From positions 124,001 to 188,000 of the forward strand of contig MKUP01000026.1 in assembly GCA_001898625.1 (NCBI GenBank): a stretch of DNA of 64,000 nucleotides, in the 5' to 3' direction. The notes beneath the pieces were generated by a model. It made no database searches, had not been told where the DNA came from, and saw only the letters and a list, made by a program, of their open reading frames with translations. Origin of the DNA: Burkholderiales bacterium 67-32. GTDB taxonomy: Bacteria; Pseudomonadota; Gammaproteobacteria; Burkholderiales; Burkholderiaceae_B. Positions within the stretch are counted from its first letter, which is position 1. Each line of letters starts with the position of its first letter. The translations under genes were made by a program, and so were the position numbers. This document shows, piece after piece, positions 1 to 64,000 of the stretch.

Positions 1-2
1 GC

Positions 3-563
3 CTGGAGGTCGTGCTGACCTACCTGGCGCAACTGGCCTTCTCGGCGGACTTCCGCACGATCAATCCTCCGTATGCGGGCAACAGCTACGCGCTCGGTCC
101 CGTGACCCTGCCCATGGCGCGGCTGGCCGCCTTCGGCGTGGCGGTGGCGCTGACACTGGGCATGTGGCTGTTCCTGCTGCACAGCCGGCTGGGCCGCGCC
201 ATCCGCGCCACCGCGCAGAACCTGGTGGCGGCGCGACTCTATGGCGTGGAGCCGCGTCATCTCTATGCCGTCACGTTCGGACTGGGCCTCGCGCTGGCCG
301 GCGCGGCCGGCGGCCTGTACGGAACGGTCTCGCAGATCAATCCCTACATCGGGGCCACGCTGACCGCGAAGTGCTTCGCCATTTCCATCATCGGCGGATT
401 GGACAATCCGCTGGGGGTCCTGGTCGGCGGGTTGTTCCTGGGCATCATCGAATCGCTCACCACGCTGTACGTGGGGCCGACGTTCGCCGACGTCGCCAGC
501 TTCGGCATCCTGGTGCTGGTGCTGTTCCTGCGGCCCAGCGGCCTCCTTGGCAGAGCGGCATGA
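3..563 (+). CDS. livH: LivH-type branched-chain amino acid ABC transporter permease (5' truncated by window)
   Basis: The reading frame is open from the first bases, so the true start lies upstream and only about the last 187 residues are seen. The product is an inner-membrane permease of the LivH family. Several hydrophobic helices are visible, with a cytoplasmic loop (RAIRATAQN) that normally contacts the ATPase. The Gly-rich helix IIGGLDNPLGVLVGG, conserved in LivH/LivM, follows. Its stop overlaps the next gene in an ATGA, the first of three such overlaps in this operon. The substrate cannot be deduced, because the binding protein is not in the window. Confidence 0.93.
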   Translation: MEVVLTYLAQLAFSADFRTINPPYAGNSYALGPVTLPMARLAAFGVAVALTLGMWLFLLHSRLGRAIRATAQNLVAARLYGVEPRHLYAVTFGLGLALAGAAGGLYGTVSQINPYIGATLTAKCFAISIIGGLDNPLGVLVGGLFLGIIESLTTLYVGPTFADVASFGILVLVLFLRPSGLLGRAA

Positions 564-1507
564 ACACCCGGCGCGCGATCCTGGCACTGGTCGCGCTGGT
601 GGCGTTGGCCGGCGTGCCCTGGTACGGCTCGGACGTACTGGTGCAGTTCGGCATCAACACGCTGTTGCTGGCCGTGTTGGCCCAGGGCTGGAACATCATC
701 GGCGGGTATGCCGGCTATGCGTCCTTCGGCAATTCGGTGTTCTATGGCCTGGGTAGCTATGGCGTAGCCATCGCCATGGTGCAGTGGGAATTGCCCTTCG
801 CGGCAGGACTGGCGCTGGGCGTGGTGTTCGCGGTGGCCTTCGCGCTGCTGCTGGGCATGCCGGTGCTGCGCCTGCGCGGCCACTACTTTGCCATCGCCAC
901 GCTCGCACTGGCGCAAGTTATGACGGCCATCGTTTCCAACATCGAACTGGCCGGCCAGAACATCGGGCTGGTCCTGCCGCCGCTGAACAACGACCCGCTG
1001 TTCTACGAATTGTCGCTGGGGCTGCTGGCGCTGGCCACGCTGACCGTCGCGTGGCTGACGCGCAGCAAATTCGGTTTCGGCCTGATCGCGATCCGGGAGA
1101 ACGAAGAGGGCGCGGCCGTCATGGGCGTGAACACCACCCTCTACAAAGTGGCGGCGTTCGCGCTGTCGGGCGTGTTCAGCGCGCTGGCCGGCGGTATCCA
1201 TGCCTACTGGATCACGTTCCTGGATCCGGAAAGCGCTTTCGACATCAGCCTGAACGTCAAGATGATCATCATGGCCGTGTTCGGCGGTGCGGGCACGGTG
1301 CTCGGTCCCGTCGTCGGCGCCTTTTCCCTGTCGGCCATATCCGAGTTGCTGTCCAGCGAAATCACCAGCGTCGCGGGCCTGTTTTTCGGCATGGTCATCG
1401 TCGCGGCGGTGGTGCTGATGCCTCGCGGGTTGGCCGATGTGCTGCGCCGCTACCGTAAATCGGGATGGCGCTACTTCATCGAAAACATCCGGATGCACAG
1501 GCTATGA
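560..1507 (+). CDS. livM: LivM-type branched-chain amino acid ABC transporter permease
   Basis: This 315-residue membrane protein is the second permease of the heterodimer. The ATG at 560 is chosen because it overlaps the livH stop as ATGA and begins a typical hydrophobic first helix ([18 protein letters not shown]). Family hallmarks are the [17 protein letters not shown] region, the [17 protein letters not shown] helix and the cytoplasmic loop [16 protein letters not shown] that docks on LivG/LivF. The stop overlaps livG by four bases, which indicates translational coupling. Confidence 0.93.
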
Positions 1508-2238
1508 CCGCCATCCTGGAAATCCGCAACGTCACGCGGCGCTTCGCCGGACTGGTGGCCGTGAACCAGGTCAGCTTCACGCTGGGCGAAGGAGAGATCC
1601 TTGGCTTGATAGGACCGAATGGCGCCGGCAAGACCACCTTGGTCAGCCTGATCAGCGGTACGCTCGCCCCCACGACGGGCGACATCCTGTACCAGGGCAA
1701 GCCGATCGGCCATCTGCCTGCCTACCGCCGGGCTCGCCAGGGCATCGGCCGGACGTTCCAGATCATGCGTCCCTTCCCGGGATTGTCCGTGCTGGACAAC
1801 GTCGCGGTGGGAGCGTTGTTCGGTCGCGATGGCGGCCAGCCCGACCTGGCCAAGGCCCGCGAGCAGGCCCGCGCCTGCCTGGATTTCGTCGGCCTGGGCC
1901 GTGCGGCGGGCCAGCGGGCCGACGAACTGGGCGGCCCTGGCCGCAAGCGGCTCGAACTGGCGAAGGCCCTGGCCATGCAGCCCCGGGTCTTGCTTTGCGA
2001 TGAAGTCATGGCCGGACTGAACCTGGTCGAGATCGACGAGGTCATCGAGGTGATCCGCAAGGTGCGCGCCACCGGCATCAGCGTGCTGGTCATCGAACAC
2101 GTCATCAAAGCCATCAAGAGCCTGTCGGACCGGCTGCTCGTGCTGCACCACGGTGAAAAGATCGCCGACGGGGCGCCCGCCGAGGTGCTGGCCAACGCCG
2201 AGGTGGTGCAGGCTTATCTGGGCAAGCAGCGCGCATGA
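1504..2238 (+). CDS. livG: LivG-type ABC transporter ATP-binding protein
   Basis: This 244-residue cytoplasmic ATPase energises the LivHM permease. Walker A is GPNGAGKTT (near residue 37). The signature region is atypical, [15 protein letters not shown] instead of the usual LPYGxQRRLEIARAL. Walker B is [11 protein letters not shown], where Val-Met replaces the usual Pro-x after the catalytic Glu, a form I associate with a LivG subgroup. The switch histidine is in VIEHV. Both ends overlap neighbours as ATGA. The signature variation suggests a subfamily rather than decay, since all catalytic residues remain. Confidence 0.92.
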
Positions 2239-2957
2239 GCGAGCCCGCAGAACCCCTCCTGATCGTCGAAGGTCTGAGCGCTGGCTATGACGAGCTGCCG
2301 GTGCTGCACGACATCAGCCTCGAAGTGCGGCGCGCCGAGATCGTGGCGCTGGTCGGCAGCAACGGCGCGGGCAAGACCACGCTGCTCAGGGCGCTCTCGC
2401 GCGTCCTGCCCAGCACCGGCAGCATCATCATGAACGGTCACCCGCTGGCCGGGGCCGAGCCCGACCAGGCCTTCGCTTGCGGGATGGTGCAGGTACCCGA
2501 AGGCCGGCAGCTATTCGACCGCATGACGGTCCAGGACAATCTGCTGATGGGCGCCTATCGGCGCAAGGCCAAGGCCGACATCGCGCGCGACCTGGACAAG
2601 GTCTACGGATTATTTCCGCGGCTGTCGGACAGACGCGGGCAACTGGCCGGCAGCATGTCCGGCGGCGAGCAGCAGATGTGCGCCATGGCCCGCGCGCTGA
2701 TGGCCGCGCCGGTGCTGATGATGATCGACGAAATGAGCCTGGGCCTCGCGCCGGTGGTGGTCGAGCAGTTGATGAGCGTATTGGCCGACATCCAGCGCGA
2801 GGGGGTGACGACGTTGCTGGTCGAGCAGGACATCCACCTGGCTTTGTCGACGGCTGATCGCGGCTATGTCATGGAGACGGGGCGGATTGTGCATAGCGGT
2901 TCCGCCAAGTCGCTGTTGACGGACGAGAAAGTCCGGCGGGCCTATCTGGGGGTTTGA
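2235..2957 (+). CDS. livF: LivF-type ABC transporter ATP-binding protein
   Basis: This 240-residue second ATPase of the transporter is the last gene of the operon. Walker A is GSNGAGKTT, the signature is SMSGGEQQMCAMARAL, Walker B is MMIDEMSLGLAP, and the H-loop region reads LVEQDIHLA, with Gln-Asp where many ABC proteins have His, as is normal for LivF. It overlaps livG as ATGA. A strong hairpin terminator begins 32 bases after the stop codon. Confidence 0.93.
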   Translation: MSEPAEPLLIVEGLSAGYDELPVLHDISLEVRRAEIVALVGSNGAGKTTLLRALSRVLPSTGSIIMNGHPLAGAEPDQAFACGMVQVPEGRQLFDRMTVQDNLLMGAYRRKAKADIARDLDKVYGLFPRLSDRRGQLAGSMSGGEQQMCAMARALMAAPVLMMIDEMSLGLAPVVVEQLMSVLADIQREGVTTLLVEQDIHLALSTADRGYVMETGRIVHSGSAKSLLTDEKVRRAYLGV

Positions 2958-2989
2958 GGGCGGGCCCGATGGCTGAGGCCCGCAAAGAG

Positions 2990-3023
2990 AAAAGGGCTAG
3001 CTGAAAAATCAGCTAGCCCTTTT
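2990..3023. terminator. Bidirectional intrinsic terminator between liv operon and tRNA-Pro
   Basis: Two perfectly complementary 15-base arms (2990-3004 and 3009-3023) flank an AAAA loop. The outer pairs are A-T, so transcripts from either strand end in a U run. It sits between the + strand liv operon and the 3' end of the - strand tRNA-Pro and can serve both. Confidence 0.88.
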
Positions 3024-3031
3024 GATTCATA

Positions 3032-3108
3032 TGGTCGGGGCGGCGGGATTCGAACTCGCGACCCTCTGCTCCCAAAGCAGATGCGCTACCAGGCTGCGCT
3101 ACGCCCCG
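3032..3108 (-). tRNA. tRNA-Pro (anticodon TGG)
   Basis: The reverse complement folds into a full cloverleaf of 77 nt with the CCA end encoded (3032-3034). The acceptor stem is CGGGGCG/CGCCCCG, discriminator A. The anticodon loop contains TTTGGGA, giving TGG. The T loop reads TTCGAAT. A shared terminator lies just past its 3' end. Confidence 0.96.
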
Positions 3109-3238
3109 ACGGACCCGCATTGTATCTCAAACTCGATCGTCATTTTTATTGCTAAATCCAGCACTTCAATGGCCGCCAGCCCGTACCCTGGGAGTCCAAA
3201 GAGGCATGGTGGGTAAGGATGGACAGGGCGGCTGGTTT

Positions 3239-3266
3239 GTCCGAAAAAAGACTACAAATTTCGGAC
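3239..3266. promoter_or_regulatory. Operator-like inverted repeat before a truncated gene
   Basis: Half-sites GTCCGAAA (3239-3246) and TTTCGGAC (3259-3266) are perfectly complementary, with a 12-base AT-rich spacer and centres 20 bases apart, about two helical turns. It ends 11 bases before an ATG with a GGAG ribosome-binding site. This geometry suits a dimeric antitoxin-type repressor. The binding protein is unknown. Confidence 0.5.
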
Positions 3267-3277
3267 GGAGATGACAG

Positions 3278-3427
3278 ATGAACGATCTCAAGGCTCAGAT
3301 CCTAGCCCACATGGACGCGGCCGCGCCCGGCCAAGTGTGGGCGCCGGCCGACTTTGCGGAGCGGCGACACTTGTCGTTGCGTTCATGTCCTTCTGGACAT
3401 GACGAACGACGACAAAAAGCCCGCTGA
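3278..3427 (+). pseudogene. 49-codon remnant resembling the N-terminus of an AbiEi/DUF6088 antitoxin
   Basis: The ATG follows a good ribosome-binding site (CGGAG). The first about 33 residues (MNDLKAQILAHMDAAAPGQV, then WAPADFAERRHLSL) resemble the start of AbiEi/DUF6088 winged-helix proteins, where a short helix precedes a G-x-V-F/W-x-x-x-D-F motif. These proteins are normally about 200 residues, but here the frame ends after 49 codons. An imperfect inverted repeat and then the brnA terminator replace the rest. An upstream inverted repeat is intact. I infer a decayed toxin-antitoxin gene. A genuine small protein is the alternative. Confidence 0.35.
3371..3415. repeat. Imperfect inverted repeat inside the gene remnant
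   Basis: The arm 3371-3390 is largely complementary to 3395-3415, including exact TTGTCGT/ACGACAA ends and an ATGTCC/GGACAT centre around a TTCT loop. One or two unpaired bases interrupt the arms. It begins where similarity to the antitoxin N-terminus stops, so it may mark a deletion or insertion junction. Confidence 0.5.
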
Positions 3428-3448
3428 GTAGGTTGACTTGCGGGCTTT
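3414..3448 (-). terminator. Intrinsic terminator of brnTA
   Basis: On the minus strand, AAAGCCCGC (3440-3448) pairs with GCGGGCTTT (3416-3424) around a 15-base loop, and a run of five T follows at 3418-3414. It lies about 40 bases after the brnA stop codon. Confidence 0.7.
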
Positions 3449-3488
3449 AGGCACAGCTCTTGCGAACTTGGCAGACTTACCATGTTTT

Positions 3489-3785
3489 CTACGTCTTTTG
3501 CACAAGATCCCGTGCTCGGTGATCGCGGAGCCAGTCCCGCAAGGCGTCATTCATCCGGGACTGCCAGCCAGGCCCGCTGGACTTGAACGCGTCCACGACC
3601 TCCTGATCGTAGCGGACCGTGAGCTGGACTTTCGTTTGGGCCGCGCGCGGGCGGCCCACTTTCCGCAGTTGCTTGAACTCCTGTTCGCCTAGCTCGTAGG
3701 TATCAGGGTCGGCGGCGATGCCGGCGTTGATCGCCGCATCCTCTTCTGGGGTGGGCATGATGAGCCCTTTCTTAAGCTTCGGCAT
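3489..3785 (-). CDS. brnA: BrnA-family antitoxin
   Basis: This 98-residue protein has the BrnA layout. A variable N-terminal part contains the toxin-binding strand (YELGEQEFKQLRKVGRP). A ribbon-helix-helix DNA-binding domain follows (QTKVQLTVRYDQEVVDAFKS, then GWQSRMNDALRDWL). BrnA neutralises BrnT and represses the operon. Its start overlaps the end of brnT by 14 bases, the usual toxin-first order of this type II system. A terminator follows 40 bases downstream. Confidence 0.88.
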   Translation of the reverse strand: MPKLKKGLIMPTPEEDAAINAGIAADPDTYELGEQEFKQLRKVGRPRAAQTKVQLTVRYDQEVVDAFKSSGPGWQSRMNDALRDWLRDHRARDLVQKT

Positions 3786-4038
3786 AAGCCTTCACCTCCC
3801 TGGAGTTCGCCTTGCGCAGGCTGATTACATGCATCACATCGCCACGCTGCGTGAACACGGCACAAAACAGGCGTTGCTCGATAACCGCATACCCGATCTC
3901 TCGGACTTCGCCATAGTCGTGCCGGGTATCAGGTTTCGACATCACTTCGGGCCAATCGATCCGGGTGGCGAGCGCCAGGGACACACCATGCTTGCGCTGG
4001 TTGATTTGGTCCTTGGCAGGATCGAATGTGATTTCCAT
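3772..4038 (-). CDS. brnT: BrnT-family ribonuclease toxin
   Basis: This 88-residue protein begins MEITFDPAKDQINQRKHGVS, the hallmark BrnT start (F-D-x-x-K-x-x-x-N-x-x-K-H-G-V-S). It continues with the R-x-x-G beta-sheet core (YGEVREIGYAVIEQRLFCAVF) and an R-K-A-N-x-R-E C-terminus. BrnT is a RelE-like mRNA-cleaving toxin. No ribosome-binding site precedes the ATG, and a consensus-like promoter lies so close that the mRNA may be leaderless. It is probably horizontally acquired, since the locus is more AT-rich than its surroundings. Confidence 0.9.
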   Translation of the reverse strand: MEITFDPAKDQINQRKHGVSLALATRIDWPEVMSKPDTRHDYGEVREIGYAVIEQRLFCAVFTQRGDVMHVISLRKANSREVKAYAEA

Positions 4039-4044
4039 TTAATT

Positions 4045-4073
4045 ATTGTAGCTACGAAATTAGGGGGTGGCAA
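4045..4073 (-). promoter_or_regulatory. Predicted brnTA promoter with overlapping palindrome
   Basis: On the minus strand a -35 box TTGCCA (4073-4068), a 17-base spacer and a -10 box TACAAT (4050-4045) form a near-consensus sigma-70 promoter. The palindrome GTAGCTAC overlaps the -10 box, and a near copy (GCAGCTAC) lies upstream near 4084-4091, plausible half-sites for BrnA autorepression. The predicted start of transcription falls at or next to the brnT ATG (4038). Confidence 0.6.
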
Positions 4074-4266
4074 TCTATTTTTGTAGCTGCAGGAACTACC
4101 CTTCCACAATCAGCAGCCCCGACTCGCCTTGTACCTGATGCCCGGTTCCCTCATTGCCCCGCCGGGCCGGAACGGCCGGCGCGCCGGGGTAATATCTTTC
4201 CATGCGGGCCAAGCCGCGTCCATCCGTCGGATGGGGCGCGGCGGCAGAATGGCCAAGGAGAGCTTC

Positions 4267-5772
4267 ATGAACGAACAAGGGACCCTGGATCGCCTGGAAC
4301 CGGGGATGGTGATTCCTTACGGCGGTAACCGGTATACGCGCGTGGACGCGGAGCTGGCGCGCGTCTTCCAGGCGGGCGACCGTCTGCTGGTGGTGCAGGA
4401 AAGCGGGGCGCTGCTGCGGATTCCGGGGCAGGTGGACGAGGTCGTCCGCGCCCGGGTGGGCGAGGCGCGCGAGGCCTTCGAGGCGCTGGCGCAGGTGCAG
4501 CCGGGCGCGGTGGACCGGTTCTACGAGACCTTTGCCGACGCGCTGGAGCGCGACGAGGTCTGGGCGCAGGTGGTGGCGGCCAACGACGAGGATCTGCGGC
4601 GTGCCCAGCAGCGGGGCCGTTCGACGACGCGGCTCAGGGTATCGGACAAGATGCGCGCCGCGATGATCGAGGGGCTGCGGGTTTGGCCGGGCCTGGCGGC
4701 GCAGGATGACCGGGTGCTGGGCCGGGTGGACCATGGCGATTGGCAGGTGGACGTGCTGCGGGTGCCGCTGGGCGTGGTGGCCTTCGTGTTCGAGGGCCGG
4801 CCGAACGTGCTGGTGGATGCCTGCGGTGTGCTGGCCAGCGGCAATACGGCGGTGCTGCGGATAGGCAGCGATGCGCTGGGCACGGCCAGCGCGCTGTTGC
4901 GTGGCGCGCTGCGGCCGTCGCTGGAGGCGGCGGGGTTGCCGCAGGGGGCGGTCAGTCTGGTGGAGGTCGAGGACCGCGCCGCGGGTTGGGCGATGTTCAG
5001 CGACAACCGGCTGGCGCTGGCGGTGGCGCGCGGGTCGGGCACGGCGGTGATGCAACTGAGCAGCGTGGCGCGGCAGGCCGGCGTGCCGGTCAGCGCGCAC
5101 GGCACGGGCGGTGCCTGGCTGGTGGCGGATCCCAGTGCGGACGGCGAGCGTTTCGAGCGCGCGGTGCGTCATTCGCTGGACCGCAAGGTCTGCAATACGC
5201 TGAACGTGTGCTGCATCGTGCGCGAGCGGGTGGCGGACCTGATGCCGCGTTTCCTGCGTGCCATCGACGAGGCGGGGGCGGCCCTGGCCGGGGCGCCGCG
5301 CCTGCATGTCACGCCTTCGGCACAGTCTGTCGTGCCGGCGGAGCTGTTCGAGCGCCGCACGCTGGTCCGCCGCGCGCAAGGCGATGTGGACGAGCCCTAT
5401 GCCAGCCTCTTGCCCGAAGCCCGGTTGGGGCAGGAATGGGAATGGGAAGAGACGCCGGAGCTGTCGCTGGTGGTAGTGGAGTCGGTGGACGAGGCGGTGG
5501 CGCTGTTCAACCGCTACAGCCCCCGTTTCGTGGCCAGCCTGATCGCCAGCGATCCGCAGGCGCACCAGCGTTTCCGGCTGCGCATCGATGCGCCGTTCGT
5601 GGGCGATGGTTTCACGCGGTGGGTGGATGGGCAGTATGCGCTGGGCAAGCCGGAGCTGGGGCTGTCGAACTGGGAGCACGGCCGTCTGCTGGGCCGAGGG
5701 GGCGTGCTGACGGGCGCCGACCTGGCCGCGGTGCGGCTGGTGGCGACCACCGCGCAGGAACAGCATCGCTAG
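4267..5772 (+). CDS. ProA-like aldehyde dehydrogenase (glutamate-5-semialdehyde dehydrogenase family)
   Basis: This 501-residue protein has an aldehyde dehydrogenase fold related to gamma-glutamyl phosphate reductase. Visible motifs are PLGVVAFVFEGRPNVLVDA (cofactor domain), the SGNTAVLRIGS loop, and the catalytic Cys309 in RKVCNTLNVCCIV, matching the VCN core of ProA. It is longer than canonical ProA (about 420), with an extra N-terminal roughly 60 residues and no proB nearby. It may therefore be a specialised paralogue. The start at 4267 is chosen for AAGGAG at 4255. The EamA gene follows after six bases. Confidence 0.8.
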   Translation: MNEQGTLDRLEPGMVIPYGGNRYTRVDAELARVFQAGDRLLVVQESGALLRIPGQVDEVVRARVGEAREAFEALAQVQPGAVDRFYETFADALERDEVWAQVVAANDEDLRRAQQRGRSTTRLRVSDKMRAAMIEGLRVWPGLAAQDDRVLGRVDHGDWQVDVLRVPLGVVAFVFEGRPNVLVDACGVLASGNTAVLRIGSDALGTASALLRGALRPSLEAAGLPQGAVSLVEVEDRAAGWAMFSDNRLALAVARGSGTAVMQLSSVARQAGVPVSAHGTGGAWLVADPSADGERFERAVRHSLDRKVCNTLNVCCIVRERVADLMPRFLRAIDEAGAALAGAPRLHVTPSAQSVVPAELFERRTLVRRAQGDVDEPYASLLPEARLGQEWEWEETPELSLVVVESVDEAVALFNRYSPRFVASLIASDPQAHQRFRLRIDAPFVGDGFTRWVDGQYALGKPELGLSNWEHGRLLGRGGVLTGADLAAVRLVATTAQEQHR

Positions 5773-5778
5773 ATCGCT

Positions 5779-6666
5779 GTGTCCAAACGTTCCCTGGATG
5801 CTGTCGCCGTCGCGATGCTCGTGCTGCTCTGCGCGAGCTGGGGCGGGCAGCAGGTCGCGGTCAAGATCGCGCTGCCCGATTTTCCGCCTTTCCTGCAGAT
5901 GGGCATACGCTCGGCGGGCGCCGGCCTGCTGGTACTGGTCTATTGCCTGGCCACGGGGCGGGGCAGGCTGTTCGCGCGCGATGGCACGCTGTGGCTGGGC
6001 TTGTTCTCCGGGCTGCTGTTCTCCAGCGAGTTCGTGCTCTTGTACCTGGGCCTGCAATGGACCGACGCCAGCCGTACCGCGCTGTTCCTGTACACGGCGC
6101 CGTTCTTCGTGGCGCTGGGGGCGACCTGGCTGCTGCCGTCGGAGCGCCTGCGCTGGCCGCAGTGGGCGGGGCTGGGCCTGTCGTTCTGTGGAACCGCCCT
6201 GGTGATGATGGGGGTTCCACGCGCGGCCACTTCGCCGCATGCCTGGCTGGGCGATCTGATGATCATCGGGGCGGCGGTGTTCTGGGCCGCGACGACGCTG
6301 GGCATCAAGGCGACGCGCCTGGCCACGGCGCCGCCCGAGAAGGTGCTGCTGTATCAGTTGGCGATGTCGGCCGTGATCGGGCTCGGCGCCGGCATGGCCA
6401 CCGGCGAATCGGTGCGCGGGCTGAACCTGGGGTCGGTGCTGGCGCTGACCTATCAGACGGTGTGGATCGCGGCCACGACCTTCCTGCTCTGGCTGCGGCT
6501 GTTGACGCTGTATCCGGCCAGCACGCTGCAGGCGGGGACGTCGATGTCGCCGCTGTTCGGCGTGGCCGCCGCGGCGCTGATCCTGCATGAACCGGTCGGG
6601 CCGATGTTCCTGCTGGCCGTGGCGCTGGTGGTGTCGGGGCTGGTGCTGGTGAACCGCCGGCGCTAG
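5779..6666 (+). CDS. EamA/DMT family transporter
   Basis: This 295-residue inner-membrane protein has about ten hydrophobic helices in two EamA repeats. The first begins LLCASWGGQQVAVKIAL and the second FWAATTLGIKATRLA, and the family motif around YTAPFFVALGATWLL closes the first repeat. DMT proteins usually export metabolites or amino acids. It starts with GTG six bases after the ProA-like gene, so the two are probably cotranscribed. It ends three bases before the convergent SMP-30 gene. Confidence 0.88.
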   Translation: MSKRSLDAVAVAMLVLLCASWGGQQVAVKIALPDFPPFLQMGIRSAGAGLLVLVYCLATGRGRLFARDGTLWLGLFSGLLFSSEFVLLYLGLQWTDASRTALFLYTAPFFVALGATWLLPSERLRWPQWAGLGLSFCGTALVMMGVPRAATSPHAWLGDLMIIGAAVFWAATTLGIKATRLATAPPEKVLLYQLAMSAVIGLGAGMATGESVRGLNLGSVLALTYQTVWIAATTFLLWLRLLTLYPASTLQAGTSMSPLFGVAAAALILHEPVGPMFLLAVALVVSGLVLVNRRR

Positions 6667-6669
6667 AGC

Positions 6670-7608
6670 CTAGCCGCCGGCTGCGCCCTGTGTGTTGACG
6701 TACAGGGCGTAGATGGACGTGCTGGCGGCCATGAACAGGCGGTTGCGGTGCCGGCCGCCGAAGCACAGGTTGGCGCAGCGCTCGGGAAGCGCGATGTGGC
6801 CGATGGCCTCGCCGTCCGGCGCGAACACGCGCACGCCGTCCAGTTCGTCGCTGCCCATGCCCCAGCCGCACCACAGGTTGCCGTTCACGTCCACGCGCAG
6901 GCCGTCGGGCGTGCCTGGTCCGGCATCGATGACGGCGCGCTGGTTGGACAGTTTCCTGTCGCCCGCCGTGACGTCGAAGGCCAGGATGCGGCGAGGCTTG
7001 GCACGAGACTCCACCACGTACAGCACGGATTCGTCGGGCGAGAAGGCCAGGCCGTTGGGGCTGGCTATGTCGCCGGCCACGACCTCGGCCAGGCCGGTGG
7101 CGGGGTCGAGCCGGTAGAGGTTGGACGGCAGTTCCTGCCGGGCGGGAAGCCCCTGGTAGTAGCCGGCGATGCCGAAGGGCGGATCGGAGAACCAGACCGT
7201 GCCGTCGGATTTGACGATGACGTCGTTGGGCGAGTTCAGCGGCTTGCCGTCGTGGCGGTCCATCAGCACGGTGACGGCGCCGTCGTGCTCGGTGCGGGTC
7301 ACCCGGCGGCCGCTGTGCTCGCAGGTGACCAGGCGGCCCTGCCGGTCGCGGGTCATGCCGTTGGCGTGGCCGGACGGCGAGCGGAAGACGCTGACCGCGC
7401 CGCTGATCTCGTCCCAGCGCATGACCCGGTCATTGGGGATGTCGCTCCAGAGCAGGTAGCGGCCGTCGCCGAACCAGACGGGCCCTTCGTTCCAGCGGCA
7501 ACCGGTGGCCAGGCGCTCGACCGCGGCCGACGGCAGCCGGTATGACTCGAACCGGGGGTCGAACGCGCGGACGGCGGGGTCGGGATAGCGCTGCGATGCT
7601 TGCCACAT
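6670..7608 (-). CDS. SMP-30/gluconolactonase family hydrolase
   Basis: This 312-residue six-bladed beta-propeller protein hydrolyses sugar or organic acid lactones in homologues. Metal-ligand motifs of the family are visible in order: CRWNEGPVW (Glu), LNSPNDVIV (Asn), ASPNGLAFSPD (Asn) and GTPDGLRVD (Asp). There is no signal peptide, so it is probably cytoplasmic. It lies 103 bases downstream of the second liv operon in the same direction and could be its last member. Confidence 0.87.
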   Translation of the reverse strand: MWQASQRYPDPAVRAFDPRFESYRLPSAAVERLATGCRWNEGPVWFGDGRYLLWSDIPNDRVMRWDEISGAVSVFRSPSGHANGMTRDRQGRLVTCEHSGRRVTRTEHDGAVTVLMDRHDGKPLNSPNDVIVKSDGTVWFSDPPFGIAGYYQGLPARQELPSNLYRLDPATGLAEVVAGDIASPNGLAFSPDESVLYVVESRAKPRRILAFDVTAGDRKLSNQRAVIDAGPGTPDGLRVDVNGNLWCGWGMGSDELDGVRVFAPDGEAIGHIALPERCANLCFGGRHRNRLFMAASTSIYALYVNTQGAAGG

Positions 7609-7711
7609 GGTGCCTCCTGGAGCGGGGCGCAGGTGGGGCGCGCCCGGACGCTTCGATTGTCGGTGATCGGAGCGCGGGCCGCCAGTCCGCCGCCATGGCG
7701 GGGGCCTTTTG

Positions 7712-8692
7712 CTAGGCGCGAGCGCGGCGCCGTTCCAGCCAGGCCCCCAGCTCGCCTATGATGCCGCGCCGGAACGCCAGCACGCAGACGACGAAGATCA
7801 GGCCCGTGACGATGGTGACCGCGTCGCCCAGGTTGCCGAACCACGCGAGGCCGGTCGTGTCCGCCAGCGCGCTGCCCCATTCGCCTATCTTGTTCTCGAC
7901 CAGGACGATGATGAGCGCGCCCACCATGGGGCCGGTCAAGGTGCCCATGCCGCCCACCAGGGTCATGAGGATGACGAGGCCGGACATCTGCCAGACCACA
8001 TCGCTGAGCGTGGCCGAGATGAACACCACCGATTTCGTCGCCCCCGCCAGGCCGGTCAGCGCGGCGGACAGCACGAAGGCCAGCAGCTTGTAGCGGTTGA
8101 CGTCGTAACCCAGCGAGATGGCGCGCGCCTCGTTCTCGCGTATGGCTTTGAGGACCTGTCCGAAGGGCGACTGCACCGTGCGATAGATCAGGAAGACGCC
8201 GAACAGGAAGATCGCCAGCACGACGTAGTACAGCGCCATGTCGTTGCCCAGGTCGATGTGGCCCAGCAGCGTCCCGCGCGGGATGGCCTGCAGGCCGTCC
8301 TCGCCGCCGGTGAAGGGCGCCTGCAGGTAGAAGAAGTAGAGCATCTGCGCGACGGCCAGCGTGATCATCGCGAAATAGATGCCGCTGCGCCGGATGGCTA
8401 GCCCGCCCATGACCAGCCCGATCGCCGCCGCGACCGCCACGCCGAACAGGATGCCCAGCTCGGTGGGCAGTCCCCAGGTCTTGAGCGCATAGCCGGTGGC
8501 GTAGGCCGCGCTGCCCAGGAAGGCGGCGTGCCCGAACGACAGCAGCCCGGTGTAGCCCAGCAGCAGGTTGAACGCGCACGCGAACAGCGCATAGCACATC
8601 AGCTTCATCGCGAAGATGGGATAGACACCGAGGTAGGGCAGCACGCCCAGCCCCAGCGCCAGTGCCAGGCAGCCGGCGAGATGTCGGTTCAT
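7712..8692 (-). CDS. livM: LivM-type branched-chain amino acid ABC transporter permease
   Basis: This 326-residue membrane permease starts MNRHLAGCLALALGLGVLPY. The start at 8692 overlaps the livH stop as ATGA. Family motifs are LLGYTGLLSFGHAAFLGSAA, RRSGIYFAMITLAVAQ and the cytoplasmic coupling loop KAIRENEARAISLGYD. It forms the permease with the preceding livH, and the operon order is livG-livF-binding protein-livH-livM. Confidence 0.94.
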   Translation of the reverse strand: MNRHLAGCLALALGLGVLPYLGVYPIFAMKLMCYALFACAFNLLLGYTGLLSFGHAAFLGSAAYATGYALKTWGLPTELGILFGVAVAAAIGLVMGGLAIRRSGIYFAMITLAVAQMLYFFYLQAPFTGGEDGLQAIPRGTLLGHIDLGNDMALYYVVLAIFLFGVFLIYRTVQSPFGQVLKAIRENEARAISLGYDVNRYKLLAFVLSAALTGLAGATKSVVFISATLSDVVWQMSGLVILMTLVGGMGTLTGPMVGALIIVLVENKIGEWGSALADTTGLAWFGNLGDAVTIVTGLIFVVCVLAFRRGIIGELGAWLERRRARA

Positions 8693-9573
8693 GTGGCTTT
8701 TCCAAACAGGCCGGCCGGCCGCGCGAGCAGCACGAGGGCCATCAGCACGAAGACGACGGTGTTCGACGCCTCGGGATAGAACACCTTGGTGAAGCCTTCG
8801 ATCACGCCCAGGCCCAGTCCGGTCAGGATGGAGCCCATGATGGACCCCATGCCGCCGATGACCACCACCGCGAAGACGACGATGATCAGGTTCGAACCCA
8901 TCAGCGGCGAGACCTGTTGCACGGGTGCGGCCAGCACGCCCGCGAAGGCGGCCAGCGCCACGCCGAAGGCGTAGGTCAGTGTCACCATGCGCGGGACGTT
9001 GACGCCGAAGGCCTCTACCAGCCGCGGGTTCTCGGTGCCCGCGCGCAGGTAAGCGCCCAGGCGCGTGCGTTCGATCACGTACCAGGTCGCCAGGCACACC
9101 GCCAGCGACGCCAGCACGATCCAGGCGCGGTAGTTGGGCAGGATCATGAAGCCCAGGTCGGTGGCGCCCTGCAGCAGGTCCGGCACGGGATAGGACTGCC
9201 CCGAGACCCCGTAGAAGCTGCGGAACAGTCCCTCGATCAGCAGCGTCAGGCCGAAGGTCAGCAGCAGGCTGTAGACGTGGTCGAGCTTGTAGAGCCAGCG
9301 CAGCATCGTGCGCTCGATCACGATGCCCAGCAGGGCGACCGCCAGCGGCGCCAGCACCAGCATCCACCAGTAGCTGAGCCCCAGGTACTGCAGGCCCAGC
9401 CAGGCCAGGAAGGCGCCGACCATGTACAAGGCCCCGTGCGCGAAGTTGATGACGTTGAGCAGGCCGAAGATGACGGCCAGACCCAGCGACAGCACCGCGT
9501 AGAAGGAGCCGTTGACGAGCCCGAGCAGCAACTGCCCGAGCATCGCCTGCAGCGGGACGCCGAAGATCATCAT
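8689..9573 (-). CDS. livH: LivH-type branched-chain amino acid ABC transporter permease
   Basis: This 294-residue permease has about eight helices. It carries the LivH start signature (LLLGLVNGSFYAVLSLGLAV, then FGLLNVINFAHGALYMVGAF). The ATG at 9573 is preferred over one 21 bases upstream. It makes an ATGA overlap with the stop of the binding-protein gene, and the remaining sequence begins MMIFGVPLQAML as in relatives. The coupling loop AYLRAGTENPRLVEAFGVN contacts the ATPases. Confidence 0.92.
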   Translation of the reverse strand: MMIFGVPLQAMLGQLLLGLVNGSFYAVLSLGLAVIFGLLNVINFAHGALYMVGAFLAWLGLQYLGLSYWWMLVLAPLAVALLGIVIERTMLRWLYKLDHVYSLLLTFGLTLLIEGLFRSFYGVSGQSYPVPDLLQGATDLGFMILPNYRAWIVLASLAVCLATWYVIERTRLGAYLRAGTENPRLVEAFGVNVPRMVTLTYAFGVALAAFAGVLAAPVQQVSPLMGSNLIIVVFAVVVIGGMGSIMGSILTGLGLGVIEGFTKVFYPEASNTVVFVLMALVLLARPAGLFGKAT

Positions 9574-10793
9574 GACTTCTTCAGGAGCGGGCACTTGGAC
9601 TCGGCGGGGGTGGTGTAGACCTTGTCGCCGGGCAGCTTCTGCGCCACCTTGTAGTAGTCCCAGGGGCCCTTGGACTCCTTGGGCGTCTTCACCTGGAACA
9701 GGTACATGTCGTAGATCATGCGGCCGTCCGCGCGCACGTAGCCGTCATGGGCGAACATGTCATTGATCTTGTTCGACTTGAACCATTTCATGATGGTGTC
9801 GGGATCGTCGGTGCCCGTGGCCTTGACCGCCTTCAGGTAGAAGGACGCGGCCGAGTAGTCGGCCGCCTGCAGCGACGAGGGCTTGCGCTTGAGCTTCTGT
9901 TCGAACTTGGACGCCCAGGCGCGCGACTCGTTGTTCTGGTCCCAGTACCAGCCGTCGGTCAGGTAGAGCCCCTGCGTGGCGGCCAGCCCCAGCGTATGGA
10001 TGTCGTTGATGAACACCAGCAGGCCGGCGATCTTCATGGTCTTGGTGACGCCGAATTCCGCCGCCGCCTTGGTGGCGTTGATGAAGTCGCCACCCGCATT
10101 CGCCATGCCCAGGATCTGCGCCTTGGAGGCCTGGGCCTGCAACAGGAAGGACGAGAAGTCCGAGGCCGCGAGGGGATGGCGGATCGAACCCACCACCGTG
10201 CCGCCGGCGGCCTTGACCACCGCGCTGGTGTCGGCTTCCAGCGAATGGCCGAAGGCGTAGTCGGCGGTCAGGAAGAACCAGCTCTTGCCGCCCTGGGCCA
10301 CCACCGCCGATCCGGTGCCGCGCGCCAGCGCGACGGTGTCGTAGGCGTAGTGGACGATGTAGGGCGAGCAGTCCTCGTTGGTCAGGCGCGACGAGCCCGC
10401 GCCGATGACGACGTAGGGGATCTTCTTTTCGGTGGCCACCTTGGCCATGGCCAGCGCGGTCGAGGAGTTGGTGCCGCCGATCAGGAGGTCCAGCCCCTGC
10501 TGGTCTATCCATTCGCGGGCGCGGGCCGAGGCGATGTCGGGCTTGTTCTGGTGGTCGGCGTACAGGACCTCGATCTTCTTGCCGTTGATCTGGCCGCCGG
10601 CGTCGGCCACGGCCATGCGGATGGCGTCAGCCCCCGCCGGGCCGTCGATGTCGGCATAGACGCTCGAGCCGTCGGTGATGAAACCTATCTTGATGACGTC
10701 GCCGGAAATCTTCGGCGCCTGCGCCAACGTCGGCGCGGTGGATCCCAGAACCAAACCGGCCGTGATGGCCGCTGCAAGGGCTTGCTTCTTCAT
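9570..10793 (-). CDS. livK: Periplasmic branched-chain amino acid type substrate-binding protein
   Basis: This 407-residue protein has a Sec signal peptide (MKKQALAAAITAGLVLGSTAPTLAQA in total, cleavage after about residue 25). A type I periplasmic binding fold follows (IKIGFITDGSSVYADIDGPA; ADAIRMAVADAGG). It captures the ligand for the adjacent LivHMGF. Relatives bind amino acids, amides or aromatic acids, so the substrate is open. Cysteines in NEDCSPY and ESKCPLL may form a disulphide. It sits 23 bases after livF. Confidence 0.92.
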   Translation of the reverse strand: MKKQALAAAITAGLVLGSTAPTLAQAPKISGDVIKIGFITDGSSVYADIDGPAGADAIRMAVADAGGQINGKKIEVLYADHQNKPDIASARAREWIDQQGLDLLIGGTNSSTALAMAKVATEKKIPYVVIGAGSSRLTNEDCSPYIVHYAYDTVALARGTGSAVVAQGGKSWFFLTADYAFGHSLEADTSAVVKAAGGTVVGSIRHPLAASDFSSFLLQAQASKAQILGMANAGGDFINATKAAAEFGVTKTMKIAGLLVFINDIHTLGLAATQGLYLTDGWYWDQNNESRAWASKFEQKLKRKPSSLQAADYSAASFYLKAVKATGTDDPDTIMKWFKSNKINDMFAHDGYVRADGRMIYDMYLFQVKTPKESKGPWDYYKVAQKLPGDKVYTTPAESKCPLLKKS

Positions 10794-10816
10794 GCGCGTC
10801 TCCTAAGAGGTACTCC

Positions 10817-11530
10817 TCATACGCCAAGCAGTTCGTGCAGGGTGTCCTGCTTGGCGGCCAGATCCGACGATGCGAAGGCTTCGATCACGCGGCCGTGTTC
10901 CATGACGTAGAAGCGGTCGGCCAGCGGCGCGGCGAAGCGGAAGTTCTGTTCCACCATGACGATGGTGTAGTCGCGGGCCTTCAGGGCCCGGATCATGCGT
11001 GCCAGGGCCTGCACGATGACGGGCGCCAGCCCTTCGGAGATTTCGTCCAGCAGCAGGAGGTCGGCGCCGGTGCGCAGTATCCGGGCCACCGCCAGCATCT
11101 GCTGCTCGCCGCCGGACAGCCGCGTGCCGGGGGAATGCCGGCGCTCGCGCAGGTTGGGGAACATCTCGTAGATTTCCTCGACCGACATGGCCCGTTCGCC
11201 GGTGCCGCGCAGGGGAGGGGGGAGCATCAGGTTTTCCTCGCAGGACAGCGAGGCGAAGATGCCGCGCTCCTCGGGGCAGTAACCCACGCCCAGATGGGCG
11301 ATGCGGTGCGTGGGCAGGCCGATGGATTCCACACCGCCTATGCGCACCGACCCGCGGCGCGCGCCAGTCAGGCCCAGGATGGCGCGCAGCGTCGTGGTGC
11401 GGCCCGCGCCGTTGCGGCCCAGCAGCGTGACGACCTCGCCGCGCGCGACGTCCAGGTCCACGCCGTGCAGGATGTGCGATTCTCCGTACCAGGCATGCAG
11501 GTCCCGGATTTCCAGCGCCGGACCGTTCAT
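10817..11530 (-). CDS. livF: LivF-type ABC ATP-binding protein with Arg in place of the Walker A Lys
   Basis: This 237-residue ATPase is otherwise complete: signature RLSGGEQQMLAVARIL, Walker B LLLLDEISEGLAP, and EQN after the H-loop strand. Its Walker A reads GRNGAGRTT (residues 38-46), so the invariant phosphate-binding Lys is Arg44. The other ATPase, LivG, keeps Lys, so the pump may have one degenerate nucleotide site. I have a recollection of similar Arg variants in some LivF proteins, so this may be a subfamily trait. The start overlaps the livG stop as ATGA. Confidence 0.91.
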   Translation of the reverse strand: MNGPALEIRDLHAWYGESHILHGVDLDVARGEVVTLLGRNGAGRTTTLRAILGLTGARRGSVRIGGVESIGLPTHRIAHLGVGYCPEERGIFASLSCEENLMLPPPLRGTGERAMSVEEIYEMFPNLRERRHSPGTRLSGGEQQMLAVARILRTGADLLLLDEISEGLAPVIVQALARMIRALKARDYTIVMVEQNFRFAAPLADRFYVMEHGRVIEAFASSDLAAKQDTLHELLGV

Positions 11531-12300
11531 GCGTGGGCTCCCTGGAGTTCGCCTTCCACCGTGCCCATGTAGGCCTGCATGACTTCCGGGTTGCGGGACA
11601 CGGCTTCGTAGGCGCCTTCGGCCAGCACCATGCCGCGCGCCAGGACCGTGATGGTGCTGGCGATGGAGGACACGACCTTCATGTTGTGCTCCACCATCAG
11701 GATGGTGCGGCCCGCGCCGACTTTTCTGATCAGTTGCGTGACGCGGTCCACGTCCTCGTGGCCCATGCCCTGCGTGGGTTCGTCCAGCAGCATCAGCTCC
11801 GGTTCCATGGCCAGCGTGGTGGCGATTTCCAGCGCGCGCTTGCGCCCGTAGGGCAGTTCCACCGCCGGGGTCGCGGCGAATTCGGCCAGCCCCACTTCGT
11901 CCAGCAGTTCCATGGCGCGCGGATTCAGGCGGTCCAGCAGCGAGACGCTGCGCCAGAACTGGAAGGTGCCGCCTTCGCGCCGCTGCAGTCCGATGCGGAC
12001 ATTCTCCAGGGCGGTCAGGTGCGGGAAGATGGCGGAGATCTGGAACGACCGGATGATTCCGCGCCGGGCGACCTGAGCCGGTGCCTCGCGGGTAATGTCG
12101 GTGCCGTTGAAGAAAATACGCCCGGAGGTGGGCGTCAGGAATTTCGTGAGCAGGTTGAAGCAGGTGGTCTTGCCGGCGCCGTTGGGCCCGATGAGGGCAT
12201 GGATGCTGCCGCGCGCCACGCGCAGGTTCACATCCTTGACTGCGACGAATCCCTTGAAGGCCTTGCTGAGGTCCCGGGTTTCGAGGATGAGGTCGCTCAT
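11527..12300 (-). CDS. livG: LivG-type ABC transporter ATP-binding protein
   Basis: This 257-residue ATPase is the first gene of the second liv operon. Walker A is GPNGAGKTT, the signature is the LivG type LPYGRKRALEIATTL, Walker B is LMLLDEPTQGMG and the switch His is in MVEHNM. The reading frame stays open far upstream, but that part crosses the tRNA-Arg gene. The ATG at 12300 (MSDLILETRDLSKAF) matches the family start. Confidence 0.93.
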   Translation of the reverse strand: MSDLILETRDLSKAFKGFVAVKDVNLRVARGSIHALIGPNGAGKTTCFNLLTKFLTPTSGRIFFNGTDITREAPAQVARRGIIRSFQISAIFPHLTALENVRIGLQRREGGTFQFWRSVSLLDRLNPRAMELLDEVGLAEFAATPAVELPYGRKRALEIATTLAMEPELMLLDEPTQGMGHEDVDRVTQLIRKVGAGRTILMVEHNMKVVSSIASTITVLARGMVLAEGAYEAVSRNPEVMQAYMGTVEGELQGAHA

Positions 12301-12434
12301 GGTTTCCCGTATCAGGCTATGTCGCATATGCCTGCTGCATTGTGTCGCAAATCCTTCTCTTGGGGACCTAGGTGTTTGCCCGGGACAAATGAACGGGCGG
12401 CCGACAGCAAGGTGGTAAACTTCCGCGCTTCGGG

Positions 12435-12511
<77 letters not shown>

Positions 12512-12739
12512 GCCCGCACGCATTTCCCTTTCCCCCGCCAGATCCGCCTCTTGCGAAACATCCTTCCGTCGTGGCCACGGAGGATGCGCCCTGGACTCGA
12601 TGGGGAGCGAGGGTGGTCCTGCAAGTGGTAATCCCAAGGGAAATCCGCAAGCCAGATGGGTACGCTAGGCGTGGGACGGTGGTTGAACTTTCTCCGCCGT
12701 GGCATTGCCTCATGGGTGTACCGTCTGCAGGAGACTTCT

Positions 12740-13000
12740 ATGTCAGAAGGCGCAGGAGAGCACTACAAGGGTTATTACATACGCACCGTGGCGCGCGCGG
12801 TCAATCATCCCCGGGACGGCATGACGTCGCTGTTCGAGGGGGCCGCCACGGTATCGCTGGATCCAGGGTCGCAGTACCACCCCATTCCCCCCGACCAGCA
12901 CCTGGGAGATGACCAGGTGTTCGGCACCGAGTTCGAAGCCCACCGCTACGCCGAGAAAGCCGCCAGGCGCTACATCGACAAGCTCGAAAAAGGAAAGTAG
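12740..13000 (+). CDS. Hypothetical protein, 86 residues
   Basis: I do not recognise a family. The ATG at 12740 follows AGGAG with six bases of spacing. The protein is soluble and charged, begins MSEGAGEHYKGYYIRTVARA, and ends in a basic helix (AHRYAEKAARRYIDKLEKGK). The Y-K-G-Y-Y-I-R start resembles small proteins that are one beta-sheet followed by a helix. It opens a series of small genes reaching to 18.2 kb. Confidence 0.7.
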   Translation: MSEGAGEHYKGYYIRTVARAVNHPRDGMTSLFEGAATVSLDPGSQYHPIPPDQHLGDDQVFGTEFEAHRYAEKAARRYIDKLEKGK

Positions 13001-13098
13001 CGCGAGGCCGGATGCGTCCGGCTCTTCCCTATCCCTGCTTTCCAGGACGCCGGCCAGGGCATGGGCCATGGCCGGCCGGGACGTGTCGCCCGAGCTTC

Positions 13099-13344
13099 TT
13101 ACTGGCCGGACTTCTGTTGCTGCTGACCGGGTTTTTGCTGCTGGCCGGTCTGCTGCCGTTGCTGCTGTTCCTGCTGCTGTTGCCCCTGCCCGCGCTGCTG
13201 GCCTTGCTGCATGTCGGGGTGCGGCGAGGACGTCCCCTTCTGTCCTTGCTGGTTGCCCGTTTGCTGCTGACTTTGCTGCGGGTTCTGGGCGCGCTGGCCG
13301 GCTTGCGTCTGCTGGCCGGGGGACGGTTGCTTCTGCTGATTCAT
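13099..13344 (-). CDS. Glutamine-rich low-complexity protein, 81 residues
   Basis: The product has 38 Gln in 81 residues, the rest mostly Gly, Pro, Arg, Ser and Lys, and nothing that would form a folded core. It has runs of up to four Gln (QQQQEQQQRQQ). Coding on this strand is supported by AGGAG seven bases before the ATG (13344). The opposite frame is only an artefact of CAG/CTG repeats giving poly-Leu. Function is unknown. Such composition suggests a disordered stress or condensate-type protein. Confidence 0.62.
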   Translation of the reverse strand: MNQQKQPSPGQQTQAGQRAQNPQQSQQQTGNQQGQKGTSSPHPDMQQGQQRGQGQQQQEQQQRQQTGQQQKPGQQQQKSGQ

Positions 13345-13974
13345 GAGCCTACTCCTTGATTATGGATGCGGGTAAGGGCGCAAATGCCCGCCGGTGGTGG
13401 GCGCGTGACGCCGCTTTGATTTATCCGCAATTCCTGTTCCGCGACCGGCAGGCCACGCCGCGGATTATTGAAGAGGCCGTGGAAGAGGCCGTGCATGTAA
13501 TTATTGGATGAGGTGCTTGTAAATTTTTCTCGGCCACAAATACATGGGGACATTTTTCTCGTAGGTATTTTCCTCATGCGGGAAAACGATAGGTTTGGGG
13601 CATTGATTTCGCTAAATCTACGCGTTAACCCTGGAAAAATTAGTTGATTTCGTCCACTTTGTTGCCGATGTGCCGCGCTATTTCTGGGAATCCGGCTTGC
13701 AGGGGGTATATCCCCGCATTTACGCAGGGATATATGGGGAAAGAAAAATTCATATAAGACACCGCGTACTCGGCAATATGCTTGTATCCGAACGAAACGA
13801 AAACGAGTTGACTAAGCGCACGATGCGCCGCATAGTCATTTTCGAGGTGTCAGGCTAGGGTTCTCTCGGTTGGGTCGGCAAGTCGGCTTTCCATTTGGGC
13901 ACGCCCCGTTCTTGATCCCGGTTAAGTGATTATCGCGGTACGCACATATTCAAAGTCAAAGAGGGAAATGCATC
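13345..13974. other. 630-base intergenic region upstream of the cold-shock gene
   Basis: This is the longest stretch without a convincing gene, and it is visibly richer in A and T than its surroundings. It holds a tandem 12-base repeat (GAAGAGGCCGTG twice, from about 13469), AT-rich palindromic stretches around 13706-13740, and a candidate promoter for the cold-shock gene at 13808-13836. Two short open frames here lack ribosome-binding sites and were not called. Confidence 0.5.
13808..13836 (+). promoter_or_regulatory. Candidate promoter of the cold-shock gene, with long leader
   Basis: TTGACT (13808-13813), a 17-base spacer and CATAGT (13831-13836) form a plausible sigma-70 promoter. It would give a leader of roughly 130 nt before the ATG at 13975. 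Long structured leaders are typical of cspA-type genes, where they act as thermosensors. Confidence 0.4.
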
Positions 13975-14178
13975 ATGGCGACAGGCATCGTTAAATGGTT
14001 CAACGACGACAAGGGGTACGGGTTCATCATGCCGGATGATGGGGGGAAGGATTTGTTCGCCCACTTCTCGGAAATCCAGGCCGAAGGCCGCAAGACGCTG
14101 TACGAAAACCAGAAGGTGAGCTTTGAGGCCGTGCAGGGTCCGAAGGGCCCGCAGGCTTCCAAGATCCGCATCCTGTAA
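13975..14178 (+). CDS. Cold-shock protein, CspA family
   Basis: This 67-residue single cold-shock domain binds single-stranded RNA and DNA and acts as an RNA chaperone. Both nucleic-acid motifs are present: GYGFI (RNP1; the usual K-G-[FY]-G-F-I) and DLFAHF (RNP2, usually VFVHF). The start [17 protein letters not shown] is canonical. GAGGGAAA lies before the ATG. A perfect terminator hairpin follows the stop codon by 19 bases, so the gene is monocistronic. Confidence 0.95.
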
Positions 14179-14197
14179 GCCGTTCGTCCCAGCCTGA

Positions 14198-14231
14198 CAA
14201 AACGCCCCTGCCATGCAGGGGCGTTTTGTTT
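14198..14231 (+). terminator. Intrinsic terminator of the cold-shock gene
   Basis: Fourteen-base arms (14198-14211 and 14215-14228) pair perfectly around a three-base loop. The descending arm ends GCGTTTTG, followed by TTTTG, giving a good U tract. Confidence 0.88.
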
Positions 14232-14330
14232 TGGGTCGAGGATGGGAGTGGGCAATAAAAAATCCCCAAGGGCCGCTTGGCCTGGGGATCGGTGCCGTGC
14301 CTTGGTCGGCGCGGGGTACTGAATGCGGGG

Positions 14331-14406
14331 TGGGGTGGCTGATGGGACTCGAACCCACGACAACCGGAATCACAATCCGGGACTCTACCAACTGAGCTAC
14401 AGCCAC
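14331..14406 (-). tRNA. tRNA-His (anticodon GTG)
   Basis: The reverse complement folds into a cloverleaf with acceptor GTGGCTG/CAGCCAC, anticodon loop ATTGTGA (GTG), T loop TTCGAGT and encoded CCA (14331-14333). The discriminator is C, and the base at 14407 gives a G at position -1 that can pair with it, the identity feature of histidine tRNAs. Confidence 0.96.
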
Positions 14407-14518
14407 CACTGACAACGCCTGATTGGAAGACCCGGTTGGAAGACCAGGTTGGAAGCCCGATCAAGCGAGACCGCTATTCTAGCGAATTTCTGGCGATTAC
14501 GCGAATCGGGCCAGGGCG

Positions 14519-14806
14519 CTAGCGTTCCAGCCTGACCTCGAAGTAGGCCGTGTCGGTTTCGCCCAGCGCCGCGAAGCCTTCCTGGGCCGCCTTGACGGCC
14601 GCGCGTTGCCAGCGCTGCGCCAACGACTTGTCCTCTTCCGAGACCTCGTCCAGCGATTCCTCGGCCCAGCTCCAGGCCTTGTAGGCGGCGGCGAGGCCTT
14701 CGGTGCCGCCCAGCGCCTTTTCCAGGGTGCGGGCGTAGCGGCGTTCGGCCTGGAGCCGCAGTTCCTCGGGCAGTTGGGGGTAGTCTTGCAAGGTGACGGT
14801 ATACAT
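14519..14806 (-). CDS. Hypothetical protein, 95 residues, behind a LexA box
   Basis: I do not recognise the family. The protein begins MYTVTLQDYPQLPEELRLQA and is mostly acidic alpha-helix (EESLDEVSEEDKSLAQRWQR). It has no membrane segment or Cys and ends in a short strand (TAYFEVRLER). The ATG at 14806 lies just four bases from a 42-base palindrome holding a near-consensus LexA site, and no ribosome-binding site is visible, so the leader must be very short. I infer an SOS-regulated gene of unknown role. Confidence 0.72.
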   Translation of the reverse strand: MYTVTLQDYPQLPEELRLQAERRYARTLEKALGGTEGLAAAYKAWSWAEESLDEVSEEDKSLAQRWQRAAVKAAQEGFAALGETDTAYFEVRLER

Positions 14807-14809
14807 GGT

Positions 14810-14851
14810 TTTTCGACGGATACTGTATGTATATACAGTATCCGTCGAAAA
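14810..14851. promoter_or_regulatory. LexA box embedded in a 42-base palindrome
   Basis: The core TACTGTATGTATATACAGTA (14821-14840) differs at one position from the E. coli SOS consensus (CTGT-N8-ACAG intact). The symmetry continues outwards to 14810 and 14851. Every position pairs except the 14829/14832 pair, which is far more than a LexA dimer needs. It lies between the - strand 95-residue gene and + strand sequence leading to a hairpin and the CBS gene. Confidence 0.82.
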
Positions 14852-14925
14852 TCATGACGAAATCAAGAGGCTCGCGCAACGGGTCTCGTGGCCGCCACGG
14901 GAATAGGGGTTGCTCGCCCCGGGAT

Positions 14926-14949
14926 ACGCCGCATTCGCGGCGTTTTTTT
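14926..14949 (+). terminator. Terminator-like hairpin directly before the CBS gene
   Basis: Seven-base GC-rich arms (14926-14932 and 14937-14943) enclose an ATTC loop and run into seven T (14943-14949). The ribosome-binding site and ATG of the CBS gene follow within 14 bases, leaving no room for a promoter between. It either ends an upstream short transcript or acts as an attenuator in the CBS leader. Confidence 0.65.
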
Positions 14950-14962
14950 CAGGAGAGTAACC

Positions 14963-15394
14963 ATGCAGATCGCAGAAATCATGACCCGCGACGTCGCCTT
15001 CCTGTCGGCCGACGAACCCGTCCAGCGCGCGGCGCAATTGATGGCCGACCTGGACATCGGCTCGGTTCCCGTTTGCGATGGCCGCCGGCTGGTGGGCGTC
15101 GTGACGGACCGGGACATCGCGGTGCGTTGCACCGCGGTCGGCGCGCCGGCCTCGGCACGGGTCAGGGAGGCCATGACGCCCCATGTGAGCTGGTGCTATG
15201 CCGACGAGGATGCCGAGACGGTCAAGGCCAAGATGCGGGACGAGCAGATACGCCGCCTGCCCATTCTGGGCACGAACAATGAGTTGGTCGGTGTCGTCTC
15301 GCTGGGGGACCTGGCCACCCGGGCCGGGGGAACGGACGATGCGCTGGCGGGCATTTCAGAGCCCGCGCGTGCGTCGGGGGAGTCGTTTCGCTAG
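14963..15394 (+). CDS. Tandem CBS-domain protein, 143 residues
   Basis: Two CBS motifs make one Bateman module. The first is roughly residues 5-60 (EIMTRDVAFLSADEPVQRAA to VPVCDGRRLVGVVTDRDIAV), the second roughly 72-125 (AMTPHVSWCYADED to RRLPILGTNNELVGVVSLGDLA). Such modules bind adenosine nucleotides and act as energy or stress sensors. No catalytic domain is attached. The start is fixed by AGGAGAG nine bases or so before the ATG. The role is inferred only. Confidence 0.9.
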   Translation: MQIAEIMTRDVAFLSADEPVQRAAQLMADLDIGSVPVCDGRRLVGVVTDRDIAVRCTAVGAPASARVREAMTPHVSWCYADEDAETVKAKMRDEQIRRLPILGTNNELVGVVSLGDLATRAGGTDDALAGISEPARASGESFR

Positions 15395-15413
15395 GCCGAT
15401 CGATGCCTGGCAA

Positions 15414-15437
15414 GGCCCCGGCCGGATGGCCGGGGCC
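15414..15437. terminator. GC hairpin between convergent genes
   Basis: Ten-base arms (15414-15423 and 15428-15437) pair perfectly around GGAT, between the CBS gene (+) and the KGG gene (-). No T run follows on either strand, so factor-independent termination is uncertain. Confidence 0.4.
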
Positions 15438-15443
15438 GGGGGA

Positions 15444-15698
15444 TCACGAGCTTCCGGGGCTCGTCTGTACCGCTTCTTCGTGGGAAGGGCTCTGGGCCTG
15501 GACCTGCGACTCCGCCGCGCGGCGCTGGCGGTGAGCGTGGCTCAGGGCGCCCGCGGCCCGGGCTTCCTCCGAATTGAATTCGTGGGCGTTGCCCGATTGG
15601 TGGGCGGCGCGGCCCCCCTCGGCGGAAATGGCCCGCTGTTTCTGCGGATCCATGGCGGCAAAGCCCCGGGGGCGCTTCTGGCTCGTAAGCGTAGGCAT
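15444..15698 (-). CDS. KGG-repeat stress protein
   Basis: This 84-residue hydrophilic protein carries the KGG/GsiB-type motif. RPRGFAAMDPQKQRAISAEGG is followed by GRAAHQSGNAHEFNSEEARAAG, i.e. the pattern G-F-x-x-M-D-x-x-K-x-x-x-I-x-x-x-G-G then A-H-x-x-G-x-A-H-x-F. Relatives are abundant in stationary-phase, desiccation or stress responses and are probably intrinsically disordered. The ATG at 15698 has TTGGAGAA before it. Confidence 0.86.
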   Translation of the reverse strand: MPTLTSQKRPRGFAAMDPQKQRAISAEGGRAAHQSGNAHEFNSEEARAAGALSHAHRQRRAAESQVQAQSPSHEEAVQTSPGSS

Positions 15699-15902
15699 GA
15701 AGTTCTCCAAGATAGGGAATGGTTCTGCTGACGAGCCCGCGGGGTCGCAATCCCCGTGCCAGCCTGCTTGGGCTGCGCAGCCCGGCGGTATCGGGCCCTG
15801 GCCCGGCCGGGCGCCACGGCGGCGGGCAGGATTTACACGCAGTCTTGGCGATTTATGCATGCGCGGGAGCGCGCGCCTGGAATGGCGCGCGCCGCCACGA
15901 GA

Positions 15903-16139
15903 TCAGTGCTGCCCGGTCGTGTCGGATCCGGTTTCCTCGGTCTGGCACAGGGTGGCGATGACGTTCTGCCAGCCCTTCTTGAACGAGGGGTGGGCCTCGT
16001 TCAGCGTGGGCTCCACCTGTTGCGCGATGGCCTGCATCACCTGGCGCAGCTGTTCTGCGTTCGGATGGGCCGAAATCAGCATGCTCACGACGTTCTGCAA
16101 GGCGGTGAGTTGTCCCTTCATGAATTCAGGGTCGGTCAC
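15903..16139 (-). CDS. Hypothetical protein, 78 residues, GTG start
   Basis: I do not recognise this family. The GTG at 16139 is chosen because AAGGAG precedes it with six bases of spacing. The frame extends upstream but without a ribosome-binding site. The protein is helical (FMKGQLTALQNVVSMLISAH, then AEQLRQVMQAIAQQVEPTL), with a single Cys (TLCQTEE) and a polar tail. No signal peptide or membrane segment is seen. Confidence 0.68.
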   Translation of the reverse strand: MTDPEFMKGQLTALQNVVSMLISAHPNAEQLRQVMQAIAQQVEPTLNEAHPSFKKGWQNVIATLCQTEETGSDTTGQH

Positions 16140-16336
16140 GTTGGCTCCTTCTACGGCTTGTTCTGGGGAATTTGCAAGGCTCGGATCGAGTCCAACCGGC
16201 ATGTTAACGGTTCCCTGCCTAGGGTGTTTCAACAAGGGTTTTCGCCAACCTCGGGATAGGTAGATATCCCAGTATGGTGGCGCTGACATCGAGGCCCGGT
16301 TGGTCTACGATGGGCGCACGCTGGAGGGCCGTATTC

Positions 16337-16651
16337 ATGGCAACAATGGTGATTGATCGTAAGAAGCTGGTGTGTTTTGTCGTAGCGGCCACTGACCCGG
16401 CCGGCGAATCGCGTTGGTGTGCGCTCAACGAGGATCGTGAGTGGCTGACCAACCTGGGCGCCGAACCCGCGGCCGCGGCCGAAAAGGCCGGCGTCTATTG
16501 CTGCAACCCCAGCCCCGAAGTGCGGCGTGCCGCCGCTGAAGCCCTGGGGGTCGACCCCGGCGCCGAATTCGTCGTCCATCGATTGTTCCAATCGTCGGAC
16601 AGCGACGAATGCGCCGAGGTCATCGCCCGCAAGGTCGCGCGGCTGCACTGA
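16337..16651 (+). CDS. Hypothetical protein, 104 residues
   Basis: I do not recognise this family. The ATG at 16337 follows GGAGGG (16323-16328). The sequence (MATMVIDRKKLVCFVVAATD) looks like a small alpha/beta protein. It has a Cys pair (VYCCNPSPEVRRAAAEALGV) and a further Cys (DSDECAEVIARKVARLH). It is convergent with the DUF6496 gene, with a four-base gap. Confidence 0.68.
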   Translation: MATMVIDRKKLVCFVVAATDPAGESRWCALNEDREWLTNLGAEPAAAAEKAGVYCCNPSPEVRRAAAEALGVDPGAEFVVHRLFQSSDSDECAEVIARKVARLH

Positions 16652-16655
16652 CCTG

Positions 16656-17159
16656 CTAGGCGTGCCGGTTGGCTGCCCGGGTGCGGGCGGCCTTCTTGGC
16701 GGCTGCCGAGCGTCCGGCCGCGCCCTTGGTGCGAGCCGCTTTCTTGGCCGCGGCCGACCTGTCCGCCGCGCTGCGGCGCTTGGCCGCCGTCTTGGCATGA
16801 GCGGCCAGGGCGCTTTTCGACGCTCCCGACTTGCTTTCCCGTTTTAGCGCGGTCTTGGTCGCGCGCGAGCGCGTGGCCGATTTTTTGTGCGGGGCCTGCT
16901 CGCCCTTGCGCACGTCCTGTTCGGCCTTGGCCCGGGTCTTCGCGCTGGCGCGGCCCGGCTTGGGAGCGGGCAGGTCCACGCCGGATCGGCGGGCTTCCGA
17001 CAGGCCGATGGCGATGGCTTGCTTGGCCGAGCGGACGCCGTGCCGGCCTTCGCGCACGTGGTGGATCTGTTCCTTGACGAATTCGCCGGCCTGGGTCGAC
17101 GCGGACTTGCCCTGGCGCTTGTCCTGCTTCGCTTTCTCGATGGTCTTGCGTTCAGGCAT
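16656..17159 (-). CDS. DUF6496 protein with histone H1-like Lys/Ala tail
   Basis: The first about 60 residues match the DUF6496 pattern (HHVREGRHGVRSAKQAIAIG LSEARR). This motif recurs in plasmid and stress proteins as a short helix around K-x-x-K-Q-A-I-A-I-G-L-S-E-A-R. The remaining about 100 residues are Lys, Arg and Ala repeats (RSAAAKKAARTKGAAGRSAA), like bacterial H1 or AlgP tails. It probably binds DNA or other polyanions, as inferred from composition. It is 167 residues in total. Confidence 0.8.
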   Translation of the reverse strand: MPERKTIEKAKQDKRQGKSASTQAGEFVKEQIHHVREGRHGVRSAKQAIAIGLSEARRSGVDLPAPKPGRASAKTRAKAEQDVRKGEQAPHKKSATRSRATKTALKRESKSGASKSALAAHAKTAAKRRSAADRSAAAKKAARTKGAAGRSAAAKKAARTRAANRHA

Positions 17160-17216
17160 GATGGCTCTCCTTGCGGAAAGCCCATGTGCAGCAACCCTCG
17201 TGCCTACGGTACGCGT

Positions 17217-17687
17217 CTAGCTGGCGCGGCCCGGCGCCCCTGTCAGCACGCAGTCGGCCACGGTGGGCATGCCGTTCTGCAGCGTGGCGCGCTCGCATTC
17301 CAGGTAGACCTTGAAGCCGCGGGGCAGCGTGTCCAGCGCTACCTGCTCGGGGCAGGCGCGCCCGCCATCGCAGGCGGGGTCGGACTTCAGCCAGACCCGC
17401 ACCGGGTGGGCCGGATCGGCCGCCTTCAGGTCGAGTTGCAGTTCGCCGGCACCGACGATGTGCACCTTCTGCAAGCGTCCCGTCACGATGAAGGGGCCTT
17501 GGCGGTATTTGTCCAGCGCGCGCGGGTCGCGGGCGGCGAAGTCGACATAAACCAGCTCGGCGTCGTAGCGGGGCGGGCCATCGGCCGAGGCCGCCGGCGC
17601 GGCGGAAGGGAGAGGATCCGGAGGGGACTTGGAGCAGGCGTACAGGGAGACCAGTGCAAGGACGAGGAGCGGCAAACGGCGATACAT
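17217..17687 (-). CDS. Predicted lipoprotein with OB-fold-like domain
   Basis: This 156-residue protein has a lipoprotein signal peptide (MYRRLPLLVLALVSLYACSK, with lipobox LYAC). The mature part after a Pro/Ala-rich linker contains strands (GPFIVTGRLQKVHIVGAGEL) reminiscent of the periplasmic tRNA_anti-like OB fold. Two Cys pairs (ACDGGRAC; YLECERAT) could form disulphides. The exact family is unsure. The next gene upstream in the same direction also encodes a lipoprotein. Confidence 0.75.
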   Translation of the reverse strand: MYRRLPLLVLALVSLYACSKSPPDPLPSAAPAASADGPPRYDAELVYVDFAARDPRALDKYRQGPFIVTGRLQKVHIVGAGELQLDLKAADPAHPVRVWLKSDPACDGGRACPEQVALDTLPRGFKVYLECERATLQNGMPTVADCVLTGAPGRAS

Positions 17688-17751
17688 GGAATGTCCTGTG
17701 GACGGGAAACGCGGCGTTTCCCGGAAGGCGCTCGTCCGCGTCGGGACGGCC

Positions 17752-18192
17752 CTAAGGCGTAGTGTAAACGGTCGCGCGGGCCGCCGGCTTGCCGGGCGGG
17801 CTGGCCAGCGACGTGCCGGTGGGCGCGGCGTTGCTGCGGGCGCGGCCGGCGGGCAGGACCGGCGCGACCTCCGGGCGGACTTCCGTCAGGCTGTTTTGCA
17901 GCATGTAGTCGTTCATTTCCTTCCAGCCGGTGAAAATGGCGGCCTTGGACATGTGCGGATTGAACGTGTAGCAATCTTCCAACGCCCGGCCCGCTTGGCG
18001 GCAGGCGCTGCCGATGGCGCGCCCTTCGGAATCCTTCCTGGCCTCGATCTGCGAGACGGGCTGCAGTCCCAGATAATCGCAGCCGGCCGCCGCCAGCAGG
18101 GCGCACGCAGCCAGCAGCCGGCATCCTGCGCGCAGCGTGCGGCGGGCCGGCGGGATTGCGGAAGGACGGGGAAGCAAGGTTCGCGGGCTCAT
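17752..18192 (-). CDS. Predicted small lipoprotein
   Basis: This 146-residue protein has N-terminal Arg-rich residues, then a hydrophobic segment ending LAACALLAAAGCDYL, a lipobox (AAGC). The mature part holds SACRQAGRALEDCYTFNPHM and KAAIFTGWKEMNDYMLQNSL, then a disordered Pro/Ala tail. The start at 18192 is the last ATG before the signal. The frame is open further upstream but lacks signals. I recognise no family. Confidence 0.7.
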   Translation of the reverse strand: MSPRTLLPRPSAIPPARRTLRAGCRLLAACALLAAAGCDYLGLQPVSQIEARKDSEGRAIGSACRQAGRALEDCYTFNPHMSKAAIFTGWKEMNDYMLQNSLTEVRPEVAPVLPAGRARSNAAPTGTSLASPPGKPAARATVYTTP

Positions 18193-18269
18193 GAACACCT
18201 TATCGGACGGGGGCGGGCGGAACTGTAGGGCGAACTCAATTTGCTCGCCGCGATGCCGATAAACGGGGC

Positions 18270-19262
18270 ATGACCGGCCATATCCCCTCCCATCTTCCCC
18301 CCGACGGCACACCCGGCGACCTGACCGCCGAGGACTTGGACGCCCTGGCCCGATCGCCGCTGTTCGCCGGTTGCACGGCCGACCAGCGCGACCTGGTCCG
18401 GGCGTTCGCCTTCGCCACCCACCTGGCCCATGGCGCGATCCTGCTGCAGCCGGGCGAGCCCAATCACCACGTCTACGTGCTGGTCGAAGGGCAACTGGCC
18501 GCTTTCCTCGACGCCGACCTGCAAAAGCGGATGGCGCGTTTCGTCCCGGGCGACGGCCTGGGCGAGCATGCGCTGGTCGGGCCCGAAGGCGGGACCGTGT
18601 ACGTGGCCGTGCAATGGCCCGCGCGGCTGGTGGCGCTGGAGGCGAGGCGGCTGCGCGCGGTGATGGAAACCGTGCCGCGTATCGCGCTGAACGCCCTGGA
18701 CATGCTGAGTGCCAGGCTGCGGGCCGCCAACCTGCGCCACGACCCGTGCGAGACCGCCGCCGGCATCGACTTCATGGCCAGTCACGATGCCGTCACGGGA
18801 CTCTACAACCGCCGGTGGATGGCCACGGCCTATTTCGCCGAGATGGCTCGCGCCGGGCAGGAGGGCGAATCGCTGTGCCTGGCGCTGATCGACATCGACC
18901 GTTTCGACCGCCTGAATCAGGCGTTGGGCCGCGCCGCGGGCGATGCTATCCTGCGCCAGTTGGCCGATCTGACAAGGAATCTGCTGCCGTCGCTCGACAT
19001 GCTGGCGCGGGTGGGCGGCGATCGCTTCGCCGTGCTCGTTCCGGCTTCGCTGGCGGAGACGCTCGCCATGTGCGAACGCCTGCGCCTGCACGTCGGCGGA
19101 CGCCAGTTCGCGCTGCGGGGCAGCCTGGGCACGCAGATCACCCTGTCGGCCGGCGTGGTCCAGGCACAGGGGGATTTCGAGGCGACGCTGTCCAGGGCGC
19201 AGGCGGCACTGGAGCGCGCCAAGGAACGGGGCCGCAATACGGTCGAACCTCCGCCGGGCTGA
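18270..19262 (+). CDS. cNMP-binding plus degenerate GGDEF domain protein
   Basis: Residues about 28-140 form a cyclic nucleotide-binding fold (SPLFAGCTADQRDLVRAF, LLQPGEPNHHVYVLVEGQLA). Residues about 165-325 form a GGDEF domain (SHDAVTGLYNRRW, LALIDIDRFDRLNQALGRAA, ARVGGDRFAVLVPA). The active motif is GGDRF at 249-253 instead of GG[DE]EF, so the catalytic acidic residue is Arg252 and synthesis of cyclic di-GMP is unlikely. It is probably a sensor or c-di-GMP/GTP-binding regulator. It is divergent from the lipoprotein gene. Confidence 0.88.
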   Translation: MTGHIPSHLPPDGTPGDLTAEDLDALARSPLFAGCTADQRDLVRAFAFATHLAHGAILLQPGEPNHHVYVLVEGQLAAFLDADLQKRMARFVPGDGLGEHALVGPEGGTVYVAVQWPARLVALEARRLRAVMETVPRIALNALDMLSARLRAANLRHDPCETAAGIDFMASHDAVTGLYNRRWMATAYFAEMARAGQEGESLCLALIDIDRFDRLNQALGRAAGDAILRQLADLTRNLLPSLDMLARVGGDRFAVLVPASLAETLAMCERLRLHVGGRQFALRGSLGTQITLSAGVVQAQGDFEATLSRAQAALERAKERGRNTVEPPPG

Positions 19263-19304
19263 ATCGTTTCTTCCTAAACCGCCGTGCCCCCCAAGGAGGG
19301 TTCC

Positions 19305-20180
19305 ATGGATAGCCCGGGTACCGAATTCGACAGTCTCCTGCCGCCCTTCAGCCTGAACCGGCGCGGTTTTCTCACCACCACGCTGGCCGGCGGTTTCACG
19401 CTGGCCGCGGGGCCCGTCATGGCCCAGACGGTGGTCCGCACCGATACGAACGGCCTGGTCGCGGGCGAGGTCAGGATTCCCGTGCGCGACGGCGAGATCC
19501 CCGCCTACCGGGCGGCGCCGGCCGGCAAGAAGAATGTGCCGGTGGTCTTGGTGGTGCAGGAGATCTTCGGCGTGCACGAGTACATCCGCGACGTCTGCCG
19601 CCGTTGGGCCAAGGCCGGCTACCTGGCGGTCGCGCCCGAGCTGTACGCGCGCCAGGGCGATCCGTCCAAGTACACCGAGATCGCCAAGCTGTCCGCCGAA
19701 GTGGTCAGCAAGGTGCCCGACGACCAGGTCCTGGCCGATCTCGACGCCACCGCGCGCTGGGCCGCCGCGCATGGCGGCAGCCGTTCCCGGCTGGGTGTGA
19801 CGGGCTTCTGCTGGGGCGGGCGCATCGTCTGGCTGTACGCCGCCCATAATCCCGCGGTGAAAGCCGGCGTTGCCTGGTACGGGAAACTGGTCGGCGATCC
19901 CACGGCCCTGCAGCCGCTCAACCCTGTCGACATCGCCGCGCAGGTGAAGGCGCCGGTGCTGGGTCTCTATGGCGGCCAGGATGCGGGTATTCCGCTGACG
20001 TCCATCAATGCCATGAAGGACGCCCTGGCCAAGGGCGGCCCGGCTGCCCGCGAGTCGAGCTTCGCGCTGTTCCGCGACGCGCCCCACGGATTCCACGCCG
20101 ACTACCGGCCAAGCTATCGCGAAGCCGATGCGAAGGAAGGCTGGCGGCTGGCCCGGGACTGGTTCGCGCGGCATCTGTGA
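19305..20180 (+). CDS. Dienelactone hydrolase family protein with Tat signal
   Basis: This 291-residue alpha/beta hydrolase has a twin-arginine leader ([20 protein letters not shown]) ending near GPVMA, so the enzyme should be exported folded to the periplasm. The triad is Cys169 (GFCWGG), Asp226 (GGQDAGIP) and His261 (APHGFHAD), standard for the family. The start at 19305 is chosen for AAGGAGG thirteen bases upstream. It overlaps the PIN gene by four bases. Confidence 0.88.
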
Positions 20181-20800
20181 GCGCGGTTCCCCCGATCTCC
20201 CGGCCGGCGGAGCATCCACCGTTGTGGCTGGTCCTGGATGCCTGCGTGCTGATGTCCAGCATCCTGCGGCCGCTGTTCCTGGATCTGGCCCAGTCCGGCT
20301 GGTTCCGGCCGGTCTGGAGCGAGCGCATCGGATTGGAATGGCGGCGCAACGCGGCCCGCATCTGGGAGGTCGCGCCGGCGGTGCTTGAAGAGGAGTGGAC
20401 CGCCATGGGCCGCCGCTTTCCCGAGGCCGACGCCGGCGATGTCTCCGCCTACGAGGTGGGCCTGCACTACAGCGATCCCAAGGACAGGCACGTGGTCGCC
20501 GCGGGACTGGCCAGCCGTGCCCGCAACCCCTCGGCCGTGCGTCCCGACGTGTGCGTGCTGACCTGGAACCTGAAGGATTTCAACCGTTCGGAATTGCGCC
20601 GCCTGGACGTGTCCGTCAGGGATCCGGATCGGCAACTGGCGGCCTGGGTGGACGAAGACCGGTCCGGTCTCGTGGCCGCGCTGCGGCGCTTGCCGGACTA
20701 CGCCCGGATCCTGGGCCGCGAGGAATCGCCGGCCGCCATCCTGCGGCGCGAACGCCTGTTCCGCACGGCAAGGCTGCTGGCCGACGACATCGGTTCGTAA
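20177..20800 (+). CDS. PIN-domain protein
   Basis: This 207-residue protein starts with GTG overlapping the previous stop (GTGA). PIN features are the first Asp in [14 protein letters not shown], the central acidic stretch ([13 protein letters not shown], then [13 protein letters not shown]) and the strand [15 protein letters not shown] proteins are Mg-dependent ribonucleases, often VapC-like toxins. This one is long and has no visible antitoxin partner, so it may be a chromosomal housekeeping member. Confidence 0.78.
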
Positions 20801-20855
20801 AACTCCGGAAGTTACGTATACTTCTGTTTCTGCAACTGAGTTTCACGAGCATCCC

Positions 20856-21713
20856 GTGACCTTAACCTACATCCTGCTCGCCACGCTGGCGAGCGGTGTC
20901 CTGTCGGTGGTCGTTGCCGGCTGGCTGGCCTTCCGGTATTTCGCCCGCTTTCTTCACCAGATGATCAGCTTTTCGGTCGGGGTCATGCTGTCGGTGGCGC
21001 TGCTGCACACGCTGCCCGAGGCGTTCGAGTCCGAGGCCGACACGCGCGTGCTGTTCGCGCTACTGCTGGCGGGACTGCTGGGTTTCTTCATGCTCGAGAA
21101 GCTGGCGGTCCTGCGCCACAACCACCATCACGAGCACGACGGCCATGGGCATCCGCCGGGGCACGATGCCCACGAGGCGGGGCGCGGCGGGATGGCCGTG
21201 CTGGTGGGCGACGGGCTGCACAATTTCTGCGATGGCATCGTCATCGCCGCCGCCTTCCTGGCCGACCCCATGCTGGGGCTGCTGACCACGCTGACCATCG
21301 CCGCGCACGAGATCCCGCAGGAACTGGGCGATTTCATCGTGCTGGTCAATGCCGGCTTCACCCGCAGGAAGGCGCTGCTGTTCAACGTGCTGTCGAGCAT
21401 GACCGCCATCGCCGGCGGGCTGGTCGGCTATTACCTGCTGGCAGGCTCCAAGCAGTGGGTGCCGTATGTGCTGACCCTGGCGGCCAGCAGTTTCCTGTAC
21501 ATCGCGGTGGCGGACCTGATGCCGCAGATGCAGCGCCGCACCACGGTGCGCGAGAGCCTGCCGCAATTCGTGCTGATCGCGGCCGGCGTGCTGGCGATCT
21601 ATGCCGTCAATTCCGTGTTCCACCGCCATGCCCATGGGCCGGCGGCGGGGCAGTCCGTCGAGGCGGCCGTCACGGCCGAGCCTGCTTCCCCGCCTTCGCC
21701 GCTCGCTCGCTGA
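20856..21713 (+). CDS. ZIP family metal transporter
   Basis: This 285-residue inner-membrane protein has eight predicted helices. The variable loop after helix 3 is His-rich (HNHHHEHDGHGHPPGHDAHE). The metal-site motifs are HNFCDG in helix 4 and HEIPQELGD in helix 5, where the two binuclear-site motifs normally lie. It probably imports zinc or another divalent cation. The start is GTG. It ends three bases before the convergent Na/Pi gene. Confidence 0.92.
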   Translation: MTLTYILLATLASGVLSVVVAGWLAFRYFARFLHQMISFSVGVMLSVALLHTLPEAFESEADTRVLFALLLAGLLGFFMLEKLAVLRHNHHHEHDGHGHPPGHDAHEAGRGGMAVLVGDGLHNFCDGIVIAAAFLADPMLGLLTTLTIAAHEIPQELGDFIVLVNAGFTRRKALLFNVLSSMTAIAGGLVGYYLLAGSKQWVPYVLTLAASSFLYIAVADLMPQMQRRTTVRESLPQFVLIAAGVLAIYAVNSVFHRHAHGPAAGQSVEAAVTAEPASPPSPLAR

Positions 21714-21716
21714 GCG

Positions 21717-23408
21717 CTATTCCGGCGTACCGGCGGCCCCGGGGGCGCCGGCCGCCGCGACCGGCGCCGGGGCCGTGCCGCCGGGCGTGCTCAGCACTTC
21801 CGGCGCGGCATAGGCCGCCGATGCCACCAGATGGCTGTTGATGCGGCGCAGGTCGCGCAGCACGTCCAGGTGCAGGGCGCTGGTTTCGGTGGTGTCGACC
21901 CGGCCGCTGCGCAGGCGCTCGAAATGGGTCTGCGTGGCCTGGCCCTCCATGCCGCGGAAGGTTTCCTTCTCGGCCGCGAGCAGCCGCGCGGCACGCGCGT
22001 CGGCCGTCACGAACAGCGAGGCGGCCAGGCGCAGGTTCGCTTCCAGCCGCCCATGCATGTCGTCGAGTTCGCGCCGCCCCTCGGGCGAGAAGGCGAGCCC
22101 GCGCTTGGTCAGCTTGCTGATGTCGTTCAGCAGGTTTTTGTCGACCACGTCGCCGGCGTGTTCCAGGTTAGTGATGAAGGTCAGGATCTCGTCGGCCCGG
22201 CGCCGGTCTTCGCGCGTCAGTTCGTCGGGATCCAGGCCCGCGATGTAGGTCTTGATCGCGCCGTTCAGGCGATCGAGCACGTCGTCCAGGCGCCGCGCTT
22301 CGGCGACGCGCTTGCGGTCGCCGGTGGCGAGCGCCTGGCGCGAATGGTGCAGCATGGTCTGCAAGGTATCCGCCATGCGCAGCGATTCGCGCGCCGCGTT
22401 GCCGAGTGCCACCACCGGCAGGTCGCGCGCGGCGCTGTCCAGGTACAGGGGCCGCCCCGGATCGGCGGCGGGGTTGGCCGGCAGCCAGCGGCGCAGCAGC
22501 GCGGCATACGGGGTCAGCAGCGGCAGGAAGAGGACGGCCAGCGCCAGGTTGAAGGCCGTGTGGAAGTTGGCCACGGCGCGCGCGTTGTCCCCCGCCAGCT
22601 GGGTCATCCAGGGATGGATGTAGTGCAGCAGGGCCAGCCCGATCAGCACCCCCACCACGCGGTTCAGCAGATTGCCCACGGGCAGCCGGCGGGCCTGGGG
22701 ATCGTCCTTGGCGGAGCCTTCGAGCAGCGGATTGATCGCCGTGCCCAGGTTGGCGCCCAGCACCAGCGCGAAGGCGACGCTGACGGGCAGCAGTCCCTGG
22801 GCCGAGAAGGACATGACCAGGACCACGATCGCCACGCTGGAATGCGCGGCCCAGGCCAGCACGGCGGCCAGCAGGATCGCCAGTCCGGGCTGGCCCGACA
22901 GCGCCTCCAGCGCCGAGCGCAGGGCCGGCAGGTCGCGGTAGGGTTCGAGCTGCGCGAGCAGCAGGTGCAGGGACAGCAGCAGCAGGCCCAGGCCGATGAA
23001 GACCCGTCCGAAGTCGCGCACGTGGGTGGCGTTGCCGCGGCGGAACATGACCACGCCGATCAGCACCAGGATGGGCGCGATGCGTGAGATGTCGAACGAC
23101 AGTACCTGGACGATGAGGGTGGTGCCGACGTTGGCGCCCAGCATGGCGGCCAGCGCGGGCACCAGGCCCACCAGGCCGTTGGCGGCAAAGCCCGCCACGA
23201 TCAGGCCGGTGGCGGTGCTGCTTTGCAGGATGGCCGTCACGCCCAGGCCGGCGAAGAAGGCGTACACGCGATTGCCCAGCGCCACCCCCAACGTGGTGCG
23301 CAGGCGCGGACCGAAGGCCCGCTGGATGCCGGTCTGCACCATGTGTACGCCCCACAGCAGCAGGGCCACGAAACCGGCGATATCGAAGAGCGTGAGATAG
23401 GCGTTCAT
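21717..23408 (-). CDS. Na/Pi cotransporter family protein with PhoU-like C-terminus
   Basis: In this 563-residue protein residues 1-300 form two inverted Na/Pi repeats, each with its signature (QSSTATGLIVAGF; GANVGTTLIV; later AHSSVAIVVLVMSF; GANLGTAINPL). The C-terminal part is helical and PhoU-like (DTLQTMLHHSRQALATGDR to FITNLEHAGDVVDKNL). It probably moves phosphate across the inner membrane. The last about 30 residues are Pro/Ala-rich. It lies five bases downstream of the patatin gene. Confidence 0.92.
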   Translation of the reverse strand: MNAYLTLFDIAGFVALLLWGVHMVQTGIQRAFGPRLRTTLGVALGNRVYAFFAGLGVTAILQSSTATGLIVAGFAANGLVGLVPALAAMLGANVGTTLIVQVLSFDISRIAPILVLIGVVMFRRGNATHVRDFGRVFIGLGLLLLSLHLLLAQLEPYRDLPALRSALEALSGQPGLAILLAAVLAWAAHSSVAIVVLVMSFSAQGLLPVSVAFALVLGANLGTAINPLLEGSAKDDPQARRLPVGNLLNRVVGVLIGLALLHYIHPWMTQLAGDNARAVANFHTAFNLALAVLFLPLLTPYAALLRRWLPANPAADPGRPLYLDSAARDLPVVALGNAARESLRMADTLQTMLHHSRQALATGDRKRVAEARRLDDVLDRLNGAIKTYIAGLDPDELTREDRRRADEILTFITNLEHAGDVVDKNLLNDISKLTKRGLAFSPEGRRELDDMHGRLEANLRLAASLFVTADARAARLLAAEKETFRGMEGQATQTHFERLRSGRVDTTETSALHLDVLRDLRRINSHLVASAAYAAPEVLSTPGGTAPAPVAAAGAPGAAGTPE

Positions 23409-23413
23409 GACGT

Positions 23414-24580
23414 TCAGCGGCCGTCCGGGGGCCGGTGCACGTCGTGCGTGACGAACGGATGTTCGGCGTTGGGTACCTCGAGCCAGGACGGGTGTTCAAG
23501 TGTACGGCGTATGTCGGCCAGGCCCCCGCTCCAGCGTTCTTCCATGCCCAGCCGGCCGAACTGGTAGTCCTTGTAGGGGGCCTCGCATTTCTCGCCGCGG
23601 TAGATCAGGTGCAGCACGTTGATGCGCCGATCACTGGCGAGCTCGCGCGCCCGCTTCATCCAGGGCTCGCGGCCGTGCCCGGCCGGCATGTGCTTGAGCA
23701 GCTCGCGCAGCAGGCCGCGGTATTCCTGGACTTCGCGCATGTAGTCGGTCACCAGGCGCGTGCGGCTGGAATACTGGATGTCCTTCTGGCGGATGGGCAC
23801 TTCGCTCAGGTTCCCGGGCAACTGGCCGTGCGCGCTCCACAGGTCGACCTGGAAGACCAGCGAATAGCGGCGCGGGCTCGATTGCAGGATCTGGTAGAGC
23901 GGCGTGTTCGAGACGACGCCGCCGTCCCAGTAGTATTCGCCGTCGATCTCGACCGGCGCGAAGCCGGGCGGCAGGGCGGCCGAGGCCATGATGTGGTCGG
24001 CCGTCAGCACCCGGGAGGTGTTGTCGAAATAGGCGAAGTTGCCGGTGCGGACGTTGACGGCGCCCACCGAGATGCGGGTCCCGCCGTTGTTGAGCCGGTC
24101 GAAGTCGACGAACTCTTCCAGCGTGCGCTTGAGCGGCGTGCTGTCGTAGACGCTGGCGGTGCCGGGGTCGTGCTGCGTCGGCCACGAGGGCACCAGCCTG
24201 GGCACGAAGAAGCCGTTCTGTCCTTCCAGCACGGCGCGCCAGGCTTCCCAGGCGCTGAGCGCGGCGCCGGCCGGACCGGGAAGACGGGCCAGCGCATCGC
24301 GCAGCGCGTCGACCGGCGTGGGCGGCAGCAGCGGCGGACGGCAGATGTGGTCCCAGAACCGCTGCAATTGTTCGACCCGGCGCTCGGGCGGGTTGCCGGC
24401 GATGACGGCGGCGTTGATCGCGCCGATCGAAATGCCGGCGATCCAGTCCGGATGCAGCCCTGCCTCGGCCAGGCCTTCATAGACGCCGCCCTGGTAGGAG
24501 CCCAGCGCGCCGCCTCCCTGCAGGACGAGCGCGACGGTGTCGTAGCCGAGTTCATCGCGTCGAGATTGGGGGGCCACCAT
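23414..24580 (-). CDS. Patatin-like phospholipase
   Basis: This 388-residue protein has the complete patatin core: oxyanion loop QGGGALGSYQGG, nucleophile Ser51 in GISIG, and catalytic Asp in WDGGVVSNTPL. The C-terminal part (about residue 250 onward) matches the DUF3734 extension found in PHB-associated patatins. Its start codon abuts the stop of the hydroxybutyrate dehydrogenase gene, so the pair is one operon, linked to polyhydroxybutyrate or lipid turnover in related genomes. Confidence 0.9.
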   Translation of the reverse strand: MVAPQSRRDELGYDTVALVLQGGGALGSYQGGVYEGLAEAGLHPDWIAGISIGAINAAVIAGNPPERRVEQLQRFWDHICRPPLLPPTPVDALRDALARLPGPAGAALSAWEAWRAVLEGQNGFFVPRLVPSWPTQHDPGTASVYDSTPLKRTLEEFVDFDRLNNGGTRISVGAVNVRTGNFAYFDNTSRVLTADHIMASAALPPGFAPVEIDGEYYWDGGVVSNTPLYQILQSSPRRYSLVFQVDLWSAHGQLPGNLSEVPIRQKDIQYSSRTRLVTDYMREVQEYRGLLRELLKHMPAGHGREPWMKRARELASDRRINVLHLIYRGEKCEAPYKDYQFGRLGMEERWSGGLADIRRTLEHPSWLEVPNAEHPFVTHDVHRPPDGR

Positions 24581-25363
24581 CTATTGCATGTACCAGCCGT
24601 GGCTGACGACGAACGACTGTCCGGTGAAGGCCGCCGTGGGGAAGGTGGCCAGGAACAGTACGGTCTGCGCGACGTCCTGCAGGGTGGTGAACTCGCCGTC
24701 CACGGTGTTGCCCAGCATGACCTTCTTGATCACTTCGTCCTCCGGGATGCCGAGTTCGCGGGCCTGCTCGGGGATCTGCTTTTCCACCAGCGGCGTGCGC
24801 ACGAAGCCGGGGCAGACCACGTGCGATCGCACGTTGTGCCGGGCGCCTTCCTTGGCCAGCACGCGGGCCAGGCCGAGCAGGCCGTGCTTGGCGGTGACGT
24901 AGGCCGACTTCAGCGGCGAGGCCTCGTGCGAATGCACCGATCCGGTATAGATGACGATGCCGCCGCGATCGTCGCGGTACATGTGCTTGAGGGCCGCCTT
25001 GGTGGTCAGGAAGGCGCCGTCGACGTGGATGGCCATGACCTTCTTCCAGTCGGCGTACGCGAACTGGTCGATGGGATTGACGACCTGGATGCCGGCGTTG
25101 GACACCAGGATGTCCACGCTGCCGAAGGTGTCGACCACCAGTTGGGTGCCGCGCTCGACCGCCGCTTCGTCGGTCACGTCGAAGTCCACCGCCATCGCCT
25201 GGCAGCCCTTGAGCTTGAGTTCGTCGACCACCGCCTGGGCGGCCTTCAGATTGATGTCCGCGATGGCGACGGCGGCGCCCGCCGCGGCCAGCGTGTCGGC
25301 GATTTCCTTGCCGATGCCGCTGGCGGCGCCGGTGACGAGAGCGACTTTTCCATGGAGCTGCAT
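24581..25363 (-). CDS. bdhA: 3-hydroxybutyrate dehydrogenase (SDR family)
   Basis: This 260-residue short-chain dehydrogenase oxidises D-3-hydroxybutyrate to acetoacetate with NAD. Cofactor motif TGAASGIG (residues 11-18), NAG at 89-91, catalytic Ser142, Tyr155 and Lys159 are all present. The sequence also shows the family's IQVVNPID and GWYMQ C-terminus. It connects PHB degradation with central metabolism. It is cotranscribed with the patatin gene downstream. Confidence 0.92.
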
Positions 25364-25399
25364 GTTGGATCCCTTGGTATGCGCGTGGGTGGGAAGCGG

Positions 25400-26401
25400 T
25401 CAGGCCAGCAGCGCCGAGGCCAGCAACTGGTAGCTGCGGACCCGGTATGCGTGGCTGTGGATCTGGGAATTGATCATGACTTCGTCGGCCTGCGTGGCCC
25501 GGGCCAGTGCGCCGATCGAGCCGGCCAGCGTCTCGGGTGCGCCGATGTGGATGCGGGTGCGGTTGTACTGGCGCAGCGCCTCTTCGTCGGGCTGGTAGGC
25601 GTAGGCCAGGGCCTCCTCGACGCTGGGCAGCGGGGTGCGGGTGCGGCCGCTGCGCGTGCGCATCATGCTGAGGTCGGCGGTCGAGGCCAGGCGCTCGGCT
25701 TCGTCGGCGGTGGGCGCGCAGACGGCCGACACCGCCAGGATGGCGCGCGGCTCGTGGCCGAACGGCGACGCGCGGAATTCCTCGCGATAGAGCCGCATCG
25801 CCGCATGGGCGTTCTCGGGCACGATATGGTGGGCGTAGGCGAAGCCGAAGCCGTTGGCGGCGGCCACGCGCGCGCCGAACAGGCTGGAGCCGAGTATCCA
25901 GATGGGCGGGCAGGGCACGCCCACGGGCGTGGCGCGCACCCGTGCATGGGGGTGGTCGGACGGCATCACGTCCTTCAGGTAGCCGACCAGGTCGGCCAGT
26001 TGCTGCGGGAATTCATCGGCATCGGCATGGCCGCGGCGCAGCGCGCTGGCGGTCACGGGGTCGGTGCCGGGCGCGCGCCCCAGGCCCAGGTCGATCCGGC
26101 CCGGGAACATCGCTTCCAGCACGCGGAAGGTCTCGGCCACCTTCAGCGGGCTGTGATTGGGCAGCATGATGCCGCCCGACCCCACGCGCAGCCGGGTGGT
26201 GGCGCCGGCGATCCGGCAGATCAGCAGTTCCGGCGCCGAGCACGCCAGCATGCCCGTGTTGTGGTGTTCCGCCAGCCAGTAGCGGTGGTAGCCGGCGGCC
26301 TCGGCCTGGCGCGCGAGGTCCACGCTGTTGGACAGCGCATCGGTGGCCGTGTAGCCGGCGGGAATGGGGCTCAGGTCGAGGACGGACAGCTTCAGAGACA
26401 T
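25400..26401 (-). CDS. LLM class flavin-dependent oxidoreductase
   Basis: This 333-residue TIM-barrel protein belongs to the luciferase-like monooxygenase family. The start ([20 protein letters not shown]) and the motifs [40 protein letters not shown] and [15 protein letters not shown] are those of the YhbW/MsnO8 subgroup. FMN-dependent chemistry is expected but the substrate is unknown. It lies 36 bases upstream of bdhA in the same direction. Confidence 0.9.
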
Positions 26402-26503
26402 GGGAGGGGAGGACGGCCGTTAACGCATCAAGTGTGAACCCGACGGCGTTTTGCTGCAACCCAGCATGACCGGCGGGGAAGGTTCGGCGCGGCGCCCGGC
26501 GGC

Positions 26504-27355
26504 TCAGGTCCGCCGGGCCAGCACCAGCGTGCGCCAGGTCGAAACCAGTCCCGCCGCTGCGATCAGCACCATGCCGGCCCAGCCCAGCATGTCGGGATGA
26601 TCGTCCCAGAACAGGAAGCCGAGCAGGACCGAGAACGGGATGGTGCTGTACTGGAGCACCGAGGACAGGGCGGCCGATCCGCGGCTGAACGCCCGCGTCA
26701 TCGCGAACTGCCCCAGCAGCCCGCTGATGCCGACGCCCAGCAGTGTGAACCAGCCATAGAGCGAGGGCGGCTGCCAGCCGGTGACCGAGGTGGCGACGCC
26801 GCCCGTCAGGCAGGACGACAGCGCGAAGAACAGCACGATGCGCCATTCGGGCTCGCCGGACTGGCCCAGCGAGCGCACCTGCATCACGGCGATCGCGGTC
26901 AGGCTGCCGGCGGTCAGGCCCAGCAGGGCCGCCAGCCATTGCGAGTGATCCAGGGTGGGGCGCAGGATCGCGATCACACCGATGAAGCCGATCACGACCG
27001 CGAGCGTGCGCAGCCGGTCGGTCAGGTCGTGCTGGCGCCAGATCATCCAGCCGGCGATGAACAGCGGCGAGGTGTAGTTCAGGGTGATCGCGGTCGCCAG
27101 CGGCAGCCGGCCCATGGCGAAGAACGACAGCCAGATCGACCCCACCCCGGCGACGTTGCGCATGATGTGCAGCCGCCAGGTCGGCGGGATCACGACGCGC
27201 CGGGTGGCCCAGGCCCAGGCCAGGATGCCCGCCGCCGTGGGCAGCCCCCGGAACAGGATGATCTGCCCCAGGCTGGCCTCTTCCGAGGCGAATTTCACGA
27301 ACATGGCCATGATCGCGAACATCAGCGAAGCGAAAAGCATCCAGAGGGCTTGCAT
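26504..27355 (-). CDS. EamA/DMT family transporter
   Basis: This 283-residue protein has ten predicted helices in two EamA repeats (MQALWMLFASLMFAIMAMFV; LGVGISGLLGQFAMTRAFSR). The subgroup signature ALSSVLQYSTIPFSVLLGFLFWDD near the C-terminus is typical of the RhaT/YdcZ-like exporters. The substrate is unknown. It is divergent from htpX with 260 bases between the start codons. Confidence 0.88.
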   Translation of the reverse strand: MQALWMLFASLMFAIMAMFVKFASEEASLGQIILFRGLPTAAGILAWAWATRRVVIPPTWRLHIMRNVAGVGSIWLSFFAMGRLPLATAITLNYTSPLFIAGWMIWRQHDLTDRLRTLAVVIGFIGVIAILRPTLDHSQWLAALLGLTAGSLTAIAVMQVRSLGQSGEPEWRIVLFFALSSCLTGGVATSVTGWQPPSLYGWFTLLGVGISGLLGQFAMTRAFSRGSAALSSVLQYSTIPFSVLLGFLFWDDHPDMLGWAGMVLIAAAGLVSTWRTLVLARRT

Positions 27356-27394
27356 GGAGGGAGGGCGGCGATGAGGTGGCCTCGATTGTAGCTT

Positions 27395-27445
27395 CTGGGG
27401 TTAACCCCAGTATTCACCTTGAAATCATCGTCCCGGCTACCATAT
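27395..27445 (+). promoter_or_regulatory. Sigma-32 type promoter of htpX, preceded by a perfect 16-base palindrome
   Basis: CTTGAAA (27418-27424), a 13-base spacer and TACCATAT (27438-27445) match the heat-shock consensus CTTGAAA / CCCCATnT, with two differences in the -10 part. The palindrome CTGGGGTTAACCCCAG (27395-27410) ends seven bases before the -35 box and could bind a regulator. The leader to the htpX start codon would be about 165 nt. Confidence 0.65.
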
Positions 27446-27617
27446 AGCCCCAACCGGGAAACGGGTATCGTCCCTCTCGCCGTTCTGCGGCGGCCGGAGG
27501 GAACTTCCCGATGCCTGTTGCCGTCACATTCGGCGCCGCGCGGGGCGGTTCCCGGTGGCCGAGGGGAAAACCCGCCCCCGGACAAAACATCAAAGGTTTT
27601 CGGAGCTTTCTGCCCTC

Positions 27618-28499
27618 ATGAAACGCATCGTGCTATTTCTGGCGACCAACGTCGCGGTCATGCTGGTCCTGACGGCGACGCTGAGTCTGCTCGGCGTCAA
27701 CCGTTTTCTGACCGCGAACGGCCTGGACATCCAGGCGCTGGCCATCTTCTCGCTCGTCGTCGGTTTCACCGGTTCCATCATCTCGCTCCTGATGAGCAAG
27801 CCGATGGCCAAGTGGAGCACCGGCGCCCGGGTCATCGACCCCAACGCGCCCAACGGCGCCGAGGAGCAATGGCTGGTCGACACCGTGCACCAACTGGCCG
27901 ACCGCGCCGGCATCGGCCGCCCCGAGGTCGCCATCTACGAGGGCGAGCCCAACGCGTTCGCCACCGGCGCCTTCAAGAACGACGCGCTGGTCGCGGTGTC
28001 TACCGGTCTGCTGCGGGGCATGACCGAGGAAGAAGTCAGTGCCGTCCTGGGCCACGAAGTGGCGCACATCGCCAATGGCGACATGATCACGCTGACCCTG
28101 ATCCAGGGCGTGGTCAACACCTTCGTGGTATTCATGGCGCGCGTCGTCGGCTACGTGGTCGATCGGATGGTGCTCAAGAACGAACGTGGTGGCGGCATCG
28201 GCTACTTCGCCACCGTCATCGTCTGTGAACTGGTGTTCGGCATCCTGGCCTCCGTCATCGTCGCCTGGTTCTCGCGCCAGCGCGAATACCGCGCGGACGC
28301 CGGCTCGGCCTACCTGCTGGGCTCGCGCGAACCGATGATCCGCGCCCTGGCCCGCCTGGGCGGCATGGAACCGGGCGACCTGCCCAAGAGCTTCGAGGCC
28401 TCCGGCATCGCCGGCGGCGGCAAGGGCTTCGGCGCGCTGTTCGCGTCCCACCCCCCCATCGAGCAGCGCATCCGCGCCCTGATGAACGCAAAAGGGTAG
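27618..28499 (+). CDS. htpX: HtpX membrane zinc metalloprotease
   Basis: This 293-residue inner-membrane protease degrades misfolded membrane proteins. Two N-terminal helices ([40 protein letters not shown]) precede the zinc motif HEVAH at residues 146-150 and a further pair of helices. The third ligand Glu lies in the [12 protein letters not shown] segment. The ATG at 27618 gives the canonical MKRIVLF start. The heat-shock type promoter fits its role. Confidence 0.95.
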
Positions 28500-28509
28500 A
28501 GGGGGTATA

Positions 28510-28589
28510 GCCCCCCCCTACGCCCTGCGGGCGCCCCCCAGGGGGCGATGCGGGTGGACCGGCGGAGCCGGATCCACCGCATCCTGGGG
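28510..28589 (+). repeat. Dispersed structured element, copy 1 (after htpX)
   Basis: The segment begins 11 bases after the htpX stop codon. It contains a C run, TACG, a short GC hairpin, the hairpin GCGCCCCCCAGGGGGC (28531-28546), then a long hairpin at 28547-28583 with apical loop GGA. It aligns along its whole length with the reverse complement of 49213-49292. Substitutions in the long hairpin occur as complementary pairs. Confidence 0.75.
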
Positions 28590-28642
28590 TACCAAGCGGC
28601 TGGCGGGGGCTGGGGGTTTGGCTGGTCGCTGGTTGGAATGAG

Positions 28643-28678
28643 AAAACGGCTTCGCTTTTTTGAGCGAAGCCGTTTTTC
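28643..28678. terminator. Bidirectional intrinsic terminator between htpX and the BON gene
   Basis: Fourteen-base arms (28643-28656 and 28663-28676) pair perfectly around TTTTTG. A-T pairs at the base give a U tract on both strands. It serves the convergent htpX (+) and BON lipoprotein (-) genes. Confidence 0.87.
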
Positions 28679-28713
28679 GTTTTTATTGCGTGCGCGTCAG
28701 CGCATAGGGGGCT

Positions 28714-29034
28714 CTATCGAGGGTTGTTTTTCACCCGCAGGTCGTTGCGGACGCTTTGGACGCCTTCGACGCCACGGGCGACTTCCACGGCGCGGGTGGC
28801 CTCGGCTTGGGAGTTGACGAAGCCGGAGAGCTGGACGGTGCGGCGGAAGGTTTCGACGTTGACGTCGATGGCGCTGACGTCCTTGGCCGAGACCAGGGCG
28901 GCCTTCACCTTGGCGGTAATGGCGGCGTCGCTGGCGTATTCACCCGCGGATTGCTGGGTGCGGGTGGCGGCGCAGCCGCCCATGACCGTGGCGGTACCGA
29001 TGATGCCGGCGACGAGCAGGGTACGAACGTTCAT
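28714..29034 (-). CDS. BON-domain lipoprotein
   Basis: This 106-residue protein has a signal peptide ending VMGGCAATR (lipobox MGGC, atypical but plausible). One BON domain (SDAAITAKVKAALVSAKDVS to GVEGVQSVRNDLRVK) is as in OsmY and related envelope proteins that bind phospholipid. It is probably involved in envelope integrity under stress. Ribosome-binding site AAGGAGAA precedes the ATG. It is followed by the shared terminator. Confidence 0.9.
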   Translation of the reverse strand: MNVRTLLVAGIIGTATVMGGCAATRTQQSAGEYASDAAITAKVKAALVSAKDVSAIDVNVETFRRTVQLSGFVNSQAEATRAVEVARGVEGVQSVRNDLRVKNNPR

Positions 29035-29056
29035 GGTTTTTCTCCTTGGGCGTGAA

Positions 29057-29218
29057 TCATTTTCGGAACAGGCCGCTCAGCAGCGACAGGACCGCAAGCA
29101 CGATGAAAATGAAGAACAATATCTTCGCGATCGACGCGGCACCGGCGGCGATGCCGCCGAATCCCAGGACCGCCGCGATGATGGCGATGACGAAAAATAC
29201 GACTGCATAATGCAGCAT
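29057..29218 (-). CDS. DUF1328 small membrane protein
   Basis: This 53-residue protein begins [20 protein letters not shown] and has two hydrophobic helices joined by [14 protein letters not shown], ending GLFRK, the typical DUF1328/YtjA layout. The start at 29218 has GGGAGA before it. It lies 22 bases upstream of the BON lipoprotein gene, so both are probably cotranscribed as envelope or stress genes. Molecular function is unknown. Confidence 0.9.
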
Positions 29219-29445
29219 GCTTTTCTCCCGTCTTTTTTTACCTATGGCGAAAATCCGGCCTATATGCATCGGGCCTGGCTTTCGTTTTAAAAGCTACGCG
29301 CCGGCTCCCGCGTTGACAAGGCGGCAGTGTGTATATTTGTAATGATTGGCATGCTGCCGAGTCACCGTGTATTTATTACAGATCGGTGGGTATTGCCTTC
29401 AAACACCTCATGAGCGACGGGGGCTTGCGGCGATTGAAAAAAAGA

Positions 29446-29468
29446 AAAGCGCCCATGAAGGGCGCTTT
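29446..29468 (-). terminator. Intrinsic terminator of the Rieske oxygenase gene
   Basis: Read on the minus strand, AAAGCGCCC pairs with GGGCGCTTT (arms 29460-29468 and 29446-29454), followed by TTCTTTTTTT. It lies about 30 bases after the stop codon. Confidence 0.8.
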
Positions 29469-29496
29469 GATGGGCAGTCGGACAAAAGTTACGTCT

Positions 29497-30663
29497 TTAC
29501 ATATCTTCCGGTTCGTTCATTACCTTCCGATACCACTCATGGAAGTGCTGCATGCCGTCTTCCATGGGGGATTGGTAGGGGCCGGCCTCGTTGGTGCCGC
29601 GTTCCATTAATGCCTTGCGGCCGGCATCCATGCGTTCGGCAATCTCGTCGTCCTCGACGGCGGTTTCCATATAGGCCGCCTGCTGGGCCTCGACAAAATC
29701 CCGTTCGAAATGGACGATTTCCTCGGGATAATAGAATTCGACGATATTGACCGTTTCCTGCGGGCTCTTGGGATAGAGCGTCGACAATACCAGCGTGTGC
29801 GGATACAGCTCGATCATGTGGGTCGGAAAATGGGTGACCCAGATCGCCCCGAATTCCGGCGCGCTGCCATTGCGGTAGGCCAGCAGGGCATCGTGCCAGC
29901 GCTGGTAGACGCCCGAACCGGGGTGCGCCAGCGCGTTGTGCACGCCGACCCGCTGCAGGCTGTAGTAGTCGCCGAATTCCCAGCTCAGATCGTCGCAGGT
30001 GACGAAACGGCCCAGGCCGGGGTGGAACGGGCCGACGTGGTAGTCCTCGAGGTAGACCTCGATGAACGTCTTCCAGTTGTAGTTGCACTGGTGCACCTGC
30101 ACCCGGTCCAGGACGTAGTCGCTGAAGTCGAACTCGGGCCTGCCGTCCAGGGCGGCAAGCTCGGTGGCGATTTGACGGCCGCCTGCGCGGGGCGACTCGA
30201 ACAGCGAGCCGTTCCATTCCTGCAGCGCGAAGCGCTGCAGGTCCAGGCCCGGCGTTTCGCTGAACAGCGGGGCGCCGATCAGCTTGCCGCGGGCGTCGTA
30301 GGTCCAGCGGTGCAGGGGGCAGACGATGTTGCCCGGGCGGCCCAGGTTGCCGCTGCAATGCGCGGCCTGCCGTTCGCCGCCGGCCGGATGCTTGCCCAGC
30401 ATCAGCGCCTGCCGGTGACGGCATACGTTGGACAGCAGCTCGACGCCGGCATGGTTGCGCACCAGCACCCGGCCGTCGTTTTCCTGGATCAGGGTACGGT
30501 AGTCCCCGACTTCGGGGACGCCTTTCTGGTGGCCCACGTACATGGGGGCCTGGCCAAAGACGTTTTGCATTTCGCGCGCGAAGCGCGCTTCATCGAAATA
30601 GGCACTGACTGGGAGCTGCGCTCGGCTCGCCGCCACGTGTGCCACGCGACCGATATCGGTCAT
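29497..30663 (-). CDS. Rieske non-haem iron oxygenase, alpha-subunit type
   Basis: This 388-residue protein has a Rieske 2Fe-2S domain with ligands Cys81, His83, Cys115 and His118 (CRHR, CPLHRW) and a catalytic domain with iron ligands His209 and His214 (EDYHVGPFHPG). The two halves of the Rieske motif are 31 residues apart instead of about 15-17, so a loop (GGERQAAHCSGNLGRPGN) is inserted. No ferredoxin or reductase gene is adjacent, so partners must be elsewhere. The start at 30663 is chosen for GGAGGG. The substrate is unknown. Confidence 0.88.
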   Translation of the reverse strand: MTDIGRVAHVAASRAQLPVSAYFDEARFAREMQNVFGQAPMYVGHQKGVPEVGDYRTLIQENDGRVLVRNHAGVELLSNVCRHRQALMLGKHPAGGERQAAHCSGNLGRPGNIVCPLHRWTYDARGKLIGAPLFSETPGLDLQRFALQEWNGSLFESPRAGGRQIATELAALDGRPEFDFSDYVLDRVQVHQCNYNWKTFIEVYLEDYHVGPFHPGLGRFVTCDDLSWEFGDYYSLQRVGVHNALAHPGSGVYQRWHDALLAYRNGSAPEFGAIWVTHFPTHMIELYPHTLVLSTLYPKSPQETVNIVEFYYPEEIVHFERDFVEAQQAAYMETAVEDDEIAERMDAGRKALMERGTNEAGPYQSPMEDGMQHFHEWYRKVMNEPEDM

Positions 30664-30924
30664 GACTTCCCTCCGCGAGAGTTGTGAAGCCAGTCCCCCT
30701 CGCTGCGAAACCACCCCTTACGCGACCTGGAGCGGTGTTTTTGGACTTCGCAGATGGTACTGGCGCGAAGAAAATGATCTGCCCGATCAAGCCGGCTATT
30801 GTACCCCGGACGGCCGTGCAAGTCCCCGCCGCCGCCCCGCCTGACCTTGCCTGCGGCGGGGGTGGAATCCCGGCATCCCGTACAATTCCGGGTTCGATGC
30901 CGTGACGAGATCCAGGAGGCTTGA

Positions 30925-31194
30925 TTGGCCGACAAATTCGTGAATGTTCCCGATGCACAGGGCGACGCCCCCGCGCAGGCCCTGCCTCAGGACTTCGAGG
31001 CCGCCCTGGGCGAGCTCGAGGCGCTGGTGGCGATGATGGAGGACGGTTCCATGCCGCTGGAGTCCTCGCTGGCCGCCTACCGGCGCGGTGTCGACCTGGT
31101 GCGGGTCTGCCAGGACAGACTGGCGCGCGCCGAGCAGCAGGTCCGGGTCCTCGAGGGAGAATTGCTGCGTCCCTTCGAAGAGGCCGGGGACTGA
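30925..31194 (+). CDS. xseB: Exodeoxyribonuclease VII small subunit
   Basis: This 89-residue helical protein matches XseB: LPQDFEAALGELEALVAMME, then LESSLAAYRRGVDLVRVCQ and LARAEQQVRVLEG. Several copies assemble with XseA, encoded at 53.5 kb, into the nuclease that degrades single-stranded DNA. The TTG start follows AGGAGG by five bases. It is the first gene of xseB-ispA-dxs. Confidence 0.93.
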   Translation: MADKFVNVPDAQGDAPAQALPQDFEAALGELEALVAMMEDGSMPLESSLAAYRRGVDLVRVCQDRLARAEQQVRVLEGELLRPFEEAGD

Positions 31195-31198
31195 CTTG

Positions 31199-32104
31199 AT
31201 GGCTGGCAGTCGCGAAGATTTTTCCGCCTGGATGGCGGCGTGCGGGGTGCGCGCCGAACAGGCGTTGGCGCGCTTGTTGCCCGCCCAGGACACCGAGCCG
31301 CGGACGCTGCATGGCGCCATGCGGTATGCGGTGCTGGGCGGTGGCAAGCGCGTGCGCCCCATGTTGACCTATGCCGCGGGCGAAGCCTGCGCGGCATCCG
31401 GCGCCGGCAGCGAGGCGGCGCTGGACGCCGCCGCCGCCGCGGTCGAACTGATCCACGCCTACTCCCTGGTGCACGACGACATGCCGTGCATGGACGACGA
31501 CGTCCTGCGCCGCGGCCGCCCGACCGTGCACGTGGAGTTCGGCCAGGCCACGGCGCTGCTGGTGGGCGATGCCTTGCAGGCCCTGGCGTTCGAAGTCCTG
31601 GCGGGTATGCCGATCGCCCCCGGCCTGACCGTGCAGGCGGTGCAGGTGCTGGCGACGGCGGCCGGCAGCCTGGGCATGGCCGGCGGCCAGGCCATCGACC
31701 TGGCCAGCGTCGGCAAGCCGCTGAACCGGGATCAGCTCGAAGCCATGCACCGGCTCAAGACCGGGGCGCTGCTGCGCGCCAGCGCCGCCCTGGGCGGCAT
31801 CGTGGTGGGCGCGAGCTCGGTCCAGCGCGCGGCACTCGACGGCTACGCGCAGGCGGTGGGGCTGGCGTTCCAGGTGGTCGATGACATCCTCGATGTCACG
31901 GCCGATTCGGCGCGCCTGGGCAAGACGGCCGGCAAGGATGCGGCCGCCGACAAGCCAACCTATGTATCCATACTGGGCCTGGACGAGGCCCGGACCCTGG
32001 CGGAGCGTCTGCGCCAGGCCGCGCACGAGGCCATCGCTCCGCTGGGAGCGGGCGGTGCGCGCCTGGCCGCGCTGGCCGATTTCATCGTGCTGCGCGACCG
32101 CTGA
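31199..32104 (+). CDS. ispA: Farnesyl diphosphate synthase (polyprenyl synthetase)
   Basis: This 301-residue enzyme condenses IPP with DMAPP/GPP to farnesyl diphosphate. Motifs are [10 protein letters not shown], the first Asp-rich motif [15 protein letters not shown], and the second Asp-rich motif [10 protein letters not shown]. It begins four bases after the xseB stop. This gene order (xseB-ispA-dxs) is conserved in proteobacteria and couples isoprenoid building with precursor supply from Dxs. Confidence 0.95.
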
Positions 32105-32120
32105 ACGGAGATACCGAAAC

Positions 32121-34007
32121 ATGCCCACCGAAATGCTCGACCGCATCGAATCTCCGGCCGACCTGAAAAAACTGGACCGCTGCCAACTGTCGGCGCTGGC
32201 CGATGAACTGCGCGCCTTCGTGCTGGAGTCGGTGTCCCGCACCGGCGGCCACTTGTCCTCGAATCTGGGCACGGTCGAACTGACCCTGGCGCTGCACTAC
32301 GTCTTCGATACCCCCGACGATCGCATCGTCTGGGACGTGGGGCACCAGACCTATCCGCACAAGATCCTGACGGGCCGGCGCGCCGGCATGGCGACCCTGC
32401 GGCAGCAGGACGGCATTTCCGGTTTTCCCCGGCGCAGCGAGTCCGACTACGACGCCTTCGGCACCGCGCATTCGTCCACCTCCATCTCGGCCGCGCTGGG
32501 CATGGCGGCGGCGGCCCGCTACGCCGGCATCGACCGCAAGCACATCGCCGTGATCGGCGATGGCGCGATGTCCGCCGGCATGGCCTTCGAGGCGCTGAAC
32601 AACGGCGGCGTCATGCCCGACGTGGACCTGCTGGTGATCCTGAACGACAACGACATGTCGATCTCGCCGCCGGTCGGTGCGTTGAACCGCTACCTCGCGC
32701 GCCTGATGTCGGGCAGGTTCTACGCCGCCGCGCGCAACGTGGGCAAGGCGGTGCTGTCGCATGTGCCGCCCGTGTTCGAACTGGCGCGCCGCATCGAGGA
32801 GCACGCCAAGGGCATGGTCACGCCCGCCACGATGTTCGAGGAGCTGGGCTTCAACTATGTCGGCCCCATCGACGGACATGACCTCGATTCGCTGATCCCC
32901 ACGCTGCAGAACATGCGCAAGCTGTCCGGCCCGCGCTTCCTGCACGTCGTCACCCGCAAGGGGCAGGGATACAAGCTGGCCGAGGCCGATCCCATCCTGT
33001 ACCACGGACCGGGCAAGTTCGATCCCGCGGTGGGCATCAGCAAGCCGTCCACGCCGCCCAGGAAGACCTTCACCCAGGTGTTCGGCGACTGGCTGTGCGA
33101 CATGGCGGCCGAGGACACGCGCCTGATCGGCATCACGCCGGCCATGCGCGAGGGCAGTGGCCTGGTGGAGTTCGAGCGGCGCTTTCCCGATCGCTACTTC
33201 GACGTGGGCATCGCCGAGCAGCACGCGGTGACCTTCGCGGGCGGGCTCGCCTGCGAAGGGCTCAAGCCGGTGGTGGCCATCTACTCCACCTTCCTGCAGC
33301 GGGGCTACGACCAATTGATCCACGACGTCGCGCTCCAGGACCTGGACGTGACCTTCGCGCTCGATCGCGCCGGCCTCGTGGGCGCGGATGGCGCCACGCA
33401 CGCCGGCAACTACGACATCGCCTTCGTGCGCTGCATCCCCAACATGGTGGTGGCCACGCCCTCGGACGAGGCCGAATGCAGGCTGCTGCTGTCGACCTGT
33501 TATCAGCATCCCGGACCCGCCACGGTCCGCTATCCGCGCGGTGCGGGCCGGGGGGCGGCGCCAGCGGCGAACCTCGACACCGTTGCCCTGGGCAAGGGCG
33601 TCGTGCGGCGCGAAAGCGGCCGCGCGCAGCCCGGCGGCAAGGCGGGCGTCGCGATCCTCGCGTTCGGCACGCTGGCCGTGCCCGCGTTGCAGGCGGGGTT
33701 GGCGCTGGATGCCACGGTGGTGGACATGCGCTTCGTCAAGCCCATCGACCGCGAGCTCATCCTCGACCTGGCGGCGCGGCATGCGGCGCTGGTGACGGTG
33801 GAAGAGGGCAGCATCATGGGCGGCGCCGGCAGCGCCGTCTGCGAGGTGCTGAGCGAGGCTGGTGTGACCGTGTCCGTGATGCAGCTCGGCCTGCCCGACC
33901 GCTTCATCGACCACGGCGACCAGGCCGCGCTGCTGGCGGGCCTGGGGCTCGACGCGGCGGGCATCGAAGCTTCCGTGCGCGGGCGGTTTCCCGATCAGGT
34001 GAGTTGA
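32121..34007 (+). CDS. dxs: 1-deoxy-D-xylulose-5-phosphate synthase
   Basis: This 628-residue thiamine diphosphate enzyme is the first step of the MEP isoprenoid pathway, from pyruvate and glyceraldehyde-3-phosphate. Hallmarks are [14 protein letters not shown], the ThDP motif [18 protein letters not shown] to [28 protein letters not shown] in the form [12 protein letters not shown], and [15 protein letters not shown]. Full length compared with E. coli (620). The ATG lies 16 bases after ispA. Confidence 0.97.
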
Positions 34008-34104
34008 TCCCCCCCGAATGCGGGAAGCGCCCGCTTTCCGTATCGAGCGCGCCACGCATGACCGAGGGTTAGCCCCGTAGGTGCCGCACCACGACAGGCG
34101 CAGA

Positions 34105-34170
34105 ATTACTTTTGCTGAAGCGCTTTGCGAAGCGTTGCAATCGCGTCCAGTAAAAGTGATGTAAAAGCGG
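34105..34170 (+). promoter_or_regulatory. Inverted and helically phased direct repeats before the XRE gene
   Basis: Arms 34105-34117 and 34148-34160 are complementary at 11 of 13 positions. Within the right arm GTAAAAGTG (34150) is followed exactly 11 bases later by GTAAAAGCG (34161). They lie 36-100 bases before the regulator's ATG and are good candidates for its own operator. Confidence 0.42.
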
Positions 34171-34205
34171 TAGATATAACGCGCTGTCGTGGGGAGTATG
34201 CGTCA

Positions 34206-34463
34206 ATGCCCGCACCTCTGAGATCCCCCAATCCGTCGGCGTCCTTGACGACGCTGCGCGAGATCCTCGGCTACAACGTACGAGCGTTCCGGGTCGCGCA
34301 GAAGATGTCGCAGGAGCAGCTCGGGTTTGCCGCCCACCTCGACCGGACCTTTGTCAGTCAGGTCGAGCGGGCACGCGTCAACATCTCGGTCGACAACATC
34401 GAGAAGCTGGCCAAGGCGCTCGAACTCGATCCCGCCATGCTGTTCAAACGCCCCGTGCTTTGA
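34206..34463 (+). CDS. XRE-family helix-turn-helix regulator, 85 residues
   Basis: This single Cro/C1-type helix-turn-helix domain reads LGYNVRAFRVAQKMSQEQLG, then HLDRTFVSQVERARVNISVD and NIEKLAKALELDPAMLF. No ligand domain is present. The ATG at 34206 is chosen because GGGGAG lies nine bases before it. It may regulate itself through the repeats upstream. Other targets are unknown. It is located between dxs and yajQ, which is transcribed towards it. Confidence 0.88.
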   Translation: MPAPLRSPNPSASLTTLREILGYNVRAFRVAQKMSQEQLGFAAHLDRTFVSQVERARVNISVDNIEKLAKALELDPAMLFKRPVL

Positions 34464-34505
34464 GTCCCGGCGGGGCATTCATGATCGTTCCGCGAGCAGG
34501 ACCGC

Positions 34506-34991
34506 TCAGTCCCTGAAGTTCTCGAAGCCCAGGGGCAGGTCGGTCACGTCCTTCTTGAGCAGCGCGATGGCGCTTTGCAGGTCATCGCGCTTGGCGCCCT
34601 GCACGCGCACGGTGTCGCCCTGGATGCTGGACTGGACCTTCATCTTGCTGTTCTTGATCAGGGCAACGATCTTCTTGGCCGCGTCCTGGGGTACGCCGTT
34701 GCGCACCGTCAGCACCTGTTTGACCTTGTCGCCGCCCATCTTCTCGACCTTGCCGTGATCCAGGAAGCGCACGTCCACGCTGCGCTTGGTCATCTTGTTC
34801 AGCAGCACGTCCCGCACCTGGTTCAGCTGGAAGTCGCTGTCGGCATAGGCCGTGAGTTCCTTGTCGGTCTGTTCGACACGGGCGTCCGAGCCCTTGAAGT
34901 CGAAGCGGGTGGTGATTTCCTTGTTGGTCTGCTCGACGGCATTGCGCAGTTCGACCAGGTTGGGTTTGCAGACGACATCGAATGTAGGCAT
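34506..34991 (-). CDS. yajQ: YajQ family cyclic di-GMP-binding protein
   Basis: This 161-residue protein has two ferredoxin-like halves. It begins [20 protein letters not shown] and contains the conserved [18 protein letters not shown] and [20 protein letters not shown] segments. Relatives bind cyclic di-GMP and also tRNA or ribosomal components. Expected length is about 161. Good AAGGAG precedes the ATG. Confidence 0.95.
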
Positions 34992-35054
34992 GAGTGGGCT
35001 CCTTGCATGCGGCTTGCGGCCTATCTTGGAATAGGGGAATTGTAGTCAAGTAAG

Positions 35055-36170
35055 ATGGCGGGGCCGCGGGAAATCCGTCCCGCCGCGCTTGTTCGTCCTG
35101 CCTGGTGCCCAAGATTGGCTGTTGCTCCTGATTCCGGCGCTCGCGCGGGCCTCGTGCCCGGCGCCTGCGATTTATCGTCCCTCAACACTCTGGGGTTGGC
35201 CAGTTCGGCGCCGGCCTGCGTCACGCTGCGCAGCCCCGACGAGCTGCCGGCGCTGGCCAGCCTGGCGCGTTCCCGCGACGCGGGGCTCCTGGTGCTGGGC
35301 GGCGGAAGCAATCTGGTCCTGCCGCCCCGGGTGCGCGGCCTGGTGGCGCGGATGGCACTGCGCGGCATCCGGCTGTTGGCCGAGGACGACGAGTCCCGCG
35401 TGGTCGAAGCCGCGGCGGGCGAAAACTGGCACGACTTCGTTACCTATTGTGTCGGGCAAGGCTGGGGCGGACTGGAAAACCTCGCGCTCATTCCCGGCAC
35501 CGTCGGCGCGGCGCCGGTGCAGAACATAGGTGCCTATGGTGTCGAACTGCGCGACCGCTTCGCCGGCCTGACGGCCTACGACCTGTTGCGCGGCGCCTGG
35601 GTGGAGATGGACGCTGCGCAATGCGCGTTCGCCTACCGGGACAGCGTCTTCAAGCGCGAACCCGGGCGCTGGGTCATCACCGCCGTGCGGCTACGCTTGT
35701 CCCGGCGGTGGACGCCCGTGCTGGACTATCCCGATCTGCGGCGGCACGAGAGCCTGACGGGCTCACCCACGGCGCGCGATGTCTACGAGGCGGTCTGCGC
35801 GATCCGGCGGGCCAAGCTGCCGGATCCGGCCGTGCTGGGCAATGCCGGCAGCTTCTTCAAGAATCCCGTGGTGCCGGCCGCGCTGTACGAGCGGCTGCGC
35901 GCCTGCTTTCCCGGCCTGGTGGCCTACCCACAAGAGGACGGCGGCTACAAGCTGGCCGCCGGGTGGCTGATCGACCAATGCGGCTGGAAGGGGCGCCGCA
36001 TGGGGCCGGTGGGGGTGCACGAGCGCCAGGCGCTGGTGCTGGTCAATCATGGGGGCGCGCAATCGGGCGACGTGCTGGCGCTGGCGCAGGCCGTGCGGCG
36101 CGACGTGCGCGAACGCTACGGCCTGGAGCTGGAGATCGAGCCGGTCGTGGTGCCGGGCATCGATTCCTAG
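35055..36170 (+). CDS. murB: UDP-N-acetylenolpyruvoylglucosamine reductase
   Basis: This FAD/NADPH enzyme of peptidoglycan precursor synthesis is type I as in E. coli. Motifs are [11 protein letters not shown] (FAD site), [24 protein letters not shown], the active Ser in [10 protein letters not shown], and the C-terminal Glu region. The first about 38 residues have no match to the family, and no clear ribosome-binding site precedes the ATG at 35055. The true start may therefore be an in-frame GTG about 100 bases downstream. It overlaps the convergent amidotransferase gene. Confidence 0.9.
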
Positions 36171-36910
36171 GCCGCTTCCTGCAACGCGGCGTGCTGCCGG
36201 ACGAAGCGCAGCAGTAGTTCGCGGGCCTCGGGCGCGGGCCGCAGACGGGCGCTCAGTGCCTGGACGTCGAAGCCTTCCTCGCCCAGCCTGGGGCCGAAGT
36301 GTGTGAGATAGGTCCCCATGATGCGGGGGCAGAACTCCGGATGGTACTGGCTGGAAATCACGCCATCGCCGTATCGCACGATCTGGTGCGCGTCGTGCTC
36401 GGAGCGCGCCAGCACGGTAGCGCCGGCCGGTATTTCCATCACGCTCTGCTGGTGGATCAGGTGCGCCGGAAAGTGCGAGGGCAGCCCCGCCAGTAGGGGG
36501 ACGTCGCCGGCGGCGGGCAGCAGTTCGACCGTCTGGGTGCCCACTTCACGGCCGCGAGGATGGAAATCGACCCGGCCGCCCAGCGCGTGGGCCAGTAATT
36601 GGTGTCCGTAGCAGATACCCAGGATGGGCAGGCCCAGGTCCACCGCCCGCCGTATCCAGTCGGCCGTGCGCTCGCTCCAGTCGGCCAGGTCGGTGACCAT
36701 GGCGGGCGAGCCGGTGATGATGGCGGCGCGATAGCTCGAGGGGGGGCGTAACTGGGCCCCCTGGTGCACGGCCACGATCTCGATGTCTCCGGCGCGCAGC
36801 CCGGCCGCTTCGCGGATCATGCAGCTGAAGGTGCCGTGCCGGTTGGACACCGGTTCGGGCGGGAGTCCGGTCTGAATGATGACCAGGGGCGGTTGGGCGT
36901 TCTCGTTCAT
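36167..36910 (-). CDS. Class I glutamine amidotransferase-like protein
   Basis: This 247-residue protein has the GATase fold with nucleophile Cys in [15 protein letters not shown] and the catalytic pair in YHPEF. It lacks a fused synthetase domain. It resembles GuaA-like stand-alone amidotransferases annotated near purine or gamma-glutamyl metabolism, but the acceptor is unknown. Its TAG stop is read from the same CTAG as the murB stop on the other strand. Confidence 0.86.
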
Positions 36911-36919
36911 GGCGCTCGA

Positions 36920-36950
36920 AAAACAAATCGGCGGCCCGAGGGCCGCCGAC
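36920..36950 (-). terminator. Predicted terminator of argG
   Basis: On the minus strand a GC-rich hairpin (arms within 36941-36950 and 36929-36938) is followed by ATTTGTTTTT. It lies 60-80 bases after the argG stop codon and just before the amidotransferase start. Confidence 0.65.
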
Positions 36951-37009
36951 GGTGGGTCAACGCCAGCCCGTTTCCGGGCTGGTGCTGGGCACGGGTTCGG
37001 ACGGTTGGT

Positions 37010-38236
37010 TCATCCGCGCTTGCGACGGGCGTTTTCCGCGATGCGCATGCGCAGGGCGTTCAGCTTGATGAAGCCGCCGGCATCCGCCTGGTCGTAGGCG
37101 CCGCCGTCGTCGTCGAAGGTCGCGATGGTCTGGTCGAACAGCGTGTTCTTCGAATCGCGAGCGATGGTGTAGACGTTGCCCTTGTATAGCTTCAGGCGCA
37201 CCCATCCGTTCACGGCCTGCTGGGTATGGTCGATCAGCACCTGCAGCGCCTTGCGCTCGGGGCTCCACCAGTAGCCGTTGTAGATCAGGCTGGCGTAGCG
37301 CGGCATCAGGTCGTCCTTGAGGTGGGCGACTTCGCGGTCCAGCGTGATGGATTCCATCGCGCGGTGGGCGCGCAGCATGATCGTGCCTCCCGGAGTTTCG
37401 TAGCAGCCGCGGGACTTCATGCCGACGTAGCGGTTTTCCACCAGGTCCAGGCGTCCGATGCCGTGCTTGCCGCCCAGCTTGTTCAGCTCGGTCAGCACTT
37501 CGGCGGGCGTCATCCGCTTGCCGTTCAGGGCGACGATATCGCCGTGCTCGAATTCGACGTCCAGGTATTCGGGGGCATCGGGCGCGGCTTCCGGGGCCAC
37601 GGTCCAGCGCCACATGGATTCCTCGGCCTCGGCCTTCGGGTCTTCCAGGTGGCGGCCTTCGTAGCTGATGTGCAGCAGGTTGGCGTCCATCGAGTAGGGC
37701 GCGCCGCCCTGCTTGTGCTTCATCTCGATGGGGATGCCGGCTTTTTCGGCGTAGGCCAGCAGCTTCTCGCGCGAGAGCAGGTCCCATTCGCGCCACGGGG
37801 CGACGACCTTGATGCCCGGCTCGAGCGCGTAGTAGCCCAGTTCGAAGCGGACCTGGTCGTTGCCTTTGCCGGTGGCGCCATGGGAGACGGAGTCGGCCTT
37901 GACCTCGCGCGCGATCTCGATCTGGCGCTTGGCGATCAGCGGGCGGGCGATGGAGGTGCCCAGCAGGTACTCGCCTTCGTAGATGGTGTTGGCGCGGAAC
38001 ATCGGGAAGACGAAGTCGCGGACGAATTCCTCGCGCAGGTCGTCGATGTAGATGTTTTCCGGCTTGATGCCGAACTTCAGGGCCTTGGCGCGTGCCGGCT
38101 CGAGCTCTTCACCCTGGCCGATGTCGGCGGTGAAGGTGACGATTTCGCACTGATACGTGTCCTGAAGCCATTTCAGGATCACGGATGTGTCAAGACCGCC
38201 CGAATAGGCAAGTACGACCTTCTTTACTTCGCTCAT
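37010..38236 (-). CDS. argG: Argininosuccinate synthase
   Basis: This 408-residue enzyme joins citrulline and aspartate with ATP in arginine synthesis. Signature segments are [17 protein letters not shown] (ATP loop), [29 protein letters not shown] and [17 protein letters not shown]. The length matches the short ArgG type. It is followed by a terminator and lies 164 bases downstream of argF in the same direction. Confidence 0.97.
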
Positions 38237-38400
38237 TGATGTTCCCAGGGCATGGACGGCCCGCGCTTGGGCGGTGCAGCTTTCTGGCCGGTCAGGTCAC
38301 CGGATATGGAGGCGCACCCAAGGGGCGCTCCGTGCCATATGCGCGGGATCGTGCAATCGCCCCCCGGCCTAACAGGGACGACCGTCCATTGTACCACCGC

Positions 38401-39351
38401 CTATAGCTTGCCTAGAAGGAGAAATTCCATCAGAGCTTTCTGGACGTGCATGCGGTTTTCGGCTTCGTCCCAGACCACGCTCTGGGGGCCGTCGATGACG
38501 TCGGCGGTGACTTCCTCGCCGCGGTGCGCGGGCAGGCAGTGCATGAAGACCGCGCCGGGGTCGGCCACGGCCATCATGTCGCTGTCGACGCACCAGTCGG
38601 CGAAGGCGGCGCGGCGTTCCTCGTTCTCGGCTTCGAAGCCCATGCTGGTCCAGACGTCGGTGGTGACCAGGTGGGCGCCCTGGCAGGCTTCCATGGGGTC
38701 GGCGAACTGCTTGAGCCGTTCGGCGTCGATGACGCCCGCGCGTTCGGGTTCGAGTTCGTAGCCGGGCGGGGTCGAGACGTGGAGGTTGAAGTCCAGCAAC
38801 TCGGCGGCCTGCAGCCAGGTGTTGCACATGTTGTTGGAGTCGCCCACCCAGGCCACGGTCTTGCCCTGGATCGAGCCGCAGTGCTCGATGTAGGTGAAGA
38901 TGTCGGCCAGGATCTGGCAGGGGTGGAACTCGTTGGTCAGGCCGTTGATGATGGGCACGCGCGAGTAGGCGGCGAAGCGCTCGATCTTGGTCTGTTCGAA
39001 GGTGCGGATCATGATCAGGTCGACCATCCGGGAGATGACCTGGGCCGAATCCTCGACCGGTTCGGAGCGGCCGAGCTGGGAGTCGCCCGTGGTCAGGTGG
39101 ATGACCGAGCCGCCCATCTGGTACATGCCGGCTTCGAACGAGACGCGGGTGCGGGTGCTGGCCTTCTCGAACACCATGGCGAGGGTGCGGTCGCTCAGGG
39201 TGAAATGCGGCTCGTAGTTCTTGAACTTGCGCTTGATCAGCGCGGCGCGGCTGAACAGGTATTCGATTTCCTCGCGCGTGAAGTCGTTGAACTGGAGGAA
39301 ATGGCGCAGGGGAGGGTTGGTCTTCGAGTTTTGCTGGGGAGTTGCGTTCAT
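38401..39351 (-). CDS. argF: Ornithine carbamoyltransferase
   Basis: This 316-residue enzyme makes citrulline from ornithine and carbamoyl phosphate, the step before ArgG. Motifs are STRTRVSFEAGM (carbamoyl phosphate site), FHPCQILAD and the ornithine-binding MHCLPAHRGEEV. Ser and Asp of the DxxxSMG loop appear as VWTSMGFE. The start at 39351 (MNATPQQNSKTNPPLRHFLQ) matches relatives. The longer upstream frame is not used. Confidence 0.97.
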   Translation of the reverse strand: MNATPQQNSKTNPPLRHFLQFNDFTREEIEYLFSRAALIKRKFKNYEPHFTLSDRTLAMVFEKASTRTRVSFEAGMYQMGGSVIHLTTGDSQLGRSEPVEDSAQVISRMVDLIMIRTFEQTKIERFAAYSRVPIINGLTNEFHPCQILADIFTYIEHCGSIQGKTVAWVGDSNNMCNTWLQAAELLDFNLHVSTPPGYELEPERAGVIDAERLKQFADPMEACQGAHLVTTDVWTSMGFEAENEERRAAFADWCVDSDMMAVADPGAVFMHCLPAHRGEEVTADVIDGPQSVVWDEAENRMHVQKALMEFLLLGKL

Positions 39352-39415
39352 ACGACGCCTCTGACAGAGAGTTGCCGAATCGGCGGGCGGTGCCGTGGCG
39401 CCGCGGGCCATCGAC

Positions 39416-40078
39416 TCATCGGCTCGTTTCGCGGAAAGGATCAATGATACCCGAGGCATTGTTACAAGCCGCGGGAGCCCCGAGATGGTGCGCGATCGCG
39501 TCGGCGACGAGGTCGGCGTGGGTTTGCGCCAGGTCATGATTTCCGCCGGGAACGATCTGTAGCCGTGCCCGGGGGAGCAGCGACGCCAGACGCTGCCCGA
39601 CGGCGAGGGGGCTGATGGGATCCCGGTCGCCCCAGAGCAGGAGCGTGGGGGCCGTGATCGACGGAAGGCGTGCCGACAGGTCCTCCTGCGGATCGGCGAT
39701 CCATCGGGCCGCCCCGGGGTAGGCGAGGAAATAGTCGGCGCGCCAATCGGTGCCGCCGAGGTCCGCGACGGGAACGCCGCCCGACGTGGCGGCCAGGACC
39801 AGGCGGTTGACCCGGGTGGGCGCCGCGAGCGCCAGGCGGATCGCGACCAGGCCGCCCATGGATTGCGCGACGATGTCGACCGGTTCGGTCATGTGGCGCA
39901 AGGCCAGGCGCACGAGGTCGTCGATCCCGTTCACGCCGGGGTGGGCGGGCTCGTTTCCCAGTCCTGGCCATGCCAGCAGGGTTCCGTCCCGCCCGAGGCG
40001 GTCGGCGACGGGTTGCCAGAACGAGGCGCTTCCCCCGGCACCGGGAAGAAAGAGGATTTTGGCGGTCTGGGTGGTCAT
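39416..40078 (-). CDS. Alpha/beta hydrolase
   Basis: This 220-residue protein has the oxyanion motif FLPGAGGSASFWQPVA, nucleophile Ser in AQSMGG, acid in LLWGDRDPISP and His in PGGNHDLAQ, a complete Ser-Asp-His triad. There is no signal peptide. The cap domain is short. It lies 64 bases upstream of argF in the same direction but with no metabolic link visible. The substrate is unknown. Confidence 0.88.
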   Translation of the reverse strand: MTTQTAKILFLPGAGGSASFWQPVADRLGRDGTLLAWPGLGNEPAHPGVNGIDDLVRLALRHMTEPVDIVAQSMGGLVAIRLALAAPTRVNRLVLAATSGGVPVADLGGTDWRADYFLAYPGAARWIADPQEDLSARLPSITAPTLLLWGDRDPISPLAVGQRLASLLPRARLQIVPGGNHDLAQTHADLVADAIAHHLGAPAACNNASGIIDPFRETSR

Positions 40079-40368
40079 GGTGGGGATGCCGGAAATCGTG
40101 TCGCGCGCTGTGCGCCGTTCAGTGTGCGGGTAGAGGGCGGGTGGGTCGATAAGCTACAATGCCGAGCTTCTCTGGCGGGGCGTAACCCCGCCCGTCGCGA
40201 GTCCTGCCGGACCCTATCGGGCCTTGCCGGGCCCGCGTCGAGTCCCGCGCCGCCGCGCGGGGCGGTCCGGTCGGCGCATGCAACACCTGTGTGCAACAGG
40301 CCGGGCTCAAGATCCATCGGGTTCACGAGACCCATTTCACCGCGGACATCCTCCCGCAGACAACGACG

Positions 40369-40692
40369 ATGGCTGAAAGCGTCAGGCAGTTCATTATCCA
40401 GGGTATCACTTCAGGTGGCAGCAAGTTCCGCCCCAGCGATTGGGCCGAACGCCTGGCCGGCGTCATGTCGCCCTTTCGGCCCAAGGGGAGCGTGGCGAGC
40501 CCCTTCACCTATTCCCCTTACGTCGTGCCCACCTTCATCGACGGTGTCAAATGCGTGGTGGTCGATGAACGGTTGCGGGCGCTCGAGCCCCTGGCCTGGC
40601 AGTTCGTGAACGATTTCGCGCGCGACAATGATTTGCGCACGGTCGAGGCCTGTCTGATTCCCGACGCGCCGGGCAAGCCGAAGCAGCCCTGA
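40369..40692 (+). CDS. DUF3579 protein
   Basis: This 107-residue protein begins MAESVRQFIIQGITSGGSKF and contains RPSDWAERLAGVMSPF and YSPYVVPTFIDGVKCVVVDE, the DUF3579 core found across betaproteobacteria. Function is unknown. The ATG at 40369 is chosen by family start, although the frame is open 26 codons further. It is followed by a strong terminator. Confidence 0.86.
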   Translation: MAESVRQFIIQGITSGGSKFRPSDWAERLAGVMSPFRPKGSVASPFTYSPYVVPTFIDGVKCVVVDERLRALEPLAWQFVNDFARDNDLRTVEACLIPDAPGKPKQP

Positions 40693-40757
40693 AGGGCTGA
40701 TCGAGCCAGCGCTCCTGCGGGTGGGTTCACCTATTGCGAAACGTATGGACGAACAAA

Positions 40758-40794
40758 AGCCAGCCTGGCAGGAGGGAATCCTGCCAGGCTGGCT
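40758..40794. terminator. Bidirectional intrinsic terminator between DUF3579 gene and rpsT
   Basis: Sixteen-base arms (40758-40773 and 40779-40794) pair perfectly around a five-base loop. The minus-strand product ends GGCTTTTGTT, suited to rpsT. The plus strand has a weaker TTCTT. Confidence 0.85.
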
Positions 40795-40835
40795 TCTTGC
40801 TCGCGCGCGGCGCTAGACCGCGCAGCGGAGTCAGA

Positions 40836-41099
40836 TCAGGCCAGGGCCTTGACGGCGGCGGCCAGGCGGCTCTTGTGGCGAGCGGCCTTGTTCTTGTGGA
40901 TGATCTTCTTGTCCGCGACGCGGTCGATGACGCTGGTGGCTTTCTGCAGCACTTCCGTGGCGGCGGTCTTGTCGCCGGCTTCCACGGCCTGGCGCACGCG
41001 CTTGATCGACGTGCGCAGCATCGAACGCAGGCTGGAGTTGTGCTTGTTGCGGACCACTGCTTGGCGGGCGCGCTTGCGTGCTTGGGCGGTATTAGCCAT
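40836..41099 (-). CDS. rpsT: 30S ribosomal protein S20
   Basis: This 87-residue basic helical protein starts [20 protein letters not shown] and carries the conserved [20 protein letters not shown] and [21 protein letters not shown]. It binds 16S rRNA in the small subunit. It is divergent from murJ, as in many betaproteobacteria. Confidence 0.97.
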
Positions 41100-41282
41100 G
41101 GAAATTCCGTATCTGGTAGGGCGAAGTCACGACTTGTATGCTATACGCGGCGGCAGGAGCTTCGCAAAGCCAAAGACTATAGCCCCAAATGGCCGTAAAA
41201 TCAAATACTTCGTGGCCAGGTCCCCGTAAAACCACGAGCAAGGCAACCATACTCGCGCGGCGCCCCGCGTACAAGGTCATCC

Positions 41283-42851
41283 ATGAATTTGCTGCGCGCC
41301 GCGGCCACCATCAGTAGTTATACCCTGTTGTCCCGCATTACCGGCCTGGTGCGCGACGTGCTGATCGCCCGGGCCTTCGGCGCCGGCAGCCTGACCGATG
41401 CGTTCTGGGTGGCTTTCCGCATTCCCAACCTGCTGCGGCGCCTGTTCGCCGAGGGCGCGTTCTCGCAGGCCTTCGTGCCCATCCTGGGAGAGGCACGGAA
41501 CCGTCATGCGCCGGAGGACACCCGCCGCCTGCTGGACCATGTCGCCTCGCTGCTGACCTTCGCGCTGATGGCGGTGACCGCCGTGGGCGTGATCGCGGCG
41601 CCCTGGGTGGTCAGCGCGATGGGCAGCGGGCTGAGGGGCGCGGAGCGCGCGGCCGATTTCCAGGCGGCGGTCTGGATGACCCGCGTCATGTTTCCCTACA
41701 TCTTGTGCATGTCGCTGGTGGCCTTCGCCTCGGGCGTGCTCAATACCTGGCGGCATTTCGGCGTGCCGGCGTTCACGCCGGTGCTGCTGAACCTGTCCAT
41801 GATCGCCGCCAGCCTGTGGCTCGCCCCGCATCTGGAGGTGCCGCTCTATGCGCTGGCGGTGGGCGTGATGGCCGGCGGCGTGGCGCAACTGGCGATGCAG
41901 TTCGCCGCCCTGGCGCGGCTGGGCCTGTGCCCCCGCATCGGGCTCGGGCTGCGCGCGGCCTGGGCGGACCCCTATGTGCGGCGCATCCTGCGGCAGATGT
42001 TGCCGGCCATCGTGGGCGTCTCGGTGGCCCAGGTATCGCTGCTGATCAATACCAACATCGCGACCTGGCTGGCTCCCGGCAGCGTCACCTGGCTGTCCTT
42101 CGCCGACCGGCTGATGGAGTTTCCGACCGCGCTGCTGGGCATCGCGCTGAGCACCGTGTTGCTGCCCAACCTGTCGCAGGCGCACGCCGCCGGCCACGCC
42201 GAGGAATACAGCGCGCTGCTGGACTGGGGGCTGCGCCTGACACTGCTGCTGGGCCTGCCCGCCTGCCTGGGGATGGCGCTGATGTCCACGGCCCTGGTCA
42301 GCACGCTGTTCCACTACGGTGCCTTTACCGCCGCCGACGTTGCCCAGACCCGGATGGCGGTGGTGGCTTATGCGGTGGGCCTGATCGGGCTCCTGTCCGT
42401 GAAAATCCTGGCGCCCGGCTTCTACGCCAGGCAAGATATCCGCACGCCGGTCAAGATCGCGCTGGTGGTGCTGGTGGCCACGCAGTGCCTGAACCTGGTG
42501 TTCGTGCCGTGGCTGCATCATGCCGGGCTGGCCTTGTCCATCGGCCTGGGGGCCTGCATCAACGCGCTGGCCCTGCTGACAGGCCTGCGCCGCCGCGGCG
42601 TTTACCGGCCGGCGGCCGGGTGGGGCGGTTTCCTGGCACGGCTGGCGGGAGCGCTGGCGGCCATGGGCCTGGCGCTGTGGCTGGCCGAGCAGCGCGTGGA
42701 TTGGCTGGGCCTGCAAACCCACGCCTGGCTGCGGGTAGGGCTGTTGCTGGGCGTGATAAGCGGCGCCGCCGTGGTCTATTTCGGCGTGCTGTTCGCGCTG
42801 GGTTTCCGGCCGCGCGATTTCCGGCGCCGCACGGCGCCGCCCAGGGAATAG
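41283..42851 (+). CDS. murJ: Lipid II flippase MurJ (MviN)
   Basis: This 522-residue inner-membrane protein has about 14 helices that flip lipid II for peptidoglycan synthesis. It begins MNLLRAAATISSYTLLSRIT and has the conserved RDVLIARAFGAGSLTDAFWV, FRIPNLLRRLFAEGAFSQAF and LLPNLSQAHA segments. Charged residues of the central cavity (Arg of ARAFG, Asp of TDAF) are retained. Length is typical. Confidence 0.96.
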   Translation: MNLLRAAATISSYTLLSRITGLVRDVLIARAFGAGSLTDAFWVAFRIPNLLRRLFAEGAFSQAFVPILGEARNRHAPEDTRRLLDHVASLLTFALMAVTAVGVIAAPWVVSAMGSGLRGAERAADFQAAVWMTRVMFPYILCMSLVAFASGVLNTWRHFGVPAFTPVLLNLSMIAASLWLAPHLEVPLYALAVGVMAGGVAQLAMQFAALARLGLCPRIGLGLRAAWADPYVRRILRQMLPAIVGVSVAQVSLLINTNIATWLAPGSVTWLSFADRLMEFPTALLGIALSTVLLPNLSQAHAAGHAEEYSALLDWGLRLTLLLGLPACLGMALMSTALVSTLFHYGAFTAADVAQTRMAVVAYAVGLIGLLSVKILAPGFYARQDIRTPVKIALVVLVATQCLNLVFVPWLHHAGLALSIGLGACINALALLTGLRRRGVYRPAAGWGGFLARLAGALAAMGLALWLAEQRVDWLGLQTHAWLRVGLLLGVISGAAVVYFGVLFALGFRPRDFRRRTAPPRE

Positions 42852-42881
42852 GAAGCACCGACAACCCGGAGCACCGATGCG

Positions 42882-43805
42882 ATGCCTGACGCGCCCATCA
42901 ACCGCACCAGCGAATTCCTTCCGCGCACCGCGTTCTGGATACGCGATCAGGCTACGTCGGTCGGGCAGCCGCCACTGCACAAGCACGAGTATTTCCAGAT
43001 CTATGTGAACCTGGCCGGCCGCACTGAGCATGTGCTGGGCGCGACGGTGCGGCCCATCCTGCCGGGCACACTCAGCTTCATCATGCCGCTGCGCGTGCAC
43101 TGCATCCGGCACGTCGAACCGGCGGAGTTTTTCGTCATCAATTTCCGCCGCGATTTCCTGCGGCCGGAATCGCGCATCGACTTGCTGGAACTGGAAGATG
43201 TCTCGGTCGACGAGATGCCCGAGCTCGCGCCCTTCCTGTACCAGGAGCACCTGGATTTCGAACTCGGCGCCGACGAACTGGCCGAGGTGCGCCGCCTGTG
43301 CCAGCGCATGCAGGCCGAACATGGCCGGGGCGGTTTCTATGCCACCGAGTTCATCCGCGCCGATCTGTTCCGCCTGATCGGCCTGGTGTGCCGCCGGCAC
43401 CAGGAGGATCTTCAGGCCCTGGCCCGGACCTCGATGCTGCAGGGCAGCCGCCGGGCATCGCTGGCGCGCGTGAGCCGCTTCATGCGGGAACACCTGGCCG
43501 AGCCCATCACGCTGGCGGACGCGGCGGCGGCCGCGTACCTGTCGACCCACTACCTGGCGCACCTGCTCAAGCGGGAGACGGGCCGGACCTTTACCGAGAT
43601 CCTGGCCGACCAGCGCATGGATCTCGCGTGCCGGATGCTGGCGGGGTCGTCGCGCCCGATTGCCGAGATCGCGGCCAGCGTGGGCTTTCCCGACGAGGCG
43701 TACTTTGCCCGGCGTTTCCGCCAGTTGCGCGGCGTGACGCCCAGCGCCTACCGCAGCCAGGCCGCGGGCCGGGAGAACCCGGCCGAGGCCTGGCAAGAGA
43801 CCTGA
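42882..43805 (+). CDS. AraC-family transcriptional regulator
   Basis: This 307-residue protein has an N-terminal cupin-like sensing domain (LHKHEYFQIYVNLAG) and two C-terminal helix-turn-helix motifs. The first is EPITLADAAAAAYLSTHYLA, then LLKRETGRTFTEILADQRMD. The second is RPIAEIAASVGFPDEAYFAR, then the RFRQLRGVTPSAYR signature. It lies directly upstream of the Bug receptor and two enzymes and probably controls them. Confidence 0.9.
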   Translation: MPDAPINRTSEFLPRTAFWIRDQATSVGQPPLHKHEYFQIYVNLAGRTEHVLGATVRPILPGTLSFIMPLRVHCIRHVEPAEFFVINFRRDFLRPESRIDLLELEDVSVDEMPELAPFLYQEHLDFELGADELAEVRRLCQRMQAEHGRGGFYATEFIRADLFRLIGLVCRRHQEDLQALARTSMLQGSRRASLARVSRFMREHLAEPITLADAAAAAYLSTHYLAHLLKRETGRTFTEILADQRMDLACRMLAGSSRPIAEIAASVGFPDEAYFARRFRQLRGVTPSAYRSQAAGRENPAEAWQET

Positions 43806-43926
43806 TTTTGTCCAAATAGTCGCCAATCCCGTCCATGGCCGCAGGCGTCCGCGCTTCCTATACTTTTCTGCATGCGCGGGGCGTGCGGGGGCACGCGGTT
43901 CGCGTCACCGGAAAAGGGAGGGCGCC

Positions 43927-44904
43927 ATGTATCGACCGTTACGCCGGCTGGGATTTGCCGCGTGCCTGTGGGCATGCGCGATGGGGGCCGCTGCGGCCGA
44001 CGCGGACTATCCGTCCCGCGCGGTGCGCATGGTGGTGCCTTATGTCGTGGGGGGCAGCACCGATCTGCTGGGCCGCCAGTTCGCGCAGCGGCTGAGTACC
44101 GCCCTGGGCCAGCAGGTGTTCGTCGAGAACCAGGGCGGCGCCGGCAGCACGATAGGCACCGCCACGGTGGCCCGGGCGCAGCCGGATGGCTACACCATCG
44201 GTCTCCTGGACACCGCCTTCGCCATCAATCCCAGCCTGTACGCCAAGCTGCCCTATGACAGCCTGAAGGACTTCGACTTCCTGTCGGTGGTCGCCACTGC
44301 GACCGGCGTGCTGGTGGTCAATGCCAAGCGGGTCAAGGCGCGCACGCTGCAGGAACTGGTGGCCGAGGCCAAGGCCAGGCCCGACCAGCTCAGCTTCGCC
44401 TCCGCCGGCGCGGGCACGGTCGTCCATCTGCATGGCGAGACCTTCAAGACCGCCGCGGGCATCAAGCTGCTGCACGTGCCCTACAAAGGCGCGGGGCCGG
44501 CGATCGCCGACCTCCTGGGTGGGCAGGTGGACATGATGTTCAACCTGCCGGCACTGGTCGCGCCGCAGGTCAAGAGCGGCGTGCTGGCTCCGATCGCGGT
44601 GACCGGCGACAAGCGCTCGCCGATGTTCCCCGATACCCCGTCCTTCGCCGAAGCCGGCTATCCAGGCGTCGATGCCGTGTCGTTGTGGGTGGTGGCCGCG
44701 CCCAAGGGCTTGCCCGCCGCCGTCCACGACAAGCTGGTGGCCGCCATCGGGCAGGCCATGGACGGACCGGAGATGCAGGCGAAGCTGGCCGAGAGTTCGT
44801 TCGAGCGCACGGTGGTGCCGTATCCGCGCAGCGTGGATTTCGTGCGCGAGCAGATGGCCAAGTTCGCCGCCGCGGTCAAGGCTTCCGGCGCGACGGTGAA
44901 CTGA
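43927..44904 (+). CDS. Bug-family (TctC) periplasmic substrate-binding protein
   Basis: This 325-residue protein has a Sec signal peptide (cleavage near GAAAADAD). It shows the Bug hallmarks YPSRAVRMVVPYVVGGSTDL, LGQQVFVENQGGAGSTIGTA and LLHVPYKGAGPAIADLLGGQ. Bug proteins bind carboxylates for tripartite tricarboxylate transporters. Here no TctAB membrane genes are adjacent, as is common for these receptors. The stop overlaps the next ATG by one base. Confidence 0.92.
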   Translation: MYRPLRRLGFAACLWACAMGAAAADADYPSRAVRMVVPYVVGGSTDLLGRQFAQRLSTALGQQVFVENQGGAGSTIGTATVARAQPDGYTIGLLDTAFAINPSLYAKLPYDSLKDFDFLSVVATATGVLVVNAKRVKARTLQELVAEAKARPDQLSFASAGAGTVVHLHGETFKTAAGIKLLHVPYKGAGPAIADLLGGQVDMMFNLPALVAPQVKSGVLAPIAVTGDKRSPMFPDTPSFAEAGYPGVDAVSLWVVAAPKGLPAAVHDKLVAAIGQAMDGPEMQAKLAESSFERTVVPYPRSVDFVREQMAKFAAAVKASGATVN

Positions 44905-46073
44905 TGCGTATCGTCAATATCATCGAGCGCACGGTCGCGCTGGAATCCCGCCTGTCCAACGCCCGCTCCGACTTCAGCCAGATGACCGCCACGGTGGTCG
45001 CGGTGGTGTCGGACGTGATCCGCGATGGGCGTCCCCTGGTGGGGTTCGCGTTCAATTCCTTTGGCCGCTATGCCTGCGGCGAGCAGATCCGCGACCGGAT
45101 CGCGCCGCGTATCCTGGGCGCCGAGCCGGACAGCCTGCTGGACGCGACGGGGCGCAATTTCGATCCCGCGGCGATCCTGGCCTGCGGGCAGCGGCGCGAG
45201 CGCCGCGGCGGCTACGCGGAGCGCGCCATTCCCATGGGCACGGTGGACGTGGCCGTATGGGACCTGGTGGCCAAGGTCGAAGGCAAGCCGCTGCACACCG
45301 TGCTGGCCGAGCGCCATGGCGGTGGCCGGGCGCGCACGCATGCGCCGGTATATGTCGGCGGCGGCTGGTACTTCCCGGGGCAGACCGCGCGCGACTTGAA
45401 GGACGAGATGATCCGGTACCGCGACGCCGGCTACCGGATGGTGAAGATGAAGATCGGCGGCCTGTCCGCGGCCGAGGACTGCCGGCGCATCGAGGCGGTG
45501 CTGAGCGAGATGGGCGACGGCCGGGCCCTGGCCGTGGACGCGAGCTGCGCGTTCGGCCGCGACACCGCGCTGGACTATGCCCGGGCCATCGCGCCCTACG
45601 GCCTGCGCTGGTTCGAGGAGCCCTGCGATTTCCTGGAGTACGGCATCTATGCCGACCTGGCCCGTGCCTACGAGGGGCCTCTGGCCACCGGCGAGAACAT
45701 GGCCTGCGGCAAGGAACTGGACCACTTCCTGTCCTACGCGGGCTTTCGCCCGGATCGCGACATCATCCAGCTCGATCCGCCGCTGTCCTTCGGCATCACC
45801 GAATACCTGAACGTGCTGGCGGTGGCCGGCAGGCACGGCTTCGCCCGTTCCGCGATGTATCCCCACGGCGGCAACCTGATGTGCCTGCACCTGGTCGGCG
45901 GCCTGGGGCTGGGGGGATGCGAGTCCTACCCCGACACGTTCGGCATCTTCAGCGGCTTTGGCCAGGAGGTTGCCATCGCCGATGGGCAGGCCACGCTGCC
46001 GCAGTCGCCGGGCATAGGCTTCGAGCGCCAGCCCGGCCTGTACGCCGTGATGAAGGACATGGTTGGATTCTGA
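44904..46073 (+). CDS. Enolase-superfamily dehydratase, D-tartrate dehydratase-like
   Basis: This 389-residue enzyme is of the mandelate racemase subgroup. Active-site residues are Lys181 and Lys183 (VKMKIGG), Mg ligands Asp212, Glu238 and Glu264, and His321 (YPHGGN). The length, the KxK/His pair, and GERSV-like AERAIPMGTVDVAVWD and GGLGLGGCESYPD closely recall D-tartrate dehydratase of Bradyrhizobium. The usual VDANG is VDASC here, so the substrate may differ. It is translationally coupled to the Bug gene. Confidence 0.88.
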   Translation: MRIVNIIERTVALESRLSNARSDFSQMTATVVAVVSDVIRDGRPLVGFAFNSFGRYACGEQIRDRIAPRILGAEPDSLLDATGRNFDPAAILACGQRRERRGGYAERAIPMGTVDVAVWDLVAKVEGKPLHTVLAERHGGGRARTHAPVYVGGGWYFPGQTARDLKDEMIRYRDAGYRMVKMKIGGLSAAEDCRRIEAVLSEMGDGRALAVDASCAFGRDTALDYARAIAPYGLRWFEEPCDFLEYGIYADLARAYEGPLATGENMACGKELDHFLSYAGFRPDRDIIQLDPPLSFGITEYLNVLAVAGRHGFARSAMYPHGGNLMCLHLVGGLGLGGCESYPDTFGIFSGFGQEVAIADGQATLPQSPGIGFERQPGLYAVMKDMVGF

Positions 46074-46092
46074 CACCGAGAAAGGAATGAAC

Positions 46093-47001
46093 ATGAAGAT
46101 AGGACGCATGGCCACCGTGGCCGGCGCGCACGTATGCGCGATCGACGGGGATCGCGTCGTCGACCTGGCACTGGCCGCCTGCGCGGCGGGCCGCGAATGG
46201 ATGGCGCCGCTGTTCCACGACCTGCGGCTGTTCCTGGCGGCGGGCGACATGGCCCGCGAGGCGGCGGCCAGCCTGGCCGCGTCCGGGCCAGCCGTGCCGC
46301 TGGAGTCGGTGCGTCTCCTGGCGCCCATCGAAGCGGGATCGAAGATCCTCGCGCACGTCGTCAATTACTTCGACCATGGCGCCGAGGGCAAGCTCACGCC
46401 GCCCGAGCAGCCGTTCTTCTTCACCAAGCTGCCCGGCACGGTGGTGGCTCCCGGCGACCCGATCGGCGGCCACGATTTCTCGCGCAAGATGGACTACGAG
46501 GCGGAACTGGCGGTCGTGATCGGCCGGGAAGGGCGCGACATCGCCGAAGACGACGCCTACGACCACGTGGCGGGCTACACCGTCTGCAACGACGTGAGCT
46601 ATCGCGAGCTGCAGGCCAACGAGGCGGCGCCCACCCTGACCGGCCGCTATGGCCAGAACTGGCTGCAGGGCAAGAGCCTGGACCGTTCCTGCCCGCTGGG
46701 GCCGGCCATCGCGCTGGCGCGGGACATCCCCCGGCCGTATCCGCTGCGCATCCTGTGCCGGGTCAATGGCGAGATCCGGCAGGATGCGTCCACCGAGCAG
46801 ATGATCTTCAAGATCCCGGCGCTGGTCGCCCACATTTCGCGCGCGATGACGCTGCGGCCGGGCGACGTCATCGCCACCGGCACGCCCGCGGGCTGCGGGG
46901 TGGCCGACGGCCGCTACTTGCGGCCGGGCGACGTCGTCGAGTGCGAGATCGAGAGGGTGGGAAGCCTGCGCAATACGGTGCTGGCGGCGGGCCGGGCCTG
47001 A
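46093..47001 (+). CDS. Fumarylacetoacetate hydrolase family protein
   Basis: This 302-residue protein has metal-binding motifs DYEAELAVVIGREGRDI (E-x-E..D region with DYEAELAVVIG), VAGYTVCNDVSYRELQ and KSLDRSCPLGPAI. It also has the C-terminal GDVIATGTPAGCGVA. The family hydrolyses or decarboxylates diketo acids. In this operon it may act on the keto acid made by the dehydratase. Start 46093 rather than 46087 is chosen because AAAGGA ends immediately before 46087. Confidence 0.88.
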   Translation: MKIGRMATVAGAHVCAIDGDRVVDLALAACAAGREWMAPLFHDLRLFLAAGDMAREAAASLAASGPAVPLESVRLLAPIEAGSKILAHVVNYFDHGAEGKLTPPEQPFFFTKLPGTVVAPGDPIGGHDFSRKMDYEAELAVVIGREGRDIAEDDAYDHVAGYTVCNDVSYRELQANEAAPTLTGRYGQNWLQGKSLDRSCPLGPAIALARDIPRPYPLRILCRVNGEIRQDASTEQMIFKIPALVAHISRAMTLRPGDVIATGTPAGCGVADGRYLRPGDVVECEIERVGSLRNTVLAAGRA

Positions 47002-47040
47002 GCGGCCCGGCCACCCCCCCTTGCCGGGGGGGGCTGGCCG

Positions 47041-47042
<2 letters not shown>
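47001..47042. terminator. Hairpin spanning both convergent stop codons
   Basis: AGCGGCC at 47001 is complementary to GGCCGCT ending at 47042. C and G runs between them extend the stem around TTGCC. The stop codons of the FAH gene (+) and hppA (-) lie in the two feet. There is no T run, so the mechanism is uncertain. Confidence 0.5.
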
Positions 47043-49116
<2,074 letters not shown>

Positions 49117-49212
49117 GCAACTCCTCCTTTTGTTCAACTACGAAAGTTTCAAAAACTACCGAGCAAACAAAAACAGTGAAGCAGTGACCGCACCCGCCCT
49201 ACCCAGCCCCAA

Positions 49213-49292
49213 CCCAGGAAACCGCGGATCTGGCTCCGCCAGTCCGCCAGTTTCGCCCCCTGGGGGGCGCGCGTAAGCGCGTACGGGGGGCT
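49213..49292 (-). repeat. Dispersed structured element, copy 2 (after adk)
   Basis: This is the reverse-strand copy of the element at 28510-28589, starting immediately after the adk stop codon. In order on the minus strand it contains a C run, TACGCGC, the GCGCCCCCCAGGGGGC hairpin and a long hairpin (49254-49218) with GGA apical loop. Several stem pairs differ from copy 1 but stay complementary. Confidence 0.75.
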
Positions 49293-50105
<813 letters not shown>

Positions 50106-50170
50106 CTATGGCCGCGTGTTTCAGGCACGAGTGCCCCCAAACTTACCTCAAGCGCGCGGCGCCGGTCAAA

Positions 50171-50947
50171 TCAGTCTTGGGCGGCCACCAGCCGCCGCAC
50201 GAATTCGAGATCGGCGGCCGTGTCGACGCCGGGCGCGGGGGCCTGCGGCGTGACGTGGACCTGGATGGCGTAACCGTGCTCGAGCGCACGCAATTGCTCG
50301 AGCGACTCCCAGCGCTCCAGGCGGCCCTGGGGCAGCGTGGGAAAGCGGCGCAGGAAGCCGACGCGGTAGGCGTAGAGCCCGATGTGGCGCAGGGCGGGCA
50401 GGCCGGGCGCGAACACGCGCTCGCCGCTGGCCAGCGCATCGCGGGCCCAGGGGATGGGGGCGCGCGAGAAATACAGCGCATGGCCGTCGGCGCCGCAGAC
50501 GACCTTCACGAAGTTGGGGTTGAACAACTCGTCGGCGGTGTCGATGGGATGCGCCGCCGTGGCGATGGCCGCCGCGCTGTGTCGGTCCAGCGTCTGGGCC
50601 ACGTGGGCGACCAGCGCAGGATCGATCAGGGGCTCGTCGCCCTGGATGTTGACCACGATCTGCGTGTCGTCGAGTTCGAGCGCTTCGCAGGCCTCGGCCA
50701 GCCGGTCGGTGCCGGTCGGGTGGTCGACGCGGGTCATCAGGCTGTCGAAGCCGTGGGCGCGGACGGCGTCGCGGATGGCGGCGTCGTCGGTCGCCACCAG
50801 GATGCGCGATGCGCCGCTGGCCTGCGCCTGCCGCGCGACGCGGACGATCATGGGGACGCCGCCGATGTCCGCCAGCATCTTGCCCGGCAGGCGCGTGGAA
50901 GCGGCGCGCGCCGGGATGATGGCGGTGAAGTCGGCCGGATCAGGCAT
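50171..50947 (-). CDS. kdsB: 3-deoxy-manno-octulosonate cytidylyltransferase
   Basis: This 258-residue enzyme activates Kdo with CTP for lipopolysaccharide. Motifs are [34 protein letters not shown] in the form [13 protein letters not shown], and [10 protein letters not shown]. Start MPDPADF at 50947 overlaps the end of the Trm112 gene by eight bases. It is part of the envelope gene string with lpxK. Confidence 0.96.
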
Positions 50948-51143
50948 GGGGCGCCTCGGCGGCCGGGGCATTGGTCTCGTCCTGCCAAGGCTGGGCTTCG
51001 GATTCGAGCATGACCGGGATGCCGTCGCGGATGGGAAAGCTCAGTCGGTCGGTGCGGCAGCCCAGCAAGTGCGCGGCGCGGTCGTGGCGCAGCGGGCCCT
51101 TGCAGAGCGGGCAGACCAGGATGTCAAGCAGGCGTATGTCCAT
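50940..51143 (-). CDS. Trm112 family protein
   Basis: This 67-residue protein has the Trm112/YcaR form: [20 protein letters not shown], then [20 protein letters not shown]. The bacterial protein is a small zinc-ribbon-like partner of methyltransferases. Only CPLC and one further Cys are seen. It overlaps lpxK upstream by 20 bases and kdsB downstream by eight, the conserved order in betaproteobacteria. Confidence 0.93.
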
Positions 51144-52167
51144 GGAGTCGGGTTTCCAGCCAGTCGAAGAACGCGGGGTCGGACAAATGCGCCGAAACCG
51201 TGACGGCCCACACGCGCGGGTCGTCCACAGCCGGACATTTTACGGCGTCCTTGTCGGTGACGAGTATGAGATCGGCCTCGATCGCGGCGAACGGCGAGCG
51301 GGCGTAATCGTAGTGGTCGGGCAGGCCCAGCGTGGTGTCCAGCCGGAGGCCGGCGCGGCGCAGCGTGGCGAAGAAACGCTCGGGGTTGCCGATGCCCGCC
51401 ACGGCGGCGATGCGGGACATCGAGGCCAGTTCCGCCAGCGGCAGGTGTTTGCCGTCGGCCACGCGCCAGGCGCCGTCGATGACGAGATCCATGTCCACCG
51501 CGCGCACGCCGTCCGGCGCGGCGGGCACGGTGCCGGGCGTGCCGCCGCTGCGATTGGTGACGATCGCGTCCACGTCGCGCAGGCGCGAGGCCGGTTCGCG
51601 CAGCGGGCCGGCGGGCAGCAGCCGGCCGTTGCCGATGCCGCGTTCGTCCTGCACCACGATCTCCAGGTCGCGGGCCAGTGCCAGGTGCTGCAGGCCGTCG
51701 TCGGACAGGATCACGTCGACATGGGGGTGCGCCGCCAGCAGCGCGCGGGCGGCGTCGGCGCGGCGGGGGTGGACCGCCACCGGAACGTCCGCCTGGTGCG
51801 CGATCAAGGCGGGTTCGTCGCCGAAGTCCGCGGGGTCCAGTCGGCCGCAGCCCACCAGCGGGGAGGGGCCGACCCGCACGCCATAGCCGCGGCTGATCAC
51901 GCCAGGATGGCGGCCGCGCGCCCGCAGCGCGCGCGCCGCGGCCACGATGAAGGGGGTCTTGCCGGTGCCGCCGACATAGATGTTGCCGACCACGATGACC
52001 GGCACGCCCACCCGCTCGGTCCGCCGCCAGCCCGCCCGGTAGGCGAGGCGCTTGGCGGCCACGGCAAAGGCGGCCAGCAGGGACAAGGGGGCAAGCAGCC
52101 ACGACAGCCATCCGCCCGCCTGCCACTGGCGTTGCAGCACGGCGCGCAGGGCCGGGCCCGGCATCAT
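51124..52167 (-). CDS. lpxK: Tetraacyldisaccharide 4'-kinase
   Basis: This 347-residue membrane-associated kinase makes lipid IVA. An N-terminal helix ([20 protein letters not shown]) is followed by the P-loop [40 protein letters not shown] and [12 protein letters not shown]. The start overlaps the exbD stop as ATGA, so it is coupled with the energy-transduction genes. Confidence 0.95.
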
Positions 52168-52592
52168 CTGCCCGATCCCGCGGGCGCGGCCTGCGTGGTG
52201 AAGCCTATGCGCGAGATGCCGGCCCGTCCCGCCGCCTCCATGGCCCGCACCACGGCCTGGTGGGTGGCGGCGGCATCGGCGTCGATCACCAGCGAGGGAT
52301 CGTCCCGTCCGGCCGCCGCCTTGCGCAGCGCCTCGGACAACTGGTCGGCGTCGGCGATGGGCAGGGCCTTGCCGTTGAGCGCGTAGCGGCCGTCGGCGGC
52401 GACCGTGACGGTCAGCCCCGCGGCCGCCTCGGCGGACTGGGCGGCGGCGTCGGGCAGGCGCACGGACAACTGGCTGAAGCGCGAGAAAGACGTGCTGGCG
52501 GCCAGGAAGATCAGGATGACCAGCAGGACGTCGATCAGCGGGATCAGGTTGATGTCGGGTTCGTCGGTCTCGAGGTGGCGGCGGAAGTTCAT
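52164..52592 (-). CDS. exbD: ExbD/TolR biopolymer transport protein
   Basis: This 142-residue protein has a single N-terminal helix ([20 protein letters not shown]) carrying the essential Asp, a short periplasmic linker and an ExbD domain. With ExbB it couples the proton gradient to outer-membrane processes. It lies 19 bases after exbB and overlaps lpxK. Confidence 0.94.
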
Positions 52593-52611
52593 GGCTGGGC
52601 GCCGGGCGGCA

Positions 52612-53211
52612 TCACTCGGCTTGCAGGCTGTCGGCCAGGCGGGCGGCGGCCCGTTCCAGGTCGTGCAGGCTGTCGTTGATGCGGGCGCGGAAATAGCGGT
52701 AGAAGATCATGGCGGGGATGGCGATGAAGATGCCGAGCCCCGTGTTGTACAGTGCGACCGAGATGCCGTGCGCCAGTTGCGCGGGGTCGCTGCCGGCCGG
52801 CGCGTACGAGCCGAAGATCTCGATCATGCCGACCACGGTGCCGAACAGGCCCATCAGCGGCGCCACCGCGGCGATGGTGCCGATCGCGCCGACGTAGCGG
52901 TTCAGGTTGTGCGCGACCGTCTCGCCCGATTGCTCGAGCGCGTCCTTGAGCGCGGTGCGCGAGCGGTGGGCGTTGCGCAGTCCGGTGGCCAGGATGCGGC
53001 CCAGCGGCGAATCGGCTTCGAGCCGGGTCACGATTTCGGGGGTGATGCGCCGTTTCTGCACCAGGGACAGGACGTCTTCCAGCAACCTGGGCGGGGCGAT
53101 CCTGCTACGACGCAGGGCAAGCAGGCGTTCGACGATGAGCGTCAGCGCGATGAACGAAGTGGCGATCAGCGGCCAGATGGGCCAGCCGGCCTCGCGGACG
53201 ATGGCGAGCAA
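52612..53211 (-). CDS. exbB: ExbB/TolQ/MotA proton channel protein
   Basis: This 199-residue inner-membrane protein has three helices: WPIWPLIATSFIALTLIVER, then TIAAVAPLMGLFGTVVGMIE and SVALYNTGLGIFIAIPAMIF. The frame is open well upstream, but the TTG at 53211 is preferred. AGGAGAGG precedes it by about four bases, and the sequence then begins LLAIVREAGWPIW as in relatives. It forms the proton channel with ExbD. Confidence 0.92.
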   Translation of the reverse strand: MLAIVREAGWPIWPLIATSFIALTLIVERLLALRRSRIAPPRLLEDVLSLVQKRRITPEIVTRLEADSPLGRILATGLRNAHRSRTALKDALEQSGETVAHNLNRYVGAIGTIAAVAPLMGLFGTVVGMIEIFGSYAPAGSDPAQLAHGISVALYNTGLGIFIAIPAMIFYRYFRARINDSLHDLERAAARLADSLQAE

Positions 53212-53284
53212 GAAACCTCTCCTTTTCGATGAAGGCGAGAATGTACGGGCGCGGGCGGACAAGGGCAAGTCGCCGGCCGGAAAG

Positions 53285-53306
53285 TATCCACAGAATCTGT
53301 GGATAA
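53285..53306. promoter_or_regulatory. DnaA-box palindrome upstream of xseA
   Basis: TATCCACAG (53285-53293) and CTGTGGATA (53297-53305) are perfect inverted copies around AAT. The right half, with the next A, is a perfect DnaA box (TTATCCACA on the minus strand); the left is one base off. An AT-rich stretch lies 80-165 bases away (53385-53470). No replication gene is adjacent. Confidence 0.55.
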
Positions 53307-53502
53307 TTATGTGTGTAACTTGGCCCGGGGCCACGGAATATGCGGTTCTTGCTAGGATGCCCGCTTTTGATTCAGTGGCTGGTGAAGTCAAAAAATCAAT
53401 CAAATCAATGGCTTATAAGAAAATAATGCCGTCTGTGACAGAGAAATTACTTGACAACCATAGTTTTCAAGCCTGTGGAAAGCTTCTTGCCTGGAAACCC
53501 TC

Positions 53503-54870
53503 ATGAACTCTGGTTTTGCGTCCGCACATGACGATTTTTCGCGGGGGATACTGACTATCTCCCAGCTAAACCGCGCGGTGGCGGGCTTGTTGGAGCGCAA
53601 CATTCCCCTGGTGTGGGTGCGGGGAGAGGTGTCGAACTTCACCGCGGCGGCTTCCGGCCATTGGTATTTCACGCTCAAGGACGGCGGCGCCGCCGCGCGC
53701 GGCGTCATGTTTCGCGGGCGTGCCATGCTGGTGGGCTTCACGCCCCGGGAAGGCGACCGCATCGAGGTCCGGGCCCGGGTGTCGTTGTACGAACCGCGCG
53801 GCGACTACCAATTGCAGGTCGAGGCCATGCGCCGGGCCGGCCAGGGCGATCTGTTCGAAGCCTTCCTGCGGCTGAAGGAAAAGCTGTCGGCCGAAGGACT
53901 GTTCGATCCGGCCCGCAAGCGTACGCCCGTGGCCGTGCCGCGCGCGCTGGGCATCGTCACCTCGCTGCAGGCGGCGGCGCTGCGCGACGTGCTGACGGCG
54001 CTGGCGCGGCGGGTGCCGCACGCCAGGGTGGTGATCTACCCGGCGCCGGTCCAGGGCGACGAGGCCGGCTCCAGGCTGGCGCAGGCGATCGCGCTGGCGA
54101 ACAAGCGCGCCGAGGTCGATACCCTGCTGCTGGTGCGGGGCGGCGGCAGCATCGAGGACCTGTGGGCGTTCAACCATGAAGGGCTGGCGCGGGCCATCGT
54201 CGCCAGCGCGATTCCCGTCATCAGCGGCGTCGGCCACGAGACCGACTTCACCATCGCCGATTTCGCCGCCGACCTGCGGGCGCCCACGCCCACGGCGGCC
54301 GCCGAGCTGGCGGGCCTGCCGCGCGAACAGTGGCTGGCGCGCCTGCGCCAGGCGGCCCAGGACCTGCGGCGGGCGCAGCGGCGGCGTGTCGAGCAGGCCG
54401 GGCAGCGGCTCGACCGCGCGGCGGCGCAGCTGATTTCCCCGCGCGAACGCCTGGCGCGCCAGCAAGAACGGCTGGCCGCGTTGGTGCGCAGCCTGGACGC
54501 GGCCTGGAGCGGTACCCAGCGCGACCGCGAGGCCGAGGTCGGCCTGTTGCGGCAGCGGCTGATCGCCCAGTTGCCCGATCCGACGCGGCTGTCGGCGCGG
54601 GTGGACGACCTGGCGCGGCGCGTGCGGCAGTGCCAGGCGTACCAGCTCGCCCGCCTGCAACAGCGGCTGGCCTCGCATGCCGCGCATCTGCGGGCGCTCG
54701 GGCCCGAGCAGACGCTGGCGCGCGGCTATGCCATCGTGCGCGACGAGCAGGGCGGCATCGTGCGGCAGGCACGCAGCTTGCAAGCCGGCGCGAGGCTCGA
54801 CCTCAGCTTCGCCGAAGGCGCGGCCCAGGCCTCGGTGACGGCGGTCGAGGCCGACCGCGGGCTGGTGTGA
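53503..54870 (+). CDS. xseA: Exodeoxyribonuclease VII large subunit
   Basis: This 455-residue catalytic subunit partners with XseB. An N-terminal OB domain (LVWVRGEVSNFTAAASGHWY, then FTLKD) precedes the nuclease core with VTSLQAAALRDVL, LLVRGGGSIEDLWAFN and GVGHETDFTIADFAAD. A long coiled coil follows (residues about 270-400, LRQAAQDLRRAQRRRVEQAG). The motif ARGYAIVRD marks the C-terminal barrel. Length is normal. Confidence 0.96.
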   Translation: MNSGFASAHDDFSRGILTISQLNRAVAGLLERNIPLVWVRGEVSNFTAAASGHWYFTLKDGGAAARGVMFRGRAMLVGFTPREGDRIEVRARVSLYEPRGDYQLQVEAMRRAGQGDLFEAFLRLKEKLSAEGLFDPARKRTPVAVPRALGIVTSLQAAALRDVLTALARRVPHARVVIYPAPVQGDEAGSRLAQAIALANKRAEVDTLLLVRGGGSIEDLWAFNHEGLARAIVASAIPVISGVGHETDFTIADFAADLRAPTPTAAAELAGLPREQWLARLRQAAQDLRRAQRRRVEQAGQRLDRAAAQLISPRERLARQQERLAALVRSLDAAWSGTQRDREAEVGLLRQRLIAQLPDPTRLSARVDDLARRVRQCQAYQLARLQQRLASHAAHLRALGPEQTLARGYAIVRDEQGGIVRQARSLQAGARLDLSFAEGAAQASVTAVEADRGLV

Positions 54871-55018
54871 CAGCCCGGATCCGCGCGGCAGCCGGGGCAT
54901 GACATGACTGCGTCGCCCTGGCGCGTTAACCTTGCGTGACGCGGGGACTTCCGGGCCAAGCGGCATACTTGCCGATAAAATGCCCCCGCAAACCTCCCAA
55001 CCAGAAGCAGGAGCTCAG

Positions 55019-55594
55019 ATGGAACACACTCTTCCGCAATTGCCGTATCCCCAGGACGCCTTGGCCCCCACCATCTCCAAGGAAACGCTGGAGTACCACC
55101 ACGGCAAGCATCACCAGACCTACGTCACCAATCTGAACAACCTCATCAAGGGCACCGAGTTCGAAAACGCCTCGCTCGAGGACATCGTCAAGAAGTCGTC
55201 CGGTGGCATCTACAACAACGCCGCCCAGCACTGGAACCACTCCTTCTACTGGAACTGCCTGACGCCCAAGAGCACGCCGCCCGCCGGCAAGCTGGGCGAC
55301 GCCATCAATGCCAAGTGGGGCAGCTTCGACGCCTTCAAGGACACGTTCAACAAGCAGGCCGCCGCCAACTTCGGTTCGGGCTGGACCTGGCTGGTCAAGA
55401 AGGCCGATGGCTCGATCGACATCGTCAACACCGGCGCCGCGGGCAACCCGCTGACCACCGGCGACACCCCGCTGCTGACCTGTGATGTGTGGGAACACGC
55501 CTACTACATCGATTACCGCAATGCCCGTCCGAAGTACCTCGAGAGCTTCTGGGGCATCGTGAACTGGGAATTCGTGGCCAAGAACCTGGGCTGA
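55019..55594 (+). CDS. sodB: Iron superoxide dismutase
   Basis: This 191-residue cytoplasmic enzyme dismutates superoxide. Metal ligands lie in [25 protein letters not shown] and [13 protein letters not shown]. The Gln in AAQHWNH and the overall sequence mark the iron type. The start at 55019 follows CAGGAG. A hairpin terminator lies 33 bases downstream, so it is monocistronic. Confidence 0.97.
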
Positions 55595-55626
55595 TTCCCG
55601 GCGCGGCCCCGCGGGCCCGCCGTATG

Positions 55627-55673
55627 ACGCGCGCTGTCGCAAGCTTCGGCTTGAATGCATAGCGCGCGTTTTT
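55627..55673 (+). terminator. Intrinsic terminator of sodB
   Basis: ACGCGCGCT (55627-55635) pairs with AGCGCGCGT (55661-55669). A nested CAAGC-TTCG-GCTTG hairpin sits inside, and the arm runs into TTTTT. The ClC gene starts 13 bases later. Confidence 0.82.
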
Positions 55674-55685
55674 CATTGTTTCAAC

Positions 55686-57104
55686 ATGAAAGCTCGACGC
55701 TCAGTGCCCTGGCGCGACCAGGCCTCCATCACCGTGCGACGCAAGGGACGGCAGGTCCTGCGGGTATCGCGCAAGACCTTTCGCTACGCGCTCGTCCTGT
55801 GCGGGGCGGCGGTCGTGGCCTTGCTGTCGCTGGCGTTCGCCTGGCTGGCCGAGATCGCGCTGGAGTGGAACCGCCACTGGACCTCGGCCGCCCCGTGGGC
55901 CGCGCTGGTGGTCATACCGCTGGCGATGGCGGGCCTGCGCTGGCTGACCCTGCGGCTCGCGCCGATGGCGCGGGGCAGCGGCATTCCCCAGGTCATCGCG
56001 GCCACCTCCATCCCGGCATCCATCGCCTCCTCGGGGCTGGTGTCGCTGCGGCAGGCGCTCTGGAAGATTCCGTTGACCGCCGTGGCGCTGCTGGCCGGCG
56101 CCTCGGTGGGGCGCGAAGGACCTTCGGTGCAGGTGGGCGCGGCGGCCATGCTGGCCTGGGGCCGGTTCTGGCAGGAGCGTATAGGCGTCAAGCTGGAGTT
56201 CCGGGCGAACGAACTGATTGCCGCGGGCGCCGCCGGCGGCCTGGCCGCGGCATTCAACACGCCGTTGGCCGGCGTGGTGTTCGCCATCGAGGAACTGGGG
56301 CGGGGCGCCGCCGTGCGCTGGAACCGCCTGGCGCTGTCGGGCGTGCTGGCGTCGGGTTTCATCGCGCTGGCCATCGCCGGCAACAATCCTTATTTCCATG
56401 CCGCCGCGGCGGCCGGGTTCGCCCAGGGCTCGTGGGGCTGGACCCTGGCCAGCGGCGTGTTGAACGGCGCCATGGGCGGGCTGTTCGCCGCCACGATGGT
56501 GCGGGGCGTGACCGGGCTGGCCCCCGCGCGGTGGCGTCCCTGGCTGCAGCGCCATCCGGTGCGGGTGGCCTTCCTGTGTGGCCTGGTCGTGGCGGTGCTG
56601 GGCTGCCTGACGGGAGGCGACACCTACGGCACGGGCTATGAACAGACCGCCGCCCTGCTGAACGGCCATCCCGTCGAGAGCGCCTGGTTCGGGATCGCCA
56701 AGTGGGTGGCGACCGTGGCCTCGTACGTGTGCGGCATTCCCGGCGGCATTTTCACGCCGTCCCTGGCCATAGGCGCCGGCATGGGCGAACACATCGTGCA
56801 GTTGGCCGGACCCGCCGCCGATCCGCGCACGCTGGCGCTGGTGTCGATGGCGGCTTTCCTGGCGGCCGCCACCCAGGCGCCCATCACGGCCAGCGTGATC
56901 GTCATGGAGATGACGCGCAGCCAGGACCTGATGTTCCACCTGCTCATGGCCACGCTCGTCGCGTCGCTGGTGTCCCGGCAGTTCTGCCCGCGGCCGTTCT
57001 ACCACGCGATGGCGCTGCGCTTTCACAAGGAAGTCATGCACCCTCACCATCGGCCATCCGCCGGGCCGGCAAGCGCCGCGCCGCCAAGTGGTGCCCAAAT
57101 GTAA
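55686..57104 (+). CDS. ClC-type chloride channel or antiporter
   Basis: This 472-residue membrane protein carries the three anion-site motifs GSGIPQV, GREGPSVQ (with the gating Glu) and GIPGGIFTPSLAIGAG. The FNTPLAGVVFAIEELGR segment includes the internal Glu used by exchangers, which favours a Cl-/H+ antiporter. No CBS domains are attached. The N-terminal about 35 residues are basic and cytoplasmic. Confidence 0.93.
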   Translation: MKARRSVPWRDQASITVRRKGRQVLRVSRKTFRYALVLCGAAVVALLSLAFAWLAEIALEWNRHWTSAAPWAALVVIPLAMAGLRWLTLRLAPMARGSGIPQVIAATSIPASIASSGLVSLRQALWKIPLTAVALLAGASVGREGPSVQVGAAAMLAWGRFWQERIGVKLEFRANELIAAGAAGGLAAAFNTPLAGVVFAIEELGRGAAVRWNRLALSGVLASGFIALAIAGNNPYFHAAAAAGFAQGSWGWTLASGVLNGAMGGLFAATMVRGVTGLAPARWRPWLQRHPVRVAFLCGLVVAVLGCLTGGDTYGTGYEQTAALLNGHPVESAWFGIAKWVATVASYVCGIPGGIFTPSLAIGAGMGEHIVQLAGPAADPRTLALVSMAAFLAAATQAPITASVIVMEMTRSQDLMFHLLMATLVASLVSRQFCPRPFYHAMALRFHKEVMHPHHRPSAGPASAAPPSGAQM

Positions 57105-57106
57105 TT

Positions 57107-57128
57107 TTGTGAAGCCCATGCTTCACAA
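57107..57128. promoter_or_regulatory. Perfect 9-base inverted repeat before the alpha-2-macroglobulin gene
   Basis: TTGTGAAGC (57107-57115) and GCTTCACAA (57120-57128) flank CCAT, immediately after the ClC stop and 67 bases before the next ATG. No T run follows, so an operator or RNA hairpin is as likely as a terminator. Confidence 0.45.
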
Positions 57129-57194
57129 TAGGCGGGCTCTCACCCTCTAATAGCGCTACGGAAAGCACGCACGAAGGCGTGTCCGGGGGATTTC

Positions 57195-60100
57195 ATGGCA
57201 GACAAGAAAAAGGCGGCGGCCTGGGCCGCGGGCGTGGTATTGCTGGCCGCGGTGGTGGGCGGCGCATGGTGGGCGGGAAAGCAGTCCGGCGGCGGGGGCG
57301 GCGAGCCGCCAGCGTCCGAACTGGTCGGCAGTGCCGATCCCTTCACATTGCTCGAATGCCGGACGCGCCTGTTCGATGAATCGCTGGCGCTGGCCGTCAC
57401 GTTCTCGCAGCCGCTCGACCGCCGCCAGTCGCTGGGCAAGCTGCTGCAGGTGGTCGACCTGGGCGCCGTCTCAGGCGATGACGAGGCAGCCAAGACCCTG
57501 GGCAAGCCGCAGCCCGGCCAGGCCCTGCCGGAAGGCAAGCCGGTGGCGGGCGACTGGTCGCTGGGCGACAACCCGCGCGTCGCCTATTTCCCCTACATCC
57601 AGCCGAACCGCCGCTATGCGATCGCCGTGCCCGAGTCGGTCCAGGGCGCGGGCGGGCAGGCGCTGCCCGAGGCCTTCGGCTGCGAGGTGGCCAGCGAGGC
57701 CATGCCGCCGTCCTTCTATTTCGCCAGCCGCGGCGTGGTGCTGCCCGCGGGCCAGAACGGCGGGCTGCCGGTGGTCACGGTCAATACGCCCGAGATCGAC
57801 GTCCAGTTCCTGCGCATCAATCCCGCGCAATTTCCCCGGTTTTTCGAACAGGTGCTGGGCGTGCGCCGGCCCGTCGCCAAGACCGACCCGGATGCCGAGG
57901 ACGACAACGACGAAGACGACGAGTGGCGCTACAGCGGCAACCGCAGCCTGAAGGGCACGGTGGGAAGCTGGGACCTGGATCGCCTGAAGGACGTGACGCG
58001 CAGCGTCTATGCCGGCCGCTTCCTGACCGACGACAAGGCCAACCGCCGCCACGTCACCTTCCTGCCGGTCGAGGGCATCAAGGAACTGAAGGACCCGGGG
58101 ATCTACGTGGCCGTGATGAGCCAGCCCGGACGTTTCCGCGACGAATACCAGGTCACCTATTTCTACGTCAGCGACATCGGCCTGCACACGCGGCGCTACG
58201 CCGGCCAGCTCGATGCGTTCGCGACCTCGCTCAAGAGCGGCAAGGCGATGGACGACGTCGAGTTCGAACTGCTGGACGGCAACGCGAAGTCGCTGGGCCG
58301 CGCCAAGGCCGACGGGCAGGGGCGCGCCGTGTTCACCGGCAGCTTCGAGGCCGCGCGCATCCTGCTCGCGCGCCGGGGCGCGGAGCTGTCCGTGGTGGCG
58401 CTGGCCGAGCCGGCGCTGGACTTGTCCGAATTCGACGTGGGCGGCTATCCGTCCCGCGACAACAAGCTGTTCGTCTATGCCGGCCGCGATCTCTACCGGC
58501 CGGGCGAGCGCTTCGACGTTTCCGTGCTGGTGCGCGACGCCGACGGACGGGCCGTGCAGGCCGCGCCGGTCACGGCCACGCTGAAGCGGCCGGACGGCCG
58601 TACCGTACGCACCGCCTTGTGGCGATCCGACGCGCAGGTGCCGGGCTATGTCCGCCAGGCCATTGAGCTGCCGGCCGACGCGCAGACGGGTACCTGGCTG
58701 CTCGAGACGCGCCTGGACCCGGCGGCCCGCATGGCCGATGCGTCGTGGAAATTCCAGGTGGAAGAGTTCCTGCCCGAGCGCATGAAGCTGGACCTGACGT
58801 CGCGCGAAGGCGTGCTGGAGGCCGGCCGGCCACTGAATGTGAAGGTGCAGGGCGACTATCTGTACGGCGCGCCCGCGGCCGGCAACCGGCTGCTGGGCAC
58901 GGTGTCCATCGATCGCGACCGCTACGCGCTGCCGCAGCAATGGCCGGGTTTCCTGTTCGGCGATTTCGCCGACGACGACCGCAAGCAGCGGCGCGACCTG
59001 GACGAGACCACGCTGGACGACAAGGGCGCAGCGGCGGTTGCCGTGCCGGTGGACGTGTCTGGCACCGCCTCGCCCATGAAGGTGAAGGCAAGCTTCAGCC
59101 TGCTGGAGTCGGGCGGCCGTCCCGTCGTGCGTTCCATCGAGCGCAGCGTCTGGCCGGCGCCGGCACTGATCGGCGTGCGTCCGCTGTTCGACCGCGACGT
59201 CGCGCGCGAGGGCACGATGGCCGAATTCGAGGCGGTGCGCGCGGACCCGAAGGGCAAGGTCGTGCCGCTCAAGCAGGCGCAGTTGCGCGTGTATCGCGAG
59301 GAGCGGGTGTACTACTGGCGCTTCGACGACCAGCGCGGCTGGAACAGCGGGTTCACCGAAACCGAGGAACTGGTCGAGTCGCGCGTGCTGGCGCTGCCCG
59401 ATCGCGTGAAGTTCGGGGTGCCGGTCAAGTGGGGCCGCTACCGGCTGGAGCTGAGCGATCCGGAAAACGGCGACACGCTGCGCTACCGCTTCTATGCCGG
59501 CTGGGGGGCGCAGGATGCCGAGGAAATGGGCAACCGGCCAGACCGGGTGCAGCTCAAGCTGGACCACGCGCCGGTGCGCGAGGGCGAGACGGTCAAGCTG
59601 TCGATCACGCCGCCCCATGACGGCGAGGCGCTGATCGCGGTCGAGGGCGGCACCATGCTGTGGAGCCAGCGCACCAGCGTGAAGGCGTCGGGGTCCACGG
59701 TCGAGATTCCCATCGGCAAGGACTGGAGCCGCCACGACCTGTACGTGTCGGTCACCGTGTTCCGGCCCGGCAGCCAGGGTGATCGCGTCACGCCGGCGCG
59801 CGCGCTGGGCCTGGTCTACCTGCCGCTGTCGCGCGACGATCGCAAGCTGGCCGTGGAGCTGGCCGCGCCGCCCAAGGTGCTGCCCGAGAAGCGGACCACC
59901 GTGAAGGTCAAGGTGGGCAACGCGGGGCAGGGCCAGCAGGCGTACGTGACGCTGTCCGCGGTCGACGTGGGCATCCTGAACATCACGCGCTACGCGACGC
60001 CCGATCCCTTCGATTTCTTCTTCGGCAAGCATCGCTATGCGCCGGAGCTGCTGGACCTGTACGGCAAGCTGATCGAGAAGATGGAGGGCACGCAGGGCAA

Positions 60101-62321
60101 GCTGAAATGGGGTGGGGACGCCGCGATGCGCGACACCCGCAGCATGCCGGTGAAGGTACGGCTGGTGGACCTGTTCAGCGGCCCGGTGCGGCTGGACGAA
60201 CAGGGCGAGGCGCAGATTCCGCTCGACCTGCCTGATTTCAACGGCACGCTGCGCCTGATGGCCTCGGCCTTCACGCCCGACCGCTTCGGCAACGCGCAGG
60301 CGGAGATGGTGGTGGCCGCGCCGGTGGTGGCCGAGTTGTCGACGCCGCGCTTCATCAGCCCGGGCGACGAGGCCGCGATCGCGCTGGACGTGACCAACCT
60401 GAGCGGCGCGCCGCAGACGCTGACGGTGAACCTGGAGGGCCTGGACCCGGTGCGGATACGGGGCGGGTCGCAAAGCGTGAACCTGGCCAACCAGCAGCGC
60501 GCCACCCTGCGCTTCGTGGCCGAGGCCACCGGCGCCTACGGACTGGGCCGGCTGCGATTGACGGTCGACGGCCAGGGAGGCGCGAACCCGATCCGCATCG
60601 TGCGCGAGTCGCTGTTGCAGGTCCAGCCGCCGGTCGCGGCGACGCGCGACGTGCGCCGCGTCAGGCTGGGGCAGGGCGAGAGCCTGAAGCTGGAGTCCAG
60701 CTGGATCGCCAAGCTCTATCCGGACTCGGCCAGCGCCAGCGTGGCGATTTCCAACAAGCCGCCGTTCAACGTGAAGCGCCTGGTGCAGGGGCTGCTGGAC
60801 TATCCGTATGGCTGCCTGGAGCAGACCGCCAGCGCGGCCTATCCCCATGTGTTCATCGGCGAGGACGAGGCGCGCGCCTGGGGCCTGACGCCGCGCACGC
60901 GAGCCGAACGCGAACGCATGATCGAAGGCGCGGTCGGCCGCATCGCCGGCATGCAGAAGGCCGGCGGCGGCTTTGCGCTGTGGGGCGACGGCGCCCAGGA
61001 GATCTGGCTGTCGGCCTATGTGACGGGCTTCCTGCAGGATGCGCGCACGGCCGGCTTCAACGTGCCCGATCTGGTATCGCGCCGCGCCTCCGACTGGCTG
61101 CTGGCCCAGTTGCAGCAATCGTCGGCCAACTTCCCCAGTCTGCCGCAGAACCTGCTGGCCCAGCTTGCCGCCGGCCCCGGCCAGCGGCTGCGCGACAACG
61201 ACTACAACCTGCTGCGCGACAGCCACCGCCGCTTCGCCGAGCTGGCCAACGCGGCCTATGTGCTGGCACGCGAGCAGAAGGCGCCGCTGTCCACGCTGCG
61301 GGTGCTGTACGACAACTACCGCGACCGGTCGCGCTCGCCGCTGCCCCTGGTGCATCTGGGCATCGCGCTGAAACTGATGGGCGACGAGACGCGCGCGCGG
61401 TCGGCCTTCGACGAGGCGATGACGCGCGGCTACGGCATAGACGCCAACCGCTACGGCGGCTACGGCGAATGGCTGGGCGACTACGGCTCGGCGCTGCGCG
61501 ACTACGCGATGTCCTACGCGCTGATGATGCAGCACCAGATCGACCATCCGCGGCGCGAGGCCCTGCTGGGCGACGTGGCGGGACGCCTGGGCAGCCGCAG
61601 CTATCTGTCCACCCAGGAGCAGTTGGCGCTGTTCCTGGCCGCGCGGGCGGCGGGCGGCGTGGCCGGGGCGCAATGGACGGCGATGCTGCGTACGGCCCAG
61701 GGCGAGCAGCAGCTCAGCTCGCGCGACACCGAGGCGCGCAGCTTCACGGCCGAGCAGTTGGCCGGCGGCGTGGACATCGTCAACACGCAGGCCGATCCGC
61801 TGTTCGTCGAGGTGGACGTGCAGGGCTACCCGCGCCAGGCCGAGGCGCCGCGCGCCTCGGGCGTCACGATCGCGCGCAGTTGGTACGAGTCGGATGGGCG
61901 GCCGTGGAACGGCCGGCCGCTGCGGACCGGCGAAATGCTGATCGTCAAGCTGGACGTCGCTTCCGACCGCCGCATCGAGGATGCGCTGGTGGTGGACCGG
62001 GTGCCGGCCGGGCTCGAGGTCGAGAACATGAACCTGAGCCAGGGGCCGGACATGGCGGACTGGAAGGTCGGCGGCGTGCAGGTGTCCGAGGCGCTGAACG
62101 ATACGCGCATCAAGCACCGCGAGTATCGCGACGACCGCTATGTCGCGGCAGTGGGCATACAGGGGCCGGTCACCGTGTTCTATCGCGTGCGGGTGGTCAC
62201 GCCGGGCCGCTTCGTCGTGCCGGCGCCGGTGGTCGAGGACATGTACCGTCCCGAGATCCGGGCGGTGGGGGCGTCTTCCGGCCCGCTGGTGGTCAACGAC
62301 CCGCGCGGAGGCGCGCGCTGA
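57195..62321 (+). CDS. Bacterial alpha-2-macroglobulin family protein
   Basis: This 1708-residue periplasmic protease trap (YfhM type) starts with a basic N-terminus and one helix (AAAWAAGVVLLAAVVGGAWW). It has no lipobox, so it seems anchored by the helix rather than lipid. Macroglobulin repeats fill residues about 150-900. The thioester motif CLEQ is at 1207-1210 in YPYGCLEQTA, followed by the helical toroid domain. The acidic stretch DPDAEDDNDEDDEW near residue 233 is a probable exposed loop. It is coupled to pbpC, its usual partner. Confidence 0.95.
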   Translation: MADKKKAAAWAAGVVLLAAVVGGAWWAGKQSGGGGGEPPASELVGSADPFTLLECRTRLFDESLALAVTFSQPLDRRQSLGKLLQVVDLGAVSGDDEAAKTLGKPQPGQALPEGKPVAGDWSLGDNPRVAYFPYIQPNRRYAIAVPESVQGAGGQALPEAFGCEVASEAMPPSFYFASRGVVLPAGQNGGLPVVTVNTPEIDVQFLRINPAQFPRFFEQVLGVRRPVAKTDPDAEDDNDEDDEWRYSGNRSLKGTVGSWDLDRLKDVTRSVYAGRFLTDDKANRRHVTFLPVEGIKELKDPGIYVAVMSQPGRFRDEYQVTYFYVSDIGLHTRRYAGQLDAFATSLKSGKAMDDVEFELLDGNAKSLGRAKADGQGRAVFTGSFEAARILLARRGAELSVVALAEPALDLSEFDVGGYPSRDNKLFVYAGRDLYRPGERFDVSVLVRDADGRAVQAAPVTATLKRPDGRTVRTALWRSDAQVPGYVRQAIELPADAQTGTWLLETRLDPAARMADASWKFQVEEFLPERMKLDLTSREGVLEAGRPLNVKVQGDYLYGAPAAGNRLLGTVSIDRDRYALPQQWPGFLFGDFADDDRKQRRDLDETTLDDKGAAAVAVPVDVSGTASPMKVKASFSLLESGGRPVVRSIERSVWPAPALIGVRPLFDRDVAREGTMAEFEAVRADPKGKVVPLKQAQLRVYREERVYYWRFDDQRGWNSGFTETEELVESRVLALPDRVKFGVPVKWGRYRLELSDPENGDTLRYRFYAGWGAQDAEEMGNRPDRVQLKLDHAPVREGETVKLSITPPHDGEALIAVEGGTMLWSQRTSVKASGSTVEIPIGKDWSRHDLYVSVTVFRPGSQGDRVTPARALGLVYLPLSRDDRKLAVELAAPPKVLPEKRTTVKVKVGNAGQGQQAYVTLSAVDVGILNITRYATPDPFDFFFGKHRYAPELLDLYGKLIEKMEGTQGKLKWGGDAAMRDTRSMPVKVRLVDLFSGPVRLDEQGEAQIPLDLPDFNGTLRLMASAFTPDRFGNAQAEMVVAAPVVAELSTPRFISPGDEAAIALDVTNLSGAPQTLTVNLEGLDPVRIRGGSQSVNLANQQRATLRFVAEATGAYGLGRLRLTVDGQGGANPIRIVRESLLQVQPPVAATRDVRRVRLGQGESLKLESSWIAKLYPDSASASVAISNKPPFNVKRLVQGLLDYPYGCLEQTASAAYPHVFIGEDEARAWGLTPRTRAERERMIEGAVGRIAGMQKAGGGFALWGDGAQEIWLSAYVTGFLQDARTAGFNVPDLVSRRASDWLLAQLQQSSANFPSLPQNLLAQLAAGPGQRLRDNDYNLLRDSHRRFAELANAAYVLAREQKAPLSTLRVLYDNYRDRSRSPLPLVHLGIALKLMGDETRARSAFDEAMTRGYGIDANRYGGYGEWLGDYGSALRDYAMSYALMMQHQIDHPRREALLGDVAGRLGSRSYLSTQEQLALFLAARAAGGVAGAQWTAMLRTAQGEQQLSSRDTEARSFTAEQLAGGVDIVNTQADPLFVEVDVQGYPRQAEAPRASGVTIARSWYESDGRPWNGRPLRTGEMLIVKLDVASDRRIEDALVVDRVPAGLEVENMNLSQGPDMADWKVGGVQVSEALNDTRIKHREYRDDRYVAAVGIQGPVTVFYRVRVVTPGRFVVPAPVVEDMYRPEIRAVGASSGPLVVNDPRGGAR

Positions 62322-64000
62322 GGCGGCGCTGGATCGCCGCCGCGGCGGCGGGGGCGGTTGCGCTGGGGGCGCTGTGGGCGGCGGACCGGATGCACCCGCT
62401 GCCGGCCCAGGCCTTCCGGCCGGCCGATGGGGGGCTGGTGGTCACATCGGCCGACGGCAGCCCCTTGCGCACCTATCCGAGCGAGGACGGCATCTGGCGC
62501 TATCCCGTCTCGCCCGAGGACGTGTCCCCGCTGTATCTGCAGGCGCTGCTGACCTACGAGGACCGCTGGTTCTACTGGCACTGGGGCATCAACCCCTACG
62601 CCATGGCGCGCGCGGCCTGGCAGTGGGCGACTTCGGGCCGTATCGTCTCGGGCGGTTCCACCCTGACCATGCAGGTCGCGCGCATGATCGATCCGGCGCT
62701 GCGTGGCGCACCGCGCAGCATGGGCACCAAGCTGCGCCAGATGGCGCGGGCGGCGCAGTTGGAATGGCATTTGTCCAAGCGCGACATCCTGACCCTGTAC
62801 CTGAATCACGCGCCCATGGGCGGCATCGTCGAAGGCGTGGAGATGGCCAGCCGCGCCTATCTGGGCAAGCCATCGCGCCAACTGAGCCATGCCGAGGCCG
62901 CGCTGCTGACGGCGCTGCCTCAGGCTCCGTCCCGGCTGCGCCCCGACCGCGTGCCCGAGGCGGCCCGGGCCGCGCGCGACAAGGTCCTCGCCCGCCTGGC
63001 CGAGCGCGGCCGCTGGAGCGCCGAGGTGGCCGCGGATGCGCGCATCGAACGCGTGATCGCGCAGCCGTTGCGCGGCCACTGGCTGGCGCCGCTGGCCGCC
63101 GAACGCCTGCGGCAGCGGCCGCAGCAGGGGGCCGCCGCGGCCCGCCGCGTGGTGCGGTCGACCCTGGATGCCGAATGGCAGTCCATCGTCGAGGACATGC
63201 TGCTGGATCGCGTGGACACGCTGCCGCCCAAGGTGTCCATGGCGGTGCTGGTGATGGACAACGACAGCCTGGAGGCGCGTGTCTACGCGGGGTCGGCCGA
63301 TTTCTCCGACGCCCGCCGGGCGGCCCACGTGGACATGGTCCGGGGCGTGCGCTCGCCGGGTTCCACGCTCAAGCCCTTTCTATACGCGATGGCGCTGGAC
63401 GAGGGCATGATCCATTCCGAGAGCCTGCTGGTCGATGCGCCGCAGACCTTCGGCGGCTACCGGCCGGGCAACTTCCAGGCGTCCTTCTCGGGCGCGGTCA
63501 GCGTGTCCGAGGCCTTGCAGCGTTCGCTCAACGTGCCCGCGGTCGACCTGCTCGATCGCATCGGCCCGGCGCGTTTCGCGTCGGCGCTGCGCGCGGGCGG
63601 TCTGCGCCTGCGCATTCCGGCGGGCGCGGCCCCGAACCTGAGCCTGATCCTGGGAGGGGCCGGCACCACGCTGGAGGAACTCGTGGGCGCCTACCGCGCC
63701 TTGGCGCGCGGCGGCATGGCCGGCCGCGTGCGGCTGACCGCCGACGAGCCGCGCGTCGAGTCCCGCATCATGAGCGAGGGCGCGGCCTTCATCGTGCGCG
63801 ACATCCTGGAGAGCGGCGGCCGGCCCGATCGGCCGTTCTACGCCGGCGGCCGGGGGCTGGCCTGGAAGACCGGCACGAGCTTCGGCTTTCGCGACGCCTG
63901 GGCCGTGGGCGTGACCGATGCCTGGACGCTGGGCGTCTGGGTGGGCCGGCCCGACGGCACGCCCAATCCCGGCTTCTTCGGCGCCAACGTCGCCGCGCCG
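62318..64000 (+). CDS. pbpC: Penicillin-binding protein 1C (3' truncated by window)
   Basis: This bifunctional peptidoglycan synthase is cut at 561 codons. A signal-anchor (RRRWIAAAAAGAVALGALWA) is followed by the transglycosylase (YEDRWFYWHWGINP, SGGSTLTMQVARM, LTLYLNHAPMGG) and the transpeptidase with SPGSTLKPF, SLN and KTGTSFGFRDAW. The only start that keeps the anchor is CTG at 62318. It has GGAGG six bases before it and overlaps the previous stop as CTGA. The first in-frame ATG (62390) would delete the anchor. Confidence 0.9.
   Translation, partial: MRRRWIAAAAAGAVALGALWAADRMHPLPAQAFRPADGGLVVTSADGSPLRTYPSEDGIWRYPVSPEDVSPLYLQALLTYEDRWFYWHWGINPYAMARAAWQWATSGRIVSGGSTLTMQVARMIDPALRGAPRSMGTKLRQMARAAQLEWHLSKRDILTLYLNHAPMGGIVEGVEMASRAYLGKPSRQLSHAEAALLTALPQAPSRLRPDRVPEAARAARDKVLARLAERGRWSAEVAADARIERVIAQPLRGHWLAPLAAERLRQRPQQGAAAARRVVRSTLDAEWQSIVEDMLLDRVDTLPPKVSMAVLVMDNDSLEARVYAGSADFSDARRAAHVDMVRGVRSPGSTLKPFLYAMALDEGMIHSESLLVDAPQTFGGYRPGNFQASFSGAVSVSEALQRSLNVPAVDLLDRIGPARFASALRAGGLRLRIPAGAAPNLSLILGGAGTTLEELVGAYRALARGGMAGRVRLTADEPRVESRIMSEGAAFIVRDILESGGRPDRPFYAGGRGLAWKTGTSFGFRDAWAVGVTDAWTLGVWVGRPDGTPNPGFFGANVAAP

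What the first reader, a model, noticed from the sequence alone, without database searches (positions are those of the whole stretch)
28510..28589. Dispersed intergenic element with compensatory base changes (copy after htpX)
This 80-base segment and the reverse strand of 49213-49292 align end to end: C run, TACGC, GCGCCCCCCAGGGGGC, long hairpin, then CCTGGG. In the long hairpin at least four positions differ as pairs. The apical arm CCGGC/GCCGG becomes CTGGC/GCCAG, GTGGA/TCCAC becomes GCGGA/TCCGC, and the outer GATGCG/CGCATC becomes GAAAC/GTTTC. The GGA loop and a bulged A are unchanged. Paired change with fixed loop is what selection on structure produces. I cannot name a described family for it.
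Basis: partly seen in the sequence, partly recalled or inferred. Interest (0 to 1): 0.75.

Follow-up and report, generated by a model that had tools for sequence, protein, structure and literature searches.

The report
Three-hairpin RNA repeat after stop codons
A short DNA repeat, scattered through the genomes of some Burkholderiales bacteria, encodes a three-hairpin structure that usually sits just behind the stop codon of a gene and may shape how the end of the messenger RNA is protected and translated.

Summary
The two segments belong to a dispersed family in this Pigmentiphaga-group genome: 50 copies in 1.58 Mb examined, at least 150 genome-wide. The 75-nt core has a C-run, three hairpins and a CTGG tail.

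Covariation holds within the genome (11 of 25 pairs changed on both sides) and across genera (18 of 25; 0 of 500 shuffles). The covariance model finds it in 72 of 268 family genomes and in 8 genomes of a second family of the order. Rfam has no match.

Position is the most striking feature. In 34 of 50 copies the 5' end lies at a sense stop codon (8% expected); where measured, helix 1 starts a median 11 nt after it. In other genomes 49 of 69 copies follow a stop by 2-12 nt.

This genome has no RAYT transposase. In a 95%-identical relative all 16 mapped own sites carry the family, sometimes with another hairpin type, but 5 of the relative's 20 mapped sites lack it here.

Best reading: a REP-like element, mobile in origin, acting in RNA as a structural barrier behind the terminating ribosome. 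It behaves like a REP but fails the tag and transposase tests. The mechanism is inferred, not shown.

The parts
27618..28499 (+). M48 peptidase gene (htpX by recall), ending in TAG at 28497-28499
   Evidence: Pfam PF01435 E 2.9e-38; sequence
28511..28518 (+). copy 1: C-run, first C 11 nt after the stop codon (helix 1 starts 21 nt after it, longer than the family median of 11)
   Evidence: sequence; unpaired in the model, but its first bases pair with the GGGG tail in the single-sequence fold
28514..28587 (+). copy 1: 75-position covariance-model core
   Evidence: cmsearch 94.4 bits
28521..28533 (+). copy 1 helix 1, CGCCC-TGC-GGGCG
   Evidence: covarying pairs
28534..28545 (+). copy 1 helix 2, C-run/G-run hairpin
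   Evidence: pairs mostly invariant
28547..28583 (+). copy 1 helix 3 (type A), loop 28564-28566, bulged A 28572
28646..28677 (+). intrinsic-terminator-like hairpin with T-run, downstream of copy 1
   Evidence: read from the sequence
49293..49946 (-). adenylate kinase gene, ending in TAA at 49295-49293
   Evidence: Pfam PF00406 E 4.1e-57
49214..49288 (-). copy 2: 75-position covariance-model core; helix 1 starts 11 nt after the stop
   Evidence: cmsearch 97.9 bits
49268..49281 (-). copy 2 helix 1, CGCGC-TTAC-GCGCG
49256..49267 (-). copy 2 helix 2
   Evidence: the single-sequence fold prefers the 5' C-run as partner of the G-run here
49218..49254 (-). copy 2 helix 3 (type B), loop 49235-49237, bulged A 49229
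47041..49116 (-). H+ pyrophosphatase gene downstream of copy 2
   Evidence: Pfam PF03030 E 9.4e-268

Best explanation
This is a dispersed, REP-like element that is probably transcribed as the first part of the 3' UTR of the gene upstream. It folds into three hairpins that typically begin about 11 nt after the stop codon, roughly where the leading edge of a terminating ribosome would lie. I propose that it works in the RNA, as a structural barrier flush with the ribosome. It would limit 3'-5' exonuclease decay into the coding region, or ribosome movement and readthrough past the stop, and so tune output of the upstream gene. At the DNA level the copies are gained and lost between close relatives, and copies at shared sites exchange hairpin cassettes, probably by recombination. 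Shown here: the family, its conserved fold, its sense orientation, its placement at stop codons, swapped types at shared sites, presence/absence differences. Inferred: transcription, the barrier role and the recombination mechanism.
For: Fold: 11 of 25 pairs changed on both sides within the genome, 12 of 25 in a first set from other genomes, 18 of 25 in the wider set; 0 of 500 shuffles for that measure each time. Placement: 34 of 50 copies have the 5' end from -15 to +20 nt of a sense stop, against 8.0% of random intergenic points, binomial p 6e-26; only 3 of 50 have the 3' end within that range of a converging gene's stop. The stop-to-helix-1 distance has a median of 11 nt, 21 of 30 at 10-13. 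In 69 copies from other genomes, 49 follow a stop of a long ORF by 2-12 nt, against 343 of 12,057 control points. RNA strand: G-U cells outnumber A-C cells 42 to 7 in A4 (9 against 5 pairs) and 16 to 3 in A2. 3' UTR: 19 of 34 stop-adjacent copies are followed within 250 nt by a terminator-like hairpin; 77 of 256 other genes have one within 330 nt of the stop. Swapped types at shared sites.
Against: No expression data were available, so transcription is inferred. Covariation also arises from DNA palindromes. The wobble counts are cells, not independent events. Sixteen of 50 copies are not at a called sense stop, and two of them lie 9 and 12 nt before a called start codon in reverse. In window copy 1 helix 1 starts 21 nt after the stop, outside the usual range. 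Single-sequence folds pair the C-run in both window copies. Five sites of a close relative lack the element here, and G001 of the same genus has no hit, so no single copy looks essential. Gene ends come from a home-made caller, the second of two.
Confidence: 0.48

Rival explanations
1. Selfish mobile DNA: a non-autonomous palindromic element whose hairpins are recognised as single-stranded DNA by a recombinase or transposase. Stop-codon placement reflects target preference, junctions that bring a stop, and removal of insertions that harm genes.
For: Many near-identical dispersed copies. Five of 20 mapped sites of relative G008 have no copy in this genome; at one the stop is TAG with the element and TGA without, at another the C-terminus and stop differ. 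Copy number within shared sites differs at sites 1, 11, 14 and 16. Four composite inverted pairs 90-92 bp apart around a palindromic spacer, and truncated copies joined to full ones. Tandem copies 124 bp apart in another genus. Patchy presence among species. TAG stops enriched, 19 of 34 against 339 of 1478 other genes.
Against: No Y1/RAYT transposase in this genome; in the genus one partial match (profile positions 91-121 of 121) in 1 of 11 genomes. At least one of the five differences looks like loss here, since a TAG and a C-run remain (site 12). All 16 mapped own sites are shared, 14 in full. Sense orientation and G-U excess are not expected of DNA-only selection. Other transposase families were not searched.
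Confidence: 0.33
2. A transcription terminator, intrinsic or Rho-dependent (C-run as loading site, hairpins as the trimmed 3' end).
For: It lies directly behind coding sequences in sense orientation and starts with a C-run of 6-8 nt in the window copies.
Against: 0 of 50 copies have TTTT within 12 nt 3' of the element, and 19 of 34 have a separate terminator-like hairpin further on. The C-run is short and is paired in the single-sequence folds of both window copies.
Confidence: 0.15
3. A conformational switch read by the ribosome: the 5' C-run can replace the second C-run as partner of the G-run, and a ribosome on the stop codon would cover it.
For: The minimum-energy fold of copy 2 uses this pairing.
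Against: Over 58 sequences of two genomes the G-run pairs with the second C-run with mean probability 0.73 and with the first with 0.14. By my reading of the sequences, homologs L304 and L327 keep or extend helix 2.
Confidence: 0.05

Closest known systems
REP/BIME/REPIN elements with RAYT transposases (Di Nocera and others, PMC3733652; passages and section 15 read)
   Same: High copy number, intergenic, palindromic, close to the 3' ends of genes, often next to a TAG stop, sometimes in inverted pairs.
   Different: 75-nt core with three hairpins instead of one 20-40 bp palindrome; no conserved GTAG or CGTC terminus (GTAG within 12 nt upstream in 12 of 50 copies); no RAYT in this genome.
Bor repeats and family Bor-1 of Bordetella (PMC1590033 passages and section 10; PMC2267715 passages and section 14)
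   Same: Related host group, intergenic stem-loop repeats near genes; Bor-1 model lengths of 93 and 117 bp are near those of the core plus its 3' extension.
   Different: Models R1 and R2 find 0 matches in 10 of 15 genomes of the Bordetella hinzii genus and 1-9 in the other five, whereas Bor-1 has 128 and 196 matches in B. pertussis and B. bronchiseptica. The 15 are unnamed apart from those reached through named loci, so the two species were not identified. The Bor letters are in a figure that is not held.
BRE, Beta-proteobacterial repeat element (PMC3110155; abstract, passages, section 14)
   Same: About 90 bp, GC-rich, mostly intergenic, reported from Bordetella and Comamonadaceae, sometimes in tandem; one copy lies in a transcribed region.
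   Different: Table 2 gives 1-29 copies per genome. B. pertussis and B. avium carry 8 each, but the four genomes of the B. hinzii genus of 3.7-4.1 Mb have 0, 0, 0 and 1 match to R1 and R2 (identities only guessed from size).
E. coli REPs within about 15 nt of stop codons that affect translation (Liang, Rudd, Deutscher 2015; not held, content recalled, citation seen)
   Same: The same geometry: a stable hairpin just behind the stop codon.
   Different: Different sequence, architecture and host; no functional test here.

Membership tests
GTAG/CGTC REP elements | Terminal GTAG or CGTC tetranucleotide | tested here: not met
   GTAG within 12 nt 5' of the core in 12 of 50 copies; only 3 of 16 copies away from called stops have TAG there (read); stops in other genomes are TGA 21, TAG 19, TAA 9. 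CGTC was not counted separately
GTAG/CGTC REP elements | RAYT (Y1_Tnp) gene in the genome (for GTAG REPs) | tested here: not met
   PF01797: 0 in this genome (99% complete), one partial match in 11 genus genomes
GTAG/CGTC REP elements | High copy number, extragenic, near 3' ends | tested here: met
   at least 150 copies; 34 of 50 at sense stops
GTAG/CGTC REP elements | Single imperfect palindrome of 20-40 bp | tested here: not met
   three helices over 75 positions; helices 1 and 3 covary strongly, helix 2 is mostly invariant
Bor-1 | More than 100 matches in B. pertussis/B. bronchiseptica | tested here: inconclusive
   R1, R2: at most 9 matches in any of 15 genomes of the B. hinzii genus; which genome is which species is not told
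Bor-1 | Consensus sequence | not testable with these tools
   figure and supplement not held
BRE | About 90-bp repeat in classical Bordetella and Comamonadaceae | tested here: inconclusive
   present in a second family of the order but absent from 10 of 15 genomes of the B. hinzii genus; BRE letters not held
Intrinsic terminator | Hairpin directly followed by a T-run | tested here: not met
   0 of 50 copies
Any Rfam 15 family | Covariance-model match over the element | tested here: not met
   no hit over the element in the window at gathering scores, nor in 5 and 10 loci at relaxed E-values

The most novel reading that the evidence does not exclude
A previously unnamed RNA element, shared by at least two families of one bacterial order, placed to abut the ribosome at translation termination. 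Helix 1 typically begins where the ribosome's leading edge should be when the stop codon is in the A site, so the element would act on termination, recycling or stalled-ribosome rescue at over a hundred genes at once, while its DNA copies are kept alike by cassette exchange.
Probability: 0.25. Interest if true: 0.82.

Novelty: new variant of a known kind. Interest (0 to 1): 0.6.

Why it matters
REPs and similar repeats have long been argued over: selfish DNA or RNA regulators? This family has an unusually sharp position relative to the stop codon, a fold supported by covariation across genera, and close relatives that have or lack it at the same gene end. That makes the question testable, because orthologous gene ends can be compared with and without the element. 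The covariance model could also seed an Rfam entry.

Tried and rejected
First gene caller: no clear orientation signal (up-same 21, up-opposite 27, none 2 of 50). It missed htpX as the gene before copy 1 and called shadow ORFs, so I replaced it with an iterated caller seeded on codon-position GC, which calls htpX. Own-genome placement counts rest on that second caller. The count in other genomes needs no caller.

TAG as a fixed part of the element: rejected as a general rule. At one site (G008 site 5) the stop is TAG with the element and TGA without it, so the junction may sometimes bring the stop.

The reverse mapping found five sites filled in G008 and without a copy here. I therefore lowered the best explanation from 0.50 to 0.48 and raised the mobile-DNA rival from 0.30 to 0.33.

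Bor-1 and BRE: tested only indirectly. 220 kb of B. hinzii had no copy.

Conformational switch: the forced-pair energies were mis-registered for one conformer and are not used; pair probabilities favour helix 2.

Ortholog-against-paralog scores mixed both genomes; redone with own copies only.

Literature: searches showed no paper that describes this family, as far as the listings and the passages I read tell. That holds only for that library and those terms.

One Pfam query used a wrong frame (second protein, no hit) and was repeated correctly.

Full report
WHAT IS THERE. Copy 1 lies on + at 28514-28587 behind the TAG stop of an M48 peptidase gene (htpX by recall); its C-run starts 11 nt and its helix 1 starts 21 nt after the stop. 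Copy 2 lies on - at 49214-49288, behind the TAA stop of adenylate kinase and before an H+ pyrophosphatase gene; its helix 1 starts 11 nt after the stop. Each has a C-run, (C/G)TA, a small GC hairpin (helix 1), a C-run/G-run hairpin (helix 2), a long hairpin with a bulged A (helix 3) and a CTGG tail. Both fold better than most shuffles (z -2.55 and -2.36; 2 and 3 of 200 shuffles as good), which is modest because the shuffles are GC-rich too. In these single folds the C-run is not free: copy 1 pairs it with the GGGG tail, copy 2 with the G-run. A search of the window for the short core alone is not informative (8 matches with up to 3 mismatches, 7.55 expected).

THE FAMILY. The genome (G000, 6,663,876 bases, 34 contigs) gave 44 DNA matches, with 40 of 214 candidates scored, and 56 strict pattern rows (53 distinct places) against 0 for the reversed pattern. 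In stretches totalling 1,581,300 bases (C33, C26 and the first 460 kb of C10) I found 50 copies by nhmmer and 50 by cmsearch. Genome-wide, 150 of 15,791 first-look candidates were scored and all 150 match at E <= 8.1e-9; scaling the 50 copies suggests about 210. The closest named genome by the peptidase protein is Pigmentiphaga kullae K24 (97%); that the 11 same-genus genomes are Pigmentiphaga is inference.

COVARIATION. On 48 distinct copies of this genome 97.1% of cells pair; 11 of 25 pairs have changes on both sides (109 cells), against shuffled means of 5.9 and 34.3, 0 of 500 shuffles as high; sliding the partners drops pairing to 30-54%. On 30 distinct rows from other genomes, some of the same genus: 12 pairs, 60 cells. 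On 67 distinct rows from several genera: 98.1% paired, 18 pairs, 168 cells, 35 further pair types, 0 of 500. Against this: the number of further pair types was reached by 40 of 500 shuffles and 172 of 500. The alignments were fitted to the model and rows are related, so the counts lean towards the structure. Helix 2 is nearly invariant within the genome and carries little evidence there. The variety of helix-1 sequences (CGCGC/GCGCG, CGCCC/GGGCG, CCCGC/GCGGG, GAAGCGC/GCGCTTC) makes chance an unlikely account. G-U cells exceed A-C cells 42 to 7 (9 against 5 pairs) and 16 to 3 (8 against 2 pairs), which points to RNA of the strand given here.

POSITION. With the second gene caller (1512 genes, stops TGA 980, TAG 358, TAA 174), 34 of 50 copies have their 5' end between -15 and +20 nt of a sense stop, against 8.0% of random intergenic points (binomial p 6e-26); three of these genes are called as ending inside the element. 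Only 3 of 50 have the other end within that range of a converging gene's stop. The stop-to-helix-1 distance is 8-23 nt, median 11, with 21 of 30 at 10-13; one further copy could not be measured. By recall, a ribosome with the stop codon in the A site covers about 10 nt beyond it. TAG is enriched (19 of 34 against 339 of 1478 other genes, p 4e-5). In other genomes 49 of 69 copies follow a stop of an ORF of at least 100 codons by 2-12 nt, against 343 of 12,057 control points, with stops TGA 21, TAG 19, TAA 9; some of the 69 are orthologous or tandem copies, so they are not independent. Of the 16 own copies away from a called sense stop, two lie 9 and 12 nt before a called start codon in reverse.

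TRANSCRIPTION CONTEXT. None of 50 copies has TTTT within 12 nt after it; 19 of 34 stop-adjacent copies have a terminator-like hairpin within 250 nt 3', while 77 of 256 other genes with at least 100 nt of space have one within 330 nt of the stop (a simple home-made scan, no test of significance). So many copies appear to sit in the 3' UTR, before the terminator, as copy 1 does by its sequence.

HISTORY. A 400-kb stretch of a relative (G008) aligns to contig C26 at about 95% identity. Own sites to G008: of 17 sites in C26, one at the contig end could not be mapped; the 16 others carry the family at the same place in G008, 14 in full, one as a mosaic (site 5) and one truncated (site 8, the htpX site). 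At sites 6 and 10 the hairpin type differs (GCACTGGCGGA against ATGCGGGTGGA), and at two composite sites (4 and 7) the two arms have exchanged types; copy number or arrangement differs at sites 1, 11, 14 and 16. For sites 6 and 10, 20 and 18 of 42 own paralogs are closer to the G008 copy than its ortholog is; for the other five single-copy sites 1-6 of 42 are. This fits gene conversion or replacement at shared sites. G008 sites to C26: of 22 sites, 20 could be mapped; 15 have a copy here and 5 do not. Of these five, one keeps a TAG and a C-run here and looks like loss (site 12); one has TGA here and TAG with the element in G008 (site 5); one has a different C-terminus and stop (site 16); one has the same TAG in both (site 19); one composite is missing between TATAG and TGGTACAAT (site 11). 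So copies are gained and lost between close relatives. Four composite sites have two inverted copies 90-92 bp apart around a palindromic spacer. PF01797 (RAYT) is absent from this genome; the genus has one partial match in 1 of 11 genomes. At the htpX site, relatives G005 and G006 show no element.

DISTRIBUTION. R1 matches 72 of 268 family genomes, 7 of 43 genera. Named genomes (10 of 20 with a match): P. kullae 150 (the cap), Achromobacter dolens 16, A. xylosoxidans 12, A. denitrificans 29, A. aloeverae 52, Bordetella petrii BT1 37, B. petrii MY10 14, Bordetella sp. BOR01 25, Bordetella sp. LUAb4 9, B. ansorpii 5; B. hinzii, B. trematum, B. genomosp. 5, 7 and 12 and five other genomes 0. In an order-wide sample 13 of 399 genomes match: 4 of the same family, 8 of one other family (f49, perhaps Comamonadaceae, a guess) and 1 of a third with a single hit. 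Six fetched loci of f49 (L322-L327) show the same architecture, five of them 2-11 nt behind a stop codon. In a class-wide sample 2 of 369 match, both of the same order. Large samples used stricter filters and few scored candidates per genome, so absences are not proof.

HOW IT WORKS AND WHAT IT RESEMBLES. The anatomy (sense orientation, a C-run under the presumed ribosome footprint, first stem near its edge, three stable stems, then often a terminator) fits a post-stop RNA barrier. E. coli REPs in a similar place are reported to affect translation (Liang 2015, recalled; citation seen). It works like a REP but is not filed as one: no conserved terminal tag, no RAYT, and a larger fold. Bor-1 (PMC2267715) and BRE (PMC3110155) come from neighbouring hosts; models R1 and R2 find at most 9 copies in any of 15 genomes of the B. 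hinzii genus, but the species there are mostly unnamed and the Bor-1 and BRE letters could not be compared.

Noticed in passing
C26:311687-311760 of G000 (L106:11687-11760, -): A copy lies reversed 12 nt before a called start codon that looks like motA (recalled N-terminus); its G-run sits where a Shine-Dalgarno sequence would be. C10:455492 is similar (9 nt); C10:162133 has an ATG nearer than the called start.
   Followed up: partly
L325:1368-1430 (+): A match to Rfam RF02278 (Betaproteobacteria toxic small RNA) lies about 70 nt from a reversed copy of the element in another family of the order.
   Followed up: no
G008 stretches orthologous to C26 sites 5 and 10: A different GC-rich repeat-like sequence (at site 10 two copies of CGGGCCGCCCCAAGGCAAAAAAGCGCCC...) stands beside or inside the element.
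   Followed up: no
L265:1377-1953: Tandem array of the element with a 124-bp period in a second genus of the family.
   Followed up: no
contig C33 of G000, 2,057-276,130: No copy over 274 kb, then eight copies in about 88 kb; the family is clumped.
   Followed up: no
3' flank of copies, e.g. window 28588-28625: Several copies share a longer 3' extension (GGTACTACCGGGCTGGCGGGGG-like) that may belong to a larger element.
   Followed up: partly
G001 (same genus): No copy by R1, and only 2 matches to the htpX-region query, one of them the gene itself, although the ten other genus members have 3 or more R1 matches.
   Followed up: no
L309-L319 (B. hinzii): Overlapping 14-mers such as ACTGCCGGCTCACT each occur nine times in 220 kb, so some other repeat is present.
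   Followed up: no
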